NCBI RefSeq assembly: GCF_024643285.1 | Contig: NZ_JAMSLW010000001.1 | Span: 1-64,000 of the forward strand | DNA length: 64,000 nt | Direction: 5' to 3' | DNA from: Parapedobacter lycopersici | Lineage (GTDB): Bacteria; Bacteroidota; Bacteroidia; Sphingobacteriales; Sphingobacteriaceae | Shown here: positions 1 through 64,000 of the stretch, in pieces | Layout of the letters: each line of letters starts with the position of its first letter | Numbering within the stretch: position 1 is the stretch's first letter | Notes under the pieces: model-generated | The model's database searches: none | What the model was told of the DNA's origin: nothing | The model's input: the letters and a program-made list of their open reading frames with translations, nothing else | Translations under genes and position numbers: made by a program

Positions 1-394
1 CTCGGAGGAGGATATCGCACGGGCCCACCTGTACACCGGCCATGCACTGCTGCGGGCGGGTAATGCGGCGGAAGGGGCCAAGGAGATGAACCTGGCGGCC
101 CTGAAGAGCCAGACGGTGGTGGGAGCGGAGGCGCAGTACTACGTTGCCCAGCTGCAATACGAGGCCAAGGAATATGACAAGGCGATTGAGAGTGCTTTTG
201 ATGTGATCAACAACAGGTCGTCATACGACTACTGGGTAGCCAGGAGTTTTATTGTGCTGGCCGACGGCTATGCACGTAAGGGCGATGACCTCCAGGCGAA
301 GAGCACCCTGGAAAGTGTCATTGAAAACTATGGAAATGATGAAGACGGCGTAATCGTTTCGGCTAAGGAACGATTGAAGAAATTAACTAAATGA
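1..394 (+). CDS. TPR-repeat protein, C-terminal part (5' end outside window)
   Basis: The reading frame is open from base 2, so the gene starts upstream of the window; about 130 C-terminal residues are visible. The residues form alternating amphipathic helices with TPR spacing, such as A-Q-Y-Y-V-A-Q-L-Q-Y and Y-D-K-A-I-E-S-A-F, followed by a Lys-rich end. TPR repeats mediate protein-protein contacts; no enzymatic domain is visible here. Its stop overlaps the start of the next gene (ATGA), which suggests translational coupling with the outer-membrane barrel protein. A periplasmic scaffold for the envelope cluster that follows is plausible. The specific partner cannot be read from this fragment. 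Confidence 0.8.
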   Translation, partial: SEEDIARAHLYTGHALLRAGNAAEGAKEMNLAALKSQTVVGAEAQYYVAQLQYEAKEYDKAIESAFDVINNRSSYDYWVARSFIVLADGYARKGDDLQAKSTLESVIENYGNDEDGVIVSAKERLKKLTK

Positions 395-2139
395 GTAACA
401 GGAATTTAACTATGATATTGCGAAAATCGATGCGTACGGGGTATTTACTGGCTTTCTTTTGTTTGGGAGTATTTCGGGTCGGATTGGCCCAGGAGGAGCG
501 GCCTGTCACGAGTGAGCGGCCTGCTACCATTGACTCTATTGATGTGGTACGCGATTACCGGCCGGTCCTGGCTGATGCGGTAAAGATCCGCCGCAGTCCG
601 GATATGACCAACAAACGGCAATACCAGCCGGCGCTCACCTATAATATCCTGGATAATAAACTGGATATTACCTCAGGAACAAAACGCCTTACGGTGCAGG
701 AAATGCCGTTTACAAACATCGAGGCGCGGACAAACAACTATGTGAAGATCGGCGCGGGCAACCTGGGCACGCTGCTCGGAGAGGTGTACCTGACCACCGA
801 CCGTTTTCCGGATGCCCGGATAGGGGGGTATCTGAAACACCTCAGCCAGAAAGGAAACCTGGAAGGACAGGCTTTTTCGCAGCAGCAGATCGGTGTTTTC
901 GGCCGTAAGACATTGGTGCCGTTTACGCTGAATGGCGAACTCGGATTTAACCGTTATGGTACCCGCTTCTACGGTGTGGTGCAGGATGAGTTCGGCATGA
1001 ACCTGAACCCTGATCCGCAACGGCAGGCTTTTAATGACATTTTTTTCAATGGGGAGCTGACCAGTAATTTTGAAGAAGACGATCCGGATGCGGTAAGCTA
1101 TTCGGTGAAAGCGGATGCCTATGCGTATGGCGATGCCTTCAGTGCCCGCGAAAATTCCGTTGCCCTGAGCGGCTACTTCAATAAACGGGTCAGGGCATTT
1201 AATGTCGGGGCCAATGTGTCCGGCGACTTTACCGGTGTGAAAGGTACTGATTACCAGCTGGGCAACCACATCGCCCGGTTGAACCCCTATATCCGTTTTC
1301 AGGGGAATAACTATAACGTGACGTTAGGGGCTGCTTTTGTGGCGGAGTTCGGCGGCACATCGAGGACCAATATTTTCCCTTCTGCTGAAGTCGATTTTGC
1401 CGTGGTTCCGCAATATGCCCACCTGTTCGGTGGCATTAACGGCGATGTCAATAAAACAGCCTTCCGTGAGCTAAGCAGGGAAAACCCGTTTCTGGCACCT
1501 GATATTGCCATACGCAATTCAGTGGACCGCTTGCACATATTCGGTGGGATCAAAGGGAATGCGGGCGCAACCTTCGGATATAAAGTGCAGGCGTTCTACC
1601 GGCAGGTTGAGGGAATGCCTTTCTACCGGAATAACACGGATTCGCCCCACCTTTTTGATATCATCTACGAAAGCGGCGAGGACGCGAGCAAGATCATCGG
1701 ACTGGAAGGTGAGATCAATGTACGGGTTTCGGAAACAGTAAGCTTGGGTGGAAAGGCCAACTTCAATGAGTTCGATCTGGCACAGGAGCAGGAAGCGTGG
1801 TTCACACCCAAAATGCGACTGTCTGCACATACGCGGATCAACATCAGTGACAAGCTGTATATCAATGGGGAACTGCTCTTCCAGGGGCTGACCTATGGAT
1901 TTATCGGGGATGCCGCAATTGACCTGAGTGATTATAGCTGGACGGAAATTGCAACCGGTGGAAGAAAAGTGACCATTCCGTCGTTTGTGGATCTTAGTGC
2001 AGCTGCTGAATACCGTGCGACCGACCGGATCGGTGTGTATGTGCGGTTGAATAACCTGATGAGCACCACTTACGAACGTTATCTGTTTTACCCGCGATTG
2101 GGGCTGAATGTGATCGGTGGTGTTAATTTTTCATTTTGA
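391..2139 (+). CDS. TonB-dependent-receptor-like outer membrane beta-barrel protein (no plug domain)
   Basis: 582 residues. A signal peptide ends near residue 33 (hydrophobic core followed by G-L-A-Q). The rest consists of alternating strands typical of a large outer-membrane barrel, with a C-terminal aromatic end (G-G-V-N-F-S-F). No N-terminal plug domain or TonB box is evident, and the length is short for a full TonB-dependent receptor. The start at 391 overlaps the preceding stop; Met8 and Met14 are alternative starts. It is followed at a distance of 40 bp by a SPOR protein and then by exbB-exbD and a TonB-like gene, so a role in an energised envelope complex is plausible. Substrate unknown. 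Confidence 0.75.
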   Translation: MSNRNLTMILRKSMRTGYLLAFFCLGVFRVGLAQEERPVTSERPATIDSIDVVRDYRPVLADAVKIRRSPDMTNKRQYQPALTYNILDNKLDITSGTKRLTVQEMPFTNIEARTNNYVKIGAGNLGTLLGEVYLTTDRFPDARIGGYLKHLSQKGNLEGQAFSQQQIGVFGRKTLVPFTLNGELGFNRYGTRFYGVVQDEFGMNLNPDPQRQAFNDIFFNGELTSNFEEDDPDAVSYSVKADAYAYGDAFSARENSVALSGYFNKRVRAFNVGANVSGDFTGVKGTDYQLGNHIARLNPYIRFQGNNYNVTLGAAFVAEFGGTSRTNIFPSAEVDFAVVPQYAHLFGGINGDVNKTAFRELSRENPFLAPDIAIRNSVDRLHIFGGIKGNAGATFGYKVQAFYRQVEGMPFYRNNTDSPHLFDIIYESGEDASKIIGLEGEINVRVSETVSLGGKANFNEFDLAQEQEAWFTPKMRLSAHTRINISDKLYINGELLFQGLTYGFIGDAAIDLSDYSWTEIATGGRKVTIPSFVDLSAAAEYRATDRIGVYVRLNNLMSTTYERYLFYPRLGLNVIGGVNFSF

Positions 2140-2151
2140 CCGATAAGGTTA

Positions 2152-2159
2152 TAACTTTG
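2152..2159 (+). promoter_or_regulatory. Bacteroidota -7 promoter element TAACTTTG
   Basis: This is an exact TAnnTTTG match 19 bp upstream of the HU/SPOR gene. No good -33 element lies 19-21 bp upstream; the nearest TTTG (2135-2138) is too close. It could be an internal promoter separating the barrel gene from the SPOR-ExbBD-TonB genes. Confidence 0.4.
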
Positions 2160-2178
2160 CAGGGAGAAAGTTGAAAGG

Positions 2179-3252
2179 ATGAATCTGGGACTGTGCATAG
2201 CGAATTTGTTGAGGCAATATCCGGAAGTAAATGTGCCGGGTATCGGCATCTTCCGGAAAATTTCCGTTCCGGCCTCGTTTGAAGCGGAGGCACAGGTTTT
2301 TTCCGCTCCCGGCACGCGTATTGAACTGATTGAAGGACAGGGGAGTGGACTGCTGTTGACGGATTACCTGCGTGCCCAGCAGCAGCTCAGCGAAGAGTCG
2401 GCGGGGCGTATGCTGGAAGAAATGGTCCAGGGGCTGATTGCCGCCGCACAGCGTAACGGCAAAGTGCTTCTCTCGGGCCTGGGTTATTTAGCCGCCGATG
2501 GCGCATCGCTGGTGTTTGAACAGCTGAGCCCGGCGGGCCTGACACGTCGGCCGGTAAAAGCCCGGCCTCCGGTAGCCCCGGCGGTCACGGAACTTCCTTC
2601 GGGTACAACAGTGGAAGAACCGGCACCATTTATTCCCGCAGACGCTGCGGATGAAGAGCCGGTAACGGAACTGGAAGCAGCAGTGCCGGATGAGGGTGAG
2701 GAGACATTGGAGGAGCGGTCGCGCCGCACGGGCTGGTGGATCGCTGCGGCGGTGGTGGTGGCATTGCTGGCGGGCGGTATATGGTTTTACCAGCCTGCAT
2801 GGCTGACCGGCATACAGCAAACACCCGTTTCGGACCAAACCGATTCGGAACAGCCTGTTGCCGGACAGGCCGCACAATTGCCGCTGGATAGCGGGTTGAC
2901 CGATTCAACAGGCCAGCCGGTTGCCATGGAAACTGCCGGTGGGCGTGATAGTGTTCCTGCTGCCGCAGCTGCTACGCCGGCGCCGGTAGAAGCCAGCAAG
3001 CCCGCGGTTACCTATGAAATTATCGTCGGTTCGTTTGCTACCATGCGGCAGGCCGATAAATACGTGAAAGAAATGAAGGCTAAGGGGTATGACCTAAAGG
3101 CAATTGAAAGCCGGATGCCGGGTAACCGGAAAAAGATCAGCTGGGGATCGTTCGCCACGGAAGAGGAAGCTTACCGGGAACTGGTTAGCGTGCAGAAGAA
3201 TTTTGAGCCGGGAGCCTGGATTGCCAAGGTTGTCCATGATGGAACGGAATAA
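2179..3252 (+). CDS. HU-CCDC81 and SPOR domain protein
   Basis: 357 residues. Two HU/CCDC81-like domains occupy roughly residues 1-55 and 60-130. An acidic, proline-rich linker, one transmembrane helix (about 185-206), a second low-complexity stretch and a SPOR domain (about 278-352, starting T-Y-E-I-I-V-G-S-F) follow. SPOR domains bind denuded septal glycan strands in the periplasm. HU-like domains bind DNA in other proteins, but these copies are divergent and on the cytoplasmic side. This architecture is characteristic of Bacteroidota. The gene sits directly before exbB-exbD and a TonB-like gene, suggesting a link between septal peptidoglycan and a proton-driven envelope machine (inference). 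Confidence 0.88.
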   Translation: MNLGLCIANLLRQYPEVNVPGIGIFRKISVPASFEAEAQVFSAPGTRIELIEGQGSGLLLTDYLRAQQQLSEESAGRMLEEMVQGLIAAAQRNGKVLLSGLGYLAADGASLVFEQLSPAGLTRRPVKARPPVAPAVTELPSGTTVEEPAPFIPADAADEEPVTELEAAVPDEGEETLEERSRRTGWWIAAAVVVALLAGGIWFYQPAWLTGIQQTPVSDQTDSEQPVAGQAAQLPLDSGLTDSTGQPVAMETAGGRDSVPAAAAATPAPVEASKPAVTYEIIVGSFATMRQADKYVKEMKAKGYDLKAIESRMPGNRKKISWGSFATEEEAYRELVSVQKNFEPGAWIAKVVHDGTE

Positions 3253-3305
3253 AACGCATTGATATTAAAACAACATAATACTTAAAAAAATTACACGATC
3301 AATTT

Positions 3306-4007
3306 ATGTTACTATTACAACAAGACACCATTTACCCGCTGGATACGATGGCGGAAGCGGCACAGCAGACGGTAGAGCTCGCAAATGAGCAGGTAAGCCT
3401 TATCGGGCTTTTATTTAAGGCAGGCTGGATTATGATTCCGCTGGCATTGTTACTCTTTGCCACCCTCGTGATTTTTATTGAACGTTACCTGACGATAAAA
3501 AGAGCCGCTAAATATGATCCGAACCTGATGTCGCACATCAAACAGAGTGTGCTTTCCGGCCGGTTGGACTCTGCATTGTCCGTTTGCCGGTCGAGTAACA
3601 GTGCACTGGGCCGGATGCTGGAAAAGGGATTGCTGCGGATCGGACGCCCCATCAAGGACATTGAGGGTGCGATTGAAAATGTCGGTAAACTGGAGGTCGC
3701 CCGGCTGGAGAAGAACCTCAACCTGCTGAGCATTATTTCGACGATCGCGCCGATGCTGGGTTTCATCGGTACGATTTTCGGGGTGATTATCATCTTCCGC
3801 GATGTGGAAGCTGCGGGTGGGATTGATATTGCCAGTGTATCCGGCGGTCTGTATGTGAAAATGATTGCCTCGGCCTCTGGACTGACTATCGGTATTTTGG
3901 CCTTTGCAGGATATCACGTGCTGAATACGATGCTGGAGCGGCTGATTCTCCGGATGGAGACCGATGCCATTGAGTTTGTTGACCTGCTGGACGAGCCCGG
4001 TTCCTAA
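3306..4007 (+). CDS. exbB: ExbB/TolQ/MotA family proton channel subunit
   Basis: 233 residues with the three-helix layout of ExbB/TolQ: TM1 at about residues 38-60 (I-P-L-A-L-L-L-F-A-T), a long cytoplasmic loop, TM2 near 140-160 (A-P-M-L-G-F-I-G-T-I-F-G-V) and TM3 near 180-205. The P-M-L-G-x-x-G-T motif is diagnostic. Such channels use proton-motive force with an ExbD/TolR partner to energise a TonB- or TolA-type arm. The partner exbD follows 91 bp downstream and a TonB-like gene follows that. It could serve TonB-dependent import or a Tol-Pal-like function; the SPOR gene upstream favours an envelope-maintenance role (inference). Confidence 0.93.
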   Translation: MLLLQQDTIYPLDTMAEAAQQTVELANEQVSLIGLLFKAGWIMIPLALLLFATLVIFIERYLTIKRAAKYDPNLMSHIKQSVLSGRLDSALSVCRSSNSALGRMLEKGLLRIGRPIKDIEGAIENVGKLEVARLEKNLNLLSIISTIAPMLGFIGTIFGVIIIFRDVEAAGGIDIASVSGGLYVKMIASASGLTIGILAFAGYHVLNTMLERLILRMETDAIEFVDLLDEPGS

Positions 4008-4098
4008 TTGCTGCTGATACGATTGGAACCTGCCCGGCAGTACGCTGGAAAGGCGATGCAAGCGGCGGTTTCATAAGGCCATAAAAAGTATTTGACAA

Positions 4099-4506
4099 AT
4101 GAATTTAAGAGCAAAACGAAATAATTCGGAGATCAGGGTTTTTACGGATTCCCTGAACGATATCATGTTTTTCCTGATGTTATTCTTCCTCCTGGCGTCT
4201 GCCGTAGCTAATCCCCAGGTGGTGAAGCTGCTGCTGCCACGATCAAGCGCGGGGGAGCAGTCGGTTGCCAAGAAAACGGTGACTGTCTCGGTAACACAGG
4301 ACCTGAAATATTTCCTGGATAAGCAGGAAGTGCCGTATGAAAACCTGATGACAGCCCTGGAGGCCTACGTACAGCCCGGTGAGGAATTGACCATCATGCT
4401 ATACGCGGACAGCACCGTGCCCATTCAGAACGTGATTTCGGTAATGGACGTTGCCAATAAGTTGAAAATCAGGTTGGTATTGGCCACCGAACCCATTAGG
4501 GAATAA
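4099..4506 (+). CDS. exbD: ExbD/TolR family biopolymer transport protein
   Basis: 135 residues: a short cytoplasmic N-terminus, one transmembrane helix (about 20-40) that starts with the conserved Asp in S-L-N-D-I-M-F-F (D21), then a periplasmic domain of about 90 residues. The Asp in the helix carries protons in this family. This is the expected length for ExbD. It lies between exbB and a TonB-like gene in one transcription unit and is expected to form the inner-membrane motor with ExbB. Confidence 0.93.
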   Translation: MNLRAKRNNSEIRVFTDSLNDIMFFLMLFFLLASAVANPQVVKLLLPRSSAGEQSVAKKTVTVSVTQDLKYFLDKQEVPYENLMTALEAYVQPGEELTIMLYADSTVPIQNVISVMDVANKLKIRLVLATEPIRE

Positions 4507-4587
4507 CGGTGACAGACCGGTTATGGAAACAGGCCGATGATTTCATCATAGTTAATAGATAAGGATCATAGCACTGCATTTAGTACC

Positions 4588-5406
4588 ATGAGTTATCATA
4601 CACAGGAAGAGAATAATTACCCGAAGGCCATGTGGATTTCGAGCGGGATTATGGGAGGGCTGCTTTTGGTCAGCTTTTTCATCATGATCGGCTCGGCGCT
4701 GCCGCAATTCGGGATGGGCGGTATCATTGTCAACTACGGCACATCCGATATCGGGATGGGCGACGATTACATGACCGTGGATGAAGCTTCCGCGGACCCC
4801 AACGCAAATGAGGTACGCCCCGACCGGATTGACCCGCAGGAAGCGGTTCAGCCGACACCATCACAGCAGATCACGGAAAGGAGCGTAGTCACCCAGGACC
4901 TGGAAGATGCGCCTGCCGTAGTGGCCAACGAAAGAAAGAAAGCCAATGCCGAAGAGGCTACGGTTGAAAAGGAAGACAGCAAACCGGCCATCAATCCGAA
5001 TGCATTGTACCGGGGTGCGAAGAACAACTCCACAGGGAGGGGTGACGGCACAGGTACGGAAGCAGGTAACCAGGGAAGTAAGCTGGGCGATCCGCTGGCG
5101 GCTAATTACGGGGAAGGTGGTTCCGGTGACGGAAATATGGCGCTTTCGGTGACCAACAGGCGCTGGGAGGTTCGGCCGGCGATCGAAGATAACGGGCAGC
5201 AGGCCGGCGTCGTGGCCGTGGAGATCCACGTGGCTCCCGACGGACGGATTACCTATGCCCGGGCAGGCGTGCGCGGTACAACACTGCCCGACCGGTCACT
5301 CTGGGAGAAATGCGAACGCGCCCTGCGGGGTGCACGGCTTAACCGGCTGGAGCAGGCTCCCCAGGTGCAGAAAGCTGTCGTTCCCATTTACTTCAGGCTG
5401 AAATAA
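4588..5406 (+). CDS. TonB-like energy transducer
   Basis: 272 residues. There is one N-terminal transmembrane helix (about 14-37, after M-W-I-S-S-G-I-M-G-G). A long Pro/Glu/Lys-rich and Gly-rich periplasmic span follows, then a C-terminal domain with the TonB-like layout A-V-E-I-H-V-A-P-D-G-R-I followed by W-E-K-C-E-R-A-L-R-G-A-R. In the family this arm carries energy from ExbB/ExbD to outer-membrane receptors. It is the third gene of the exbB-exbD cluster. The C-terminal domain is divergent, so a TolA-like role is also possible. Confidence 0.78.
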   Translation: MSYHTQEENNYPKAMWISSGIMGGLLLVSFFIMIGSALPQFGMGGIIVNYGTSDIGMGDDYMTVDEASADPNANEVRPDRIDPQEAVQPTPSQQITERSVVTQDLEDAPAVVANERKKANAEEATVEKEDSKPAINPNALYRGAKNNSTGRGDGTGTEAGNQGSKLGDPLAANYGEGGSGDGNMALSVTNRRWEVRPAIEDNGQQAGVVAVEIHVAPDGRITYARAGVRGTTLPDRSLWEKCERALRGARLNRLEQAPQVQKAVVPIYFRLK

Positions 5407-5425
5407 TTATCACATTCCATACCAC

Positions 5426-6742
5426 ATGCTGTACGAGGAGGCAATCGATTATCTGTACACCAGATTGCCTATGTTTACCCGCGACGGGGCATCCGCTTTC
5501 AAAAAGGATCTTTCCAATAGCTTAAGGCTTTGCGCTGCGCTGGGCGATCCGCACCGGCAATTTAAGTCCATTCATATTGCAGGCACCAACGGTAAGGGGT
5601 CCACATCGCACATGCTGGCGGCTATACTGCAGCTGGCCGGCTACAAAACCGGCCTGTATACTTCGCCGCACCTGGTGGATTTCCGCGAACGTATCCGGAT
5701 TAACGGCGTGCCCATCCCCAAGCAGGAAGTTGCTGGCTTTGTTGACCGCAGCCGATCGCTTGTGGAGGAAATACAACCTTCTTTTTTTGAACTCACCATG
5801 GTCATGGCCTTTGCCTACTTCGCTAGGGAGAACGTGGATATTGCCGTGGTGGAAACCGGTCTGGGCGGACGCCTCGACTCGACCAACATCATCATCCCCC
5901 TGTTTTCGGTAATTACCAATATCGGTTACGATCACATGGCGATGCTGGGCAATACGCTGCCTGAAATCGCAGCGGAGAAGGCGGGAATTATCAAACCGGA
6001 AGTTCCGGTAATCGTGGGCGAGCGGCAGGAGGAGGTGAGCGGCGTGTTCGACCGGGCAGCTGCCGAACGGCAGAGTGTGTTGACCTATGCTGCGGAACAG
6101 TGGCAGCCGGTTTCGCAGCAGCGCGGGGAAGCGTATCAGGAAATAGAAGTGGTGCACCGAAACGACGGCGAGCACTTTCGTTATGCGCTGGACCTGATGG
6201 GCAGTTACCAGGCCCGCAACCTGCCTGGCGTGCTGCAGGCGGTTACGGAGCTGCGCAGGCAGGGGTATGCCATTGCCGAACCGGATGTTTCAGCGGCGCT
6301 GAAGCAGGTACAGCAGCTTACCGGACTTCGTGGCCGGTGGGAGACCTTGTCGACCCGGCCGCTGGTCATCTGTGATACGGGACATAACGAAGACGGATGG
6401 CGGGAGGTGCTGGCCAACATCCGGGCGACCCCGCATGCGGCGCTTCACCTGGTGATCGGTGTGATGCGCGATAAAGACCTGAGCCATATGCTTCCGCTGC
6501 TCCCCGCGCACGGCCGTTATTATTTTTGCCAGGTGGATATGCCACGGGCGCTCCCCGCTGTGGAACTGCTGGAACAGGCGCAGGGTTATGGATTGTCGGG
6601 AAGTGCATTCCCGGGCGTAATGCCGGCGTTGCAGGCCGCAAAAACACAGGCACAGGAAGCCGACCTGATTTTCGTTGGCGGAAGTACGTTTGTAGTAGCT
6701 GACCTGCTGGCTTCCCATGACACCGGGGCCGACGGTAACTAA
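5426..6742 (+). CDS. folC: Bifunctional folylpolyglutamate synthase/dihydrofolate synthase
   Basis: 438 residues, full length for FolC. This cytoplasmic Mur-ligase-type enzyme adds glutamate to dihydropteroate and to folates, using ATP. The P-loop G-T-N-G-K-G-S-T lies at residues 53-60. It is followed by Y-T-S-P-H-L-V-D-F-R-E-R-I, then E-T-G-L-G-G-R-L-D-S-T-N, and the C-terminal glutamate-ligase domain with C-D-T-G-H-N-E. The start lies 19 bp after the TonB-like gene, so it may be co-transcribed although functionally unrelated. It converges with ansA. Confidence 0.95.
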   Translation: MLYEEAIDYLYTRLPMFTRDGASAFKKDLSNSLRLCAALGDPHRQFKSIHIAGTNGKGSTSHMLAAILQLAGYKTGLYTSPHLVDFRERIRINGVPIPKQEVAGFVDRSRSLVEEIQPSFFELTMVMAFAYFARENVDIAVVETGLGGRLDSTNIIIPLFSVITNIGYDHMAMLGNTLPEIAAEKAGIIKPEVPVIVGERQEEVSGVFDRAAAERQSVLTYAAEQWQPVSQQRGEAYQEIEVVHRNDGEHFRYALDLMGSYQARNLPGVLQAVTELRRQGYAIAEPDVSAALKQVQQLTGLRGRWETLSTRPLVICDTGHNEDGWREVLANIRATPHAALHLVIGVMRDKDLSHMLPLLPAHGRYYFCQVDMPRALPAVELLEQAQGYGLSGSAFPGVMPALQAAKTQAQEADLIFVGGSTFVVADLLASHDTGADGN

Positions 6743-6753
6743 AGTGATACCGG

Positions 6754-7776
6754 TTAATCCTGCACGGTCAGTTCGCCCCTGATATTCTTTTCCGCCCAAT
6801 AGGCGACATCGCTTTGCTTGTCAAATTCGCCCTGCAAATACATCAGTTTGGTAACAGCAGCCTCAAAAGTCATGTCATACCCATTCAGTACACCCATTTC
6901 CTTGAGCCACTTGCTGGTTTCGTAACGGCCAAGCTCTACGCTGCCCACTTTACACTGTGAAATATTGAGTATATTCTTGCCGTTCCGTATGGTCTGCCGG
7001 AGCATGTCGAGAAACCAGCTGTCGGTGGTGGTGTTTCCCGATCCGAATGTTTCCATAATGACCGAACGGGCATCCGATTCCAGTACGGCGCGGACGACCT
7101 GCTTGCTGATTCCCGGGTATAGCTTCAATACCGAAACGGCATCGTCAAGCCGGGTATGGAGCTGGAAATCCATGCCACTGTTGTTTAGCAGCGCATCATT
7201 GTTGTATTTTAGGTAAACACCGGCTTCCACAAGTACGGGATAATTAGGCGAACGGAACGCCTCAAATTTAGCCGAGTTATACTTGAACGAACGGTTGCCC
7301 CGGAATAATTTATTATCGAAGAAAATACACACTTCATGAATGAGTGATTTCCCTCTTTTTTTGGCGGAAGCAAGCTCCAGTGCAGTGATCAGGTTTTCCC
7401 GGGCATCTGTCCGTATTTCACCGATCGGCAACTGTGAACCCGACAGGATTACGGGTTTCTGGAGACCATCCAGTATAAAACTCAGGGCCGAAGCGGAAAA
7501 GGCCATGGTATCCGAGCCGTGGAGGATGACAAAACCATCGTAGTCGTCGTAATTATCCTTGATCAGACTCGCCATTTCCAGCCAGATGGCGGGTGTCATA
7601 TTGGACGAATCGATGATTGGCGTGAAGGAGTGTACGCGGAGGTTGTAATTAAGCCGGGCAAGCTCCGGAATGTTTTTGGCAATAAGGTCGAAATCAAAGG
7701 GGATGAACGTACCGGTCTGTTCATCCCTGACCATGCCAATGGTACCTCCGGTATAGATTACAAAGACATTATTCAT
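6754..7776 (-). CDS. ansA: Type I (cytoplasmic) L-asparaginase
   Basis: 340 residues, no signal peptide, as expected for AnsA. It hydrolyses L-asparagine to aspartate and ammonia. The first catalytic Thr is in Y-T-G-G-T-I-G-M (T12 by family position). The second motif, H-G-S-D-T-M-A-F-S-A-S, carries the Thr-Asp pair, and D-A-R-E-N-L is also present. The C-terminal region matches the regulatory half of type I enzymes. It lies 38 bp downstream of the TatD gene on the same strand, so the two probably form an operon from the promoter near 8652. Confidence 0.94.
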   Translation of the reverse strand: MNNVFVIYTGGTIGMVRDEQTGTFIPFDFDLIAKNIPELARLNYNLRVHSFTPIIDSSNMTPAIWLEMASLIKDNYDDYDGFVILHGSDTMAFSASALSFILDGLQKPVILSGSQLPIGEIRTDARENLITALELASAKKRGKSLIHEVCIFFDNKLFRGNRSFKYNSAKFEAFRSPNYPVLVEAGVYLKYNNDALLNNSGMDFQLHTRLDDAVSVLKLYPGISKQVVRAVLESDARSVIMETFGSGNTTTDSWFLDMLRQTIRNGKNILNISQCKVGSVELGRYETSKWLKEMGVLNGYDMTFEAAVTKLMYLQGEFDKQSDVAYWAEKNIRGELTVQD

Positions 7777-7814
7777 CAGTTTGGCTGCTAGGGTATGGTT
7801 TGGTAAGCTGCATA

Positions 7815-8594
7815 TTATATCCTGAAAATCCGTTTAGCGTTTTCGGTTGTTGCGTTGGCAACCGCTGCCAGGGGAATTCCCTGCAAATCTGCGATTTTTT
7901 GTGCAATATGCAAGAGGTAACTGCTTTCGTTGCGTTTTCCCCGATGCGGCACAGGGGCCAGGTAGGGAGCGTCGGTCTCCAGTACCAGGTGGCGGAGATC
8001 CAGCTGGCTGACCACCTGATCAAGGCCTGCGTTTTTATACGTTACCACCCCGCCGATCCCCAAATGGAGGCCGAGGGCAATCGTGCGTTCCGCCTGTTGC
8101 AGCGTACCGGTAAAGCAATGGAGCACGCCGGTGAGGCGGCCGTCCTGCTGCTCATCCAATAGCTGGAAAAGCTCATCGAACGCATTCCGGCAATGGATGG
8201 ATACGGGCAGTCCGAGCGCTTTGGCCCAGTCGGTCTGTATCCGGAATGCTTCCTGCTGCTGGGGCAGGGTGGTTTTATCCCAATGCAGGTCGATGCCGAT
8301 TTCACCGATAGCATACACCTTATTTTCGGCAATGGCCCGTTCAACGACGGCCAGCTCGTCGAGATAATCTGCCCGTACCTCACAGGGATGAAGTCCCATC
8401 ATGGGATAACAATTGGCGGGGTAATCCGCCGCCATGCCCAGCACCTTAGGAATGGATGCACGGTCGACATTCGGTAACAGCAGCTGCTGTATACCATGGT
8501 CGAAGCAACGCTGCATCTGGATGTCCAGCTCGGCATCGCCGTACAGGTAATAGGCATGGGTGTGGGTGTCGATCAATACGGTTTCCTGTGTCAT
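7815..8594 (-). CDS. TatD family metal-dependent hydrolase (DNase)
   Basis: 259 residues, the usual length for TatD/YcfH/YjjV proteins. Metal-binding motifs appear in order: D-T-H-T-H near the N-terminus, A-I-G-E-I-G-I-D, S-I-H-C-R-N, H-C-F-T-G and E-T-D-A-P-Y-L-A-P. Known members act as 3'-5' exonucleases or D-aminoacyl-tRNA deacylase-like hydrolases in the cytoplasm; which activity applies here cannot be told from sequence. First gene of a two-gene unit with ansA. Confidence 0.92.
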   Translation of the reverse strand: MTQETVLIDTHTHAYYLYGDAELDIQMQRCFDHGIQQLLLPNVDRASIPKVLGMAADYPANCYPMMGLHPCEVRADYLDELAVVERAIAENKVYAIGEIGIDLHWDKTTLPQQQEAFRIQTDWAKALGLPVSIHCRNAFDELFQLLDEQQDGRLTGVLHCFTGTLQQAERTIALGLHLGIGGVVTYKNAGLDQVVSQLDLRHLVLETDAPYLAPVPHRGKRNESSYLLHIAQKIADLQGIPLAAVANATTENAKRIFRI

Positions 8595-8651
8595 TATTAA
8601 AAATCATGTATCCCGCGGCGGATAGCCGCCGGATTGACTAATGGATAACTG

Positions 8652-8659
8652 CAAAGGTA
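8652..8659 (-). promoter_or_regulatory. -7 element TACCTTTG (minus strand) for TatD-ansA
   Basis: Exact TAnnTTTG match read on the minus strand, 57 bp upstream of the TatD start. No TTG/TTTG is found at the expected -33 distance, because the terminator of the upstream FKBP gene lies there. Confidence 0.45.
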
Positions 8660-8660
8660 T

Positions 8661-8696
8661 TAAAAAGAAACGCCCCGGTAATAATCGGGGCGTTTC
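8661..8696 (-). terminator. Rho-independent terminator of the FKBP gene
   Basis: An 11-bp stem GAAACGCCCCG/CGGGGCGTTTC around an 8-nt loop. On the minus strand it is followed by TTTTTAATA. It lies 8 bp beyond the FKBP stop codon and insulates the nrnA-FKBP unit from the TatD-ansA unit. Confidence 0.8.
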
Positions 8697-8704
8697 GCGG
8701 TATT

Positions 8705-9655
8705 TTAGTTTGCTGTGCTGTCCGGTGCAGCCGGTTTCAGTACATCGACCAGCTCGATGTCAAAGACCAGGGGAGCAAACGGCGGAATAGTCCCGCGCAT
8801 GTCTCCGCGTTCACCGTATCCCAGTTCGGACGGAATGATCAATTTTGCCTTGCTGCCTTTTGGCAACAGCAGTAACCCTTCATCCCAGCCCGGAATTACC
8901 TGCCGCACGCCAATGGCAAATTTGGCGGGCTCATAAGGGCGCATGGGATTGAAAATGTTGTTCTTTTCGGCTATTTCCTTCACGGATGTGTCGAACACGT
9001 CGCCACTGGTAAGTGCACCGGTGTAATTAACCTGTACGGTATCGCCGGGCGTGGGCTTTTCGCCGGTACCTTCCTCAACGATTACGTATTGCAGGCCGGA
9101 TGCAGTCTTCAATGGCTCCAGGTTGTTGTCTGCAATGTATTTGCTGATTTTTCCCGCTTCGGCCTGTTTCAGCTTTTCGATTTCAGCTTCGAAATAAGTG
9201 TTTACTTCGGCATACAGTGCGCTGTCGGTAAGCTCACCCTTTTTAAAATGCCTGTTCACCTTTACATTGAAGATAATGTATTTGTCAGCGAAATCAGGTT
9301 TGGGCTGCATGGTTTTGGCAGCCATGGTATCCAGGTCGAGCTTAAAGACGGCACTATCGCCTTCGCCGAGCAGTTTAAACATGGAGTTGTAGTCGCCGGC
9401 ATAAAGGCCCGGAACACTGTCAGGTGCAATATTGATGATCTGTGGAAGACCAATTTTATAGGTGCTGGAGAGCAGCGAGTCCCGGTCGGTCTTCACTGTC
9501 ATGGCGATCGATAGGAGGTCACCGGCCTGCGCTTTTGCCTGTCCGTTGTCTTTAACAATCTGGTATTGCAACCCGCCTTCGCCTGTCTTGAATTGCTGGC
9601 AGGCACCCATCAAAACCGCCGCCGCAAGTCCTAAAATTAAAATTGATTTCTTCAT
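8705..9655 (-). CDS. FKBP-type peptidyl-prolyl isomerase lipoprotein
   Basis: 316 residues. A lipoprotein signal peptide ends at L-M-G-A-C (Cys19). The C-terminal half (about 178-308) is a canonical FKBP domain: V-Q-V-N-Y-T-G, V-F-D-T-S, V-I-P-G-W-D-E-G and L-G-Y-G-E-R. The N-terminal half (about 24-140) begins with G-L-Q-Y-Q-I-V, like a second FKBP repeat, but lacks the usual active-site aromatic set, so it looks like a degenerate copy. Function: proline isomerisation of exported proteins, anchored in the envelope. It follows nrnA by 13 bp on the same strand. Confidence 0.93.
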   Translation of the reverse strand: MKKSILILGLAAAVLMGACQQFKTGEGGLQYQIVKDNGQAKAQAGDLLSIAMTVKTDRDSLLSSTYKIGLPQIINIAPDSVPGLYAGDYNSMFKLLGEGDSAVFKLDLDTMAAKTMQPKPDFADKYIIFNVKVNRHFKKGELTDSALYAEVNTYFEAEIEKLKQAEAGKISKYIADNNLEPLKTASGLQYVIVEEGTGEKPTPGDTVQVNYTGALTSGDVFDTSVKEIAEKNNIFNPMRPYEPAKFAIGVRQVIPGWDEGLLLLPKGSKAKLIIPSELGYGERGDMRGTIPPFAPLVFDIELVDVLKPAAPDSTAN

Positions 9656-9668
9656 TTTTTTTGATTTG

Positions 9669-10679
9669 TTATTGTTTTAATAGTTCGTTATATGCAGGTA
9701 ATATTGATTTGAATTTTTCCACGACTTTATCCAGCGGTTCGTTGGAATTGCCTCCAGCGGCATTCCGGTGCCCCCCGCCATTGAAATACTTTTTGCCGAT
9801 TTCATTGCAGGGGAATGTACCGACCGACCGGAGCGATAGTTTTACCTGATCAGTACGGTCAATGATCAGCGCAGCAAGTTTAATGCCGCTGATCGAAAGG
9901 GCATAATTTACGAGGCCCTCGGTGTCGCCTGTGGTGATATGGAAACGGTTCAGGTCGTGGCGCGAGATGCTGAACAGGGCGGTATGGTATTCCGGAAGCA
10001 CTTCAAGCCGGTTCAGCAGACAGAAACCCAGAAATTTGAGCCGGTTTTCCGATGAGCTGTTGTATACGAATTCCTGTATCTCCCAGTTTCTGGCACCCCG
10101 CCGGATAAGGTCAGCTGCAATTAGGTGGACTTCGGGGGTGGTCGTCTGGAAGCGGAAAGATCCGGTGTCTGTCATCAGTCCGGTATAAAGGCAGGTGGCT
10201 ATTTCGGTGGTGATAGCCGAATGGTCGTCCATGACATTCACCAGAAAATCATAAACCAACTGGGCAGAAGCCGCCGCATGGCTATCCCAATGTTGGAAAA
10301 CATCGAACCCTTCGGGTTCCAGGTGATGGTCGATCATCACTTTGGCAGCAGGTGCGTTCCGTACTGCATTTTCCATGGCATGGATGCGGGAAAGGTTGTT
10401 GAAGTCCAGGCACCATATCATTTCAGCGTTGGCAATCAGCATGTCGTTTGCCTGGATATCCGCAGTATAGATCCTGATCTCTTCCCTGGCAGGCATCCAA
10501 TCGAAAAATGCAGGGAAATCGGAGGGAACAATGAGGTGCACGGTATGTCCCTTTGCCTTCAGCCAAAGGTAGATGGCCAGCGAAGAACCCAGTGCATCGC
10601 CATCTGGTTTATGGTGCGTAGTAACGACAATATGCTTAGGTGCAGCAAGTTGGTGCTTAAGGACTTCCTGTGTCAACAT
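9669..10679 (-). CDS. nrnA: DHH-family nanoRNase/pAp phosphatase (NrnA-like)
   Basis: 336 residues with the DHH/DHHA1 architecture of NrnA. Catalytic motifs: H-K-P-D-G-D-A-L-G-S near the N-terminus, C-L-D-F-N, D-H-H-L-E-P-E, and D-T-G-S-F-R-F. The C-terminal DHHA1 domain carries the G-G-G-H-R-N-A-A-G-G substrate-binding motif. Family members degrade 2-5 nt RNAs and dephosphorylate pAp in the cytoplasm. It is the first gene of the nrnA-FKBP pair. Confidence 0.93.
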   Translation of the reverse strand: MLTQEVLKHQLAAPKHIVVTTHHKPDGDALGSSLAIYLWLKAKGHTVHLIVPSDFPAFFDWMPAREEIRIYTADIQANDMLIANAEMIWCLDFNNLSRIHAMENAVRNAPAAKVMIDHHLEPEGFDVFQHWDSHAAASAQLVYDFLVNVMDDHSAITTEIATCLYTGLMTDTGSFRFQTTTPEVHLIAADLIRRGARNWEIQEFVYNSSSENRLKFLGFCLLNRLEVLPEYHTALFSISRHDLNRFHITTGDTEGLVNYALSISGIKLAALIIDRTDQVKLSLRSVGTFPCNEIGKKYFNGGGHRNAAGGNSNEPLDKVVEKFKSILPAYNELLKQ

Positions 10680-10697
10680 TCAGATGTTAAAAGAGTG

Positions 10698-10705
10698 CAA
10701 ACCTA
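10698..10705 (-). promoter_or_regulatory. -7 element TAGGTTTG (minus strand) for nrnA
   Basis: Exact TAnnTTTG match on the minus strand, 18 bp upstream of the nrnA start. A -33 TTG at about 20 bp is not seen. Confidence 0.4.
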
Positions 10706-10872
10706 CTATAAAAAATCCGATTACCGAATTTTTTATACAGGTAAAACGGAAAAATTAACCGGTTGCGTGTACTGGACTTTTTTGCCCCGTAAATCCCCCG
10801 ATACCGGGGGTCGGTACCGGTATTCCGGCAAGGAAGCGGGTATGCGATGGACCGGTTTCCGTGAGTGGCGGA

Positions 10873-10900
10873 TATAAAAGACATCCCGCCGAACGGATGT
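10873..10900 (-). terminator. Possible terminator of panD
   Basis: The inverted repeat ACATCC/GGATGT (10881-10886 and 10895-10900) overlaps the panD stop codon. On the minus strand it is followed by CTTTTATATC. The stem is short, so confidence is low. A further hairpin, CCCCCG-ATAC-CGGGGG, lies at 10795-10810 but has no adjacent T-run. Confidence 0.4.
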
Positions 10901-11268
10901 CAGTAATCATAGTGTTCTATGGAAGCAATCCGGTTGCCCGCTTCGGTGAATACCAACACCGGCCGGTAGCTGTCAGCTTCTTCTTCCGTGACATTGCAGA
11001 AGCTGAGAATATGGACGGTATCGCCGACTTTAGCGTGCAATGCGGCACCGCCATTCATGCACACCTCACCGCTTCCACGTTTGCCGGGCAATACGTACGT
11101 CATGATCCGGCTGCCGTTCACGGCATTATTGACATAAACCTGCTCGTATTTTTTTATCTGCGCAGCGTCCAGCAAATCAGCATCAATAGTGATGGATCCA
11201 TTGTATTCAACATTTGCCTCGGTCACTTTTACCGTATGGATTTTTGATTTTAAGATGTTGATTTCCAT
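10900..11268 (-). CDS. panD: Aspartate 1-decarboxylase
   Basis: 122 residues from the ATG at 11268. A longer in-frame extension exists, but the family begins at M-E-I-N-I-L-K-S-K-I-H. This pyruvoyl enzyme converts L-aspartate to beta-alanine for pantothenate and CoA synthesis. The self-cleavage site Gly24-Ser25 lies in Y-N-G-S-I-T-I-D; Lys9, Tyr22 and the catalytic Arg/Tyr region (Y-V-N-N-A-V-N-G-S-R) are present. The zymogen is cleaved to give the pyruvoyl group at Ser25. It lies 41 bp downstream of the DUF6695 gene on the same strand. Confidence 0.96.
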   Translation of the reverse strand: MEINILKSKIHTVKVTEANVEYNGSITIDADLLDAAQIKKYEQVYVNNAVNGSRIMTYVLPGKRGSGEVCMNGGAALHAKVGDTVHILSFCNVTEEEADSYRPVLVFTEAGNRIASIEHYDY

Positions 11269-11309
11269 TGTTGTTGTATGTAAGTATATTCGCTTTTTTT
11301 GTTCGTATT

Positions 11310-12344
11310 TCAGCTGTTCACCGGCACCGGTATGGCGCTCAGGGCAATTTTTAGCTGCCCTTGGCGGATCGTGTATTGTTGATGTTGGAAATGATACGTA
11401 AAATGATACGGAGCCTGAAGGTCCACAGCCTGTGCCGCGGCGCACTTCACCCGGTATTCTTCCCTGCCGTGGCTGGCGTATTTCACCACGTGGTACGTGT
11501 TGGTATTCGCACACCCTTCAAGCGAAAACCAGGCCCCCTCGCCGATGCCTCCCAGCCACTGTGCGGATTCGGGTAACTCATCCGGCCGGTCGGGCTCGGC
11601 AATATTACCGGGCTTCCGGTCGCAGGGCAGCAAGCGTGCCTTGCTCGACGAAAGATTGTGCAGCAGCAGGTCTGCCTGAAACCGGAGCGATTGCCAGCGG
11701 TTTATTTTACGTGCGGTGATTGAACCGCGGTAATAACAATAAACAGTTCTGTCGGGTACGGCGTTTATCACGTTGCTCATGGGACTTGGTTTGCCGCTTT
11801 CGGGAAAAACAAGCGGTCTTCTTGCCGGATGCCCCACGGGCATTCCAGCAAGAAGGGTCTGTGCCACAAAGCGGGAACAGCTGTTATTGCCCTTTGCAAT
11901 CGCGCCGTATTTTATGGGACCCTGGCTGACGAGTCGGTCGGCGAAGGCCGTAGCCCGGTGATAGGAAATGCCGTTCGCTATGGAAAAGAACATTCTGCCA
12001 CCGCCATGGGTTGCCGGTTCCAGCAGGTGCAGTTCGTCGACGATAGCCTGTATGTTGCTGATACCACCCTTTTCCGTGACGATGGCACGGGTGTGCAGCA
12101 AGAGCCGGGGATCGGAATTGACCGAGCGTGCCCGGCCGTAACCACGGGGGGTAATGTAACGGCCGAAATCGTAATAGGCCAGCTCACCACTCCGCTTCAC
12201 CAGGATAATGGCGGCATGCCCTACCTTGAAGTTTAAATTCTTAACAACACCCAATGATTTCAATATGGCCATCCATCGCTCATCTCCCCGTGCCGTAACG
12301 TCGGGCCATGCGATTACCAATGCCAGATCAAGGCTTTCGTCCAA
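11310..12344 (-). CDS. DUF6695-type protein, possible permuted NlpC/P60-like hydrolase
   Basis: 344 residues starting with TTG. The start is supported by an unusually good Shine-Dalgarno sequence (AAAGGAGG) 6 nt upstream. The N-terminus (A-L-V-I-A-W-P-D) and the block V-G-H-A-A-I-I-L-V followed by Y-Y-D-F-G-R-Y match what I recall of DUF6695. His43 (V-G-H-A-A) precedes Cys156 (G-N-N-S-C-S-R-F-V), an order seen in circularly permuted papain-like NlpC/P60 and YiiX-type proteins. A cysteine hydrolase or acyltransferase is therefore a reasonable inference, unproven. No signal peptide. It is upstream of panD, possibly co-transcribed. Confidence 0.65.
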   Translation of the reverse strand: MDESLDLALVIAWPDVTARGDERWMAILKSLGVVKNLNFKVGHAAIILVKRSGELAYYDFGRYITPRGYGRARSVNSDPRLLLHTRAIVTEKGGISNIQAIVDELHLLEPATHGGGRMFFSIANGISYHRATAFADRLVSQGPIKYGAIAKGNNSCSRFVAQTLLAGMPVGHPARRPLVFPESGKPSPMSNVINAVPDRTVYCYYRGSITARKINRWQSLRFQADLLLHNLSSSKARLLPCDRKPGNIAEPDRPDELPESAQWLGGIGEGAWFSLEGCANTNTYHVVKYASHGREEYRVKCAAAQAVDLQAPYHFTYHFQHQQYTIRQGQLKIALSAIPVPVNS

Positions 12345-12876
12345 ATAACCCTCCTTTACCTGCTGTTTTTATGTTTCTCTCCATAGTTGACCGGCCGTTT
12401 GACCAAAACGATAGCACAGCAGTGCTATCCGAATTTTTTAAGTCTTGTGAACAAAACGACCTTTGCTGTTGCTGTCATGCCGCATGTGATCTATTAGAAC
12501 CTTCAAAGAATATGCCGAAAGCACCTTATCCTTCCCAGCATGCCGGACTGGATAAGTCAGGTCGAGGTTGAGCGGTTCCATTGATACACATGGGTGTCAT
12601 GTCATAACAGGGGATGAAATAACAGGCTAAATCTGTAAAGAATTGGGAATGTCGGGGCAGTGGGTGTGCCATGACAACATTGATACAAACCCATTAACGA
12701 AATTTATCGGTCGGCCGGTTTAAATATGTCTGGAAAAATTACGACTTTTACAGGCATTGCATTGAACCTAGATACAATAGAGCAATAAACGATTATACAG
12801 ATGAGACCTGCATAATTTCCGTAATAACAAATTATGAGTAATTTATGCCGGCTTCTTTGCCGTTGACAAACAAATT
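12345..12876. other. 532-bp divergent intergenic region
   Basis: This lies between the divergent DUF6695 and ThuA-domain genes. No credible coding frame, tRNA or TAnnTTTG promoter is seen on either strand. The one clear structure is the 8-bp hairpin at 12410-12429. The half nearer 12877 is A/T-rich, as expected for upstream DNA. Confidence 0.6.
12410..12429. promoter_or_regulatory. Perfect 8-bp inverted repeat upstream of DUF6695 gene
   Basis: GATAGCAC and GTGCTATC flank a 4-nt loop (AGCA). On the plus strand it is followed by CGAATTTTTT, and on the minus strand by GTTTTGG. No gene ends nearby, so it is not an ordinary end-of-gene terminator. It could be a leader hairpin or an operator for the DUF6695-panD unit. 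Confidence 0.4.
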
Positions 12877-15800
12877 ATGCTAATGAAAAACTCGTTCCGG
12901 ATTTTACAGGTAAAAACTAAATCGATTTTATGGTTTTCCATGCTGGCTATTTTTATGATGGCGGCTGTTTCGTGCAATAAGCGAAGCGGGAAACCCAGGT
13001 TGCTGGTATTTAGCAAGACCGCGGGGTTTTACCATGAGTCCATTGTGGAGGGACGGGAAGCACTGATGCAACTGGCGGCTGCGAATGGTTATGAAGTGGA
13101 TACGACATCCGATGCCTCTTGGTTTCAGGAGGACAGCCTGGCGCGGTATTCGGCCGTTGTTTTCCTGAATACGACGGGTGATATACTTAATCACTACCAG
13201 GAAGTTGCCTTTGAACGGTATATCCAGGCGGGCGGAGGCTATGTGGGCATCCACGCTGCTTCGGACACGGAGTACGACTGGGGTTGGTACGGCCGCCTGG
13301 TTGGGGCCTATTTTGATAGCCACCCGGTACCGCAGGACGCAGCATTCCAGGTCATTGACGCCAATCATCCGGCCACGGATTCACTGCCGGCCACATTCAC
13401 GTACCACGATGAGTGGTATAATTTTAAGAAACTTTCCCCGGATATACATGTGTTGATTACCATTGATGAGAAAAGTTACGAAGGAGGGAAGAACGGTACG
13501 GATCATCCGATTGCATGGTACCATGACTACGACGGTGGCCGCGCATTTTATACCGGGTTCGGCCATTCAGCAGCAGCTTTTCAGGATCCATTGATTGCAA
13601 GGCATATACTGGGAGGGATCCGATATGCGATTGGGGATAACAGGAAGCTGAATTACAACCGGGCAAAGAGCCTGCCGGTCCCCGAACGGCAGCGTTTCGT
13701 GAAAACCCAATTGCAGCTTGGCGGCCTTTTTGAACCGACCGAAATGGCGATATTACCCAATACCGACATCCTGGTTGCGCAGCGACGCGGTGAACTGATG
13801 CGTTACAGCCAGGAAACACAGGCGTTGAAACAGGTAGGTTTTCTCGATGTGTACCATCGTACTGAAGTACCCAATGTAAATGCTGAAGAAGGGTTTCTGG
13901 GGCTGGCCATTGACCCGGATTTTGAGACCAATAATTATATCTATGCATTTTACAGCCCAACCGATACTTCGGTAAACCGGCTATCGCGGTTTGTTTATGC
14001 CAACGATACCCTGGATAAAAGCAGCGAGAAAATCATTCTCCAGTTTTACTCGCAGCGCAACATCTGCTGCCATACGGGCGGATCGGTTGCCTTTGGCGGC
14101 GACGGACTGCTATACCTGTCGACCGGCGATAACTCCACGCCATTTGACCAGCCAAACCAGCGTTTCCAGAACCATGGGTTTGCACCGCTGGACGGACGGC
14201 AGGGCTTTGAGCAATATGATGCCCGCCGCAGTTCGGGCAACAGCAACGATCTTCGGGGTAAAATCCTTCGCATTAAGGTATTGCCGGACGGCACCTATGA
14301 GATTCCCAAAGGCAATCTGTTTGCCGAAGGACAGGAAAAAACCCGTCCGGAAATTTACGTAATGGGCAACCGTAACCCATATCGCATCGCGATCGATCAG
14401 AAGACAAATTTCCTCTACTGGGGCGAAGTGGGGCCCGATGCCAATCACGATAGCCTCGCTACCCGGGGACCGCGCGGATACGACGAAGTGAACCAGGCAC
14501 GGGAAGCAGGTTTCTTCGGCTGGCCGCTTTTTGTTGGCAATAATTACCCTTACCGGGAATATAATTATACAACCGGGCAATCGGGAGCTGCTTTCGACCC
14601 GGCAAAACCGGAAAATAATTCGCCGAATAACACGGGTTTGCAGCACCTGCCGCCGGCGCATCCGGCATTTATCTGGTATCCCTATGCTGCTTCACCTGAC
14701 TTCCCACAGGTTGGCACCGGCGGACGTAACGCCATGGCAGGGCCGGTATACTACCGGGACTTCTTTCCGCAGGCAACACGCTATCCGGAATATTACGAAG
14801 GTAAGCTGTTTATCTACGATTGGATACGCGGATGGATCCGGGCGGTTACCCTGCTTCCCAATGGTGATTTTGACAAGATGGAACCGTTCATGGAGGGACA
14901 GAAGTTCAACAATCCCATTGATATGGAAGTGGGTAAGGATGGCCGGCTTTATGTGCTGGAATACGGTACCGGATGGTTTACGAAGAATGAGGATGCTGGG
15001 ATTGCACGCATTGATTACCTGCCGGGTAACCTGGCTCCGCAGGTCGGCGCCATTGAAGTGGAGCAGGTTAATGGTGGTGTGCCGTTCACGGTACAGGCGA
15101 AAGTAGCTGCTACCGATTACGAGGGCGATCCATTGACTTATACCTGGAAGATAGGGGAAGTAACCCAGCAGACCAAGGAACCGGTGCTTAACTACACGCT
15201 GGACAAGGTAGGTGAATATGCCGTCAGTGTTACGGTTGAAGATCCTTCTGGAGCGCGGACATCCAGCGCACCTGTAGCGGTATATGCCGGAAACGACAAT
15301 CCTGTTATTGAGGTTGTGCTGACCAATACATCCGGCCTTTATACGCCGGGTGAATCAATCGGCTACGAAGTAAAGGTAGCTGATGACGACAGGCCCATTG
15401 ACCCCGCAAACCTGGTCGTGTCCGTGGACTACATTAAGGGCACTGATCTGGCCGGCGCTTCGCTGGGACACCAGCAGGTATCTGAACTGGTACTTGGGCG
15501 AAGCCTGATGCTGGCCTCCGATTGCCAGTCGTGCCACAAGATTGACGGGCCCAGTGTGGGACCGTCCTATACCCAGGTGGCGGCCAAGTACCGGAAGCAA
15601 AACGACGCGGCAGCTTACCTTACCGGGAAAGTATTGCAGGGAGGCAGCGGTGTATGGGGCGAAGTGGCCATGCCAGCCCATCCCGGAATGAAGGAATCCG
15701 AGGCCCGGCAGATTATCCAATGGGTACTTTCGTTGGGAGATAGCCAGCAGGCGAAACATAAATCGCTGCCAGCCAAGGGTACGATCGTGGTCCGTCCACC

Positions 15801-15918
15801 CGCTGGAAGCGACAGTACGACGGTGATGCGGATTACCGCACAGTATACCAATACCCCGGGAGCAGGCATCCGGCCGCTGTCGGGTGTAAAAACAGTTGAT
15901 TTACGGCCAAAAAAGTGA
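12877..15918 (+). CDS. ThuA / PQQ-type sugar dehydrogenase / PKD / cytochrome c lipoprotein
   Basis: 1013 residues; Met at 12883 is an alternative start. A lipoprotein-like signal ends near A-V-S-C. The ThuA domain spans about residues 38-255 (L-L-V-F-S-K-T-A-G-F-Y-H, G-I-H-A-A-S-D). A soluble glucose-dehydrogenase-type propeller follows (about 280-715; L-Y-L-S-T-G-D-N, G-N-R-N-P-Y-R-I), then a PKD-like domain (about 715-805). The cytochrome c domain has C883-Q-S-C-H887 and a candidate axial Met932 in A-M-P-A-H. Sugar oxidation with electron transfer to the linked haem in the periplasm or at the cell surface is the likely role. Related proteins can carry a carbohydrate-binding module after the final L-R-P motif; this one stops there. 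Confidence 0.88.
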   Translation: MLMKNSFRILQVKTKSILWFSMLAIFMMAAVSCNKRSGKPRLLVFSKTAGFYHESIVEGREALMQLAAANGYEVDTTSDASWFQEDSLARYSAVVFLNTTGDILNHYQEVAFERYIQAGGGYVGIHAASDTEYDWGWYGRLVGAYFDSHPVPQDAAFQVIDANHPATDSLPATFTYHDEWYNFKKLSPDIHVLITIDEKSYEGGKNGTDHPIAWYHDYDGGRAFYTGFGHSAAAFQDPLIARHILGGIRYAIGDNRKLNYNRAKSLPVPERQRFVKTQLQLGGLFEPTEMAILPNTDILVAQRRGELMRYSQETQALKQVGFLDVYHRTEVPNVNAEEGFLGLAIDPDFETNNYIYAFYSPTDTSVNRLSRFVYANDTLDKSSEKIILQFYSQRNICCHTGGSVAFGGDGLLYLSTGDNSTPFDQPNQRFQNHGFAPLDGRQGFEQYDARRSSGNSNDLRGKILRIKVLPDGTYEIPKGNLFAEGQEKTRPEIYVMGNRNPYRIAIDQKTNFLYWGEVGPDANHDSLATRGPRGYDEVNQAREAGFFGWPLFVGNNYPYREYNYTTGQSGAAFDPAKPENNSPNNTGLQHLPPAHPAFIWYPYAASPDFPQVGTGGRNAMAGPVYYRDFFPQATRYPEYYEGKLFIYDWIRGWIRAVTLLPNGDFDKMEPFMEGQKFNNPIDMEVGKDGRLYVLEYGTGWFTKNEDAGIARIDYLPGNLAPQVGAIEVEQVNGGVPFTVQAKVAATDYEGDPLTYTWKIGEVTQQTKEPVLNYTLDKVGEYAVSVTVEDPSGARTSSAPVAVYAGNDNPVIEVVLTNTSGLYTPGESIGYEVKVADDDRPIDPANLVVSVDYIKGTDLAGASLGHQQVSELVLGRSLMLASDCQSCHKIDGPSVGPSYTQVAAKYRKQNDAAAYLTGKVLQGGSGVWGEVAMPAHPGMKESEARQIIQWVLSLGDSQQAKHKSLPAKGTIVVRPPAGSDSTTVMRITAQYTNTPGAGIRPLSGVKTVDLRPKK

Positions 15919-15972
15919 TCGGTGGCCAGTTTTGGTTTTAGTGGTCAGTGATGACTACTGGTGAAGGGTGAA

Positions 15973-16035
15973 CAGTGGTCTGTGATTGGTAATCGGTAGT
16001 CTGTGACTGATGAACGGCGGTTAGTGATTGATGGA
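15973..16035. repeat. Three 21-bp degenerate tandem repeats
   Basis: Units at 15973-15993, 15994-16014 and 16015-16035 share the pattern C-R-G-Y-R-G-T-Y-W-G-T-G-A followed by YTGRTRRWW. Looser copies of the motif (agtggtcagtgatg) extend upstream to about 15920. The stretch lies between two convergent genes and has no coding potential that I can support. Confidence 0.7.
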
Positions 16036-16050
16036 GGTGATAAGTGGTTC

Positions 16051-16177
16051 GTAAGACCCCCTCGTTCCGCGTAAAAGTCGCCTTAGCCAGTCGCGGCTTG
16101 CAGGTTGACGCACTACCGTGGTAGCGACTGGGTACAGCGACGAGTTTTTGCTTACTTTTTTGCGGAAAAAAAGTAAG
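16051..16177. repeat. REP-like folded intergenic element
   Basis: Nested inverted repeats are visible: CTCGT (16061-16065) with ACGAG (16140-16144), CAGTCGC (16088-16094) with GCGACTG (16124-16130), and inside them CTACC-GT-GGTAG (16113-16124). A separate 11-bp hairpin at 16151-16177 (CTTACTTTTTT, 5-nt loop, AAAAAAGTAAG) ends 2 bp from the stop of the minus-strand gene. No T-run follows either arm, so it is not a standard terminator. It resembles repetitive intergenic elements that I associate with Bacteroidota genomes (from memory). Confidence 0.6.
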
Positions 16178-16179
16178 AT

Positions 16180-18813
16180 CTAAAACGGATAAGCATACAA
16201 TTTGCGGTCGCCCTTATCAACCAGCAGGTAAGAACGGCCGGCATCCTGCAATGTCCCGAAATAAAACGGGGACAGGCCTGTTATCGGAAAACCCGGTACG
16301 AGCGTGCCGTCTTCGTTGAACACATACAGCAGCTGGTTGGCCGATGTGGCCACACCAACCCGGTACTTGCCGGCAGCGGCTGGGAAAAAGATCGGTCGGT
16401 TTTCGATGTCCTGGCCGAAATCATACTGGTAAACGAGATTGTCGCCCGTATTATCGTATATCGAAAGTTCCCCACGGTCTGTAAATACCAATTCGGGAAC
16501 AGTGTCTCCGGCGATGTTTATGGCGTCAAAATAATGATTCGCACTTCTGTTTCCGGTCGTATCGACTGATTGCCGGTTTTCGAAGTAGAAGCGTTTTAAT
16601 ACACCCGCTGTGTCGCTGGTGATTACATACGACGAGGCGACTGCTTCCGGGCTGGACTGCAATGCGATGGGATTACGGAAAACGGTATGACCGTCACCTT
16701 CGTTCCGGTGGATCAACTGGCCATTGTAATTAAAAAAATAGACATTCCCTGCATCTGTAGCGGCAACAACATAATGAATATCCTGCAACGTTGCCTGTTT
16801 CAGTCCATACTGAATATCGCCCTTAAGCATCTGGTTTGTCCAACCGGATAACGTCTTCCCTTTTGCATCATAGGCCAAAATGCGGTTGCCTGCGGGTACA
16901 AACAGCCGGAGGTCGCCGTCGTTTTCATATGCGATGGCACCGTACGATGCACGATGGGGGAGTTCCAGCGAAAAGCCCGGCAGCGGATCACCGTGAACAT
17001 CAAAGCGGTAAAGCCGTTCTGCGGTCGTGAGCAGTATGCTGCTGTCGGCAAGTTGAAGGATATCGCCCAATACCGGTCCGGGCAGCTGGGCATTCCACAA
17101 CTGTTTTCCCGAAGTCGAAAGCGCATATAAAATATCACTGGATGCCTGTGCGAGGATAAACCGGCTGGTATCATCGTACTGAAAGACCATGGGCGGTGCG
17201 ACGAGCCTGCCCCCCAGGTCAAACGTCCATTCGGGGGTAACACCGGGTGCCTCATCGTCGATATACCGGGCGTAAAAATTACTGAAAAAGCGGCCCGAAG
17301 CACCCGAAAGCTGGAATGACCAGGCGTAAAACCCAGGGTAGCCAAAATCATCTGCTGCGGTGTAAGCCGCCCGGAAAGCAGGCTTCAGGCGCTGTGCGAT
17401 TGCATTTGCTGCATTTTCGTTGTGAACAAATACAGACACATTTGCTTTATTGGCCTGAAGCCGGTCAAAATTAAGGTATCCCGGTGTGGAGGCCAAGGTT
17501 CGTCCATCTGCATTGTCTGCCGCAAAACGCCGTAACGTACTGGTGTTGTTGGCAAAGACAAAATAATTACCGGTTAATAAGAAATAGGGGCGGGTAAATG
17601 ACCGTAGCGGATCGCCAAAGCTGTAATAGAGCAGATTGGAATGGTTAAGCCGGTACATGTTTTCGGGGTAATCCGTACTGATCTGCTGGATTACCCGGGC
17701 AAAGCCAAGGGAATCCTTGACTTCGATAATGCCCAGTGTTTCGCGGTTGGCCAGTTCAATTACGGCGAACTCATTTCCCCATAGGGGTAGCAGGTCATCG
17801 GCAATGGAGACCTTGGACCGCTCCTGGATTAACCGGTGTTGTTCGCTCATTTGGGCCATTTCGCCGCGACTGTCCAATAGGTCGGCAATGCCCTGGTGCA
17901 GGGCAGGGAAATCGGACACGCCAAACAACAGGTAAGTGGCTGCGTCTGTAGGGACCACATTTTTCAGTAGCTGTTCCACGGGTTGCTGTCTGCTGTACAG
18001 CGCCAGGTAATTGGTGGTGGTATCCAGTGAACTGGTGCCGCTGAACATCAACGCATTACTGTTGAAATTCATTTTTAGCATCGACTGACCCGCTGTTTCA
18101 GCGAGTAGCTGGATGAAGTCGCCGGGGGCGCGTTGCATCAGGGTACCTGCCAGGCTGTAGAGCCTGCGATGATTGAGATACAGCGTCATTGGTGTGTTTT
18201 TGTTGTCCTCGCTCCGAAACTGCTCAATGGCCTGCATGGAAAGCTTGGGTTGACCCTTATCCATGGCACGCGCCACAAGGGTGTCAGCAAAACTGGCAAG
18301 GATGACGCCATCGCGCTGGCCGACGAACAGCGGTCGCGAGAGGTTTCGGGATGCGATGCGGAAGCGTTCTTGTCCGGTGCCTGCCCATGTCAGGTGAAAA
18401 CTGGTGTCCATGGCGCTGATTTCGTCGAACAGGGTGGCAGTAGGGTGATCGGCATCCATTGGCACAGCCATCAGGTAATCGATCCGTGATTTTTCAGGAT
18501 GGAATGAAAGTACAATTTCCTGTCCGCCCGTAGCGGAAATTACAGGCCCCTGTTTCAGTATGTTTGAGCGCAGCAGCTTCAAATCGCGGAACTGGGTGTC
18601 GCCGAGAATCGCTTCGAACAGTTTATAACCGGCAAAGATACGATCCGATGTCTCATCGTTACGGAACGATACCAGTAAGGCCGCATCTTCGGGAATGTGG
18701 GTAAATGGCTTTCGCCTGGATTGCCTGTCGCCATTTAAGTCCCTGAAATAAAATACAGAAGCAATAATCACCGCAAGGAACAATACCGACGTGATGATAA
18801 TGGTCGTTTTCAT
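16180..18813 (-). CDS. Membrane-anchored protein with DUF3352-like and beta-propeller regions
   Basis: 877 residues from the ATG at 18813; an in-frame ATG at 18873 would add 20 residues but gives two hydrophobic stretches back to back. One N-terminal transmembrane helix (I-I-I-T-S-V-L-F-L-A-V-I-I-A-S-V) is followed by a large exported region. Residues about 35-540 resemble DUF3352-type proteins (H-I-P-E-D-A-A-L-L-V-S-F). The C-terminal 330 residues look like a PQQ-type beta-propeller, with blades such as L-W-N-A-Q-L-P-G-P-V-L-G-D and V-Y-F-F-N-Y-N-G-Q-L. No catalytic motif is recognised and the function is unknown. It converges with the ThuA gene. Confidence 0.7.
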   Translation of the reverse strand: MKTTIIITSVLFLAVIIASVFYFRDLNGDRQSRRKPFTHIPEDAALLVSFRNDETSDRIFAGYKLFEAILGDTQFRDLKLLRSNILKQGPVISATGGQEIVLSFHPEKSRIDYLMAVPMDADHPTATLFDEISAMDTSFHLTWAGTGQERFRIASRNLSRPLFVGQRDGVILASFADTLVARAMDKGQPKLSMQAIEQFRSEDNKNTPMTLYLNHRRLYSLAGTLMQRAPGDFIQLLAETAGQSMLKMNFNSNALMFSGTSSLDTTTNYLALYSRQQPVEQLLKNVVPTDAATYLLFGVSDFPALHQGIADLLDSRGEMAQMSEQHRLIQERSKVSIADDLLPLWGNEFAVIELANRETLGIIEVKDSLGFARVIQQISTDYPENMYRLNHSNLLYYSFGDPLRSFTRPYFLLTGNYFVFANNTSTLRRFAADNADGRTLASTPGYLNFDRLQANKANVSVFVHNENAANAIAQRLKPAFRAAYTAADDFGYPGFYAWSFQLSGASGRFFSNFYARYIDDEAPGVTPEWTFDLGGRLVAPPMVFQYDDTSRFILAQASSDILYALSTSGKQLWNAQLPGPVLGDILQLADSSILLTTAERLYRFDVHGDPLPGFSLELPHRASYGAIAYENDGDLRLFVPAGNRILAYDAKGKTLSGWTNQMLKGDIQYGLKQATLQDIHYVVAATDAGNVYFFNYNGQLIHRNEGDGHTVFRNPIALQSSPEAVASSYVITSDTAGVLKRFYFENRQSVDTTGNRSANHYFDAINIAGDTVPELVFTDRGELSIYDNTGDNLVYQYDFGQDIENRPIFFPAAAGKYRVGVATSANQLLYVFNEDGTLVPGFPITGLSPFYFGTLQDAGRSYLLVDKGDRKLYAYPF

Positions 18814-18916
18814 CAACAACAAACCTAACATAAAAAGTACCGAATTAGAAATTTTCACAAAGTTTATTCGCATCTTTGTTACGCAGCGGAAGACACATGG
18901 TTCCGCTGGACCGGCA

Positions 18917-18947
18917 TTGCATATCAGGCTATTTTTAGCTATGTTTG
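18917..18947 (+). promoter_or_regulatory. Promoter of the DUF423 gene
   Basis: TTG at 18917-18919 is followed after exactly 20 bp by TATGTTTG (18940-18947), the full Bacteroidota pattern. The start codon is 43 bp downstream of the -7 element. Confidence 0.7.
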
Positions 18948-18990
18948 GCGGACAGTTGTACCGTTAACCGCATAAAACGTTTATGTACTA

Positions 18991-19380
18991 ATGAACAAAC
19001 GTATTATACTCACGGCCGCTTTTTTTGGTCTTTCTGCTGTGGTATTGGGTGCCTTTGGCGCACATGGTTTGGAAAATAAAGTCAGTGAAGATCACCTGGA
19101 AACCTGGGAAACGGCGGTGGATTATCAGTTTTACCATACCGTGGCACTCTTGTTTCTGGCTACTTTTTCGCGCGCAAAAAATTCATTTATCAAGCTTTCC
19201 TATATTTCCTTTACTTTGGGGATTCTGCTTTTTTCGGGGTCATTATACCTGTTAAGCACTTATTCACTGACAAATTTCGGGAAGCCGGCGATACTGGGTC
19301 CCATAACGCCTTTGGGTGGGCTCTGCTTCATTGTCGGCTGGGCCGGCCTGTTCATAGCCACTATTAAAAACAAGGGGTAA
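18991..19380 (+). CDS. DUF423 family small membrane protein
   Basis: 129 residues with four predicted membrane helices. It carries the family pattern G-A-F-G-A-H-G-L early, then T-W-E-T-A-V-D-Y-Q-F-Y-H-T, and a G-P-I-T-P-L-G-G-L motif before the last helix. This is full length for DUF423 (YwdK/YgdD-like). The biochemical function of the family is not established. It is divergent from the propeller gene and 46 bp upstream of priA. Confidence 0.92.
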   Translation: MNKRIILTAAFFGLSAVVLGAFGAHGLENKVSEDHLETWETAVDYQFYHTVALLFLATFSRAKNSFIKLSYISFTLGILLFSGSLYLLSTYSLTNFGKPAILGPITPLGGLCFIVGWAGLFIATIKNKG

Positions 19381-19426
19381 GGCTGCTGGCTTTCGGCACG
19401 GCCGCCCGTTAATCTTTTACAATTCC

Positions 19427-21910
19427 ATGCTTGAATTTACCGAAGGTAATCCGGATGCACGCGTTACCTTGTTTGTCGAGGTTGTCCTTCCTTTGGCTAT
19501 TTCGAAATTGTATACTTATCGGGTTCCCGGCGGATGGAACGACCGGGTGGCTGCCGGTAAGCGTGTGATTGTCCAATTTGGAAAAAACAAGGTCTACGCT
19601 GCCGTGGTTTACCGGGTTAGCGACCGCTCCCCCGAGCGATACGAAGCTAAGTATATCCTGGATGTGCTGGATGATTTTCCCATTGTCGGAGCGCGGCAGT
19701 TACAGCTGTGGGACTGGATGGCCGCCTATTACATGTGCACACTGGGAGAAGTGATGCAAGCGGCACTGCCTGCCGCACTGAAACTGGCCAGTGAGACGAA
19801 GATCGTTGCCGCTGCCGGGGAACATGTGGACCGGTCGACCCTGAGTGATAAGGAATACCTCATCATGGATGCGCTGGATATTGCGCTGGAGCTGAAAGTT
19901 AGCGACGTGATCAAGCTATTGGGGCAGAAGACCGTTTTCCCTATCCTTAAACAGCTTTTCGATAAACAGTTTATCCTGATTTCGGAAGAAATAGCGGTAA
20001 AGTATAAGCCCAAAATGAAGGTATTTGTTACCCTTGATGAGGCATATACTGATGAAACGGGCCGTAAAATGCTGCTCGATGCCCTCCATAAAGCCCCGAA
20101 ACAGCAGGATGCCGTGCTGGCTTACCTCCAGCTGAGCCGCTCAAATCCCGAGGTGGCCAAATCGGATCTGATGGAAGCAAGCGGCTGCAGTGCCGCTACC
20201 ATTGCCGCGTTGGCGGAAAAGGAGATTTTCCGGCTGCATGAGCGGGCGGTTAGCCGGTTGGGGGAGACTGATGTTCCCGTTTCACCGGTGTTCACGCTGA
20301 GCGATGTGCAGACCAGGGCACTTGCGGAGATTGAAGCCTGCTTTCTGGAAAAGGAAGTAACGCTGCTGCACGGCGTAACGGCATCGGGGAAAACCCAGCT
20401 GTATATCCGCCTGATTGAAGCAGCCCTGGAAGCCGGGAAACAGGTGCTTTACCTATTGCCGGAGATTGCGCTTACCGCACAGATTACCGAGCGGCTGCGA
20501 ATGCATTTCGGCGATCGTCTGGGTGTTTATCACTCGCGGTTTAATGACAATGAGCGGGCGGAGGTATGGCATAAGGTGCTGAAAGGCGACTACCGGGTAG
20601 TAGTGGGTGCACGGTCCGCGATTTTTCTGCCGTTGCAGCAACTTGGACTGGTTATCGTCGATGAAGAACATGAAACTTCTTATAAGCAATTCGACCCTGC
20701 ACCCCGGTATCACGCCCGCGACACCGCCATTTATCTGGCGCATCTCCATGGCGCCAGGGTACTCCTGGGATCGGCCACACCGTCGGTGGAAAGCTATTAC
20801 AATGCGAAGGCGGGAAAGTATGGATTGGTTAAGCTTGATCAGCGCTATGGGGACGCGCGGCTGCCAAGGATTACAACATTGAGCATCGCCGAGGAAGCCC
20901 GTAAAGAAAATATGTTTTCCTATTTCAGCGGCCAGCTGCTTGAGGAAATGAAACGGGCTATCGATAACCAGCAACAGGTGATCCTTTTCCAGAACAGACG
21001 AGGCCATACGCCGGTATCCCAATGCAGTACCTGCGGGTATATTGCCAAATGTATCCATTGCGACGTAAGCTTGACTTATCACAGAAGCAGCGGCAAGCTG
21101 CACTGTCATTATTGCGGGTTTTCGGAAGAGCCGGTTCAGGTGTGTACTGCCTGTGGCTCAACCAATATTACCAGCAAGGGTTTCGGTACCGAACGAGTGG
21201 AAGAAGAGCTGGGTATGCTGCTTCCCCATGCCCGTATCGGACGCCTCGACCTGGATTCGACACGGGGCAAGCATGGTTTTGAGCGGGTGCTTGGTGCGTT
21301 TGACGAGCATCGTTACGATATCCTGGTCGGTACGCAGATGGTGGCCAAGGGGCTCGATTTCGGAAAAGTAAGCGTAATTGGGATCATCAACGCCGATGGA
21401 CTAATCAACTACCCTGATTTCCGGGCATATGAGCGGGCGTTTTCCCTATTGGCCCAGGTAAGTGGCCGTGCCGGCAGACGGAACGATAGCGGGCATGTCA
21501 TTATCCAGACGTATACGCCCACGCACCGCGTTATCCAGCAGGTTGTTGCACACGATTATGCGGGAATGTTTATGGCCGAGGTGACCGAGCGAAAGAATTA
21601 TGCATACCCGCCGTTTTTCCGGCTGGTGAAAATTGATGTCAAACACCGGGAACAGCAGCAGGCGCAGGAAGCGGCCCTTCGGCTTGCTGCGGCATTAAGA
21701 CAGGAGCTGGGGCACCGGGTGTTGGGACCGGAAGTACCGGTTGTTGGTCGCATCCGTAACCAGTATATTTACAGTATTTTGCTGAAAGTGGAGCGTACGG
21801 GTGCCAGCATTGCCAAGGTGAAACACCTGCTTTCGGCCATTCTGGTGGAGTTTAATGCACAGAAGATAAATAAGGGGATACGCCTGCAGGTGGATGTGGA
21901 TCCTTATTGA
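19427..21910 (+). CDS. priA: Primosomal protein N' (replication restart helicase)
   Basis: 827 residues, somewhat longer than the roughly 730 of enteric PriA. It is a 3'-5' helicase that reloads the replisome at stalled forks. The N-terminal DNA-binding region (L-P-L-A-I-S-K-L-Y-T-Y) precedes the helicase core, with Walker A G-V-T-A-S-G-K-T at 316-323 and the D-E-E-H box at 412-415. A zinc-binding insert with eight cysteines follows (C-S-T-C, C-I-H-C, C-H-Y-C, C-T-A-C). Helicase motifs G-T-Q-M-V-A-K-G and Q-V-S-G-R-A-G-R are intact. Its 3' end overlaps the convergent barrel gene by 7 bp. Confidence 0.96.
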   Translation: MLEFTEGNPDARVTLFVEVVLPLAISKLYTYRVPGGWNDRVAAGKRVIVQFGKNKVYAAVVYRVSDRSPERYEAKYILDVLDDFPIVGARQLQLWDWMAAYYMCTLGEVMQAALPAALKLASETKIVAAAGEHVDRSTLSDKEYLIMDALDIALELKVSDVIKLLGQKTVFPILKQLFDKQFILISEEIAVKYKPKMKVFVTLDEAYTDETGRKMLLDALHKAPKQQDAVLAYLQLSRSNPEVAKSDLMEASGCSAATIAALAEKEIFRLHERAVSRLGETDVPVSPVFTLSDVQTRALAEIEACFLEKEVTLLHGVTASGKTQLYIRLIEAALEAGKQVLYLLPEIALTAQITERLRMHFGDRLGVYHSRFNDNERAEVWHKVLKGDYRVVVGARSAIFLPLQQLGLVIVDEEHETSYKQFDPAPRYHARDTAIYLAHLHGARVLLGSATPSVESYYNAKAGKYGLVKLDQRYGDARLPRITTLSIAEEARKENMFSYFSGQLLEEMKRAIDNQQQVILFQNRRGHTPVSQCSTCGYIAKCIHCDVSLTYHRSSGKLHCHYCGFSEEPVQVCTACGSTNITSKGFGTERVEEELGMLLPHARIGRLDLDSTRGKHGFERVLGAFDEHRYDILVGTQMVAKGLDFGKVSVIGIINADGLINYPDFRAYERAFSLLAQVSGRAGRRNDSGHVIIQTYTPTHRVIQQVVAHDYAGMFMAEVTERKNYAYPPFFRLVKIDVKHREQQQAQEAALRLAAALRQELGHRVLGPEVPVVGRIRNQYIYSILLKVERTGASIAKVKHLLSAILVEFNAQKINKGIRLQVDVDPY

Positions 21911-22644
21911 TTGATAAGGCCAAAGCTGTACTGCAGGGATACCGAAGCCAACGGAGCGAAGAAATACTCCCACTTATAGCGTCGGCTTTGTGTTGGCGGA
22001 CCAACACGTGTTTCTTCGGCGTATGCGTTCAGCTTCTGGTAAGAGTAAGCAATGTTAAAGTTTGCTTCCGCACCAATGGCTATCCTAGGGATCAGGTACA
22101 GTTTAAAGCCGATAAACGGGGAAAACAGTGCAGCGTTTTTAGTATCTTCATTAAATACCTGCTCGGCCGACGTGTAATTGATGCTGCTTCCCCGGAATTT
22201 CTGGGCCATAAACCCGATATCGGCTCCGAAATAGGGCTGGAGGCGCGAATAGTTAATACTTTTTTCCATACCTACTTTTATGGTGGTGTTCTGCAGGCGT
22301 CCGCTCGCCCGTGCACATCCTTTGCACTCATTCTCAAAAGCGATATCCCGGTCAAAGTAGTTTCCCTGGAGACGGTATCCAATCTGATTGTCATTATATT
22401 TGAAAAGGATGCCGTTAAAGTAGGATGACAGGAAAGGTAATTCAGCCTGGTTCAGCAGTTGTGGAAACTGCTCATAGCCATATGTCCGTACGGCGACCGT
22501 GTACCAGTAGTCGATGTTAAAATTATTCTTCTTTGTTTTCGGGACATGCGGAGTAGGATAGGTTACCGTATCGATACGGACGACCTGCGCCCAGGCGCCG
22601 GAAATACCCGTGCATAATGCAAAAAATAGAAGAATACCTTTCAT
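21904..22644 (-). CDS. Exported outer-membrane beta-barrel protein, function unknown
   Basis: 246 residues. A signal peptide (L-L-F-F-A-L-C-T-G-I-S-G-A-W-A-Q) is cleaved near residue 19. The mature protein has alternating strands (F-G-A-D-I-G-F-M-A-Q-K and I-G-A-E-A-N-F-N-I-A-Y-S-Y) typical of an 8-10-strand barrel. A Cys pair (C-K-G-C) lies in the middle, perhaps a disulfide. No specific family is recognised. It overlaps the end of priA by 7 bp on the opposite strand. Confidence 0.7.
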   Translation of the reverse strand: MKGILLFFALCTGISGAWAQVVRIDTVTYPTPHVPKTKKNNFNIDYWYTVAVRTYGYEQFPQLLNQAELPFLSSYFNGILFKYNDNQIGYRLQGNYFDRDIAFENECKGCARASGRLQNTTIKVGMEKSINYSRLQPYFGADIGFMAQKFRGSSINYTSAEQVFNEDTKNAALFSPFIGFKLYLIPRIAIGAEANFNIAYSYQKLNAYAEETRVGPPTQSRRYKWEYFFAPLASVSLQYSFGLINQ

Positions 22645-22742
22645 CTGCTAAGAATTACAGTCCCAATCCAATAAAATAAACTTTAAGGCCGCTATGTATT
22701 AGCGAATTAGCGCAATGATACTAAAAAATTGCAATATCTGCT

Positions 22743-22750
22743 TATTTTTG
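22743..22750 (+). promoter_or_regulatory. -7 element TATTTTTG next to the pcm start
   Basis: Exact TAnnTTTG, only 7 bp before the pcm ATG. If it is used, the transcript would have almost no leader. No -33 element is seen at 19-21 bp. Confidence 0.4.
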
Positions 22751-22757
22751 AAGCATA

Positions 22758-23414
22758 ATGGCGTATAAGTTTATCGATAATTATCGTGAGCGGGGTGCCC
22801 GCAAACAATTGGTCGCACTGCTGAAACAGCGGGGCATCGCAGATACCAGGGTGCTTGAGGCAATCGGAAAAGTGCCGAGGCATTTTTTCTTCGACGAAAC
22901 TTTCTGGAACCAGGCGTACAAGGATATTGCTTTCCCGATCGGCGATGGACAGACCATATCGCAACCCTATACCGTGGCCTATCAGACAGAACTGTTGCAT
23001 ATTGCATCGGGAGACCGGGTGCTGGAGATTGGAACAGGATCCGGTTATCAGACTTGTATACTGATGGAGTTGGGGGCCGATGTATATACCATTGAACGCC
23101 AGCGCAGCTTATATGACCGGACCATTCAGGTGCTTCCTTATATGGGATACCGACCCCATTTTTTCTTTGGCGATGGATCAAAGGGGATTCCGGAACATGC
23201 GCCTTATGATAAAATACTGGTAACCGCCGGTGCCCCGCTGGTACCGGAGGTCATGCTAACGCAGCTTAAAATCGGAGGCGTATTGGTGATTCCGGTGGGT
23301 AACGAAAAGGAACAGAAAATGCTGACCGTTATCCGGGTCGGAGAACGCGACTATGAACGGATCGAGCTGGACACCTTTCGGTTTGTGCCATTGGTGGGCG
23401 ACCAGGCCTGGTGA
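22758..23414 (+). CDS. pcm: Protein-L-isoaspartate O-methyltransferase
   Basis: 218 residues. Using S-adenosylmethionine it methylates isoaspartyl residues in damaged proteins and starts their repair. The SAM-binding motif L-E-I-G-T-G-S-G-Y-Q lies at 89-98. The substrate-loop motif G-D-G-Q-T-I-S-Q-P precedes it at 62-70. The V-T-A-G-A-P motif and the I-P-V-G strand follow. The length matches the family. It is 38 bp upstream of the MutS-like gene in the same direction. Confidence 0.95.
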   Translation: MAYKFIDNYRERGARKQLVALLKQRGIADTRVLEAIGKVPRHFFFDETFWNQAYKDIAFPIGDGQTISQPYTVAYQTELLHIASGDRVLEIGTGSGYQTCILMELGADVYTIERQRSLYDRTIQVLPYMGYRPHFFFGDGSKGIPEHAPYDKILVTAGAPLVPEVMLTQLKIGGVLVIPVGNEKEQKMLTVIRVGERDYERIELDTFRFVPLVGDQAW

Positions 23415-23452
23415 TTTAGATGAAGTTATGGTAATGCCAAAAAGCCAATCTC

Positions 23453-25258
23453 ATGCGTATGGAAAATCTGGAATGTTATAAACACCATATTGCCTCGGCT
23501 GACGAAGCGCTTAACCGGGTACGCAGGTCCATAAATGCCCATGCGCTGCTTCGCCTCGGTACCATTATTGGCGGGTGTGCCGCATTGTTTGCCGCTGTGC
23601 GGGCAGAACAACTCTGGTTGTTCCTTGTCGCTTTCTTTGCCATACTCCTGCTTTTTTTCTGGCTGGTCTGGCGGCAGAGCAGGTTGGAAAAGGAAAGGAA
23701 TGAACTACTGGACTGGCGTACAGTTAACCAGAACGAACTGGATGTGGCAGACGGTCGCCCCAACCGGTATCCTGACGGCACGGTATTTAAGGAAAAAAAG
23801 CACCCCTATAGCGACGATTTAGATCTATTCGGACCTTATTCGCTGTTTGCCCAAATAAATCGGAGCGCTACTGCGGAAGGGAACAGGTTTCTGGCATCGT
23901 GGCTTACCGCGCCTGCTGATGCACCACAGATTAAGAATCGGCAACAGGCGATCCGCGAATTGGCGGACGACCTGGACTGGTGCCAGGGGTTTCAGGTTAA
24001 ATTATTGTTTAACCTCGCTGAACAGCGTGATTTTAAAGCCCAGTTTGCCGGCTACCTGAAACAGGAGGGGTTGTCATTTGGCAATCGATTGCTTCGTGCC
24101 TATGTGCGACTGGCTCCCTGGCTCATGGCACTGCTTATCGGATTGGCCTTTGTTGTTCCGGTATTTCGCAGCATTGCGGTATTTCTAGCGCTCGCCCACC
24201 TGCTCTGGACGATCGGTTATGCGGCAAGAGTAAACCGCATAGCGGGGAAAATGGGGCGTGCAGGTCAGGTACTTGCTGCTTTTGCAGCTGCGATTAAGCG
24301 CATTGAAAACAGGGATTGGCAAAGTCCGCTTAATGAAAAGCTATCCCGGGAATTAACATTTGAAAACAAATCAGCTTCCGGGGCCCTGGATGCCTTGGCC
24401 GGGATCCTTGATCGGCTGGATTACCGACTGAACATGCTGGTGGGTGCGGTGCTTAATATGAGCATGCTCTGGGATTTTAAACAGGTATTTGCCGTGCTCG
24501 ATTGGCGCCGTCAATACGGTACGGAGGTTCTTGACGCTTTTGATGTGGTACACGAGTTTGAAGGGTTGGTAAGCCTGGCGGTGTTTTCACACAATCATCC
24601 CCAATGGTGCTTTCCCGTTGTTGTCGATAGCCCGTCGCCCGTGATTGAAGCCGTTGGCCTTTCGCATCCATTGATACCCGAAGCTACGGCAGTTGCGAAC
24701 GACTACCGGATGGAAAATCACCGGATCGCACTGATCACCGGATCCAATATGGCGGGGAAAAGTACATTTCTGCGTACGGTAGGAAGCAATGCTGTGCTGG
24801 CTTTTTGCGGCGCTCCCGTCAACGCCACGGAGATGCGTATTTCGGTCTTCCGCCTCGTTACGTATATGCGCATTGCCGATTCGCTGAATGAAAGTACTTC
24901 GACGTTCCGGGCGGAGCTTAACCGGATACAGATGGTGCTGCAAACGGTTAAAGAACAACCGGATACGGTCTTCCTGATCGATGAAATGCTCCGGGGAACA
25001 AACTCAGCTGATAAGTACCGGGGGTCGAAGGCGATTATTGAGCAGCTGATAGCCGACGGCGGGGTGGGGATGGTGGCTACGCACGACCTCCAGTTGGCGA
25101 AATTGGCTGAAGAATATCCGGGTATCGTCGAAAACTACCATTTTGATATCCAGGTCAGTGAAGGGGACATGCTGTTCGACTATAAACTGAAGACAGGGGA
25201 GTGCACCATTTTCAACGCCTCAATGTTGCTGCGGAATATCGGTATTATCATCAAATAG
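23453..25258 (+). CDS. Membrane-bound MutS-family ATPase
   Basis: 601 residues; the ATG at 23459 is an alternative start. Two hydrophobic regions that look membrane-spanning lie at about 32-68 and 218-255. A MutS lever/clamp-like helical region follows, then the MutS ATPase: Walker A T-G-S-N-M-A-G-K-S-T at 429-438, the signature D-S-L-N-E-S-T-S-T-F-R-A-E-L, Walker B V-F-L-I-D-E at 506-511 and A-T-H-D-L. The mismatch-recognition domain I (Phe-X-Glu) is absent, so canonical mismatch repair is unlikely. Annotated relatives are often called DNA mismatch repair protein without evidence. Actual role unknown. It is downstream of pcm. Confidence 0.88.
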   Translation: MRMENLECYKHHIASADEALNRVRRSINAHALLRLGTIIGGCAALFAAVRAEQLWLFLVAFFAILLLFFWLVWRQSRLEKERNELLDWRTVNQNELDVADGRPNRYPDGTVFKEKKHPYSDDLDLFGPYSLFAQINRSATAEGNRFLASWLTAPADAPQIKNRQQAIRELADDLDWCQGFQVKLLFNLAEQRDFKAQFAGYLKQEGLSFGNRLLRAYVRLAPWLMALLIGLAFVVPVFRSIAVFLALAHLLWTIGYAARVNRIAGKMGRAGQVLAAFAAAIKRIENRDWQSPLNEKLSRELTFENKSASGALDALAGILDRLDYRLNMLVGAVLNMSMLWDFKQVFAVLDWRRQYGTEVLDAFDVVHEFEGLVSLAVFSHNHPQWCFPVVVDSPSPVIEAVGLSHPLIPEATAVANDYRMENHRIALITGSNMAGKSTFLRTVGSNAVLAFCGAPVNATEMRISVFRLVTYMRIADSLNESTSTFRAELNRIQMVLQTVKEQPDTVFLIDEMLRGTNSADKYRGSKAIIEQLIADGGVGMVATHDLQLAKLAEEYPGIVENYHFDIQVSEGDMLFDYKLKTGECTIFNASMLLRNIGIIIK

Positions 25259-25263
25259 GATGG

Positions 25264-25280
25264 AAGGGCGCAGCGCCCTT
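25264..25280. terminator. Possible bidirectional transcription end
   Basis: The inverted repeat AAGGGCGC-A-GCGCCCTT lies between the convergent MutS-like and smpB genes and overlaps the smpB stop region. There is no T-run on either side, so the assignment is weak. Confidence 0.3.
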
Positions 25281-25734
25281 ACCGTTTCAGTACCCGTGCG
25301 AGTTCGCGCTTGGTATCGCGCTCCTTGATGGTCTCTCGCTTGTCAAAATCCTTTTTCCCCTGAGCCAGCGCAATTTCAATTTTGGCGAAGCCACGGTTAC
25401 TAATGAACATGCGCAACGGAATGATGGTAAAACCGCGCTCCTCGCTTTTGGTTTTCAGCTTTTTGAGCTCCTTCTTGGTCAGCAGCAGTTGCCGGTCGCG
25501 CTTTGCTTCGTGATTATAGAATGAGCCGTGGGAATACTCGGCAATGTGCATGTTGCGGATGTAAAGGCCGTCATCAAAGAAGGAGCAGAAGGAATCGTTA
25601 ATATTGGCCTTTCCCTCCCTTATGGATTTGATTTCTGTACCCAAAAGGCGTATGCCGGCTACATAGGTATCCAGTATATGGAATTCAAAATATGCCTTCT
25701 TATTTTTGATGTTGATGTCTGAAGATAGTGCCAT
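25279..25734 (-). CDS. smpB: SsrA-binding protein (trans-translation)
   Basis: 151 residues from the ATG at 25734. A start at 25773 would overlap the upstream gene, and the family begins near D-I-N-I-K-N-K-K-A-Y-F-E-F. SmpB binds tmRNA and brings it to stalled ribosomes. Conserved blocks: G-I-x-L-x-G-T-E-I-K-S-I-R-E-G-K-A-N-I, the H-I-A-E-Y motif, R-x-R-Q-L-L-L-T-K-K-E and the basic C-terminal tail K-R-E-T-I-K-E-R-D, which enters the mRNA channel. No tmRNA gene is found in the window. It is 23 bp downstream of the DtxR-type gene. Confidence 0.95.
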   Translation of the reverse strand: MALSSDINIKNKKAYFEFHILDTYVAGIRLLGTEIKSIREGKANINDSFCSFFDDGLYIRNMHIAEYSHGSFYNHEAKRDRQLLLTKKELKKLKTKSEERGFTIIPLRMFISNRGFAKIEIALAQGKKDFDKRETIKERDTKRELARVLKR

Positions 25735-25757
25735 GGTGTTGCTAACAGGTAAACCGA

Positions 25758-26420
25758 TCAAATGCGTTTGCAATAAATGCTCTGGGCCACTTTGTCAGAA
25801 ATATTGATCTTGCGTCCGTCCACTTCCAGGGCCATCGAATTGTCGAAGTCGTATTTTTCCACCACCCGGGCTTCACTGCCGATGCCGATACCCATTTGAC
25901 TGACATATTGCAAAAACGAAGGGCTGTTGTCTTTTACCGCAATGATGGTATATGACCTACCAGCAGCGGCTTCTGCCAGTGTTTTCCGGTCTTCGTTAAC
26001 GTAGGCGCCATCGGCAGACGGTATCGCATCGCCATGCGGGTCAAATTGCGGATATCCCAGGAATTTGTCAAGCCGATTCACCAGTTTATCTGATTTGATG
26101 TGCTCCAGCTCTTCTGCGATGTCGTGTACTTCATCCCAGCTGAATCCCAGCTTATCGTATAAAAATGTCTCCCATAAGCGATGTTTGCGGATGACGGCAA
26201 CAGCCAGGTCACGTCCGGTAGGTGTGAGGGAAATCTTACCGTATTTTTCATAGTTGACCAACTGCTTCTCCTTCAGTTTTTTGAGCATGTCAGTGGCCGT
26301 GGCCGGACGTACGTTTAGTTTTCCGGCCAGTTGGTTAGTGCCCGCTTCACCGGTGTTATTTTGTTCGACGGTGATGCGCAGCAATGCTTTAAGGTAATTT
26401 TCCTCTGTAACAGACAGCAT
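25758..26420 (-). CDS. DtxR/MntR family metal-dependent transcriptional regulator
   Basis: 220 residues. The N-terminal winged helix (V-T-E-E-N-Y-L-K-A-L-L, then V-R-P-A-T-A-T-D-M-L-K-K-L) is followed by the metal-binding dimerisation domain (H-R-L-W-E-T-F-L, E-L-E-H-I, P-H-G-D-A-I-P) and a C-terminal FeoA/SH3-like domain (about 150-218). Members repress iron or manganese uptake genes when metal is bound. The three-domain form is closer to DtxR/IdeR, and the metal cannot be assigned. No uptake gene is adjacent, so its targets lie elsewhere. Confidence 0.9.
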   Translation of the reverse strand: MLSVTEENYLKALLRITVEQNNTGEAGTNQLAGKLNVRPATATDMLKKLKEKQLVNYEKYGKISLTPTGRDLAVAVIRKHRLWETFLYDKLGFSWDEVHDIAEELEHIKSDKLVNRLDKFLGYPQFDPHGDAIPSADGAYVNEDRKTLAEAAAGRSYTIIAVKDNSPSFLQYVSQMGIGIGSEARVVEKYDFDNSMALEVDGRKINISDKVAQSIYCKRI

Positions 26421-26425
26421 GACAG

Positions 26426-26433
26426 CAAAGGTA
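26426..26433 (-). promoter_or_regulatory. -7 element TACCTTTG abutting the DtxR-type start
   Basis: Exact TAnnTTTG on the minus strand with only 5 bp to the ATG at 26420. This implies a leaderless or nearly leaderless transcript if used. No -33 TTG is seen. Confidence 0.45.
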
Positions 26434-26520
26434 GGTAATTGCAGGGAATTAACGGTCTAAATGCTGTTTTTGCATGTAAAATATCTGATGGGCGGGCAGC
26501 GGTGCTATCGGGTGGAAAAT

Positions 26521-26550
26521 AAAAAGGCACCGGTTTTCGGTGCCTTTTTC
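26521..26550 (-). terminator. Terminator of sucD
   Basis: Stem GGCACCG/CGGTGCC (26526-26532 and 26537-26543) with a 4-nt loop, flanked by A-runs and T-runs on both sides, so it can act in both orientations. It lies 26 bp beyond the sucD stop. Confidence 0.85.
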
Positions 26551-26568
26551 GCCAACAGATGAGGCTGT

Positions 26569-27447
26569 TTATTTTTTTGCGGCCAGTTCTTCGGCCATTG
26601 CTTTTCCAATTTCAGCGGGGGATTCCACGACACGGATTCCGCATTCCCGCATAATTTGCATTTTAGCGGCAGCAGTATCGTCGGCACCACCCACAATAGC
26701 ACCGGCGTGACCCATACGGCGTCCCGGAGGCGCTGTCTGTCCGGCGATGAAGCCTACAACCGGTTTCGTGCCATGTTCCTTGATCCAGCGAGCAGCTTCG
26801 GCTTCCATACCACCGCCGATCTCGCCGATGACGATGATTCCTTCGGTCTCCGGATCTGCCATAAGCAGCTCTACCGCTTCTTTGGTAGTGGTTCCAATGA
26901 TCGGGTCGCCTCCGATTCCGATTGCTGTGGTGATTCCCAGTCCGGCTTTTACAGTCTGATCAACAGCTTCGTAGGTCAGCGTTCCGGATTTGGATACGAT
27001 ACCTACCGAGCCTTTTTTGAAAATGAAACCGGGCATGATACCAATCTTAGCCTCGTCGGCCGTGATAATGCCCGGGCAATTAGGTCCAATAAGCCTAGAG
27101 TTTTTATCACTGAGGTATGACTTAACCTGAATCATATCTTTGGTAGGAATACCTTCTGTGATACACACAATCACTTCAATGCCTGCAGCGGCAGCTTCCA
27201 TGACGGCATCTGCGGCAAAGGCGGGAGGGACGAAAATGATGGATACATTGGCTCCGGTCTGGTCTACGGCATCCTGCACGGTATTGAATACCGGCCGATC
27301 CAAGTGGGTTTGACCACCTTTTCCGGGAGTTACGCCGCCAACGACCTGGGTGCCGTATTCGATCATCTGTGATGCATGGTAAGTGCCTTCGTTACCTGTG
27401 AAGCCCTGTACGATTACTTTGGAATGCTTATTTACTAATACGCTCAT
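26569..27447 (-). CDS. sucD: Succinyl-CoA ligase (ADP-forming) subunit alpha
   Basis: 292 residues, full length. With SucC it interconverts succinyl-CoA and succinate with substrate-level phosphorylation in the TCA cycle. The CoA-binding Rossmann domain opens with [10 protein letters not shown]; the block I-G-P-N-C-P-G and the phosphohistidine loop R-R-M-G-H-A-G-A-I are present. sucC is not adjacent in this window. The gene has its own strong promoter and terminator and so is probably monocistronic. Confidence 0.96.
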
Positions 27448-27466
27448 TGTTCTGGTTTTTGCCCCG

Positions 27467-27497
27467 CAAACTTAGATAAAATTGCTTTTAAATGCAA
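27467..27497 (-). promoter_or_regulatory. Promoter of sucD
   Basis: On the minus strand TTG (27497-27495), 20 bp, then TAAGTTTG (27474-27467). This is the full Bacteroidota pattern, 19 bp upstream of the ATG. Confidence 0.75.
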
Positions 27498-27623
27498 GTC
27501 TGTGGAATGGCATATAACGGCAACGCTGATTATGGCGAATCAACTGCCAAACTGCAGGTGTTGATCGGTGTGATCCAGGCATTGAAAAGAGCAAAGAAAC
27601 GCAACCGGCGATTACACATTATT

Positions 27624-28166
27624 TTAATCAGCTTTCCGGAATTGGAGTTTGGCGTAGAAATCCCATAATACAATGCCGACTGACACAGCCACATTCAACG
27701 AATGTTTGGTGCCCGATTGGGGGATTTCAATGCAGGCGTCTAGTTTTTGCATGACGGCTTCCGATACACCGTGTACCTCGTTTCCAAAGACTAATGCATA
27801 TTTTTCGGAAGGATCAGGGACAAACTGCTGAAGCGGGACGCTGCCCTCTGCCTGCTCAACCGCAATTATGCGGTATCCGGCTTCCCGCAGCTCCGAAATG
27901 GCGTAAGCGGTCTCTGAAACATATTCCCATTGTACCGACCGGGTAGCGCCGAGGGCAGTCTTTTCGATTTCCCGATGCGGGGGCGTGCCGGTAATGCCAC
28001 AAAGCAGTATCCGTTCGATAGCAAATCCGTCGGCTGTCCGGAATGCCGAACCTACGTTGTGCATGCTCCGTAAATTATCAAGTACCATGGTAATGGGTGT
28101 TTTGGCTTGCTTGCGGAACGCCTCAAGTGAGGGGCGTTGCAATTGATCCATGGAATGTTTCTGCAT
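27624..28166 (-). CDS. SpoU/TrmH family RNA 2'-O-methyltransferase
   Basis: 180 residues. The SPOUT knot motifs are present: L-D-N-L-R-S-M-H-N-V-G-S-A-F-R-T-A-D (motif 1), L-V-F-G-N-E-V-H-G-V-S (motif 2) and I-P-Q-S-G-T-K-H-S-L-N-V-A-V (motif 3). It methylates the 2'-OH of an RNA nucleotide using SAM; the RNA target is not predictable. The start at 28166 is kept because relatives begin in the same register (M-x-K-x-x-M-D-x-L). Met6 at 28151 is the alternative. Confidence 0.92.
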   Translation of the reverse strand: MQKHSMDQLQRPSLEAFRKQAKTPITMVLDNLRSMHNVGSAFRTADGFAIERILLCGITGTPPHREIEKTALGATRSVQWEYVSETAYAISELREAGYRIIAVEQAEGSVPLQQFVPDPSEKYALVFGNEVHGVSEAVMQKLDACIEIPQSGTKHSLNVAVSVGIVLWDFYAKLQFRKAD

Positions 28167-28170
28167 GCTG

Positions 28171-28178
28171 CAAACTTA
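28171..28178 (-). promoter_or_regulatory. -7 element TAAGTTTG next to the SpoU methyltransferase start
   Basis: Exact TAnnTTTG on the minus strand, 4 bp before the ATG at 28166. The surrounding GCAAACTTAG is identical to the sucD element. No -33 is seen at the right distance. Confidence 0.45.
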
Positions 28179-28327
28179 GCTAATTTCCTTTTAAAGGAAT
28201 TAATTTGCAATAGCTCATTTTCGGATGTATCCGGGTGCTGCGTACCCAACTTACCTCTGCATACCCAGTCCCGAACAGTTATTCTGGTGGAAATACAGGG
28301 AAAACTTAAACTTTTGAATGATTAGGA

Positions 28328-28359
28328 TTTTGAATATTAAAAATAAGGTGCTACATTTG
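28328..28359 (+). promoter_or_regulatory. Promoter of rpsT
   Basis: TTTTG (28328-28332), 19 bp, TACATTTG (28352-28359). This is the best promoter match in the window; it implies a leader of about 35 nt before the S20 start. Confidence 0.82.
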
Positions 28360-28399
28360 CAGTCCGAAAATAAGGCAGAAATAAAATAGCTAAAAATAA

Positions 28400-28654
28400 A
28401 TGGCAAATCATAAATCAGCACTTAAAAGAATCCGGTCTACGGCCACTAAGCGTTTGAGAAATCGTTATCAGGCAAAAACGACCCGTAATGCGATTAAAAA
28501 GTTAAGAAACACTACTTCAGCCGAAGAAGCAAAAACATTGTTACCCCGTGTCATTTCAATGCTTGACCGGTTGGCTAAAAAGAATGTGATTCATAAGAAT
28601 AAAGCTTCCAATAACAAATCGAAGCTGACGAAACTGGTGAATAGCTTGTCATAA
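28400..28654 (+). CDS. rpsT: 30S ribosomal protein S20
   Basis: 84 residues, highly basic, with the S20 signature [12 protein letters not shown] and a helical Lys/Arg-rich body ending in K-S-K-L-T-K-L-V-N. It binds 16S rRNA early in 30S assembly. It is monocistronic with a strong promoter upstream and a strong terminator downstream. The length is typical for Bacteroidota. Confidence 0.97.
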
Positions 28655-28678
28655 TCTACAGATATAGTACAACAGTAT

Positions 28679-28714
28679 GAAAGGCCGTCCCGGGATACCC
28701 CGGGACGGCCTTTT
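28679..28714 (+). terminator. Terminator of rpsT (and end of the DUF1080 gene)
   Basis: A long stem AAGGCCGTCCCGGG/CCCGGGACGGCCTT with a 4-nt loop and flanking A and T runs. It lies 24 bp after rpsT and can also serve the convergent DUF1080 gene. Its stem core GGCCGTCCCGGG is also found at 32991-33002. Confidence 0.9.
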
Positions 28715-28733
28715 GTATTGTGTCGTCGTCAGC

Positions 28734-29585
28734 TTATTCGGTTGGGTTGCCGGCCAGGGAAAGTACCTGCCGAAGGGCTTGGGGGTCGTGGAGGTAAGGT
28801 GACAGGTCGAGCAACGCTACTTTCCGGAAATCAATTGGATGGCTTTCGCTTTGCAATGCAATGTATCCCTGCTGGAGCAGCATCCCGTCGATTTTTACCG
28901 CCGGGTCGAATTGGGAAACGTTGCTGCCACCAACTTGGGGTTGATAATAAGTCAGCACGGTATCCCCTTCAACGATGTGCTGAATCATGGAATCGGCCAG
29001 TACTAAAAATTCGGCAGTTACCCATTGGTCGCCATGAAACGTGCCGGAAGTTGAATTAATGCAATGGGGAGTAAACAGTGTGCTGTCCATTACCACGTTT
29101 GTGCCGGGCGTACAGAGGTTACAGGTAGGACGGGCTTCGGTGCCATTGCCCCCAAGAAACTGTCCTTCAATGGAAATTGGAAAATCCTGATTCTGCAACA
29201 TGGATTTTGGGGCCTGTGCATGCAGCATGACGCCGCTGTTTCGCCATGCCCAATCTTCACCTCCGGGAGCCTGTTCGCCGGTAAAACGATATTCCACACG
29301 AAGAAGGTATGCCGAATAGGGTGTATTGTAGAAAATATGGCCGTATTGCTGATCGAAATCTGTATACCCATCGTACCGTACCTTCAGTAGCCCATCCTCG
29401 ACACGGAACGTATTAGCGTAATTTTCACCGACAGGGTGTTTGGCAATTTTAATCGTCCATTCATTTAGATCCTTGCCGTTGAATAAGGGTTTCCATACGA
29501 TCTCGTGTTCGTTTCCGCCGGTTGGATTTGCACAGCCGGAAACCAGGCAGACCGCGAAGGCGGTGACCAGTAAGGTGATCTTCAT
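28734..29585 (-). CDS. DUF1080 / 3-keto-disaccharide hydrolase family lipoprotein
   Basis: 283 residues from the ATG at 29585, where a lipoprotein signal begins (M-K-I-T-L-L, lipobox V-S-G-C). An upstream in-frame extension lacks a signal and is rejected. The domain is the concanavalin-like DUF1080 fold: W-K-P-L-F-N-G-K-D-L-N-E-W near the start, G-G-E-D-W-A-W-R-N-S-G-V-M, then G-Q-F-L-G-G-N-G. Some members hydrolyse 3-keto-glycosides in the periplasm; here this is family knowledge only. It is 22 bp downstream of the AraC-type regulator. Confidence 0.88.
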   Translation of the reverse strand: MKITLLVTAFAVCLVSGCANPTGGNEHEIVWKPLFNGKDLNEWTIKIAKHPVGENYANTFRVEDGLLKVRYDGYTDFDQQYGHIFYNTPYSAYLLRVEYRFTGEQAPGGEDWAWRNSGVMLHAQAPKSMLQNQDFPISIEGQFLGGNGTEARPTCNLCTPGTNVVMDSTLFTPHCINSTSGTFHGDQWVTAEFLVLADSMIQHIVEGDTVLTYYQPQVGGSNVSQFDPAVKIDGMLLQQGYIALQSESHPIDFRKVALLDLSPYLHDPQALRQVLSLAGNPTE

Positions 29586-29607
29586 GTTAATGGTTTTTGT
29601 TTTCAAA

Positions 29608-30420
29608 TTATTGATTCCACAGACTTTTATGCTTAACGTATTCGCTTGGCCGGACCCCGACAATTTTTGTAAATGTATTGCTGAATGTGGGCAAACTACT
29701 ATATCCAACCCTGGCAGCCACCTCGTTAATGCTGAGTTTCTCGTCGAGCAGTAATTTCAACCCCTTCAGCATCCGTAAGATCGTAAAATACTGAATGAAA
29801 GACATGTTCAGCTCTTTTTGGAACAACCGGGCCAGCGAGCGCTCACTAATATCAAACTGATTGGCTATATGCCTGAAGCTGACATGGTTGGCAATATGCT
29901 GGTCCATGTATTCGACAATTTTAACCAGTCGCGGATCGCTTGGATAGGGCAAACTCAATGGCAGAGCGCCTCTACCCAGTTCGGATAATAGCATTTTGAA
30001 TGCTTTCGCAATGCTGTATCGTCCATCGTCGTCCGGCCAGATGTTGCCATTCCACCGGTTCGTAAACATCATCAGTTCCATCAGCAGGCTATCGACCGGA
30101 TAGATACCCGGGCGCATGAAAAAGTCATCGTCATGTTCGTATACCGGGAAATATAAATTGCGCATGATCACCTCCGCGGAACTTGGATGGATGCTATGGC
30201 GAACGCCGGCAGGGATCCAGATGTAGTGCCGGGCAGGCAGGAAGTAGGATTGTTTGGGTGTATTAAGGTAAACCACTCCTCCTTCGGTGTACAGAAACTG
30301 CCCTTTTTTATGCACATGTTCCGGAATCAGTTTCTCACCCATCATTGCATGGTGGCAATAGATGGTGTCATCATAACGATCTACTTCGGTGAGGTAATAC
30401 CTGTTGACATATTTCTCCAT
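29608..30420 (-). CDS. AraC-family transcriptional regulator with cupin sensor domain
   Basis: 270 residues. The N-terminal cupin-like half contains H-V-H-K-K-G-Q-F-L-Y and I-P-A-G-V-R-H-S-I-H. The C-terminal AraC domain has two helix-turn-helices: F-R-H-I-A-N-Q-F-D-I-S-E-R-S-L-A-R-L-F, then I-N-E-V-A-A-R-V-G-Y-S-S and the G-x-x-P-S-E-Y end. It is probably a ligand-responsive activator. The adjacent DUF1080 lipoprotein gene, 22 bp downstream on the same strand, suggests sugar-related control (inference). Confidence 0.9.
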   Translation of the reverse strand: MEKYVNRYYLTEVDRYDDTIYCHHAMMGEKLIPEHVHKKGQFLYTEGGVVYLNTPKQSYFLPARHYIWIPAGVRHSIHPSSAEVIMRNLYFPVYEHDDDFFMRPGIYPVDSLLMELMMFTNRWNGNIWPDDDGRYSIAKAFKMLLSELGRGALPLSLPYPSDPRLVKIVEYMDQHIANHVSFRHIANQFDISERSLARLFQKELNMSFIQYFTILRMLKGLKLLLDEKLSINEVAARVGYSSLPTFSNTFTKIVGVRPSEYVKHKSLWNQ

Positions 30421-30531
30421 GAAAGATTTTGTTCCAGCGATAACTTTAAGATACGGAATAAACTGCTGGCAAAAATAAGGCTTTTGTGTCTAATACGGAT
30501 AATAATATGGCATTATATGATAACAATTCCT

Positions 30532-32928
30532 TTACCCAAACCGTCGTTTTCTACGATACTGCTGGAGTAATCCGGCAAGGAGTAGCAGCAGGGGAGGAAG
30601 GGCGACATTCAGCACTTTCCAGCGAAGCTGCGCATGCTTAACTTTGATCGGATCGAGTAGGCGGAGTTTTACCTCCTTGGCCCGCAGGGATATAATTCCT
30701 GCATCATCGGCAAGGTAATCGACGGCATTCAGCAGAAACGACCGGTTTCCATATTGCCGTTCGGCATAGCGGTCCCACCCAAGGGGATAGGGGGACCCGT
30801 CCGCTGGGTTTACCTGCCCCTTGAATACATCGCCATCGGCAATGGCAAGCATTTTTGTTGGTTTGCCCTGTGACGGGACTGCCGGAACGGAAACCAGGCC
30901 CTCCGGTATGGGGCGGTTTAAAAAGACCGATGAAAACGTGCCTTCAAGAAGGGCAGCTACCGGATAGGGGTGGTTCTTGAATTTAGCCGGATCCGGCGTT
31001 TCTCCCGCCATTTGCAGCGCCACTGTGGCAGGCACATCAAGCAACCGGGAGAATGGGGATGACTGGAGTATGATTTCCTTTCGGACACCTTGCGTAGCAA
31101 TAGTGTCCAGCGTACCGGAAAATTCACTGTGGATACCATCCAGGTTCTTTAACACCGGATGTGCCGTGAGCGGCACGAAAACCGGATAGAACAGCCAGGG
31201 GGCCAGCTCGATCTGCGGCTGCCCACCGATATTGCCTACGGTAAGCGGGATTTGCGCGCTGTTCATATCGGCAATGAGATTGTAATTAAACCGGATCCCA
31301 TAAGTAAAAAGCAGGTCGTCCAGGTTAAGTTGTCTGGCCAGCACCAATTGCTCCCCGGTTGTGCGCAGGCTGTCCAGGTCAGCGTTTACCTGATCGATGG
31401 CCCATAGGACACGTCCACCGTTCATGACAAAGTAGTCGATTTTGTATTTTTCGGCTTCGCTGAACGGCTGGCGTGGTTTAGCGACGATCAGTACATCCAG
31501 TTGGTTGAGTCCTTCGAATGTCATTTCCTTAAGATCGACCCAGCCGACCTGATATCCTTCCATCAGGCTTTGGATGGCATCATGTAGCTGCAATTCGTCT
31601 AATTCGCCATGCCCTTCGGTAAATCCGACCAGTGGCCGTCCACCGGCAGTGACTTTGCGCAGTGCCGAAACAAACGCATATTCCAGGTTCTGTACGGAGT
31701 TATTCAGTACCTCTTCATGCGATGCACCGGTACGATTTTGCAGTAAGTTTACCGCAATCTGTGTATCGCGGTAAGCTATCAGCGCACCGGGAAAGATCAA
31801 TTTCTGTGTGAGGCCATCGTCTGTCCGGACCGTTAGGTTGGTCGGGTTAATTCCCTGTTCAGCCAAGGCGTTTACCTGTGTTTCCTGTTGCTTACTGTCT
31901 CCATCCAGGGGATTCAGAAAAGCATACGTCAGCTTTCCACCCGAATAGGCCTTCAGATCGGCCAGCAGGTCGGCCGTTGCCTGTTTTAACCGGCTGAATC
32001 CCGGGGGGAGGCTGCCGTCGAGAAAAACGGTGATATGCACTTTATCGGTCAGGCTTACTGCGGTTTCCCGCGAAAGCGGTGACAGGGTAAACCGCTTTTC
32101 CTCGGTAAAATCAACCCGTCCGAAATAGTTCGCCGCCACACCGTTCATCAGCAACACGGCACCTACGGCAGCAATGCCGTATACCAGCCTTTTCGTACGG
32201 AGCGATCCGCGGTCGGACAACACCAGCAGGCAGCTAAATAATAGCAGGAAAATGAAGCTGACAAAATAGACGGCATCCCGGCTATCCAGTACACCACGGC
32301 TGAGTGCGGCATAATGCGCTTGCATGCCCACGTTACTCACGCTGCTTTCCAAGCCATGGAACAACGGTATGCCGGCCAACGCATCAAAGGCATAGAAGCA
32401 GAAAAAACAGCACCATACGGCCAACAGAAAGGCAACAATGGGATTACGGCAAAGCGCCGACATCAGTACGCCGATAGCCGTGAACGCGGATCCTAAGAGG
32501 AAAAGACCAATGTATGAGCCTATTACCGCGCCCGTATCGATATTCCCTTCAGGGAGTCCGAGTTGGTAGATCGTATAATAGTACATCCCCGTTGGGATAA
32601 GCGCGAGCAGCACGACGGTAAAGCTCCCCAGGTATTTGCCCAGCAATAAATGGAAACGGCTGACAGGTTTACTCAGCAGCAGCTCCAAAGTGCCTTCTGC
32701 ACGTTCACCAGCTATGCTACGCATGGTAATGGCCGGAATCAGAAACATAAACAGGTAGGGCGCGAGGTTAAAAAAGCCCGTTAATGTGGCATAACCATAT
32801 TCCAGGATACTTGTATCCGGGAATACCCAAAGCAACAACCCCGAGATAAGCAGGAATATACCGATGGCCAGGTAGCCGGCCAGGGAGTTAAAAAATGCAG
32901 AAACCTCTTTTGCGTAAATACTAAACAA
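30532..32928 (-). CDS. gldG: GldF-GldG fusion (gliding-type ABC transporter membrane and substrate parts)
   Basis: 798 residues with a TTG start. Residues 1-240 are an ABC-2 permease of the GldF type (six helices; S-I-A-G-E-R-A-E-G-T-L-E-L-L-L-S-K-P). Residues about 250-760 match GldG (F-T-E-E-K-R-F-T-L-S, V-H-I-T-V-F-L-D-G), with a final membrane helix and basic tail. In flavobacteria GldF and GldG are usually separate proteins that work with the ATPase GldA. The matching ATPase gene lies 0.8 kb downstream on the same strand but is separated by a barrel gene. In non-gliding species the role is unclear. Confidence 0.87.
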   Translation of the reverse strand: MFSIYAKEVSAFFNSLAGYLAIGIFLLISGLLLWVFPDTSILEYGYATLTGFFNLAPYLFMFLIPAITMRSIAGERAEGTLELLLSKPVSRFHLLLGKYLGSFTVVLLALIPTGMYYYTIYQLGLPEGNIDTGAVIGSYIGLFLLGSAFTAIGVLMSALCRNPIVAFLLAVWCCFFCFYAFDALAGIPLFHGLESSVSNVGMQAHYAALSRGVLDSRDAVYFVSFIFLLLFSCLLVLSDRGSLRTKRLVYGIAAVGAVLLMNGVAANYFGRVDFTEEKRFTLSPLSRETAVSLTDKVHITVFLDGSLPPGFSRLKQATADLLADLKAYSGGKLTYAFLNPLDGDSKQQETQVNALAEQGINPTNLTVRTDDGLTQKLIFPGALIAYRDTQIAVNLLQNRTGASHEEVLNNSVQNLEYAFVSALRKVTAGGRPLVGFTEGHGELDELQLHDAIQSLMEGYQVGWVDLKEMTFEGLNQLDVLIVAKPRQPFSEAEKYKIDYFVMNGGRVLWAIDQVNADLDSLRTTGEQLVLARQLNLDDLLFTYGIRFNYNLIADMNSAQIPLTVGNIGGQPQIELAPWLFYPVFVPLTAHPVLKNLDGIHSEFSGTLDTIATQGVRKEIILQSSPFSRLLDVPATVALQMAGETPDPAKFKNHPYPVAALLEGTFSSVFLNRPIPEGLVSVPAVPSQGKPTKMLAIADGDVFKGQVNPADGSPYPLGWDRYAERQYGNRSFLLNAVDYLADDAGIISLRAKEVKLRLLDPIKVKHAQLRWKVLNVALPPLLLLLAGLLQQYRRKRRFG

Positions 32929-32986
32929 GCGCGTATCTGTTTATGGAATGCGGCATCGAAAATAGGAAATATAGCAGGTAAAACAA

Positions 32987-33025
32987 AAAGGCCGTCCCGG
33001 GAAATTCCCGGGACGGCCTTTTTGT
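32987..33025. terminator. Strong bidirectional-looking terminator hairpin
   Basis: Stem AAAAAGGCCGTCCCGGG/CCCGGGACGGCCTTTTT with a short AAATT loop region, lying between the start of gldFG and the end of the small barrel gene. It ends the minus-strand barrel transcript 15 bp after its stop. The stem core is the same as in the rpsT terminator. Confidence 0.85.
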
Positions 33026-33040
33026 TATAGAAAGTTATGC

Positions 33041-33622
33041 TTATCGCTGTCCAGGAAGATAAATCTGGAAGCCGAGGCTTACACCCAGGCCGGACTGTGC
33101 GTTTGCATTGGCTACCGTAGCCTTGCTGTAATTATAACCTACCATAGCTTCCAAAGCTACACTTTGGGTAATGAAGTGTGCATAACCTGCACCAATACCG
33201 AAAGCGAGATCAGCACCGGATCCAATGGAGCTACCTGCGATGCCCACCTCACCCTGTCCGAAAAACCGGCCGGTTGCGCTTGAGCCCTGTCCAAAGTAAT
33301 AACGTACAAATGGAGCCACTCCATAAGTCCACACATTGTCAGCGTCGGGGCTGGTAGCTAATCCGACATTAGCACCTAAACCAACAGCCAATCCGTCTGA
33401 TACAAAATAACCAGCACGAGGATTGAGGTTGATGTTAAATGATTCGCCTTCAAAGCTATACCCTAAGCTACCTAAACTACCACCTACGATCCAATTCCCT
33501 TGTTGTATGGGAGCCATCCCGACATTGGCTGAAGTTTGGGGCCGGTTAACTTCCGGTTGCTGTGCGCTGGCTGAGAAAATCACAGCCAATAGTAATACAG
33601 AGAATAAAGATAAATGTTTCAT
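33041..33622 (-). CDS. Small outer-membrane beta-barrel protein
   Basis: 193 residues. The signal peptide ends at F-S-A-S-A-Q (about residue 21). The body has eight or so strands with a Gly-rich pattern (G-G-S-L-G-S-L-G-Y and G-L-G-A-N-V-G-L-A), like OmpA/OmpW-sized barrels (porin-family OMP_b-brl). The last strand is V-S-L-G-F-Q-I-Y-L. Function unknown. It lies between gldFG and gldA on the same strand but has its own terminator. Confidence 0.82.
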   Translation of the reverse strand: MKHLSLFSVLLLAVIFSASAQQPEVNRPQTSANVGMAPIQQGNWIVGGSLGSLGYSFEGESFNINLNPRAGYFVSDGLAVGLGANVGLATSPDADNVWTYGVAPFVRYYFGQGSSATGRFFGQGEVGIAGSSIGSGADLAFGIGAGYAHFITQSVALEAMVGYNYSKATVANANAQSGLGVSLGFQIYLPGQR

Positions 33623-33739
33623 GGTTTTTACAATTTTAAGTGTCTACTTTTTGTATGTTTTCTTAAATACGCCATATTAGAAACATAAAACGTGCCATAA
33701 TGTTTAAAAAAAGGGGAAAACAGTAACTATTAAGAAATT

Positions 33740-34453
33740 TTATTCGCCGACGGTCAGCCGGATGAACAGTTTTTCCAGGCTGGTATCGGGGTACTTCCTG
33801 TTTAAATCTGCTAATTCGAAATCAGCGACGATCTCGCCCTGGCGGATAATCACCACATCGTCACAGAGCGCTTCTACCTCCTGCATGATGTGTGTGGAGA
33901 GGAGCACGGTCTTTTCCTTTCCGAGTTGCCTGATCAATGTACGGATGTCACGTAGCTGGTTGGGATCCAGTCCGGATGTGGGCTCATCCAAAATAAGCAC
34001 ATCAGGATCATGTAGGATGGCTTGGGCCAGTCCAACGCGCTGGCGGTATCCTTTGGATAATTGGCGGATTTTCTTATTCAGCTCGGGCGCCAGTCCAGTC
34101 AGTGCGATCACTTCTTCAATCCGCCCCCGGGGTTGAGATAACCGGTGTATACCTGCCATAAAATTCAGTGCCTCCCGGATATACATATCGGGATATAGTG
34201 GGTTAGTTTCCGGAAGGTAGCCGATCTTTCTCCGGACTTCAAGGCTTTCGCGATGCACATGAAATCCGGCTACCCAGGCTTCTCCCGCCGTTGGGAGCAG
34301 GCTTCCGCAAAGAATCTTCATGGTGGTGGATTTTCCGGCACCGTTGGGGCCCAGAAAACCCAGTACCCGTCCGGCTTTTGCTTCAAAGGAAATCCCCTTT
34401 AACGCTTGCTGGTTGCCATAAGATTTGCTGAGATCAGTTACCCGGATAGCCAT
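33740..34453 (-). CDS. gldA: ABC transporter ATPase, GldA type
   Basis: 237 residues from the ATG at 34453, 10 bp after the phosphodiesterase gene. A longer frame exists but would run into that gene. Walker A G-P-N-G-A-G-K-S-T, signature L-S-K-G-Y-R-Q-R and Walker B L-I-L-D-E-P-T-S-G-L-D-P are intact. It is probably the ATPase for the GldF-GldG fusion encoded nearby (inference from family and proximity). Last gene of the DUF1599-aroK operon. Confidence 0.88.
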   Translation of the reverse strand: MAIRVTDLSKSYGNQQALKGISFEAKAGRVLGFLGPNGAGKSTTMKILCGSLLPTAGEAWVAGFHVHRESLEVRRKIGYLPETNPLYPDMYIREALNFMAGIHRLSQPRGRIEEVIALTGLAPELNKKIRQLSKGYRQRVGLAQAILHDPDVLILDEPTSGLDPNQLRDIRTLIRQLGKEKTVLLSTHIMQEVEALCDDVVIIRQGEIVADFELADLNRKYPDTSLEKLFIRLTVGE

Positions 34454-34463
34454 AGGGAGAAAA

Positions 34464-35399
34464 CTACTTGATAAACGGCGAAGTGAGTTTATATGCGTTG
34501 CGGTATACGTCCAGCGCCTTACCTGCTTCCCGTGGCCGGTCGGTCGACAGGATATCGGCACCGCGTTCCACGAATTCGGTATAAACCTGGTCGCCCCGCG
34601 CTATGGCTTGCTTATCCAGGTTTCCCATGGTGCCCATTATACACATTATGCCATGGTTGTGTAGAAGTCTGTAAAAGGCTTCATCCGCTTCACGGGTGCC
34701 GATAAATGCAATCAGCCGATTATCCGGCACGTTGCGTTCATTGAGGCGAAGCAAGTCAGTTTCCGAGCCAATGGAGGCAGATATCATCAGTTCGGGATCC
34801 AGCTGGTGCACGGTAGCTGCCTGATCGGCATTATAGGTGATAACTACCGAATATGCGGCAGCGCTATTCCGCCTGATAGCTGAGACAACCGCCGTATAAG
34901 GGACATCGCGCTTCACGTCGAGGGTAAAGATCACTTTGTTTTTACCCCAACGCAATGCCTCGTCAAGTGTGGGGACGCGATAGGGCATCTCGTTGCCCTC
35001 CACATCCCGTAAGTACAGTTTTTTTATGGCTTCGAGGGTATACTCCGCAATTTTGCCCGAACCGTTTGTCGTGCGGTCCACCGTTTCATCATGCATGAGC
35101 ACCAGCACTGAATCAGCCGTCATCCGCACGTCGCACTCAATGATAAGGGGTTGGCGTCGCGTCTGGTATTCGAAGGTTTCAATGGCATTCTCAGGGTATC
35201 CGCGTGCCGGTCCGCCGCGGTGCGCACTAACCAGCGGGTAGCGTTTCTCATGATAGGTCAGCAAGCGGTGCAGGTCGTCTGCGGTCTGTAACCGGATCCG
35301 GTTTGCACCATAACGGTATCCGCTTTCGGATGGCCAACAAGAAGCGGCGCAACCGGCGATCAACAGAAGTAGCAGAAATTGAACAGGGCGGTTTAACAT
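34464..35399 (-). CDS. Glycerophosphodiester phosphodiesterase, lipoprotein
   Basis: 311 residues. A lipoprotein-type signal has Cys at G-C-A-A-S-C. The GDPD TIM-barrel motifs are V-S-A-H-R-G-G, P-E-N-A-I-E-T-F, E-C-D-V-R-M-T-A-D and L-M-H-D-E-T-V-D-R-T-T. It hydrolyses glycerophosphodiesters to glycerol-3-phosphate and alcohol in the periplasm. It is between aroK (8 bp upstream) and gldA (10 bp downstream) in one operon. Confidence 0.93.
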   Translation of the reverse strand: MLNRPVQFLLLLLIAGCAASCWPSESGYRYGANRIRLQTADDLHRLLTYHEKRYPLVSAHRGGPARGYPENAIETFEYQTRRQPLIIECDVRMTADSVLVLMHDETVDRTTNGSGKIAEYTLEAIKKLYLRDVEGNEMPYRVPTLDEALRWGKNKVIFTLDVKRDVPYTAVVSAIRRNSAAAYSVVITYNADQAATVHQLDPELMISASIGSETDLLRLNERNVPDNRLIAFIGTREADEAFYRLLHNHGIMCIMGTMGNLDKQAIARGDQVYTEFVERGADILSTDRPREAGKALDVYRNAYKLTSPFIK

Positions 35400-35407
35400 C
35401 AGTAACC

Positions 35408-35938
35408 TCAGCTATTGTCAGTAAGTTTTATCAAATCATCCACAGTCAGGGACAGTTGGTTCATTACATGGGCAGCTTTCCGGTAATGCGGTTCCCTTTC
35501 CGCTAATTTTGCCTGAATATGCTCCAGCAGCTGTTCGCCGCTCAATCCCTGTAGTGCCGGTCGCGACGTAATATTGCTTTTGGTTAACCGGTCCCACAGC
35601 ACTTTTGGGGGAAGCTGGAGATACACGGTTGTGCCGTTATCATTCATCCATGCCATATTATCAAAGAAACAAGGTGTGCCACCACCAGTCGACACAACTG
35701 TTGGCTGGGTAAATGCAAGGCCCTTCAACGTTCGGCTTTCCAGTTCCCTGAATGCATCCTCGCCGTAGTGTTCGAAATATTCGGGAATGGACTGGCCAAT
35801 CAACTGGGTAATCTGTTCGTCCAGATCGATAAATGGCCATCCGGTTTTCTGGGCAAGCTTGCGACCCCACGTCGTTTTGCCGCTTCCCATAAATCCGATC
35901 AGGAATATGGTCCTGTTATTGGTTGTAGCACTTTCCAA
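35408..35938 (-). CDS. aroK: Shikimate kinase
   Basis: 176 residues, normal length. It phosphorylates shikimate at the 3-OH in aromatic amino acid biosynthesis. Walker A G-F-M-G-S-G-K-T-T at 15-23, the substrate-binding D-L-D-E region, and S-T-G-G-G-T-P-C are present. It is in a minus-strand operon between the BT_3928-type gene (12 bp upstream) and the phosphodiesterase gene. Confidence 0.95.
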   Translation of the reverse strand: MESATTNNRTIFLIGFMGSGKTTWGRKLAQKTGWPFIDLDEQITQLIGQSIPEYFEHYGEDAFRELESRTLKGLAFTQPTVVSTGGGTPCFFDNMAWMNDNGTTVYLQLPPKVLWDRLTKSNITSRPALQGLSGEQLLEHIQAKLAEREPHYRKAAHVMNQLSLTVDDLIKLTDNS

Positions 35939-35950
35939 GGCCTCGTTAAT

Positions 35951-37135
35951 TTAATCCCCCTTACTAAAATACCGGGTTTCCAACACCTCGAAAGTCGGCA
36001 ATGTATGATAATGCCATTTGTCTATTACGACACCATTTCGCATCAGTAGTACACCGGGATTTGCCCGCACCATGCTTTTTAAAGGCACGGCATCCGCGTA
36101 AAATATCTCCGTCAGTAATTTCAGCTCGTCACTGAGCTGCTGTGCCTCCTGGGCACTGCCCGAAGTTAGCAGTACGGATCGCACATTGTAGTTTTCAGCG
36201 GCATTCATAACCAGCGCATTTATCCGGCTTAGTGCCGCTAGATCAGTATGGCTCAGGTCCCAGGCCACCACAATGATATTATAATATGGGTTTTCGATAA
36301 TTTCATGGGTAAAATCTTCCCCATTGGCATCAGCTATCAGTAAGTCCGGAATGGGAATGCGGTAACCCTCTTTTACCAGATGGCTTTCCGGGTCGCCGAT
36401 AATTTCCCAGTTTTCATCCTTCCATATTTCATCGGCCAGGTATACTTTGTCGGATACCTTTTTTTGTTCGCCGGTTGTCTTGTTCCGCAGCGTATAAGTC
36501 AGCTCGTATAAATCACCCTGTTTACCTTCGGGCATTTTCATAAGCTCGGGCAGGTTATTGCCTTTTTTATAAGGAAGAAAATCAATAAAGGGCAGGAAAT
36601 TAACGGTGTACACGCCGATGCCCAGAGAGCCAACGATTAACACCGCGGTTAAGAAACGCTGCGTGGATCGGCTTGCCATAATCGGCCGGATCTGCCGACG
36701 GTTGATGAAAATAATAACGATCAGGGCAAGGAGTACCAGGTCTTTGCTGAACGACTGCCAGGGCGTAAGCGGGATGGCATCGCCGAAACATCCACAGGAG
36801 GTAACCACTTCGAAAAAAGCGGAGTAAAAAGTGAGAAATGTGAAGAACAGAATAAGCAGCAGCAGACCCCAGGCAACCGTGCGCGCCCAGAAACCCAGCA
36901 GCAGCAGGGCACCCAGCAAAATTTCCAGGCCACAGATGACGACCGCCAGCTGGGTGGCATAGTCATTCAGGAAATCAGTGCCAAAGACGTGAAAATATTC
37001 CTGCAGCTTATAACCGAAGCCAGTTGGGTCATTGGCTTTGATTAACCCTGAAAAAATAAATAGCAGGCCCGTAAATATCCGTGAAAATCCAAGCAGGTAA
37101 TTGGGGCGTGTTGCGGTAGTAGGTGTCGTCTGCAT
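35951..37135 (-). CDS. BT_3928-type DoxX/MauE membrane protein with thioredoxin-like C-terminus
   Basis: 394 residues from the ATG at 37135, 10 bp after the DUF1599 gene; an ATG at 37165 would overlap it. Residues about 10-150 are a four-helix DoxX/MauE-like domain (F-S-R-I-F-T-G-L-L-F-I-F-S-G-L-I-K) with a Cys-rich loop T-S-C-G-C-F-G-D. One more helix precedes a periplasmic thioredoxin-like domain in the C-terminal 180 residues, which lacks a visible C-x-x-C. MauE-type proteins help redox processing. The role here is unknown. Confidence 0.85.
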   Translation of the reverse strand: MQTTPTTATRPNYLLGFSRIFTGLLFIFSGLIKANDPTGFGYKLQEYFHVFGTDFLNDYATQLAVVICGLEILLGALLLLGFWARTVAWGLLLLILFFTFLTFYSAFFEVVTSCGCFGDAIPLTPWQSFSKDLVLLALIVIIFINRRQIRPIMASRSTQRFLTAVLIVGSLGIGVYTVNFLPFIDFLPYKKGNNLPELMKMPEGKQGDLYELTYTLRNKTTGEQKKVSDKVYLADEIWKDENWEIIGDPESHLVKEGYRIPIPDLLIADANGEDFTHEIIENPYYNIIVVAWDLSHTDLAALSRINALVMNAAENYNVRSVLLTSGSAQEAQQLSDELKLLTEIFYADAVPLKSMVRANPGVLLMRNGVVIDKWHYHTLPTFEVLETRYFSKGD

Positions 37136-37145
37136 AATTAAACGG

Positions 37146-37694
37146 TTAAGGTTGGGTATCGGCAAGTCCTAATCTGATAAGCGCAAATACGGCATAGTTA
37201 AGCATATCCTGATAATTGGCCTTAATGCCTTCGGAGACTGTGGTATGTCCTTCATTATCTTCAATTTGCTTAACGCGGTATATTTTCATCAGGATGAGAT
37301 CCGTCAGTGAACTTAAGCGCATTTCGCGCCACGCTTCACCATAATCATGATTTTTATCGAACATCAATGCTTTGGTCTCATCTACAGCCTGCCCGTATTT
37401 TTCGGCTACCTCGGCAGTGGGTAGGTTGGCTTCCCCAGTGCTACCCAGTTCCAGCTGCATGATGCCAATGACGCAATAGTTGACAATGGCGATATATTCA
37501 TCCACCACGCTGTCGCCCACGCGGGAAACCCGCTTTTCTTCCAATGTACGGATCCGTTGCGCCTTGATATATAATTGATCAGTAATTGACGGAAGCCGCA
37601 TGATCCGCCATGCTGTGCCGTAATCGGTGGTCTTTTTTATAAATAACTGCTGGCAACGGGTTATAATCCGGTCGTATTGGGCGGCTGTGTCCAT
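37146..37694 (-). CDS. DUF1599 protein with internal duplication
   Basis: 182 residues from the ATG at 37694; the family begins near A-A-Q-Y-D-R-I-I. Two homologous halves are visible: F-I-K-K-T-T-D-Y-G-T-A-W-R-I-M-R-L with I-K-A-Q-R-I-R, and M-F-D-K-N-H-D-Y-G-E-A-W-R-E-M-R-L with M-K-I-Y-R-V-K. The repeated K-x-x-D-Y-G-x-A-W-R-x-M-R motif is the hallmark. Function unknown; the helical pattern recalls MazG-like all-alpha folds (weak inference). First gene of the operon to gldA. Confidence 0.88.
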   Translation of the reverse strand: MDTAAQYDRIITRCQQLFIKKTTDYGTAWRIMRLPSITDQLYIKAQRIRTLEEKRVSRVGDSVVDEYIAIVNYCVIGIMQLELGSTGEANLPTAEVAEKYGQAVDETKALMFDKNHDYGEAWREMRLSSLTDLILMKIYRVKQIEDNEGHTTVSEGIKANYQDMLNYAVFALIRLGLADTQP

Positions 37695-37739
37695 AAGTAC
37701 GTTACGTTTCCTTAAATGTTGTTGCGTTGTGGTGTTCGA

Positions 37740-37747
37740 CAAATATA
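37740..37747 (-). promoter_or_regulatory. -7 element TATATTTG (minus strand) for the DUF1599 operon
   Basis: Exact TAnnTTTG, 45 bp upstream of the DUF1599 start. The nearest TTTG is 24 bp further upstream (37775-37772), slightly too far. Confidence 0.45.
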
Positions 37748-37898
37748 ATGAGAATAACGTGATCCTCCCATCAAACGTGCCAAAAACGTGTTACTGACGG
37801 GCAAAACGGGAAATAAAGTTAGCACTACTTGTAAAATTATATGGATATTTGGCGGGAGTATCCAGCAGGAGCGGGGTAATCACAGTAAAAAAGAGAAA

Positions 37899-38687
37899 AT
37901 GGAAATACCTTCATTGCGGACAGTTCAGGTGACCCGTTATGTGACGCCGCTGCGCGAAGGCGGCTCATTGCCGGCCATTGCGGAGGCTGATGACGGGTTT
38001 TTATATGCACTTAAATTCCGGGGCGCCGGACAGGGAAGCAAGGCCCTGATCGCCGAATTAATTGGAGGCGAAATTGCTCGTGCGTTGGGCCTCCGGATCC
38101 CCGAAATTGTATTTGCGGTATTGAATGAGGCCTTTGGGAGGACCGAACCCGATGAGGAGATACAGGATTTGCTGCGGGCCAGCACGGGACTTAATCTGGC
38201 GTTGCATTACCTTTCCGGTGCGATGACGTTTGACCCCGCGGTAACGGTAGTGGATCCACAGCTGGCATCCCGGATTGTCTGGCTCGATTGCCTGCTGACA
38301 AATGTAGACCGTACAGTAAAAAACACCAACATGCTGATGTGGCACCGTGAACTGTGGCTGATTGATCATGGTGCATCACTGTATTTCCACCACACCTGGG
38401 ATGGCTGGGAGGAACAGGCGTTAAAGCCTTTCGTCCAGGTTAGGGATCACGTACTGCTTCGCTGGGCATCGGCCCTGGAAGACGCAGACGCGGCCTGTAA
38501 GGCAGTGCTGACAGCCGAGCGTATCCGGGCGATTGTAAGGCTGGTGCCCGATGAATGGCTGCTGGCATTCCCGGAAGTTTCCGTAGCCGAGGCGCGGGAA
38601 GTATATGCCCGGTTTCTGGAGATGCGGGTTGCTGCATCCAGCGTATTTATAAATGAGGCTGAAGATGCAAGAAGTAGAATTGTTTGA
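37899..38687 (+). CDS. HipA-like kinase (HipA_2 type), no HipB partner
   Basis: 262 residues from the ATG at 37899; about 440 in classical HipA. Kinase-like landmarks are K39 in L-Y-A-L-K-F, E53 in I-A-E-L-I-G-G-E, the N-V-D-R-T-V-K-N-T-N loop with D137, and D156 in I-D-H-G-A-S, which sits where the metal-binding Asp is expected. The HipA N-terminal subdomain and an upstream HipB helix-turn-helix gene are both missing. Homologues are sometimes misnamed aminotransferases. It overlaps the downstream DUF3037 gene by 23-35 bp, so the two are probably made together. Target unknown. Confidence 0.83.
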   Translation: MEIPSLRTVQVTRYVTPLREGGSLPAIAEADDGFLYALKFRGAGQGSKALIAELIGGEIARALGLRIPEIVFAVLNEAFGRTEPDEEIQDLLRASTGLNLALHYLSGAMTFDPAVTVVDPQLASRIVWLDCLLTNVDRTVKNTNMLMWHRELWLIDHGASLYFHHTWDGWEEQALKPFVQVRDHVLLRWASALEDADAACKAVLTAERIRAIVRLVPDEWLLAFPEVSVAEAREVYARFLEMRVAASSVFINEAEDARSRIV

Positions 38688-39051
38688 ATACGCCGTCATC
38701 CGCCTGGTACCCCGTGTGGAACGGGAAGAATTTATCAATATCGGTGTGGTATTATATTGTCGTGGGCAACATTTCCTACAAATGCGGTATACGATTGATG
38801 CGAGCCGGTACACGCTGTTATTTCCCGATGTTGATGTGGCGGACCTGCACAGCTACCTCGCCGCATTCCAGCAGGTCTGTGAGGGCCGTGGTGGCGACAT
38901 CACCGCAATCGCGACGCTGCCGCCGGCCGAACGTTTCCGCTGGCTTACCGCCAAGCGCAGCACCATGATACAGACTTCGGCCGTACATCCGGGACGCTGT
39001 GCCGATGCAGCGGCGGCGCTTGACCGGCTGTATTCCCAGCTGGTATGCTAA
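38653..39051 (+). CDS. DUF3037 family protein
   Basis: 132 residues from 38653, or 128 from the ATG at 38665. The block Y-A-V-I-R-L-V-P-R-V-E-R-E-E-F-I-N-I-G-V-V-L-Y-C is diagnostic of DUF3037. The C-terminal part has R-F-R-W-L-T-A-x-R-S-T-M-I-Q-T-S. No enzymatic motif or DNA-binding domain is recognised. The start lies inside the end of the HipA-like gene, indicating tight coupling. A partner, substrate or regulator of that kinase is the natural inference. Confidence 0.88.
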   Translation: MRLKMQEVELFEYAVIRLVPRVEREEFINIGVVLYCRGQHFLQMRYTIDASRYTLLFPDVDVADLHSYLAAFQQVCEGRGGDITAIATLPPAERFRWLTAKRSTMIQTSAVHPGRCADAAAALDRLYSQLVC

Positions 39052-39139
39052 TCCGGCAGTTTTTTTACCGTATTGTTACATAGTAAACGGCGGGAGGTTG
39101 CTTAAAAAATTTTTATATTCGATCTTTTATAACAAACTG

Positions 39140-39952
39140 ATGAACGAGGAATTTATTCAATATATTCATAATAGGCAAAGCGGGATAACCAATGTGCCGC
39201 CGAACGGCGCGATTGCCGGATGGGCACTGCGTTTGCTCGACCTGGTATTTCCTGAACGGCAGACACATCCCGATCGCACCGCTGACCAGCTGAGGGCGCA
39301 ATTCGTACAGTCCCAGCAGGAACTGGTCAGCATCCTGAACCGTACAAAAGCGTGTGAGGAATGCAATAACGACCTCGTTGCCCAGCATTTTTTTGATTAC
39401 CTGTCCGAACTGCACCGCATCATGCGTACGGATGCAGAATCGATATATGACGGCGATCCCGCAGCGACCAGCGAGTTTGAAGTAATCCGTTCATATCCCG
39501 GTTTTTTTGCAATTTCGTTATACCGGCTGGCCCATGCACTGCTTCGGCTGGAGGTGCCGCTTATTCCACGCATTCTTACGGAACATGCCCACTCGGAAAC
39601 CGGTATAGACATTCATCCCGGTGCGGTGATCGGGGAATACTTATTTATCGATCACGGCACAGGTATCGTTATCGGCGAAACAGCGGTGATCGGCAACCGC
39701 GTAAAATTATACCAGGGAGTAACCTTAGGGGCACTGAGTGTAGAGAAAGTGCTGGCGAATACCAAACGTCACCCCACGATTGAGGATGATGTGATCATTT
39801 ATGCGGGAGCAACCATTCTCGGCGGTGAAACGGTTATCGGACACGACAGCATTATTGGGGGTAATGTCTGGCTCACCTCGAGCGTCCCTCCGCATTCGAC
39901 GGCTTACCATCAGCCTACCGTGAAAATTGTAGATTCAAAGGCAGCACACTAA
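39140..39952 (+). CDS. cysE: Serine O-acetyltransferase
   Basis: 270 residues from the ATG at 39140; the in-frame extension upstream overlaps the DUF3037 gene and is rejected. The helical N-terminal domain is followed by a left-handed beta-helix of hexapeptide repeats, with the catalytic region D-I-H-P-G-A, I-D-H-G-T-G and V-I-G-E-T-A-V-I-G. It makes O-acetylserine from serine and acetyl-CoA. It is 7 bp upstream of cysM, completing the two-step route to cysteine. Confidence 0.94.
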   Translation: MNEEFIQYIHNRQSGITNVPPNGAIAGWALRLLDLVFPERQTHPDRTADQLRAQFVQSQQELVSILNRTKACEECNNDLVAQHFFDYLSELHRIMRTDAESIYDGDPAATSEFEVIRSYPGFFAISLYRLAHALLRLEVPLIPRILTEHAHSETGIDIHPGAVIGEYLFIDHGTGIVIGETAVIGNRVKLYQGVTLGALSVEKVLANTKRHPTIEDDVIIYAGATILGGETVIGHDSIIGGNVWLTSSVPPHSTAYHQPTVKIVDSKAAH

Positions 39953-39959
39953 TCGTACC

Positions 39960-40832
39960 ATGGCAGATATCATAGACAGCATAGGAAACACCCCGTTGGT
40001 GGAAATCAAAAAACTGAACCCCAACCCCAAAATCCGGATTTATGCCAAGCTTGAAGGTACGAATCCGGGAGGAAGCGTAAAAGACCGGGCCGCACTGAAC
40101 ATGATCCGCAGCGCAATGGAACGTGGTGAAATTACAAAGGGTACCACGCTGATTGAAGCGACCAGCGGTAATACCGGCATTGCGCTGGCAATGATTGCCG
40201 GTATTTACGGATTGGATATTGAACTGGTCATGCCGGCCAGCTCGACGCGTGAACGGACGCTGACGATGGAGGCTTTCGGGGCAAAGGTAACTTTATTGGA
40301 TTCCATCGAAGTGTGCCGTGATTATGCGGAGGAGAAGGGGAGGCAATCCGATTATTATATTCTGAACCAGTTTGCCAATCCGGATAATTCCCTGGCGCAT
40401 TACAAAACTACGGGTCCGGAGATCTGGCGGGATACAGATGGGGCGATTACACATTTTGTCAGTGCGATGGGCACAACAGGAAGCATCATGGGTAACTCCA
40501 TGTATCTCAAGGAAAAGAACCCGGCTATTCAGGTTATCGGATGCCAACCCACCGAAGAATCATCGATACCCGGTATCCGCCGCTGGCCGGAAGCCTACCT
40601 GCCTAAGATATACGATCCCGCCCGGGTGGATCAAATTATGGATGTTTCACAGGCCGAGGCAACGGAAATGGCCCGCCAATTAGCGAGGGCTGAAGGTATT
40701 TTTGTGGGCATGAGTACCGGTGGTGCTTTCGCCTGTGCCCTGCGTTTAGCGGCTGGACTGGAGGAAGGCGTTATCGTGTTTATCGCCTGTGACCGGGGCG
40801 ACAGGTACCTGTCAAGCGACCTGTTCGGATAA
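39960..40832 (+). CDS. cysM: Cysteine synthase B-type
   Basis: 290 residues. PLP enzyme combining O-acetylserine with sulfide. Lys41 in N-P-G-G-S-V-K-D-R binds PLP; T-S-G-N-T-G and the C-terminal G-M-S-T-G-G-A motif are present. The length and the S-S-I-P-G-I-R-R-W loop suit CysM rather than CysK. It is 7 bp after cysE in one operon and converges with tex with 16 bp between them. Confidence 0.94.
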   Translation: MADIIDSIGNTPLVEIKKLNPNPKIRIYAKLEGTNPGGSVKDRAALNMIRSAMERGEITKGTTLIEATSGNTGIALAMIAGIYGLDIELVMPASSTRERTLTMEAFGAKVTLLDSIEVCRDYAEEKGRQSDYYILNQFANPDNSLAHYKTTGPEIWRDTDGAITHFVSAMGTTGSIMGNSMYLKEKNPAIQVIGCQPTEESSIPGIRRWPEAYLPKIYDPARVDQIMDVSQAEATEMARQLARAEGIFVGMSTGGAFACALRLAAGLEEGVIVFIACDRGDRYLSSDLFG

Positions 40833-40848
40833 GGAACGGCTGCTGTCT

Positions 40849-43086
40849 TTACGATCCGAATTTATTTTTCAATGCCGCCAGTTTTGAACCCATATCATCC
40901 TGCCGATTTCGCCGCCCCGTGGTGTTGCGGTCGCCCGGACGGCTTTTTTTCTGCACAGGTTTTTCACCGGTTTTCATTGACAGGCTGATCCGGTTACGCT
41001 TCTCGTCAACTTCCGTAACGGTAACCATTACCTTCTGTTGTACTTTTACGACCTCATTCGGGTCTTTTACGAACCGGTCGGCCAGTTGACTCAGGTGCAC
41101 AAGACCGTCCTGGTGTACACCAATATCGACAAAAGCACCAAAATTGGTAATGTTCGTGACAATGCCCGGCAAACGCATTCCGATGCGGAGATCGGCCACG
41201 GTATTAACGCCATCCGTAAATGCAAACTGTTCAAATTGCTCACGGGGATCCCGTCCCGGCTTATCGAGTTCATTCAGGATATCCTTTAACGTGGGCATAC
41301 CCACCGTGTCATTCACATATTGGCCCAAGCGTATCTGTTTTCGTAATTGCGGGTCACCGAGCAGGTCGGTTATGCTACAGCCCAGGTCGGACGCCATCTG
41401 TTGCACCAGGGCATACCGCTCGGGGTGCACACCCCCCGCGTCCAATGGATTCACGGCGTTACGGATGCGCAGAAATCCGGCAGCCTGCTCAAAGGCTTTC
41501 TCGCCAAGGCGGGGGACTTGCTTGAGGTCCTCCCGGCTGCGGAATGCGCCGTGCTTATCCCGGTAGCTCACAATCTGCTGGGCAAGGGAAGGCCCCAGCC
41601 CGGATACATAGGCGAGCACCTGTTTTGAGGCGGTATTCAATTCCACGCCCACTGCGTTGACACAGCTGACTACGGTGTCGTCCAGTGCCGTTTGCAGCTT
41701 ATTTTGGTCCACATCATGCTGGTATTGCCCTACACCGATTGACTTAGGGTCGATTTTTACGAGTTCAGCCAGCGGATCCATCAGCCGGCGGCCGATGGAT
41801 ACAGCCCCCCGTACGGTAATATCATGATCCGGAAATTCTTCCCGTGCGACTTCTGATGCTGAGTAAATAGAGGCGCCGCTTTCGTTGACCATCACGACAA
41901 TCACGTCGGGCAGGGCCAATTTTCGGACAAATGCCTCCGTTTCACGTCCGGCGGTACCATTACCGATAGCAATGGCCTGGATGTCATACTTTTGAACCAG
42001 AAAAGCAAGCGTTTTAACCGCTTCGGCTTCCTTCGCTGCGCCAGTATGCGGAAAGATGGTGCTGTTTTCCAGTAGCTTGCCCTGTTCGTCCAGGCATACC
42101 GTCTTGCAACCCGTGCGGAACCCCGGATCGATGGCCATCACGCGCTTCTGGCCCAAGGGTGCCGCGAGCAATAGCTGCCGGGCGTTTTCCGCAAATACAC
42201 GGATCGCCTCTTCATCGGCCCGCTGGCGGGTCAGCATGCGGACCTCGGTTTCCATGGCGGGCTTGAGCAGTCTTTTATAGCCGTCTATCATGGCCATCCG
42301 TACCTGGGCACTTGCTTCACCCGAACCTTTTATATAGGCATGGTCAAGCAGCGGCAATATCGCCGTTTCAGCGACTTCCACATCCAGGTAGAGCATTTCT
42401 TCTTTTTCGCCCCGGCGCATGGCCAGTACGCGGTGTGAGGGCGCGCTTTTCAACGGCTCGGACCACGCATAGTAATCCCGGTATTTGATTGCTTCTTCTT
42501 CCTTCCCGGGAACCACCCGTGACACAAACAGGCCTTCGGCTAAAAACACCTGACGGGCTTTGGCCCGGATATCGGCATCCTCGGCAATGGTTTCCGCTAT
42601 GATATCGCGGGCCCCGGCCAATGCATCCGCATCACTGGAAACACCGTTTTCAATGGATATAAAAGATTGGGCAGCAGTTGCAAGGTCTGTGATTTCCTGT
42701 GCCAGGATAAGTAGGGCAAGGGGTTCGAGCCCTTTTTCACGAGCCACACTTGCCCGTGTCTTGCGTTTGGGTTTGTAAGGGAGATAAAGATCTTCCAGCG
42801 CGGCCATGGTTTCAGCACTTCTGATCTGCTGTTCCAGATCGGGAGTAAGCTTGCCCAGTTCCGTCAGCGATTTCAGGATCGCCTCACGGCGCTTATCAAG
42901 CTCCCGGAGTTGTTGAACCCGGTCGCGGATGTGAGTAAGCTGTACTTCATCCAGACTGCCGGTCATCTCTTTGCGGTAACGGGCAATAAAGGGAACCGTA
43001 GCACCCTCGTCCAAAAAGGCCAGGGTTGTTTTGACCTGTTTTTCGGACAAAGCAAGCTCCCTGGAAATAATAATTTCGTAATTCAT
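40849..43086 (-). CDS. tex: Tex family RNA-binding transcription accessory protein
   Basis: 745 residues, full length. The order is an N-terminal helical domain (V-P-F-I-A-R-Y-R-K-E-M-T-G), a YqgF-like domain with the D-P-G-F-R-T-G-C-K motif, helix-hairpin-helix repeats (S-G-L-G-P-S-L-A-Q-Q-I-V, V-P-R-L-G-E-K-A-F), and a C-terminal S1 domain (G-I-V-T-N-I-T-N-F-G-A-F-V-D-I-G). A basic Lys/Arg-rich tail follows. Tex binds nucleic acid and influences transcription. It is 27 bp downstream of tatA on the same strand. Confidence 0.95.
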   Translation of the reverse strand: MNYEIIISRELALSEKQVKTTLAFLDEGATVPFIARYRKEMTGSLDEVQLTHIRDRVQQLRELDKRREAILKSLTELGKLTPDLEQQIRSAETMAALEDLYLPYKPKRKTRASVAREKGLEPLALLILAQEITDLATAAQSFISIENGVSSDADALAGARDIIAETIAEDADIRAKARQVFLAEGLFVSRVVPGKEEEAIKYRDYYAWSEPLKSAPSHRVLAMRRGEKEEMLYLDVEVAETAILPLLDHAYIKGSGEASAQVRMAMIDGYKRLLKPAMETEVRMLTRQRADEEAIRVFAENARQLLLAAPLGQKRVMAIDPGFRTGCKTVCLDEQGKLLENSTIFPHTGAAKEAEAVKTLAFLVQKYDIQAIAIGNGTAGRETEAFVRKLALPDVIVVMVNESGASIYSASEVAREEFPDHDITVRGAVSIGRRLMDPLAELVKIDPKSIGVGQYQHDVDQNKLQTALDDTVVSCVNAVGVELNTASKQVLAYVSGLGPSLAQQIVSYRDKHGAFRSREDLKQVPRLGEKAFEQAAGFLRIRNAVNPLDAGGVHPERYALVQQMASDLGCSITDLLGDPQLRKQIRLGQYVNDTVGMPTLKDILNELDKPGRDPREQFEQFAFTDGVNTVADLRIGMRLPGIVTNITNFGAFVDIGVHQDGLVHLSQLADRFVKDPNEVVKVQQKVMVTVTEVDEKRNRISLSMKTGEKPVQKKSRPGDRNTTGRRNRQDDMGSKLAALKNKFGS

Positions 43087-43113
43087 GGAATGGAAAGGCA
43101 GTGAGAAGGCTGC

Positions 43114-43623
43114 TTATGCGTTTTTCTCTTCGTTAACAGAAGCGGATGCGGGCGGATTGGACGATGAATCGGTTGAATCCTCCGAATGAACATCCGTAGC
43201 CGGCTTATCTTCCGCCTGCGTGTTTGCAGCAGTGGTCTGTGGCTGGTTATTGGATGGTTCGTTGTTGAAAGAATAGTCATCGGAATAACCGTCACTGCCA
43301 TAGTAATCGTCCGGACTGGGGTTATGCTGATAAGTGCCTGCCGGAGCGGCAGTGCTGGCAGTACTGGCCTGGTTTAGTTTTTTGGGTTCTGACTCTTCTA
43401 CAATGACGTCTTTTACCTCCAGGTCTTTTTCGAAATTATTGATCTGATCACTGATATCTCGCTTAATGCTTTCAGATGCATCTTTAAATTCGCGGATGCC
43501 ACGGCCCAGGCCACGTGCCAGTTCGGGTAATTTTTTTCCACCAAATATTAAAAGGGCTACCACGATGATCAACATCATCTCACTTGTTCCAATATTCAGG
43601 AACGCCAATTCGGTACTCAACAT
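43114..43623 (-). CDS. tatA: Twin-arginine translocase subunit TatA/E with long tail
   Basis: 169 residues from the ATG at 43623; the longer upstream frame is not Tat-like. One helix (about 14-30) is followed by the amphipathic hinge motif F-G-G-K-K-L-P-E-L-A-R-G-L-G, then an acidic, Ser/Asn-rich tail of about 120 residues, long for TatA (usually 60-90 residues in total). It forms the pore component for folded-protein export. tatC is not adjacent. It is followed by tex. Confidence 0.9.
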   Translation of the reverse strand: MLSTELAFLNIGTSEMMLIIVVALLIFGGKKLPELARGLGRGIREFKDASESIKRDISDQINNFEKDLEVKDVIVEESEPKKLNQASTASTAAPAGTYQHNPSPDDYYGSDGYSDDYSFNNEPSNNQPQTTAANTQAEDKPATDVHSEDSTDSSSNPPASASVNEEKNA

Positions 43624-43812
43624 AACAGTCGCTTTGTTTGTAACAGCTAAGGTAGGGTAAATTTTGTGAAATCCATGTAAATTTTGTGATATCCGCGGAT
43701 GGGATAAAATAAAATATCCTGTCGCTTCCTTGCTTAATGCCGTGTCGGTCAGCGAAAAGTGTACTTCGGTGATCAATCGGCTGCTGCTCATCCATAGCGG
43801 AATGGCTGCATG

Positions 43813-46530
43813 TTATTCCGTCTGATACAGGGTGTTAAATAACCACTTCAACGTGCCGCGGGATTGTGCCCGGAAGGTGATGTCGGGACCAAAAGCATAA
43901 AATCTGCCCTTACCCACGGGCGCCGTAAATCCGGCGATCGTGTGCCGGAGGTAATCCGCTCCCCATATCCAGCCGCTAAGCAACGGATTTTGGTCGCCAT
44001 ACCACACTAATGGCTTGATTCCAAGGGTAGTTTTATTTTCTATTTGCCTGAAAACCGGACTGTTATCATACATCAACTGAACCGTATCCGGCATGCCCCA
44101 GCCTGCCGGATCAGCTACATCCGCATAAACACGGTGTACGCTGCCCGGTGCATAGAATTTTTCATTTGATAGGGCTTTTTCCTCTTCATTTTCATCGGTT
44201 TCCGTTAATGCGTTTTTTACCGGTAACCCCATATGATAGGCAAGATTAGTGCTTGTACCCGTCGTAAATATGACACCGCCGGCTTCTACAAAATCCAACA
44301 ATTGGGGGATGGAGCGTTCAGCAGTAATATTTCCAAGCATGTGGCGGTAGGCTTCGGGGAAACTGGTTTCATCCGGCGGGGTACCCGCTGCCGCTTTCAC
44401 GCCCGGGATTCCGGACCCGATGAAGAGCAGGATATCATATTTTTCCCGGAGCCTGCCTCCGTCGATCTCGCGCGGATACACAACCGTAAAATTGTCGAAC
44501 CCGTACTGTTCCAGTATCCACCGTGTCCATCCGGACGTCATGGAGCCGCCATATCGATCGTAAAGGCCGATCCGCCGGCGCTTGATTTCCACCATCCGGC
44601 TGGGCTTTTTATCCAGCGGCGCCGGAGCTATACCCAGCGAATCCGCCAATTCGTCCAGCAACGGATAGGCGACTGATGGTACGAAAAAGGACCCCGCAGG
44701 CATGTTATTTACGGACTCTTCGGTCCGGTATACTGGAAAATTGGCTTTCAGCAAGCGGTTTGCCGCAACGTACGCATTATTAACCCGCGTATCGAGGAGG
44801 TATCCGATTGAGGATTCCACAGGCATTTTACCCGGCGGCGTCTGCAATTCACCGTATGGAATCGCGCTGAACGGACCGTCGAAATCATCCAGTATGCGAT
44901 CAAATTCAATCCCGAACTGGTAAGCCAGCGTCCACCCCGCGGCATCATAGGGTCGGATAGGCGGGCCGCCCGGGTACTGGAAATCGTTTGGATGATCCTG
45001 GGGCTCGAACATATCCAGGACGTGCGGGCGGAATGCCTGATTGGTTTTTACGATGTAAGAACCTGCGGGGTAAGACTTGCCCGCCACTTCGAAATCCGCC
45101 GTTGCCCGGTGGATCAAAATGCCGGATTTGATCAGGGCATTGATAAAATGCACCGCCCTTGGGAAATCGACCTGGTTGGCCGGAATAACGAATCCGCGTG
45201 GGTCACGCAAATCCGGGTTTTCAAATACGGCTTCATAATACCGTAGCGGCATGCTGTGCTGGGATCCCGCTGTCTTGCTGCCCTTTTCCGCGGCCGTATC
45301 GGCAGCAAATGCATCTTTCATTTGGTCTATGTAGCCCGGTTTAGCGGTCCAGTTGTCGCGGCTTCCGCGTGCGATGGCGTGCTGGCCCATTTTGTACATA
45401 TTGTACAGCAACTGATCCCCAAAGCGGCTTGCATAATCCAAAACGGCATAATTCAGGGAAACGGAATAGGCAATGGCATCGCGGAAGTGCCAGGGCCGCG
45501 GCTGCACGGGGTTGGGGGTGGCATTATCCGGAATCAGCCGTTCCGGAACCAGTGGAATAGCCATTGGCGTAGGATCCCCCGCAATTTCCGTGAGTATGCC
45601 GATACTGTTGTGGTAATAAGGCGTAGTGCGCAGACCACCGTTCCACCAGGTGGAATATACCGATCCGCTAAGCCGGGTGTAACCGGGTTTATCCTCAGCA
45701 TTCAGCCGGTTAATCATTGCTGCCGCCACACCATCAATACCCGTAATCAACAGCGGATCAAGCACATGGTTGAATGGGTCCCGGTAAGGCGGTCCTGCCA
45801 AAACACTCCCCGGAGGGCCGGCTTGGTGGTGATTGTAAATGATCTGGGGCATCCAGTCGATATACTGGATCCGTGACATCGTGGTCGTTTCCCGCAGGTT
45901 GTTCATGTAAAAATCACGGTTGTTATCGTGCCCCGCGTATTTGTGATACAGCGTTGGGATATTCTTCGCCCGCTTTGCCGTATCGGCATATTGCATGTAC
46001 CAATCGGAAACCAGCTCCTGCCCATCCGGATTGCAGTGGAACAGCAGGATAATAACGTCATCCAGTATCCGCAGGGTTTCCGGGTCGTTGCGACTGACCA
46101 GCTGGTAATAAGTCTCGATCAGCTGATGGGTCCCTACCGTTTCGGTGGCATGAAGCCCGCCGTCGATCCATATAACCGGTTTGCCTTCCATGGACAGTGC
46201 TTTTGCTTCTTCTTCCGGTACAGCCGCCCGGGCCATTTTTTGGGAAATTGAACGGTACCGTTCAAGGTTGGCTATGTTTTCCGGTGAGGAAATGATAATC
46301 AGGTACTGATCCCGCCCTTCAGCAGTTTTGCCTGCCACTTCCAATTTAACACGGGGCGAAACAGCTGCCAGTTTTTTAAAATAGGCGGCGGTCTGCGTGT
46401 AGTTGGCTAATTGGTAATCGTCACCGATATCGAATCCGAAATGCGCCTTTGGTGTTGGAATATCCTGCGCCCATACAGGCAGGGCCATGGTGATAAATGC
46501 CACCAGTGTATAAACGATTGATCTTATCAT
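43813..46530 (-). CDS. M14 family zinc carboxypeptidase, exported
   Basis: 905 residues. The signal peptide is cleaved near W-A-Q-D (residue 22). The zinc site H127-A-T-E130 is in I-D-G-G-L-H-A-T-E, with the third ligand likely in N-H-H-Q-A-G, and N-P-D-G-Q downstream. After the peptidase domain (about 40-400) comes a long C-terminal region of about 500 residues, including a glutamine-amidotransferase-like segment (G-G-V-I-F-T-T-G-T). It probably cleaves peptides in the periplasm or medium; substrate unknown. It is divergent from the MATE gene. Confidence 0.92.
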   Translation of the reverse strand: MIRSIVYTLVAFITMALPVWAQDIPTPKAHFGFDIGDDYQLANYTQTAAYFKKLAAVSPRVKLEVAGKTAEGRDQYLIIISSPENIANLERYRSISQKMARAAVPEEEAKALSMEGKPVIWIDGGLHATETVGTHQLIETYYQLVSRNDPETLRILDDVIILLFHCNPDGQELVSDWYMQYADTAKRAKNIPTLYHKYAGHDNNRDFYMNNLRETTTMSRIQYIDWMPQIIYNHHQAGPPGSVLAGPPYRDPFNHVLDPLLITGIDGVAAAMINRLNAEDKPGYTRLSGSVYSTWWNGGLRTTPYYHNSIGILTEIAGDPTPMAIPLVPERLIPDNATPNPVQPRPWHFRDAIAYSVSLNYAVLDYASRFGDQLLYNMYKMGQHAIARGSRDNWTAKPGYIDQMKDAFAADTAAEKGSKTAGSQHSMPLRYYEAVFENPDLRDPRGFVIPANQVDFPRAVHFINALIKSGILIHRATADFEVAGKSYPAGSYIVKTNQAFRPHVLDMFEPQDHPNDFQYPGGPPIRPYDAAGWTLAYQFGIEFDRILDDFDGPFSAIPYGELQTPPGKMPVESSIGYLLDTRVNNAYVAANRLLKANFPVYRTEESVNNMPAGSFFVPSVAYPLLDELADSLGIAPAPLDKKPSRMVEIKRRRIGLYDRYGGSMTSGWTRWILEQYGFDNFTVVYPREIDGGRLREKYDILLFIGSGIPGVKAAAGTPPDETSFPEAYRHMLGNITAERSIPQLLDFVEAGGVIFTTGTSTNLAYHMGLPVKNALTETDENEEEKALSNEKFYAPGSVHRVYADVADPAGWGMPDTVQLMYDNSPVFRQIENKTTLGIKPLVWYGDQNPLLSGWIWGADYLRHTIAGFTAPVGKGRFYAFGPDITFRAQSRGTLKWLFNTLYQTE

Positions 46531-46577
46531 CGTAAGGGGTTAAAATGGTTAGTGCATGCTATCGTTGCCGCTAACGG

Positions 46578-46585
46578 CAAACTTA
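46578..46585 (-). promoter_or_regulatory. -7 element TAAGTTTG (minus strand) for the M14 peptidase
   Basis: Exact TAnnTTTG, 47 bp upstream of the start; no -33 TTG at the usual distance. The core is the same GCAAACTTA as at sucD. Confidence 0.45.
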
Positions 46586-46634
46586 ACAAAAAAATAATGG
46601 TTTATCCGGTGGCGGCTATGCTTTTGAATATTCG

Positions 46635-46642
46635 TACCTTTG
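46635..46642 (+). promoter_or_regulatory. -7 element TACCTTTG for the MATE gene
   Basis: Exact TAnnTTTG, 20 bp upstream of the ATG at 46663. A clear -33 element is not seen at 19-21 bp. Confidence 0.45.
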
Positions 46643-46662
46643 ACGGCCTTTGACGGGACGTT

Positions 46663-48027
46663 ATGATGACTGGAAAATTGAAAGCTTACAGACCCTATTA
46701 CCTGAGCAGTTTAGCCCTTGCCGGGCCAGTGGTCATCTCCCAGCTGGGGCATACGCTGGTGCATACGGCTGACAGCGTGATCGTCGGTCATTTTGCCGGT
46801 ACGGTGCCCCTTGCCGCCGTATCCCTGGTGCACAGTGTATTCATGATTGTCATGGTGATCGGCCTGGGTATTGCCTACGGCATTACCCCGTTGATTGCCC
46901 AGGCCAATGGCAAAAAGGAATATGACGAGTGCGGTGTGCTCCTCTCGAATAGCCTGGTGATCAACATGCTGTCGGGCCTCCTGCTGTTTTGCATTGTTTA
47001 TTTTGGCTCCATGGCGGCCATTGACCATTTGGATCAGGATCCGGAAGTGGTACGCGAGGCTAAGCCATACTTGTTCATCCTCAGTTTGTCTATGTTTCCG
47101 CTTATGATTTTCAGTGCGTTCAAGCAGTTTGCGGAAGGGCTTGGTTTTACCAAACAAGCAATGAACATTACCATCTGGGGAAACGTGCTGAACGTATTGC
47201 TGGCTATCCTATTTGTAAAAGGAATGTTCGGGCTGCCTGCCATGGGTGTAAGAGGTGTGGGATACAGCACATTAATCGACCGTTGCCTGATGGCACTCAT
47301 CATGGGCTGGTATGTGTTCCGCTCTGTTAATTTCAAACGCTATCTTCCGCGGTTTAAACCATTCCGTGTCGACCGGCAGCGATGTAAAGCAATTCTGGGT
47401 ATCGGCGCCCCGGTGGCGATGCAGTATGTGTTTGAAATCGGTGCATTCGCCGGTGCGGCAGTCATTGCAGGTACGCTGGGTGCCCATATCCAGGCGGCAC
47501 ATCAGGTGGCTATTACCCTGGCAGCCATGACGTATATGATGGCCAGCGGCATCGCCGCCGCAGCTACCATAAAGACAGGCAACAGCTTCGGCCAGCGTAA
47601 TTTTTTCCGATTGAAGCGCTACGCGGTGTCGAGCTATCATATCGTGCTGGCGTTCATGGGAATCACCGCACTGTTGTTTGCGCTGCTGAACCAATGGTTG
47701 CCGTGGATTTTTACCCGCGACCTCATGGTAATCGGCATTGCGGCGGAACTGCTGATCATCGCCGGCCTGTTTCAGCTGTTCGACGGCACACAGGTCGTCG
47801 GTTTGGGCATCCTGCGGGGTATAGGCGATGTGAATATCCCCACATTGATTACCTTTATCGCCTATTGGATCGTGGGGCTCCCGGGTGCTTACTTACTGGG
47901 CATCACCATGGGGTGGGGGATTAAGGGCATCTGGTTCGGGCTTACCCTCGGTTTATTGACTTCATCGGCATTGCTGTATCTCCGTTACCGGAGGGTGGTT
48001 GCCGGACTTTACCGGGAATCGCGCTGA
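46663..48027 (+). CDS. MATE family efflux transporter (NorM-like)
   Basis: 454 residues with twelve predicted membrane helices in two homologous halves. Features are S-L-A-L-A-G-P-V-V-I-S-Q-L-G-H-T in helix 1, D-S-V-I-V-G-H-F-A-G, and G-L-G-I-L-R-G-I-G-D-V-N-I-P in the second half. It exports cationic or drug-like compounds using Na+ or H+ gradients; substrate unknown. The ATG at 46666 is an alternative start. It converges with the E2 gene. Confidence 0.94.
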   Translation: MMTGKLKAYRPYYLSSLALAGPVVISQLGHTLVHTADSVIVGHFAGTVPLAAVSLVHSVFMIVMVIGLGIAYGITPLIAQANGKKEYDECGVLLSNSLVINMLSGLLLFCIVYFGSMAAIDHLDQDPEVVREAKPYLFILSLSMFPLMIFSAFKQFAEGLGFTKQAMNITIWGNVLNVLLAILFVKGMFGLPAMGVRGVGYSTLIDRCLMALIMGWYVFRSVNFKRYLPRFKPFRVDRQRCKAILGIGAPVAMQYVFEIGAFAGAAVIAGTLGAHIQAAHQVAITLAAMTYMMASGIAAAATIKTGNSFGQRNFFRLKRYAVSSYHIVLAFMGITALLFALLNQWLPWIFTRDLMVIGIAAELLIIAGLFQLFDGTQVVGLGILRGIGDVNIPTLITFIAYWIVGLPGAYLLGITMGWGIKGIWFGLTLGLLTSSALLYLRYRRVVAGLYRESR

Positions 48028-48100
48028 AAACGGGAACCGCATCCACCCGATGATGGATGGTCGAAAGCAGCGGATAAGCTAAGCAGCCAATAATTAGGGC

Positions 48101-49444
48101 TTAAATTTCGCGGTTGATATCCCAGTTTTCCAGGTAATCCGCTACACGTTTCAAAAACCGGCCGCCGAGTGCGCCATCCACCACCCGGTGGTCATACGAC
48201 ATCGAGAGGTACATCATGTGCCGAATACCGATCATATCCCCGTACTCCGTTTCGATTACTGCCGGCTTCTTGGTAATGGTACCTACTGCCAGGATCGCAA
48301 CCTGCGGCTGGTTGATAATCGGCGTACCCATGATGTTGCCAAAGGCGCCGATATTGGTTAATGTGAATGTGCCGTCCTGGGTGTCATCCGGTTTTAACTG
48401 GCTGTTGCGTGCGCGGTTTGCCAGGTCGTTTACGGCTTTGCTGAGACCGACCAGGCTTAACTGGTCGGCGCGCTTGATCACGGGTACAACCAGGTTGCCC
48501 GAAGGCAGCGCAGCGGCCATACCAATATTGATGTTTCGTTTTTTTATGATCTGCGTGCCGTTAACCGAGATATTGACCATTGGGAAATCCCGCAATGCCT
48601 TGCTTACAGCTTCAATGAAAATGGGCGTAAGCGTGATTTTTTCACCTTCCCGTTTTTCGTAAGCGGTCTTTATTTTATTGCGCCAATTCACGAGGTTGGT
48701 GACGTCGGCCTCCACAAAGGAGCACACATGCGGGGCAATCTGCACGCTTTTTACCATGTGCTCGGCGATAAGCCGGCGCATACGGTCCATTTCGATAATC
48801 TCATCCGATGGTGAAACGATCACCGTGCCGGATCCTGCCGCAGGCTCCGGCGTGTATACGGCTCCGGTGGCAGCCGGTATTTCGGTTGGCGGGGTCTGTG
48901 GAGATGCGCCGCCGCCGTCTTTTCTGGTTTCGAGGTAATTCAGTATATCCTGCTTGGTTACCCGGCCTTCGGCGCCCGTACCCGTAATGCGTTCCAGTTC
49001 TTCTGCTGTAATCCCTTCCTGGGCGGCAATGCTTTTTACCAGCGGCGAATAGAACCGGGTGCCGGCAGCGTCGGTCGCCGGTGCCGAAGGTTCGGCAGCT
49101 GGCTCGTCAACACCGGTTTCTTCAAGCTGGTCGATCCCGGGAATAGCCGGTTCGGCTAGTTCCTGCACAGGCTCCGGTTGCTGCCCCATGTCTGTTGCTG
49201 CACCTTCTGTTTCAATGGTAGCGATTACATCGCCGACCTGAGCTACGTCATTTTCCGCAAACAGCCATTCTTTCAGGATGCCGGACACGGGCGACGGTAC
49301 ATCCGAATCAACCTTATCCGTGGCCACTTCCAGCACGGGTTCGTCTTCCTCAATCCGGTCGCCTGGCTGCTTCAGCCATTTTACAATGGTTGCTTCCGAT
49401 ACGCTTTCGCCCATGCGGGGCAGTTGTAACTGATGTATAGCCAT
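48101..49444 (-). CDS. 2-oxoacid dehydrogenase complex E2 (dihydrolipoyl acyltransferase)
   Basis: 447 residues. One lipoyl domain (1-78) carries Lys44 in A-T-D-K-V-D-S. It is followed by an acidic Pro-rich linker, an E1/E3-binding domain (about 130-172; F-Y-S-P-L-V-K-S-I-A) and the catalytic domain with S-Y-D-H-R-V-V-D-G-A near the end. The T-D-K-V-D-S type and single lipoyl domain fit a branched-chain oxoacid complex, but oxoglutarate or pyruvate cannot be excluded. E1 and E3 genes are not adjacent. Confidence 0.93.
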   Translation of the reverse strand: MAIHQLQLPRMGESVSEATIVKWLKQPGDRIEEDEPVLEVATDKVDSDVPSPVSGILKEWLFAENDVAQVGDVIATIETEGAATDMGQQPEPVQELAEPAIPGIDQLEETGVDEPAAEPSAPATDAAGTRFYSPLVKSIAAQEGITAEELERITGTGAEGRVTKQDILNYLETRKDGGGASPQTPPTEIPAATGAVYTPEPAAGSGTVIVSPSDEIIEMDRMRRLIAEHMVKSVQIAPHVCSFVEADVTNLVNWRNKIKTAYEKREGEKITLTPIFIEAVSKALRDFPMVNISVNGTQIIKKRNINIGMAAALPSGNLVVPVIKRADQLSLVGLSKAVNDLANRARNSQLKPDDTQDGTFTLTNIGAFGNIMGTPIINQPQVAILAVGTITKKPAVIETEYGDMIGIRHMMYLSMSYDHRVVDGALGGRFLKRVADYLENWDINREI

Positions 49445-49584
49445 AACCTTGATCGTACTATTGATGAAATCGGCCTAAGTTACATAGATAATTGATGAAA
49501 ATTAAAAGATTAAAATATTATTTTGAAAAAAAAGCCGATGACGTAATTAAATTTCTTTATTCTGAATAAAGGGTAAATTGTCGC

Positions 49585-50841
49585 TTAGCGAAGTGCCGGG
49601 TTTTCTGCAAACAGCAATTGCCGCAGCAACAGCAGCGCGGCCGTGCCTGCCCGTTCAATGTTGACGAGCCTATCGCTCCCGAAGCGATACTCCCGGGTGA
49701 TTACCTGCTGCTTTCCGGCGACGGCAATCCACACCAGCCCGACGGGCTTTTCGGCTGAGCCGCCATCCGGCCCCGCGATCCCGCTTACCGCCACCGCGTA
49801 ATCGGTCCGGAAACTGGTCCGTGCACCTGCAGCCATTTCCTGCACAGTCTTTTCGCTGACTGCACCGTGTAATTCCAATGTTTCCCTGTTCACACCCAAT
49901 AACTGCATTTTCAAGGCATTGGAATAGGTGACCGCGCCACCCTCAAACGCGCGGCTGCTGCCCGGTATTGCCGTAATGCGCCTAGCGACATCGCCCCCGG
50001 TACAGCTTTCGGCAGTCGCAAAGCGGTAACCAGCGGTCTGCATGGCCATTAAGATCTGAGATTCGAGCGCAACGTCCCCATCACCCAGGAAATAGTCGCC
50101 AATACGCGACTTGAGGGTACTGGCAATCTGCTGCGTCTCCTGTTGCAGCGCCCCCAGGTCTGCCCCGGTAGCCGTGAGCCGCAAGCGTACAAGTCCCGGT
50201 TTAGGGAGGTAAGCAAGGTGGATATGGGGAGGTAATGCCAGTTCGATATCGGCAATTTTTTCGGCGAGAAACGACTCACCAAGGCCACCGGTAAGCAGCG
50301 TGTGATGCCAGCGGGGTACACGGCCATCCAGTTGTCGGAGCCTGGGGAGCACGCGTTCCTGCATGATGTGTTTCATCTCAAAAGGAACGCCGGGCATGAT
50401 GATGTATGTTTTATTGCGGTAATCCTGCCACATGCCCGGTGCGGTGCCGAGGTCATTAAACAGCACCGTGCTGCCGGTAAGCACGTCCGCCTGCTTGCGG
50501 TTTATGTCGAGCATGGGCCGTTGGGTGCGACTGAAAATGGTTTCCACATGGGTAAGCACATCGGCATCCCGGCGCAGGCCGCAACCAAAATAAGTGGCGA
50601 GGGCCTGTTTGGTCACATCGTCCTTTGTGGGGCCAAGGCCACCGGTGACGAAAATCAGGTCGGCCCGGTCCGCTGCCTCGCCAAGCGCCCGGATGATCGC
50701 CTCCGCGGTATCCGCTACCGAGCTGATCTGCTTGACATGGATGCCCTCGGTATTCAGCTGTTCTGCCAGCCATGCCGAATTGGTATCTACAATCTGGCCG
50801 ATGAGAATTTCATCGCCTATGGTAATGATTTCAGCAAACAT
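49585..50841 (-). CDS. cinA: CinA family protein (MoCF-like domain and NMN deamidase domain)
   Basis: 418 residues from the ATG at 50841, matching the family start M-F-A-E-I-I-T-I-G-D-E-I-L. A longer start at 50880 would overlap the lptD stop as TAATG, which may matter for coupling. The N-terminal MoCF-like domain has V-T-G-G-L-G-P-T-K-D-D; the C-terminal PncC-type domain has A-E-S-C-T-G-G and G-I-A-G-P-D-G-G. Members hydrolyse ADP-ribose and deamidate NMN in pyridine nucleotide recycling. It is downstream of lptD. Confidence 0.93.
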   Translation of the reverse strand: MFAEIITIGDEILIGQIVDTNSAWLAEQLNTEGIHVKQISSVADTAEAIIRALGEAADRADLIFVTGGLGPTKDDVTKQALATYFGCGLRRDADVLTHVETIFSRTQRPMLDINRKQADVLTGSTVLFNDLGTAPGMWQDYRNKTYIIMPGVPFEMKHIMQERVLPRLRQLDGRVPRWHHTLLTGGLGESFLAEKIADIELALPPHIHLAYLPKPGLVRLRLTATGADLGALQQETQQIASTLKSRIGDYFLGDGDVALESQILMAMQTAGYRFATAESCTGGDVARRITAIPGSSRAFEGGAVTYSNALKMQLLGVNRETLELHGAVSEKTVQEMAAGARTSFRTDYAVAVSGIAGPDGGSAEKPVGLVWIAVAGKQQVITREYRFGSDRLVNIERAGTAALLLLRQLLFAENPALR

Positions 50842-50879
50842 GATGTTTATATATGTGCGTGGCGGCAAAGCGCCGCTCA

Positions 50880-53546
50880 TTAAAACCTATTGTATGAATC
50901 GTTCCGTTTGGTCAGTTTCAGGTCCTGCAGGATGGAGGCCTTCGCCCGGATGGTTACGTTATAACTCTGGAATTGCCCGAATGGCACCCAGCCGAATGAC
51001 ATATCCCAGCAATGCAGGTCGCGGTAAATGCTGAACCGCGTCAGTGACACTTCCTTCCGTTTGAAATCATACCCCGAATTAAACTGCACTTTCCATTTGG
51101 GCGTGACACTGAAGTCGCCATGTACGTTGACGGTACTGGTGATGTTTGCGGTGTTGCCGAATTTCGAATATTGAAAACTGAACGATCCGGCGAGGTTCCA
51201 CGGGATATTGAAGTCGACAAACGCATTTGGATCCGAACTGATCCGTGCCAGTGCCTGTTGCTGTTCAGGGGTCATGCTGTTGCGCTGGTTGTTGAGCGAG
51301 TCGAGTCCATTCTGCCGGTTTCTGTTCGCGTCCGGGTTAAAACTGTAGTCGAAAGACAGGCCAAAGCTCGTCAGTCGTGCCAGTTTACCGTCCTTAATGG
51401 CAAACCGGTTGACACGGCGGCCGTTTTCATCGATACTGTACGGATCAAATGTACCGTTGAAGTTCAGGTTAATCTTCTGATTGAACAGTGCCGTACGGCC
51501 CGAGAAATTAATATTGGACAGGTTGAACGAGTCGGCCACAAAATTATAGTTCCCGGTAAATGTCAGGCCCTGCAGGATCGGGATTTTTTTGATCCCGCTT
51601 TCCGACGTATCACGTCTGCTGAGTACTTTTGCCTCAATATTATTGTTGATGGAAAAGCCGATTCCCATGGAGCGGCCGCTGCCCGGTGAACCGAACATAC
51701 CACCTTCAAAAATGGAATACTGCGTCTCCAGCCCCTGGGCATTTACAAATGAACGGTAAAACCCGTACATGTCTTCCGAAAAATCCGGGCGGTAGTTGAG
51801 GTTTACCGAAGGTGTAATGACATGCCGGATCGCCTGGATCCGCCCGATCTTCGGGTACATGCCGTATATTTTCGTTGCCAGGCCCGTCGATACCGAATAA
51901 TCATACGCCCGGTTAAAACCCTGTAACGTATCGCGGACTTCCTCGAACCCCGAAGGCGTGTTTTCCAACCGCCTCCGGATACTTTGCAGGTACCACCGCT
52001 CCGTGTAATTTACGCTGGTGTTGAACTGGAAGAACTTAAGAACATTGAGCGATAGGCTTACGGGGATATTGTGTTGGAAGCCATTGCGGAATTTCCCCAG
52101 CGTTTCCTTGTTGAAAAGCCCCGTTTCCTCGGCGTCGAGTGAATTGCGTCCCTGCAGGCTATAGGATACATTAATCCGCTGATACCATTTCTGTTCACCC
52201 ACGCGGTCTTTGGAATCAAACGGGTTGAATGAGCTTACGTTCAATGCAAAGGTAGGTAGCTCCAGTTGCACCCTTCCGGTATTGATGTCCTGATTGTGGC
52301 GGAATGCGGAAGTAAAGTTCACCCTGCCGTCGGCAAATGTTTTCCCATAGGCAATGCTTGACTGCATGTTGTTCCGCGTCATCTGTTCGTAGTTGTACGA
52401 GCCGTTTGCCGCGGTGTTCTGAAAATATGAACCGGTACCGAAGTTAACGGAAGCGCTGAACGTGGTTCCCGGGTTGGCCTCCTGGCGCTGGGTGTGGTTC
52501 CAGGTGAAGTTGAAGTCCTTGGTCGGCCGGTATTCCGGTGTGCCCTCCACACCGTTGCGCAGGGAGGCAAAGCGGAAATTGAAGCCGCCGTCATATTTGT
52601 AGTTTACCCGGTAGCGCGTTGCCAGGGCAACTTCCCACGATCCCTTTGAATACAGGTTACCCCGCACTTCGCTGTCCCAGTAATCATTGAACGCAAAATA
52701 CCACCCGATATCACGCAGCCAGAACCCCCGGGTAAAATCCTCGCCGAAGGAAGGGAAGAGAAAGCCGGAGGAACGCTTGTTCGGCTTGGGGAAGAAGCCA
52801 AAGGGAATGGTCAGAAATTTAAGTGGAACCCCTTCCATGACCAGGTATGCGGGTCCGGAGATGATCTGGTTCTCGGTCACGATGCCTTTGCTGATCTGGA
52901 TGCCGAAATGCGTGTGGGGCTGGGGGAGGTTACAGGTACTGTACAGCCCGTGGTAGAGTGACATCTCGTTGTACTGGTTTTTGCGCACCCGCTCCGCCTG
53001 GATGTATCCACCCTCCACTTCGGTGAAAATACCGTGCGTAATTCCCACTGCTGTATCAAAATTATAACGCAGGGAGTCAACCGATTTCGGGGTCTCATTG
53101 GGAAAAATGACCACGGGCCGGCCCACATATTTATTGTTGTGGTCATACCGCCCGCTGGCAAATACTTCCTTGGTCGTCTGGTTCACGCGGATGTAATCCG
53201 CCGAAAGCTCGAACCCTTCGTATTTTACCCGTGCTTCCCGGTACAGGTGGATGGTATTGGAGGCCATATCGGTAACCTGCGAGTCGGCCGCGACAATGCT
53301 GACCACGGCATTCAGTCCACCCGGATCCTGTGTTAACGTATCCGGATTGTTACCCAGTGAATCTGCCGTCAATGTATCTGGTTGTGTGTTGCCAAGGGTA
53401 TCAGCCAGGGGCTGCTGCTGAAGGGTGTCTGTGGCGGCTTTATCCCCTTCCGAATTTTCCTGTGCATATACCGATACACCGGAAAATATCGTTAAGAAGA
53501 ATAAAGTATAAGAAAAAAAAGCTGCAACTGACTTCAAATTTGACAA
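50880..53546 (-). CDS. lptD: LptD-type LPS assembly outer-membrane protein
   Basis: 888 residues with a TTG start and a signal peptide cleaved near V-S-V-Y-A-Q (residue 29). A periplasmic OstA-like domain (about 75-200: A-A-D-S-Q-V-T-D-M-A, A-D-Y-I-R-V-N) precedes a large barrel with an aromatic-rich C-terminal part. It inserts lipopolysaccharide into the outer membrane with LptE in other phyla. No internal Met is available near the N-terminus, which supports the TTG start. It is followed by cinA. Confidence 0.92.
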   Translation of the reverse strand: MSNLKSVAAFFSYTLFFLTIFSGVSVYAQENSEGDKAATDTLQQQPLADTLGNTQPDTLTADSLGNNPDTLTQDPGGLNAVVSIVAADSQVTDMASNTIHLYREARVKYEGFELSADYIRVNQTTKEVFASGRYDHNNKYVGRPVVIFPNETPKSVDSLRYNFDTAVGITHGIFTEVEGGYIQAERVRKNQYNEMSLYHGLYSTCNLPQPHTHFGIQISKGIVTENQIISGPAYLVMEGVPLKFLTIPFGFFPKPNKRSSGFLFPSFGEDFTRGFWLRDIGWYFAFNDYWDSEVRGNLYSKGSWEVALATRYRVNYKYDGGFNFRFASLRNGVEGTPEYRPTKDFNFTWNHTQRQEANPGTTFSASVNFGTGSYFQNTAANGSYNYEQMTRNNMQSSIAYGKTFADGRVNFTSAFRHNQDINTGRVQLELPTFALNVSSFNPFDSKDRVGEQKWYQRINVSYSLQGRNSLDAEETGLFNKETLGKFRNGFQHNIPVSLSLNVLKFFQFNTSVNYTERWYLQSIRRRLENTPSGFEEVRDTLQGFNRAYDYSVSTGLATKIYGMYPKIGRIQAIRHVITPSVNLNYRPDFSEDMYGFYRSFVNAQGLETQYSIFEGGMFGSPGSGRSMGIGFSINNNIEAKVLSRRDTSESGIKKIPILQGLTFTGNYNFVADSFNLSNINFSGRTALFNQKINLNFNGTFDPYSIDENGRRVNRFAIKDGKLARLTSFGLSFDYSFNPDANRNRQNGLDSLNNQRNSMTPEQQQALARISSDPNAFVDFNIPWNLAGSFSFQYSKFGNTANITSTVNVHGDFSVTPKWKVQFNSGYDFKRKEVSLTRFSIYRDLHCWDMSFGWVPFGQFQSYNVTIRAKASILQDLKLTKRNDSYNRF

Positions 53547-53580
53547 CGAATATTATTTTTGCAATAAATCGGATTGCGCA

Positions 53581-53588
53581 CAAAATTA
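53581..53588 (-). promoter_or_regulatory. -7 element TAATTTTG (minus strand) for lptD
   Basis: Exact TAnnTTTG, 34 bp upstream of the TTG start. No -33 at the right spacing, so weak. Confidence 0.35.
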
Positions 53589-53634
53589 ATTAAAAATAGT
53601 TAGGATTTCGGTGTTTTCAAATATATTCACCCGA

Positions 53635-53656
53635 TCGTTATCCAACAGGATAACGA
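53635..53656. promoter_or_regulatory. 9-bp inverted repeat between lptD and the amidase gene
   Basis: TCGTTATCC-AACA-GGATAACGA is a perfect 9-bp stem with a 4-nt loop. No T-run follows in either direction. It lies between divergent lptD and amidase genes, 63 bp before the amidase ATG. It could be a regulator-binding site or a leader hairpin. Confidence 0.45.
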
Positions 53657-53718
53657 ATTTGAATGCCGCGGTGTGACAGCGCAACGCGGCAGGAAAACCG
53701 AACCCCCAAAATAGCGAT

Positions 53719-54522
53719 ATGATCAGCAAATATTTTACACCATACATTTATTGTTTCCTGTTTCTGCTTGCCTTATCCTTACCAACGGCTGCATCGGCAA
53801 ATCAGTATACCGATTCGGTCTATACCATCCGGACCATTGTTTTGGACGCAGGCCACGGCGGCGATAAACCCGGTGCCCGGGGGAGTTCCTCGCTGGAGAA
53901 AAACCTGGCACTGCAGGTGACATTGAAGCTTGGTAAGGCCATTGAGGCGGCCATACCGGGGGTCAAGGTTTACTATACCCGCACCACCGATACGGACGTT
54001 GAGCTGTATAAACGCATTGAGCTGGCGAACAGCAAGCGGGCGGATCTGTTTATTTCGATTCACTGTAATTCCGTGCCTGCCAAACTGGCGAAGCGGATTA
54101 CCGGTACGGAAACCTTCGTGTCCGGATTCAGCCGGTTGGGCGAACAGGATGCCGCGTTCCGTGAAAATGCCGATATTCTGCTGGAGGAGAATTATGAAGA
54201 TAATTATCAGGGGTTCGATCCGAAGGATCCGGAGAGTTATATTGTCTTTTCCCTGATGAAAAACCAATACCGCGACCAAAGTATCCGTTTGGCTTCGTTT
54301 ATCCAGGGTGAATATGTCAAATCAGGAAGGCCGGACCGGGGTGTGCAGGAACTGAGCCTGGCCGTGCTGGCCCGTGCGGGTATGCCCGCTGTTCTTACGG
54401 AAATCGGTTTTATCAGCCACCCCAGTGAGGAGGCATACATGAAGTCGGAAAAAGGGCAGGCGGAAATCGTGAAAAATCTATTGGATGCCATCAAAGCATA
54501 CAAGCGGCAGGTGGAGCGCTGA
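53719..54522 (+). CDS. N-acetylmuramoyl-L-alanine amidase (Amidase_3)
   Basis: 267 residues with a signal peptide cleaved near A-S-A-N (about residue 27). Zinc ligands are H46 (D-A-G-H-G-G), E60 (S-L-E-K-N) and H115 (I-S-I-H-C-N); the catalytic Glu is E228 (L-T-E-I-G-F). It cleaves the bond between N-acetylmuramic acid and the stem peptide, typically during daughter-cell separation. There is no inhibitory helix insert or SPOR/AMIN domain. It is 73 bp upstream of the MCE gene. Confidence 0.95.
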   Translation: MISKYFTPYIYCFLFLLALSLPTAASANQYTDSVYTIRTIVLDAGHGGDKPGARGSSSLEKNLALQVTLKLGKAIEAAIPGVKVYYTRTTDTDVELYKRIELANSKRADLFISIHCNSVPAKLAKRITGTETFVSGFSRLGEQDAAFRENADILLEENYEDNYQGFDPKDPESYIVFSLMKNQYRDQSIRLASFIQGEYVKSGRPDRGVQELSLAVLARAGMPAVLTEIGFISHPSEEAYMKSEKGQAEIVKNLLDAIKAYKRQVER

Positions 54523-54595
54523 ACAATTCGGCACCAAACTTGTTCTAAGGGTGAGTAACATGCAACGCATTATTGACTGATAAATCAATACCATT

Positions 54596-55543
54596 TTGAA
54601 AATTCCAAACGAAACCAAGGTCGGGATCCTGGCCGTTGTCGCTATTGCAATACTGGTGATTGGGTACAGCTTCCTGAAAGGGAACGACGTGTTCAGCAGC
54701 GACCAGACATTCTATGCGGTGTACGAACGGGTGGACGGACTGACCTCATCGAAACCCATTCTGGTGAATGGTTATCAGATTGGCCGGGTGTCTGAAATGG
54801 AATTGCAGCCCGATGGACGGATACGGACGGAGTTTAAGGTGAGCCGCAATTACGCAATCCCTTCCAATACCATTGCCCAGCTGGCCAGTACCGATCTTTT
54901 AGGGGGGAAGGCTATCGTCTTTGAATTGGGGGATAGCCCTGAATACGCGCAAAACGGCGATGAATTGCAGGCCTCGATCCAGAAGAACATTATGGAACAG
55001 GTAGAACCTATCCAGAAAAAAGCACAGGATATTGCTGCAGTGCTGGACTCCGTGCTCAGTTCGATCAACAATACCATTAATGCGGATTTTCAACGTGATT
55101 TTAACCGAAGTGTCAGCAGTATTGCCAACTCCCTGCAAAACCTGGAGGGGATTACGCGTCAGCTGGACGGGCTGGTTGTTTCCGAGCGCAACCGCATCAG
55201 CGATATCATGACCAATGTAGTGTCCATTACCGGAAACCTGAAAAATAACAATGAGAAGATCTCGCAGGTACTGGACAATCTCAACCAGATCACCGATCAG
55301 GTAGCCCGTGCCAACTTCGCTGAAACGATAACCAGCGCAAATAAAGCGATGGCTGACTTCCAGTCGATTACCGATCGCATCAACCAGGGCCAGGGATCGA
55401 TAGGCCTGCTGCTGAACGACGAAGAGCTGTATAATAACCTGAATCAGGCTTCCATGAATCTGGAAGCGCTGATTGGCGATATGAAGGCAAGGCCCGGCAG
55501 GTATGTGCATTTCTCCGTATTTGGCCGGAAAAACACCGATTAG
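54596..55543 (+). CDS. MlaD/MCE family lipid transport protein
   Basis: 315 residues with a TTG start; no in-frame ATG lies near, and the N-terminus K-V-G-I-L-A-V-V-A-I is a family-typical membrane anchor (about 8-28). The MCE domain occupies about residues 36-115 (V-Y-E-R-V-D-G-L, V-N-G-Y-Q-I-G-R-V), followed by a long helical C-terminal region. MCE proteins carry phospholipids across the periplasm. The MlaE/MlaF transporter genes are not in the window. Possibly co-transcribed with the amidase gene. Confidence 0.92.
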   Translation: MKIPNETKVGILAVVAIAILVIGYSFLKGNDVFSSDQTFYAVYERVDGLTSSKPILVNGYQIGRVSEMELQPDGRIRTEFKVSRNYAIPSNTIAQLASTDLLGGKAIVFELGDSPEYAQNGDELQASIQKNIMEQVEPIQKKAQDIAAVLDSVLSSINNTINADFQRDFNRSVSSIANSLQNLEGITRQLDGLVVSERNRISDIMTNVVSITGNLKNNNEKISQVLDNLNQITDQVARANFAETITSANKAMADFQSITDRINQGQGSIGLLLNDEELYNNLNQASMNLEALIGDMKARPGRYVHFSVFGRKNTD

Positions 55544-55592
55544 CCAGCCGGAAAAGGCACCGGTAAATCCATTGCATTTAATTAAAAAAGGA

Positions 55593-55624
55593 TTTGTCAT
55601 TTTGGGGAATAACCGTTATTTTTG
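55593..55624 (+). promoter_or_regulatory. Promoter of tRNA-Leu
   Basis: TTTG (55593-55596), 20 bp, TATTTTTG (55617-55624), followed after 21 bp by the tRNA 5' end. This is the full Bacteroidota pattern. Confidence 0.78.
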
Positions 55625-55645
55625 CAGTCCAAAACAAAATCCTAT

Positions 55646-55727
55646 GCGGAAGTGGCGTAATTGGTAGCCGCACCAGACTTAGGATCTGGCGCCGCAAGGC
55701 GTGGGGGTTCGAGTCCCTTCTTCCGCA
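55646..55727 (+). tRNA. tRNA-Leu (anticodon TAG)
   Basis: 82 nt. The 7-bp acceptor stem GCGGAAG/CTTCCGC is followed by discriminator A. The anticodon loop CTTAGGA between CCAGA and TCTGG gives anticodon TAG at 55680-55682. A long class II variable arm and the T-loop GTTCGAG are present. CCA is not encoded. It has its own promoter and a terminator just after, so it is a stand-alone unit. Confidence 0.97.
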
Positions 55728-55732
55728 CTTGA

Positions 55733-55762
55733 ATCCTCCCGAATACTTCGGGAGGATTTTTT
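55733..55762 (+). terminator. Terminator of tRNA-Leu
   Basis: 10-bp stem TCCTCCCGAA/TTCGGGAGGA with a 3-nt loop, followed by TTTTTT, 6 bp after the tRNA. Confidence 0.9.
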
Positions 55763-55789
55763 ATATAACGATGCGATAAACGCTTACTA

Positions 55790-57145
55790 ATGAGTATGAA
55801 TATTTCACACGAAAACATCGACGACGTCAACGCCGTCATTACAGTGGACCTCGGTCCGGAAGACTACACCCCCCAGGTAGACAAGGCCATTAAAGAGCAG
55901 GCCAAGAAAGCAAAATTGCCGGGATTCCGCCCCGGTATGGTCCCCGTATCACACATTAGGCGTACATATGGAAAAGCCATTCTGTTTGACGAGATCAACC
56001 GGGTGGTCAGCGATAAAATCAACGAATATATCGGCGAGCAGAAACTGGAAATCCTGGGCCAGCCGCTGCCGAAGGAAGACGATAAGAACGATTATAACTG
56101 GGATTTTAACGACCAGTTTTCCTTTCAATACGAAATCGGCCTTGCCCCGCAATTTGCTATTCCGTTTACCGAAAAATCAACGTTTACGGAATACGAGATT
56201 AAAGCAGACGAAGAAACACTGGCCTCACGCATTAAAAACCTGCGCCGCAGCTACGGCAAGATGACCAATCCGGATGTTTCGGAAGACGGGGATGTTCTGT
56301 ATGGCGAGCTGCAACAGGTGGATGCCAAGGGCGAAGCGGTAGCAGGCGGTATCGTAAATACGGCGTCCGTGCGGACAGATCTGGTAGATGATAAGAAAAT
56401 AAAGAAACAGCTGATCGGACTTAAGAAAGACGATGAGGTGGTTGTGGATATCAAAAAGGCGTTTAAAGCCGACAGTGATATTGCCCGTGTACTCGGCATT
56501 ACGGAAGAAGAAGTAGCCGGACTGGATCCCGCTACCGTGAAATTAACCGTGAAAAACGTGAACCGGCTGGAAGAAGCGGATCTTAATGAAGCGCTTTATG
56601 ATAAGTTATTCGGTGAAGGAACGGTAAAAACCGAAGAGGCCTTCAGGGAAAAAGTGCGGGAAGAAGTAGAAGGCATGCTGGAGCAGAATGCTACACAGAA
56701 ATTGCAGAACGACCTGTATACAACGGGCATGGACGCTGTGGATGCGGCTTTCCCGGAAGAATTCCTGAAGCGCTGGCTTAAAGCGACCAACGCGAACATT
56801 AAGGCGGATGAGCTGGAAGAAGGTTTCCCTGACTTTTTACGGAACCTGAAATGGACGATCATTGAAAACCGGATCATTACCAAGAATAGCCTGGAGGTAA
56901 AATACGAAGAAGTGCTGGCACTGGCCAAGGAACGGATTGAAGCGCAGATTAAGCTTTATGGCCAGGGACAGGAAGTTAATGAGCAGCAGTTATCGCAATA
57001 CGCTGTGCAGCTGCTTGGCGACAAGGAACAGGCCAACCGCCTGTTTGATGAAGTAAAAGCAAAGAAGGTATTTGATTACCTGAAAGGGCTGGTAAAACTG
57101 GAGAAAAAGGAAATCGCATACGATAAATTCCTCGAATTGAAATAA
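55790..57145 (+). CDS. tig: Trigger factor chaperone
   Basis: 451 residues; the ATG at 55796 is an alternative start. The N-terminal ribosome-binding domain carries P-G-F-R-P-G-M-V-P, with Met in place of the Lys found in enterics. The middle PPIase-like domain and the C-terminal helical arms (L-N-E-A-L-Y-D-K-L-F) follow. It binds nascent chains at the exit tunnel. It is monocistronic with its own terminator and lies 62 bp after the tRNA. Confidence 0.95.
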   Translation: MSMNISHENIDDVNAVITVDLGPEDYTPQVDKAIKEQAKKAKLPGFRPGMVPVSHIRRTYGKAILFDEINRVVSDKINEYIGEQKLEILGQPLPKEDDKNDYNWDFNDQFSFQYEIGLAPQFAIPFTEKSTFTEYEIKADEETLASRIKNLRRSYGKMTNPDVSEDGDVLYGELQQVDAKGEAVAGGIVNTASVRTDLVDDKKIKKQLIGLKKDDEVVVDIKKAFKADSDIARVLGITEEEVAGLDPATVKLTVKNVNRLEEADLNEALYDKLFGEGTVKTEEAFREKVREEVEGMLEQNATQKLQNDLYTTGMDAVDAAFPEEFLKRWLKATNANIKADELEEGFPDFLRNLKWTIIENRIITKNSLEVKYEEVLALAKERIEAQIKLYGQGQEVNEQQLSQYAVQLLGDKEQANRLFDEVKAKKVFDYLKGLVKLEKKEIAYDKFLELK

Positions 57146-57173
57146 GATTCGCCCCGCAGGGGCCGATCACCTG

Positions 57174-57227
57174 AAAACCTCATCGCAAGGGCAGTATTGT
57201 AATGCCGGCGCGATGAGGTTTTTTTTA
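57174..57227 (+). terminator. Terminator of tig
   Basis: Stem CCTCATCGC/GCGATGAGG, with an inner GGCA/TGCC hairpin, followed by eight T, 28 bp after the stop. It can also help end the convergent NlpE/META gene. Confidence 0.82.
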
Positions 57228-57239
57228 TTTAGCTGATTT

Positions 57240-58019
57240 TTAGTTGTCAGGTACTGCTACAAATTTGGCCAGCGGCGCCATCCGTGCCCGGAATAATTGC
57301 AGGGTGTCTGTGCTGACGTGGTAGCTGTCTGCGGTTTCAAGGACTCCAATCATGTCGTTTTCGATTTCCATGTTTTCACAGGCCATCATGGTGCGGATCA
57401 TGTGGGAGAAGCCGATGCGGTTGGGTGCTTTCAGCTCGAATGTACCGCCCATGCCGTTACAGCCCCCCGTTCCCTCAACGCGGTTTGAAACAGCGGTCAG
57501 CCGGATAAAAGGCTCTTTCATCGTGCTGCCCGGTTCCACCGGCTTGCCGTGCAACTCGACAAGCTTCCAGTATTTCCCGATCAGTGTGTCGTCTATTTTC
57601 TCAAGTACATAGTGGTCGGCCAGCGTGCCTGTTATGCGGTTGCCTTCGTGGTCGAGCTGGATCAGCCTGTTTTCGCCTACCTGGAATTTCTGGCCATCGC
57701 CATCCAGCGTGATCCTCCCGCCGGCATCGTCCCAGGTAAATTGACCGGTTTCGGTATATACCGAATCGCCCCGCTCCAGGTAACTGGTTTGCAGCGTATA
57801 ACCGCCGTCCTCCGAGAGTGTCAGCGTGGTCTGTATACCCGGACAATCCGCACAGGGCAATGTCCCCTGATACATGCCGGCCCAATCAAGTGCATTTTGA
57901 CTGTTGTGGGCCGGATCCGGATTTGCCTGTCCGGCTTCCCTATTGCTTTTGCAGGCAGTGACGGTGACGACTGCCAGCATCAGCACACCTAACGCCCATT
58001 TTCCGGTTTGTGTTTTCAT
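57240..58019 (-). CDS. NlpE-META domain lipoprotein
   Basis: 259 residues. A lipoprotein signal ends at V-T-A-C. The N-terminal NlpE-like domain (about 45-140) has the paired cysteines L-P-C-A-D-C-P-G and I-Q-T-T-L-T-L. The C-terminal META/HslJ-like domain (about 145-255) has W-K-L-V-E-L and G-G-C-N-G-M-G-G-T. NlpE senses copper and surface stress in enterics; META proteins are linked to stress resistance. Joining the two is seen in several lipoproteins. Its role here is uncertain. Confidence 0.88.
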   Translation of the reverse strand: MKTQTGKWALGVLMLAVVTVTACKSNREAGQANPDPAHNSQNALDWAGMYQGTLPCADCPGIQTTLTLSEDGGYTLQTSYLERGDSVYTETGQFTWDDAGGRITLDGDGQKFQVGENRLIQLDHEGNRITGTLADHYVLEKIDDTLIGKYWKLVELHGKPVEPGSTMKEPFIRLTAVSNRVEGTGGCNGMGGTFELKAPNRIGFSHMIRTMMACENMEIENDMIGVLETADSYHVSTDTLQLFRARMAPLAKFVAVPDN

Positions 58020-58042
58020 GATATTTTCATTTAAAAACCAAT

Positions 58043-58057
58043 GTACATAAAATGTAC
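58043..58057. promoter_or_regulatory. Inverted repeat GTACAT-AAA-ATGTAC
   Basis: A perfect 6-bp inverted repeat with a 3-bp spacer, 24 bp upstream of the NlpE/META gene start. Candidate operator; no regulator is assigned. Confidence 0.4.
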
Positions 58058-58312
58058 CAAAAAAGATAAATGTATTATGTTGAGCAGATTAGCAAATGCT
58101 TAATAAACCAGCTGTTGAAAAATAGCCGGACGGCGTTGCGCGCAGGTATGGAGGACTTGCCTATGGTACCCCGTTCCCGGAACTGAAATAATAAGCCTGT
58201 TTATTTTACTTATCTGATTCATGGCGGAACCCTAATGTGCTTTTTTTAAGTTATTAAATAATTGTATTTCAATGGATAAACAGGTTGATCGGTATAAAAA
58301 TTGAGAAAATAC

Positions 58313-58343
58313 TTGTAACCAAATGGTTTTGTTTTTACTTTTG
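58313..58343 (+). promoter_or_regulatory. Promoter of the ArsR-SRPBCC operon
   Basis: TTG (58313-58315), 20 bp, TACTTTTG (58336-58343). A full Bacteroidota promoter, 27 bp upstream of the ATG at 58371. Confidence 0.8.
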
Positions 58344-58358
58344 TGAAACCAAATGGTT
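58317..58358. promoter_or_regulatory. Two operator-like repeats AACCA-AA-TGGTT
   Basis: Identical 12-bp sites at 58317-58328 and 58347-58358, each an inverted repeat with a 2-bp spacer, with starts exactly 30 bp apart (about three DNA turns). The first lies between the -33 and -7 elements and the second at the predicted transcript start. This is the arrangement expected for autorepression by the ArsR-type protein. Confidence 0.72.
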
Positions 58359-58370
58359 ACAAATAATAAT

Positions 58371-58703
58371 ATGGAAATAAGAAGAGACGTATTTCAGGCA
58401 ATTGCTGATCCTACCCGCAGGGCGATTATCCATTTACTTTCACAGCAGTCAATGAATCTCAACAGTGTGGCTGATAACTTTGAAATCAGTCGCCCTGCCA
58501 TATCCAAACACATCCGTATACTTACAGAATGCGGTTTGGTTACCATCCGACAAAAGGGGCGCGAGCGCTATTGTAATGCAAATCTTCAACCCCTAAATGA
58601 GGTGTCGGCCTGGGTAAAACAATACCGGAAATTCTGGAATGGCCGGCTCGATGCTTTGGAAGAATTGCTGAAAAGCGATCTTGATACCGATAAACAGCAA
58701 TAG
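58371..58703 (+). CDS. ArsR-family winged-helix repressor
   Basis: 110 residues from the ATG at 58371. An ATG at 58353 would fall inside the second operator copy and is rejected. The HTH has A-D-P-T-R-R-A-I-I-H-L-L, F-E-I-S-R-P-A-I-S-K-H-I-R-I-L and the wing G-R-E-R-Y-C. No Cys metal site of the ArsR/SmtB type (C-x-C) is seen, so it belongs to the SRPBCC-associated subgroup rather than the metal sensors. It probably represses its own operon. Confidence 0.92.
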   Translation: MEIRRDVFQAIADPTRRAIIHLLSQQSMNLNSVADNFEISRPAISKHIRILTECGLVTIRQKGRERYCNANLQPLNEVSAWVKQYRKFWNGRLDALEELLKSDLDTDKQQ

Positions 58704-58780
58704 GACGGCGGTGAATTCTCAAAAGGAACAATAAAGTAACTCATCTAAAATAGATCACTGTCAAACAAAAATAGCAACGT

Positions 58781-59311
58781 ATGAATGCACATGGAAAAAT
58801 GATCGCGCCGGATACGATCCGGTTTGAGCGGCTGCTGCCCGGGCCGGTTAGTCGGGTATGGGAATACATTACCGATGCTGAAAAACGCCGTAAATGGCTC
58901 GCTAAAGGCGAAATGGAACTTTCGGCAGGCGGTGAATATACCCTGCACTTTAAGCACGCCGAATTAAGTGACGAACAGGACACCCCTCCGGAGAAATACA
59001 GGGAAATGGTCGAAACAGGACACAGTTTTTCGGGTACGGTGCTGCAATGTGATCCGCCGCATTTAATTGCCTTAACCTGGGGCGATGGATCGGAGGTAAC
59101 GATTGAACTCAGGGAACAAAACCAGGACAATGCGGTATTGCTCATCTTAACCCACCGGAAATTATCCCCGAAAGCGAATGTCCGCATCAGTGTCGCCAGC
59201 GGATGGCATACACACCTCGGCATCCTCGCCGCGATACTCAATGACGTTGCCCCGAAAGGCTTCTGGGAAATACACAACCAAGTGGAAAAGGAATACGAAG
59301 GCAACGTTTGA
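58781..59311 (+). CDS. SRPBCC (AHSA1-like) domain protein
   Basis: 176 residues. START-like fold with F-E-R-L-L-P-G-P-V-S-R-V-W-E-Y-I-T-D-A, K-R-R-K-W-L-A and a G-W-H-T-H-L-G-I-L helix near the end. These proteins bind hydrophobic ligands; this one has no enzymatic signature. ArsR/SRPBCC pairs are common and are thought to respond to a small molecule bound by the SRPBCC protein (inference). It follows the ArsR gene by 77 bp and converges with the reductase gene. Confidence 0.9.
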   Translation: MNAHGKMIAPDTIRFERLLPGPVSRVWEYITDAEKRRKWLAKGEMELSAGGEYTLHFKHAELSDEQDTPPEKYREMVETGHSFSGTVLQCDPPHLIALTWGDGSEVTIELREQNQDNAVLLILTHRKLSPKANVRISVASGWHTHLGILAAILNDVAPKGFWEIHNQVEKEYEGNV

Positions 59312-59320
59312 GGAACGCGG

Positions 59321-60235
59321 TCAATTTAGGAAACGTTCCTCCGCCAATTCCTTATTACATGCCGCTCCGGCCAGGTTACCGGTAGAAACGGCGAAGGCGA
59401 CGGAACGGAACATCGACGAGTTGTCTCCTGCAGCAAAAACACCATCCACGGTTGTCTTCTGCAGGTCATCCACGGTAAGTAGTCCCCGTTCGTTTAGCGC
59501 GCAGCCAAGCTGTCCGGGGATATCGGAATGCTGCTCTTGCGGTAATCCGGCATAGAGCGCGGTGAACGGCATGGCAGAACCGTCTTTGAAAACGACCTGG
59601 CGGATCTGACCCTTGCTGTGGTCGATGTGGCCGACTTCTTTTGCCACTACCTGAATGTGTTGCTTTGCCAGGTGTGCCTCCTGATCCGGTGTAAATGACG
59701 GTTTACCATTGGTGAGAACGGTTAAATCACGGGTAAGGTTGGAAACCAGCGATGCATAATGATGAGCGGCATCACCATTCGCCAAGATTCCTGTTTGCTG
59801 TCCGTGGTATTCGTAGCCATGGCAGTAGGGGCAATGGATAGCCGAAATACCCCAGCATTCGGCGAAACCTGGAATGTCAGGCATGATGTCCCTGAGACCC
59901 GTTGCGAAGATCAGTTTTTTAGCCATGAATGTCCGGCCGGACTGCGTCTCTATTTCAAATCCGGCCAGACTTTTTCTGCCGTTAACCGCCGTATCATTAT
60001 GAAAACGGACGGTATCGTATTGCAGCACCTGACTTTTGCCTAAATCAGCGATTTCCCGGGGGGCAACACCGTCCTGGGTCAGGAAATTGTGCGAATGCGG
60101 AGTCTGCCTATTGCAGGGTAAACCGCCATCGATGATGAGTACCTGCCGTAAGGACCGGCCCAGCGCCATGGCTGCGGATAAACCGGCATAGCTGCCGCCG
60201 ATGATAATCACGTCGAATGTCTGCTGTTCTTTCAT
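59321..60235 (-). CDS. Thioredoxin-reductase-like FAD/NAD(P) oxidoreductase
   Basis: 304 residues. FAD-binding G-G-S-Y-A-G-L-S near the start, redox pair C135-P-Y-C138 in H-C-P-Y-C-H-G-Y-E, and the C-terminal G-D-N-S FAD motif. The C-P-Y-C-H-G-Y-E form is typical of the TrxR-like group that often lacks thioredoxin as a partner; the substrate is not known. It is convergent with the SRPBCC gene, 9 bp apart. Confidence 0.9.
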   Translation of the reverse strand: MKEQQTFDVIIIGGSYAGLSAAMALGRSLRQVLIIDGGLPCNRQTPHSHNFLTQDGVAPREIADLGKSQVLQYDTVRFHNDTAVNGRKSLAGFEIETQSGRTFMAKKLIFATGLRDIMPDIPGFAECWGISAIHCPYCHGYEYHGQQTGILANGDAAHHYASLVSNLTRDLTVLTNGKPSFTPDQEAHLAKQHIQVVAKEVGHIDHSKGQIRQVVFKDGSAMPFTALYAGLPQEQHSDIPGQLGCALNERGLLTVDDLQKTTVDGVFAAGDNSSMFRSVAFAVSTGNLAGAACNKELAEERFLN

Positions 60236-60387
60236 GGATTCCGGAATAAAATAAATCGTCAGGCAAAGATGCTAATTGATTTCTTTTAATGCAATTATGT
60301 TGCTTTTTATGACACTTGTTTTACGGTTTACACGTGTTGATTCGGGATGTCCGGCCGTACTGGATTAGGTATGCTGGCAAAAAAAAT

Positions 60388-60395
60388 TATCTTTG
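60388..60395 (+). promoter_or_regulatory. -7 element TATCTTTG abutting the membrane protein start
   Basis: Exact TAnnTTTG, 3 bp before the ATG at 60399. No -33 TTG. It implies a leaderless transcript if used. Confidence 0.4.
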
Positions 60396-60398
60396 TGT

Positions 60399-61394
60399 AT
60401 GGCGTTTAAAAAGGGGATGTCTGTATTTTGGTCGCTGTATATGTTCTTTTTTGCCGTACCGTTTCCGATGTTCCTGTATTACAGCATCAATTATTCGGGC
60501 AGCGGCCAACGGCATGTGGGTTCATTGTCCAGCCCCTATTTGGCACTCGCATACCTGGCGTTGGCTGTCGTTTGCTGGTGCTGGCTGTTTTTCCGTTATT
60601 TCAGGCAGTGGATCGTCTCGCCGATCCGGGAAGAGCGCCAGCTGGCCGCGTTATTAAAGACCGGTATCCCACGGGAAGCGACGGTCGTTACATCAGAAGC
60701 CAAAGGAAAACCGGTCGATGGATACCCGCAACTGGCGGTTACGCTCCGGTTTGATAACCTGTCGGGCACCCCGATTCAGGAGACACTTCCCGTCGTTGAT
60801 ATGCGTCCCGGACTGCACCGTTTTGATACCGGTAAGCCGGTACGCCTCCGCATTAACCAGGACCTGGCGAAAACCCCGGTCATCGTTATGGACGGTTCCG
60901 AATTCCAGCCCGACCGCCGTCGGCAGCTGGTGATTGGACTGGGATGGTTCCTGTTGCTGGCTGTGGTAGCGGCTTATTTTGTGTTTAGTTACCGTTATGA
61001 AAACCAGGGGACGGGCTGGCGCTTTCTCACCTTTTTCCATCCGTTGCTGGTGTGCCCGATTACCCTGCTGGCCCTGCGTTGGCTGGTCAGCGGCGGCCTT
61101 GGAAAATTGTTTCTCAGTAACACGGATGCAATACAGCTGAAGTATGCAGGCCATCGCGCGGAGGCCCGGTTGTTGGAAGCCCGGCAAACGGGCACCTACA
61201 TCAATGAACAGCCGCAGGTACGTTTTGAACTGGAATATGAAGATGCACGGGGCATCGTGCACCGGACCAGCTTTAAGAAAATCGTCGACCTGCTTGAAAT
61301 GGATATTACCCGGTCGAAAACCATCCCCATTTTTTACTTGGCAGACCAGCCGCAGACCGTGGCGTTTGCTACAGACCTTGAAGATACTACGTAA
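60399..61394 (+). CDS. DUF3592-like membrane protein
   Basis: 331 residues from the ATG at 60399; a TTG at 60393 would add two residues. Four hydrophobic helices lie near residues 10-30, 45-65, 170-190 and 205-225. A soluble beta segment follows each pair (A-T-V-V-T-S-E-A-K-G-K, then A-R-L-L-E-A-R-Q-T-G), resembling DUF3592 repeats. Two DUF3592-like units seem to be present. No catalytic motif. It is 1 bp before the next lipoprotein gene, so the two are an operon. Function unknown. Confidence 0.68.
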   Translation: MAFKKGMSVFWSLYMFFFAVPFPMFLYYSINYSGSGQRHVGSLSSPYLALAYLALAVVCWCWLFFRYFRQWIVSPIREERQLAALLKTGIPREATVVTSEAKGKPVDGYPQLAVTLRFDNLSGTPIQETLPVVDMRPGLHRFDTGKPVRLRINQDLAKTPVIVMDGSEFQPDRRRQLVIGLGWFLLLAVVAAYFVFSYRYENQGTGWRFLTFFHPLLVCPITLLALRWLVSGGLGKLFLSNTDAIQLKYAGHRAEARLLEARQTGTYINEQPQVRFELEYEDARGIVHRTSFKKIVDLLEMDITRSKTIPIFYLADQPQTVAFATDLEDTT

Positions 61395-61395
61395 C

Positions 61396-62022
61396 ATGAA
61401 GAACACTCGTTTTTGGATGCATGCACGTTATGTCGGAATATGCAGCACTATCCTGTTGATGGGCGCATGCCGCCAGGTATCGCAGAGCATAACCGATACC
61501 TTTAATACGCGGCCCGACGAACACCTGTTTTCGGAAGCCGACGAACGCATTAGCGGATTCGTGGCGGATGAAGTTGCGTTGGCCCGGGCAGAACAGCAGT
61601 TGCGGGAATTGCCGCAATACCGTTCCAGGTCCATTTACCTGTATGCCGATATCCATTTTTATGATGACGGCCGCATCATGGCCAAGCTGCAGCATCCGGA
61701 AAACCCGGAATTTATCGATGCCTATACCTATAGCGGGGGCAAATGGAGTGATCCCACTCCCGTCCAGCTTTCCGTGCGCGAGCAGCTGCAGGAGAAACTG
61801 GTGGCGCTGGACAGCGTTCCCTTCCGCACCGTGGCCACGGTGATCCGGAATTACAACGAAAAAGCGGCCCTGATAGCGGGAGCGGATCAGGCGGACCATG
61901 TTTACCTGATTATCCGCTATGGCATTACCCAGTGGTATCCCAACCAGATTGACGGGTCGCGGGAATTGTGGTATATCTATTTTCATCGCGATGGTTCGGT
62001 GGCTTCTTTCGAACGTAGCTGA
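61396..62022 (+). CDS. Lipoprotein of unknown function
   Basis: 208 residues from the ATG at 61396, 1 bp after the previous stop; a longer frame overlaps the upstream gene out of frame and is rejected. A lipoprotein signal ends at L-L-M-G-A-C (about residue 25). The mature part is rich in Tyr and Asp (I-Y-L-Y-A-D-I-H-F-Y-D-D-G-R-I). No family is recognised. It belongs to an apparent three-gene envelope set with its neighbours. Confidence 0.7.
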   Translation: MKNTRFWMHARYVGICSTILLMGACRQVSQSITDTFNTRPDEHLFSEADERISGFVADEVALARAEQQLRELPQYRSRSIYLYADIHFYDDGRIMAKLQHPENPEFIDAYTYSGGKWSDPTPVQLSVREQLQEKLVALDSVPFRTVATVIRNYNEKAALIAGADQADHVYLIIRYGITQWYPNQIDGSRELWYIYFHRDGSVASFERS

Positions 62023-62030
62023 ACAATGGC

Positions 62031-63386
62031 ATGACCAGTAAGGTATTTACGCTTTTATGCCGGTACAGCTGCATGGTGATCGGGTGCAGCCTGGCCCTCT
62101 CCGCGCTGGCCCAGGAGCGCCACGGATGGCCGGGCACGTGGACAGTGCAATACCAGCCATGGCCCCATATTCCACCCATTGAAATGCAGCTGCAGATCGC
62201 AAATCCGGTTGAAAACATGCTTTATCCTGCACGGCTATCCCTGGTGCACGGTCATTTCAAGGGTGAATATGAATTGCTGCTGGTGAAGAAGAATGACCAC
62301 CAGCTGGGGATCGGACGGAATAAAGTACCGGTCGAAGAGCAGCCTTTCGGACTGGGGCCGTGGATGATGTACCTGAACGGGGTATTGGAGCGTGCACCGG
62401 CGAACACCGGAAACCAGCTGGTATTGAAGCGGCTTTGGATCGACCGTTTCGGCATATTCATGAGTGGCGTATACGATAACGAATTTTACACCAATACTAA
62501 GGTATATATCCGGGATTTCCTGTATCAGCAGCCGATCACCCTTAACCGTGTAAACGACATCCCCTGGGAACATCCCCATACCGAGCGGATTGTGCACACC
62601 GACTCGCTCTATTACGGGGTATATGATCCTGTCCGGACCGATGCGCCCCTGTTATCCTTTGCCGTACAGGATGAAGAACGGTACGACCGGGATACGGTAA
62701 CCGTGGTACATAACGGCCGGATGGTGGCTGACCACCTGCCGGTTGAGCAGGCGATGGCACTTGATGGACTCAGATTGGACAGCGGGGAAAACTACATCGC
62801 CTTTTTTGCCGATAATTACGGCGATCTGCCACCCAATACGGCAAACTTCATTGTCGGTACCGAAGGCAGCCGCGCACAGCTTTATGCATTTGATTTCAGC
62901 GACCGGTCCAATGCCTATGCCACGGTGATGGTCGCGCGCTTTCAGTACCTGCCGGCAGGAGAGGGGAAGGATAGGTCCGGTGAAGGGGAAGCGCGTAGGC
63001 CGGTTGCGGATAACCCCGCTGAAAAACCGCGGTATTCCGGAAAGACGGCTGGGCGGCGCGACCTGCGCATTGGCCAGTGGACGGTGCAGTCCGAAAAGGT
63101 ACAGCTGGAAATCTGGGACGAGCAGCTGGAAGACGGCGACATCATTTCCGTGCAGGTGAATGGAATCCCGGTTGCCGATCGGATAACCGTTACCAAGGGG
63201 GGTAACCGCTTTGGGATTGCGCTGAAGCCCGGAAACAACCGGATATTATTCCGGGCTGAAAATCTCGGCCGGATACCACCGAATACCGCAGCATTGCGCA
63301 TTATCGCCGACGGGGAAGAACGCACGTTTCAGCTGAGCACCGACTTCGAGCGGAATAATGTGCTGGATATCGTGGTAAAAGACTAA
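62031..63386 (+). CDS. Exported protein with two copies of a beta domain
   Basis: 451 residues with a signal peptide cleaved near A-L-A-Q-E (about residue 28). Two related units follow, near residues 200-290 and 345-430. Each has an acidic start, V-x-N-G-x-x-V-A-D, G-x-N-x-I-x-F-x-A-x-N-x-G, and P-P-N-T-A, as in A-D-N-Y-G-D-L-P-P-N-T-A and A-E-N-L-G-R-I-P-P-N-T-A. Between them is a basic low-complexity linker. A repeat domain of exported Bacteroidota proteins, function unknown. It starts 8 bp after the lipoprotein gene, likely one operon. Confidence 0.72.
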   Translation: MTSKVFTLLCRYSCMVIGCSLALSALAQERHGWPGTWTVQYQPWPHIPPIEMQLQIANPVENMLYPARLSLVHGHFKGEYELLLVKKNDHQLGIGRNKVPVEEQPFGLGPWMMYLNGVLERAPANTGNQLVLKRLWIDRFGIFMSGVYDNEFYTNTKVYIRDFLYQQPITLNRVNDIPWEHPHTERIVHTDSLYYGVYDPVRTDAPLLSFAVQDEERYDRDTVTVVHNGRMVADHLPVEQAMALDGLRLDSGENYIAFFADNYGDLPPNTANFIVGTEGSRAQLYAFDFSDRSNAYATVMVARFQYLPAGEGKDRSGEGEARRPVADNPAEKPRYSGKTAGRRDLRIGQWTVQSEKVQLEIWDEQLEDGDIISVQVNGIPVADRITVTKGGNRFGIALKPGNNRILFRAENLGRIPPNTAALRIIADGEERTFQLSTDFERNNVLDIVVKD

Positions 63387-63458
63387 AATCCGTATATTGT
63401 GTTGTCGGTTGGCTGCCGTTACGCGGTTTCCGGCCGGTTAAATTGACAGGTTTGCATT

Positions 63459-64000
63459 ATGAAACCATACGATGAACTCAGTATACCGGAAGCAACGGAG
63501 CTGCAACGCGGACTCCGGGCCAAACTGGATATTGGCGAGCGTCCGCTTCAGCTGGACCTGATCGGGGGAGCCGATATTTCACTGAACCTATACAGCACCA
63601 CGGTATATGCCGGCATTATCCTGCTTTCCTTTCCGGAACTGAAACCCGTCAGCTGGTCGCTGGTTAAGGCTGAAACCAGGTTCCCTTATGTACCGGGTTA
63701 CCTGGCCTTCCGGGAAGTGCCCGCGCTTATACAGGCCTGGAACCAGTTGCCGGTTAAACCCGGCGTACTGGTGGTCGATGGCCACGGTATCGCCCATCCG
63801 CGCCGGATGGGTATTGCCACCCATTTCGGTATTGAAACCGGACAGCCAACCATTGGCTGTGCAAAAAAGCTGCTGACCGGCATGTTTGATCCGCCGGCTC
63901 CGGAAACCGGCAGCCACCGTCCGATACTTAGCAGAGAGGAGCAGATTGGCCACGCCTTCCGCAGCAAAAGGAACGTGGCCCCCGTTTTTATATCGCCGGG
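63459..64000 (+). CDS. nfi: Endonuclease V, truncated by window end
   Basis: 180 codons are visible; the gene continues past the window end. It starts at the ATG at 63459. It cleaves DNA near deoxyinosine (deaminated adenine). The catalytic acids expected by family position are D39 (G-G-A-D-I-S-L), E86 (F-R-E-V-P) and D107 (V-V-D-G-H-G). The wedge motif P-Y-V-P and H-P-R-R-M-G-I-A are present. It follows the three envelope genes after 72 bp; no clear promoter is seen (a near-match CAGGTTTG lies just before the start). Confidence 0.94.
   Translation, partial: MKPYDELSIPEATELQRGLRAKLDIGERPLQLDLIGGADISLNLYSTTVYAGIILLSFPELKPVSWSLVKAETRFPYVPGYLAFREVPALIQAWNQLPVKPGVLVVDGHGIAHPRRMGIATHFGIETGQPTIGCAKKLLTGMFDPPAPETGSHRPILSREEQIGHAFRSKRNVAPVFISP

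Follow-up and report, generated by a model that had tools for sequence, protein, structure and literature searches.

Two overlapping genes in the window (the whole 64,000-nucleotide stretch of Parapedobacter lycopersici DNA analysed here) encode a small HipA-like kinase and a single-domain DUF3037 protein, and we propose that they form a chromosomal kinase module in which the kinase is restrained by DUF3037 through an antitoxin-like mechanism, perhaps with a housekeeping role; we give this reading a probability of about one half. A functional link between the two proteins is well supported, because the tight coupling between them proved genuine and conserved to great evolutionary depth. Kinases of the HipA type have been described as toxins, as persistence factors and, lately, in phage defence, and a branch carried by some nine-tenths of the near-complete genomes in a large family is unlike accessory defence genes.

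The kinase (Table 1) matches the Pfam family HipA_2 (PF20613; E 1.1e-17, 64.5 bits, above the curated cut-off of 27) and the PADLOC candidate-defence model PDC-M66A (E 1.1e-19), the only other Pfam match being a weak one to PI3/PI4-kinases. The Pfam scan gave no sign of HipA N-subdomain-1 or of the HipA N-terminal family in the protein, and classical HipA_C (PF07804) has no match anywhere in the window's own genome. The second gene matches PF11236 (E 6.5e-43). No HipB antitoxin gene lies beside the kinase, whose neighbours are DUF3037 and, on the other strand, a DUF1599 gene; this minus-strand DUF1599 gene is also what stands upstream, where there are no HipS and HipB genes. These matches and neighbours bear out the initial annotation, which had described a HipA-type kinase overlapping a DUF3037 gene with no HipB. 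It had put the overlap at 23-35 bp, and two possible ATG starts for DUF3037 do exist, in the +1 frame: 38653, giving 35 nt, and 38665, giving 23 nt. Relatives favour the second, and 38665 is the likely start by sequence conservation, since the ATG that gives 23 nt is present in 105 of 124 distinct relatives (the overlap is 11 nt in 14, 14 nt in two and 20 nt in one, and two have an ATG at none of these places). The same 23-nt overlap is annotated in one Bacteroides and one Parabacteroides record, and the frame relation of kinase to DUF3037 is identical (+1) in 124/124 distinct relatives; the overlap and the conserved frame would fit coupled synthesis of the two proteins.

Table 1. Features of the kinase-DUF3037 pair, numbered as in the window
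Feature	Position	Strand	Remarks
HipA-like kinase gene, first of the pair	37899..38687	+	262 aa; PF20613, PDC-M66A, AlphaFold2 model
REGGS (R19-S23)	37953..37967	+	presumed glycine-rich loop; invariant in 48/48
K39	38013..38015	+	presumed ATP-binding lysine; invariant in 48/48
D137-N142 (DRTVKN)	38307..38324	+	presumed catalytic loop; D137, R138, T139 and N142 invariant in 48/48
D156-H157-G158	38364..38372	+	presumed metal-binding motif; invariant in 48/48
Kinase/DUF3037 overlap	38665..38687	+	23 nt; shared bases code for the end of the kinase and for the first DUF3037 residues (MQE)
DUF3037 gene, single-domain partner	38665..39051	+	128 aa; PF11236; start by ATG conservation
RFRWLTAKRST (DUF3037 residues 90-100)	38932..38964	+	short-form signature

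In the kinase we take K39 to be the ATP-binding lysine, D137-N142 the catalytic loop and D156-H157-G158 the metal-binding motif. Across an alignment of 48 sequences, namely the window's and those of 47 of the 80 named loci, the presumed catalytic loop residues are invariant and so have been kept, as had been claimed from the window alone. S23 is a candidate autophosphorylated serine, by analogy with HipA and HipT. The AlphaFold2 model of the kinase (pLDDT 87.2) has its best PDB match, by VIA, in CtkA of Helicobacter pylori (PDB 3akk; Z 14.2 over 210 residues, rmsd 3.6, 13% identity). Further VIA matches are PI4KII (Z 11.4), HipT, CotH and FAM20 (each 11.1) and HipA (10.8), and a kinase profile searched against PDB sequences gave nothing beyond two matches attributable to chance (E 0.62 and 0.81). 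Judged by its model, the kinase is a HipA-clan core without N-subdomain-1. The initial annotation had spoken of a lost N-terminal subdomain, which stands as a description but not as a loss on this lineage, as HipT and (by size) CtkA are without it too. We know of no partner gene for CtkA.

The DUF3037 model (pLDDT 91.9) has little likeness to solved structures (best Foldseek PDB E 0.56, best VIA Z 3.0), which does not imply a new fold, and a DUF3037 profile found no relative among PDB sequences. No HipS row stands among the Foldseek and VIA rows shown, an absence that is not proof against a HipS or N-subdomain-1 fold. As both window proteins match PDC-M66 models (the partner matches PDC-M66B with E 2e-14), the pair might be an ordinary HipAD/PDC-M66 member, i.e. 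an anti-phage toxin-antitoxin system in which infection is aborted when DUF3037 stops neutralising the kinase, but we hold this to be somewhat unlikely. The partner match covers only positions 3-128 of the 281 in PDC-M66B, whereas the full PDC-M66 pair of locus L162 matches both PADLOC models end to end (E 4e-93 and 1e-95); that pair lies between two type I restriction genes, one for a specificity subunit on its upstream side and one R-subunit-like on its downstream side. Long partners are of about 275-330 aa, and their C-terminal part is missing from the 128-aa single domain of the window.

The view that no biochemical function had been described for such a pair, taken in the initial annotation, is out of date, as distant relatives have been published. 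In the Retron-Sda1 operon, a kinase and a DUF3037 protein make up a stand-alone defence system, PDC-M66; deletion of the kinase abolishes defence and deletion of DUF3037 is toxic (PMC12548924). DS-6, found with DefensePredictor and renamed HipAD (a name credited to Brenes and Laub 2025), pairs a HipA-like kinase with a partner in which DUF3037 is joined to DUF1829; defence is lost when DS-6A carries a catalytic mutation, and an AlphaFold3 prediction puts DS-6A and DS-6B together in a complex (PMC13092281). That E. coli is protected by DS-6/HipAD and by the Retron-Sda1 pair (PMC12548924, PMC13092281) speaks for the defence reading. DUF3037 had initially been suggested to be substrate, activator or inhibitor of the kinase: the deeply conserved coupling upholds a functional link, and of the three roles the inhibitor is the likeliest, because in these relatives the kinase is needed for defence and, in the Retron-Sda1 pair, loss of DUF3037 is toxic.

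A different possibility, which we consider unlikely although it is, like the defence reading, a serious rival, is that DUF3037 is the obligate activator, scaffold or substrate of a non-toxic housekeeping kinase, the two working as a signalling or maintenance device. Short forms of DUF3037 carry a strongly conserved motif of their own at about residues 90-100, in which R90-L94, A96, R98 and S99 are invariant and T100 nearly so (48 aligned), and the invariant S99 could be a phosphoacceptor. S99 and T100 are found together in 18/18 short forms but S or T stands at position 100 in only 5/21 long forms; the two residues are mostly not kept there and are thus not a shared mechanism, so we reject S99/T100 as a general phosphoacceptor or pseudosubstrate. 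PMC12548924, moreover, makes DUF3037 a neutraliser, not an activator, in the published relative.

How widely the pair occurs bears on both of these alternatives. DUF3037 and HipA_2 are each present in 261 of 301 genomes of the window's family (256 of 286 near-complete ones), and the two lists of bearers agree by eye. Classical HipA_C, unlike the pair, is in 44 of the 111 near-complete genomes of a 121-genome control from the family, which speaks against an ordinary defence system; HSDR_N reaches 80 of the same 111, many of its hits being partial. Near-core presence also suits the housekeeping kinase with an activating or phosphorylated DUF3037, as does the frequent absence of the pair from small genomes: 15 of the 20 absentees listed (of 40 in all) are of 2.4 Mb or less, against 1/261 bearers (by eye). 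At least two DUF3037 matches occur in 13/261 genomes (by eye), one of which (G008) has two short pairs (L013, L024), and we do not claim strict single copy. Among 14 well-known control genomes either family was found in Bacteroides ihuae only.

In a sample of 296 genomes from the phylum, 67 have DUF3037, 74 have HipA_2 and 64 have both, a pairing far beyond chance (Fisher p 4e-50, relatedness ignored). The 68 DUF3037 matches in this sample comprise 50 short forms, one per genome, and 18 long ones. The profile of HipA_2/DUF3037 adjacency suggested in the initial annotation thus reveals conserved adjacency, a kinase match lying next to 50/50 short forms and to 14/18 long ones; starting from the kinase, 80/80 named loci have DUF3037 alongside. 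Streptomyces has the short pair too, as do two distant members of the phylum (L179, L180), and the bearers include bacteria of the soil and of the gut. Four long DUF3037 genes have no detected adjacent kinase (L166, L168, L169, L177), that of L168 lying directly after an HsdR-like gene and that of L177 after a DUF3800 gene.

The closest named relatives come from six Parapedobacter species (76-81% identity). Over seven Parapedobacter sequences the mean pN/pS is 0.18 for the kinase and, looser, 0.29 for DUF3037, against 0.16 for the neighbouring DUF1599 gene and 0.17 for cysE (three sequences only). Purifying selection on the kinase is therefore about as strong as on the housekeeping genes beside it, which would also be expected of a non-toxic kinase with DUF3037 as activator or substrate.

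Distances among 29 genomes correlate more closely between kinase and DUF3037 (r 0.82; partial r 0.74 given RpoB) than between kinase and RpoB (0.68) or DUF3037 and RpoB (0.52). Parapedobacter forms one group in both trees (starred in the pair tree; 93, not starred, with RpoB), but the pair tree unites G554 with G581 (starred) where the RpoB tree unites G554 with G492. As the distances correlate and at least one starred conflict lies between families, the pair appears to have been inherited mostly together, with some transfer, and we do not claim strict vertical descent. Such past transfer, together with the toxin-antitoxin-like build, the gene overlap and one copy on a mobilizable Streptomyces plasmid, would be in keeping with a selfish addiction module held by post-segregational killing, of no benefit to its host. 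We regard this as highly improbable, given that the pair is mostly single copy, that it makes one group in Parapedobacter and that no gene beyond the pair is common to more than three of 11 genera (38 loci).

The kinase tree (46 rows, with long branches present; DS-6A and the Sda1 kinase not included) places 23/23 short-pair kinases together (82/74, not starred), and these with two solitary kinases, L212 and L213, their nearest kin in the tree, make a starred group (98/98). A single clade of the short-pair kinases and the three PDC-M66-like kinases (L162, L164, L165) is rejected (p-AU 0.0004), and one with all 14 long-pair kinases has p-AU 0.001, the groups for both tests having been picked after the tree was seen. 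The short-pair kinases thus look like a branch separate from the PDC-M66-like kinases, as far as sequences can tell, and this too makes ordinary HipAD/PDC-M66 membership less probable. Twelve regions around HipA_2 kinases without a detected DUF3037 were searched with three profiles: nine have no DUF3037-like frame in the stretch fetched and the other three have a divergent long partner, these three partners being in two of the three profiles by construction. The nine solitary kinases are L211, L212, L213 and L215-L220, of which L215 and L218 are short, at about 230 aa. Such solitary relatives show that HipA_2 kinases can do without a DUF3037 partner, which counts against the reading that we favour. 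That the nearest other kinases are solitary agrees with a kinase that is non-toxic in itself and uses DUF3037 as activator, scaffold or substrate.

Broken alleles point, if anywhere, the other way. The two weakest kinase matches in the family list, G279 and G183, both keep DUF3037. In G183 the kinase frame breaks near residues 167-177, possibly through a sequencing error, next to an intact DUF3037; G279 has a deletion that fuses residues 1-98 of the kinase with DUF3037 starting at about residue 13, so that the catalytic part is gone and DUF3037 is without about its first 12 residues. The resulting frame of 227 aa (L227, 1165-1788, minus strand) comprises the kinase N-lobe and nearly all of DUF3037 and is, by its sequence, a natural kinase-dead fusion. 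Were DUF3037 an activator or substrate, a broken kinase should free it to decay, yet both genomes retain it, although the breaks may be recent. The best DUF3037 matches in 261/261 family genomes are strong (E about 5e-40 or lower); the screen for broken kinases misses breaks after which the match is still good. With two kinases broken and no DUF3037, the difference is not significant, and the kinase gene is twice as large; the direction agrees with a kinase that is dispensable and a partner that is protected, but two cases prove nothing.

The genes flanking the pair are housekeeping genes by family; according to Pfam they encode DUF1599, a hexapeptide transferase that also matches serine acetyltransferase weakly, a PALP enzyme and a shikimate kinase. 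The DUF1599 gene (nucleotide modification associated domain 1; window 37149-37697) is divergent from the kinase and stands beside it in 6/6 named Parapedobacter loci and in no other genus among the 38 loci compared. Neighbours offer no conserved functional clue in these 38 loci: only the pair is common to all 11 genera, and the next most widespread gene reaches 3 (DUF3037 is counted in 37/38 loci, L150 having been missed by ORF picking though it has DUF3037). A PADLOC scan of nine neighbours gave matches for an ABC transporter ATPase alone (10 models, best mad3, E 9e-32), which we take as generic ATPase similarity, and there is no clear defence gene, contrary to what membership of a defence system would lead one to expect. 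The same may be said of mobility, as the collections searched gave a single phage match, a weak one (24% identity), and no case in Bacteroidota where a plasmid convincingly carries the pair. Five plasmid records matched. Two, from Bacteroidales, were not counted as mobile, having chromosomal-type genes near the pair (argH, pyrE and recX in the first record, genes for glycoside hydrolase and heparinase in the second), and a third record, of 11.85 Mb, was not counted either. The remaining two are from Streptomyces: one has kinase and DUF3037 and is typed mobilizable, and the other is without annotation in the stretch.

Four Parapedobacter genomes (G007, G005, G006, G004) have an accessory second pair besides the short one (L050, L051, L052, L053), composed of a HipA_2 kinase of about 275 aa (in L053 an alternative start would make it longer) and a partner of 276-277 aa that neither Pfam nor PADLOC recognised when tested on L050; a resolvase adjoins the pair in L050 and L051. 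This is possibly an undescribed mobile HipAD-like type. Against the short DUF3037 profile the accessory partner (A3) reaches an hhalign probability of 0.6%, and its putative link to short DUF3037 comes from context and alignment only. In two loci with long-type kinases, a gene of about 260 aa extends over the kinase start (L167, 3837-4628; L172, 1078-1863); it is possibly a third component. Its NERD-nuclease match in L167 does not reach the cut-off (E 0.04), and in L172 it has no Pfam match.

The mechanism that we infer for the window pair, comprising kinase activity, binding, inhibition, toxicity, target and trigger, treats the two genes as one kinase module. The first would give an active HipA-clan Ser/Thr-type kinase core and the second, from its overlapping start, a small single-domain DUF3037 protein that would bind the kinase and hold it in check, as an antitoxin does; released by a signal, the kinase would phosphorylate a cellular target and growth would slow or stop. 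In the short branch the pair is fixed on the chromosome and mostly present once, unlike a mobile defence element, and its main trigger may therefore be physiological, phage defence being also possible. The step from the published relatives to the short branch is weakened because the kinase clade is separate, and the published toxicity seems, from sequence comparison, to come from a different branch than the window pair.

Going further, and tentatively, the short pair could be a conserved housekeeping kinase module that Bacteroidota share with related pairs in Actinomycetes and that evolved within a clade of solitary HipA-like kinases, HipAD being a separate lineage that uses the same partner fold; it would then be a general, so far unrecognised growth-control switch, which we think possible but doubtful. 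Such a switch would be a new general regulator in Bacteroidota, gut Bacteroides included, and would reveal how the roles of a single kinase family in defence and in housekeeping relate to each other. If annotation pipelines label the short pair PDC-M66, defence systems may be over-counted.

Among known systems, HipAD/DS-6 resembles the window pair in having a HipA-like kinase next to DUF3037 and no HipB, and differs in that DS-6B, as described in PMC13092281, joins DUF3037 to DUF1829, whereas the window partner is DUF3037 alone. PDC-M66/Retron-Sda1 shares the same two families, whose models both window proteins match; unlike its 281-position model partner, however, the window's is of 128 aa, short of a long partner, and the window-type kinase clade is separate from the three PDC-M66-like kinases by the test given above, the Sda1 kinase lying outside the tree. 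Our literature search, which reached few subscription papers, found no publication on the short core branch. HipA-clan kinase families, the HipT families among them, were described in PMC8262856, the main text of which has 0 occurrences of DUF3037. Like the window pair, the HipI/HipN, HipJ/HipS and HipM modules described there have a HipA-clan kinase with a putative antitoxin gene downstream, but HipN and HipS have HipS-like or HIRAN domains (PMC8262856). HipT of HipBST (PDB 8ezs, 8ezr) is likewise a small kinase core without N-subdomain-1 (the VIA match extends over 189 residues); in contrast to HipBST, no HipS or HipB gene lies beside the window kinase and the downstream partner is DUF3037. 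From classical HipBA the window kinase differs in being without HipA_C and N-subdomain-1 and in having no HTH antitoxin HipB alongside. Kinase and DUF3037 are thus known already as a pair, and the window holds a variant of it, set apart by a single-domain partner, a separate kinase branch and near-core presence.
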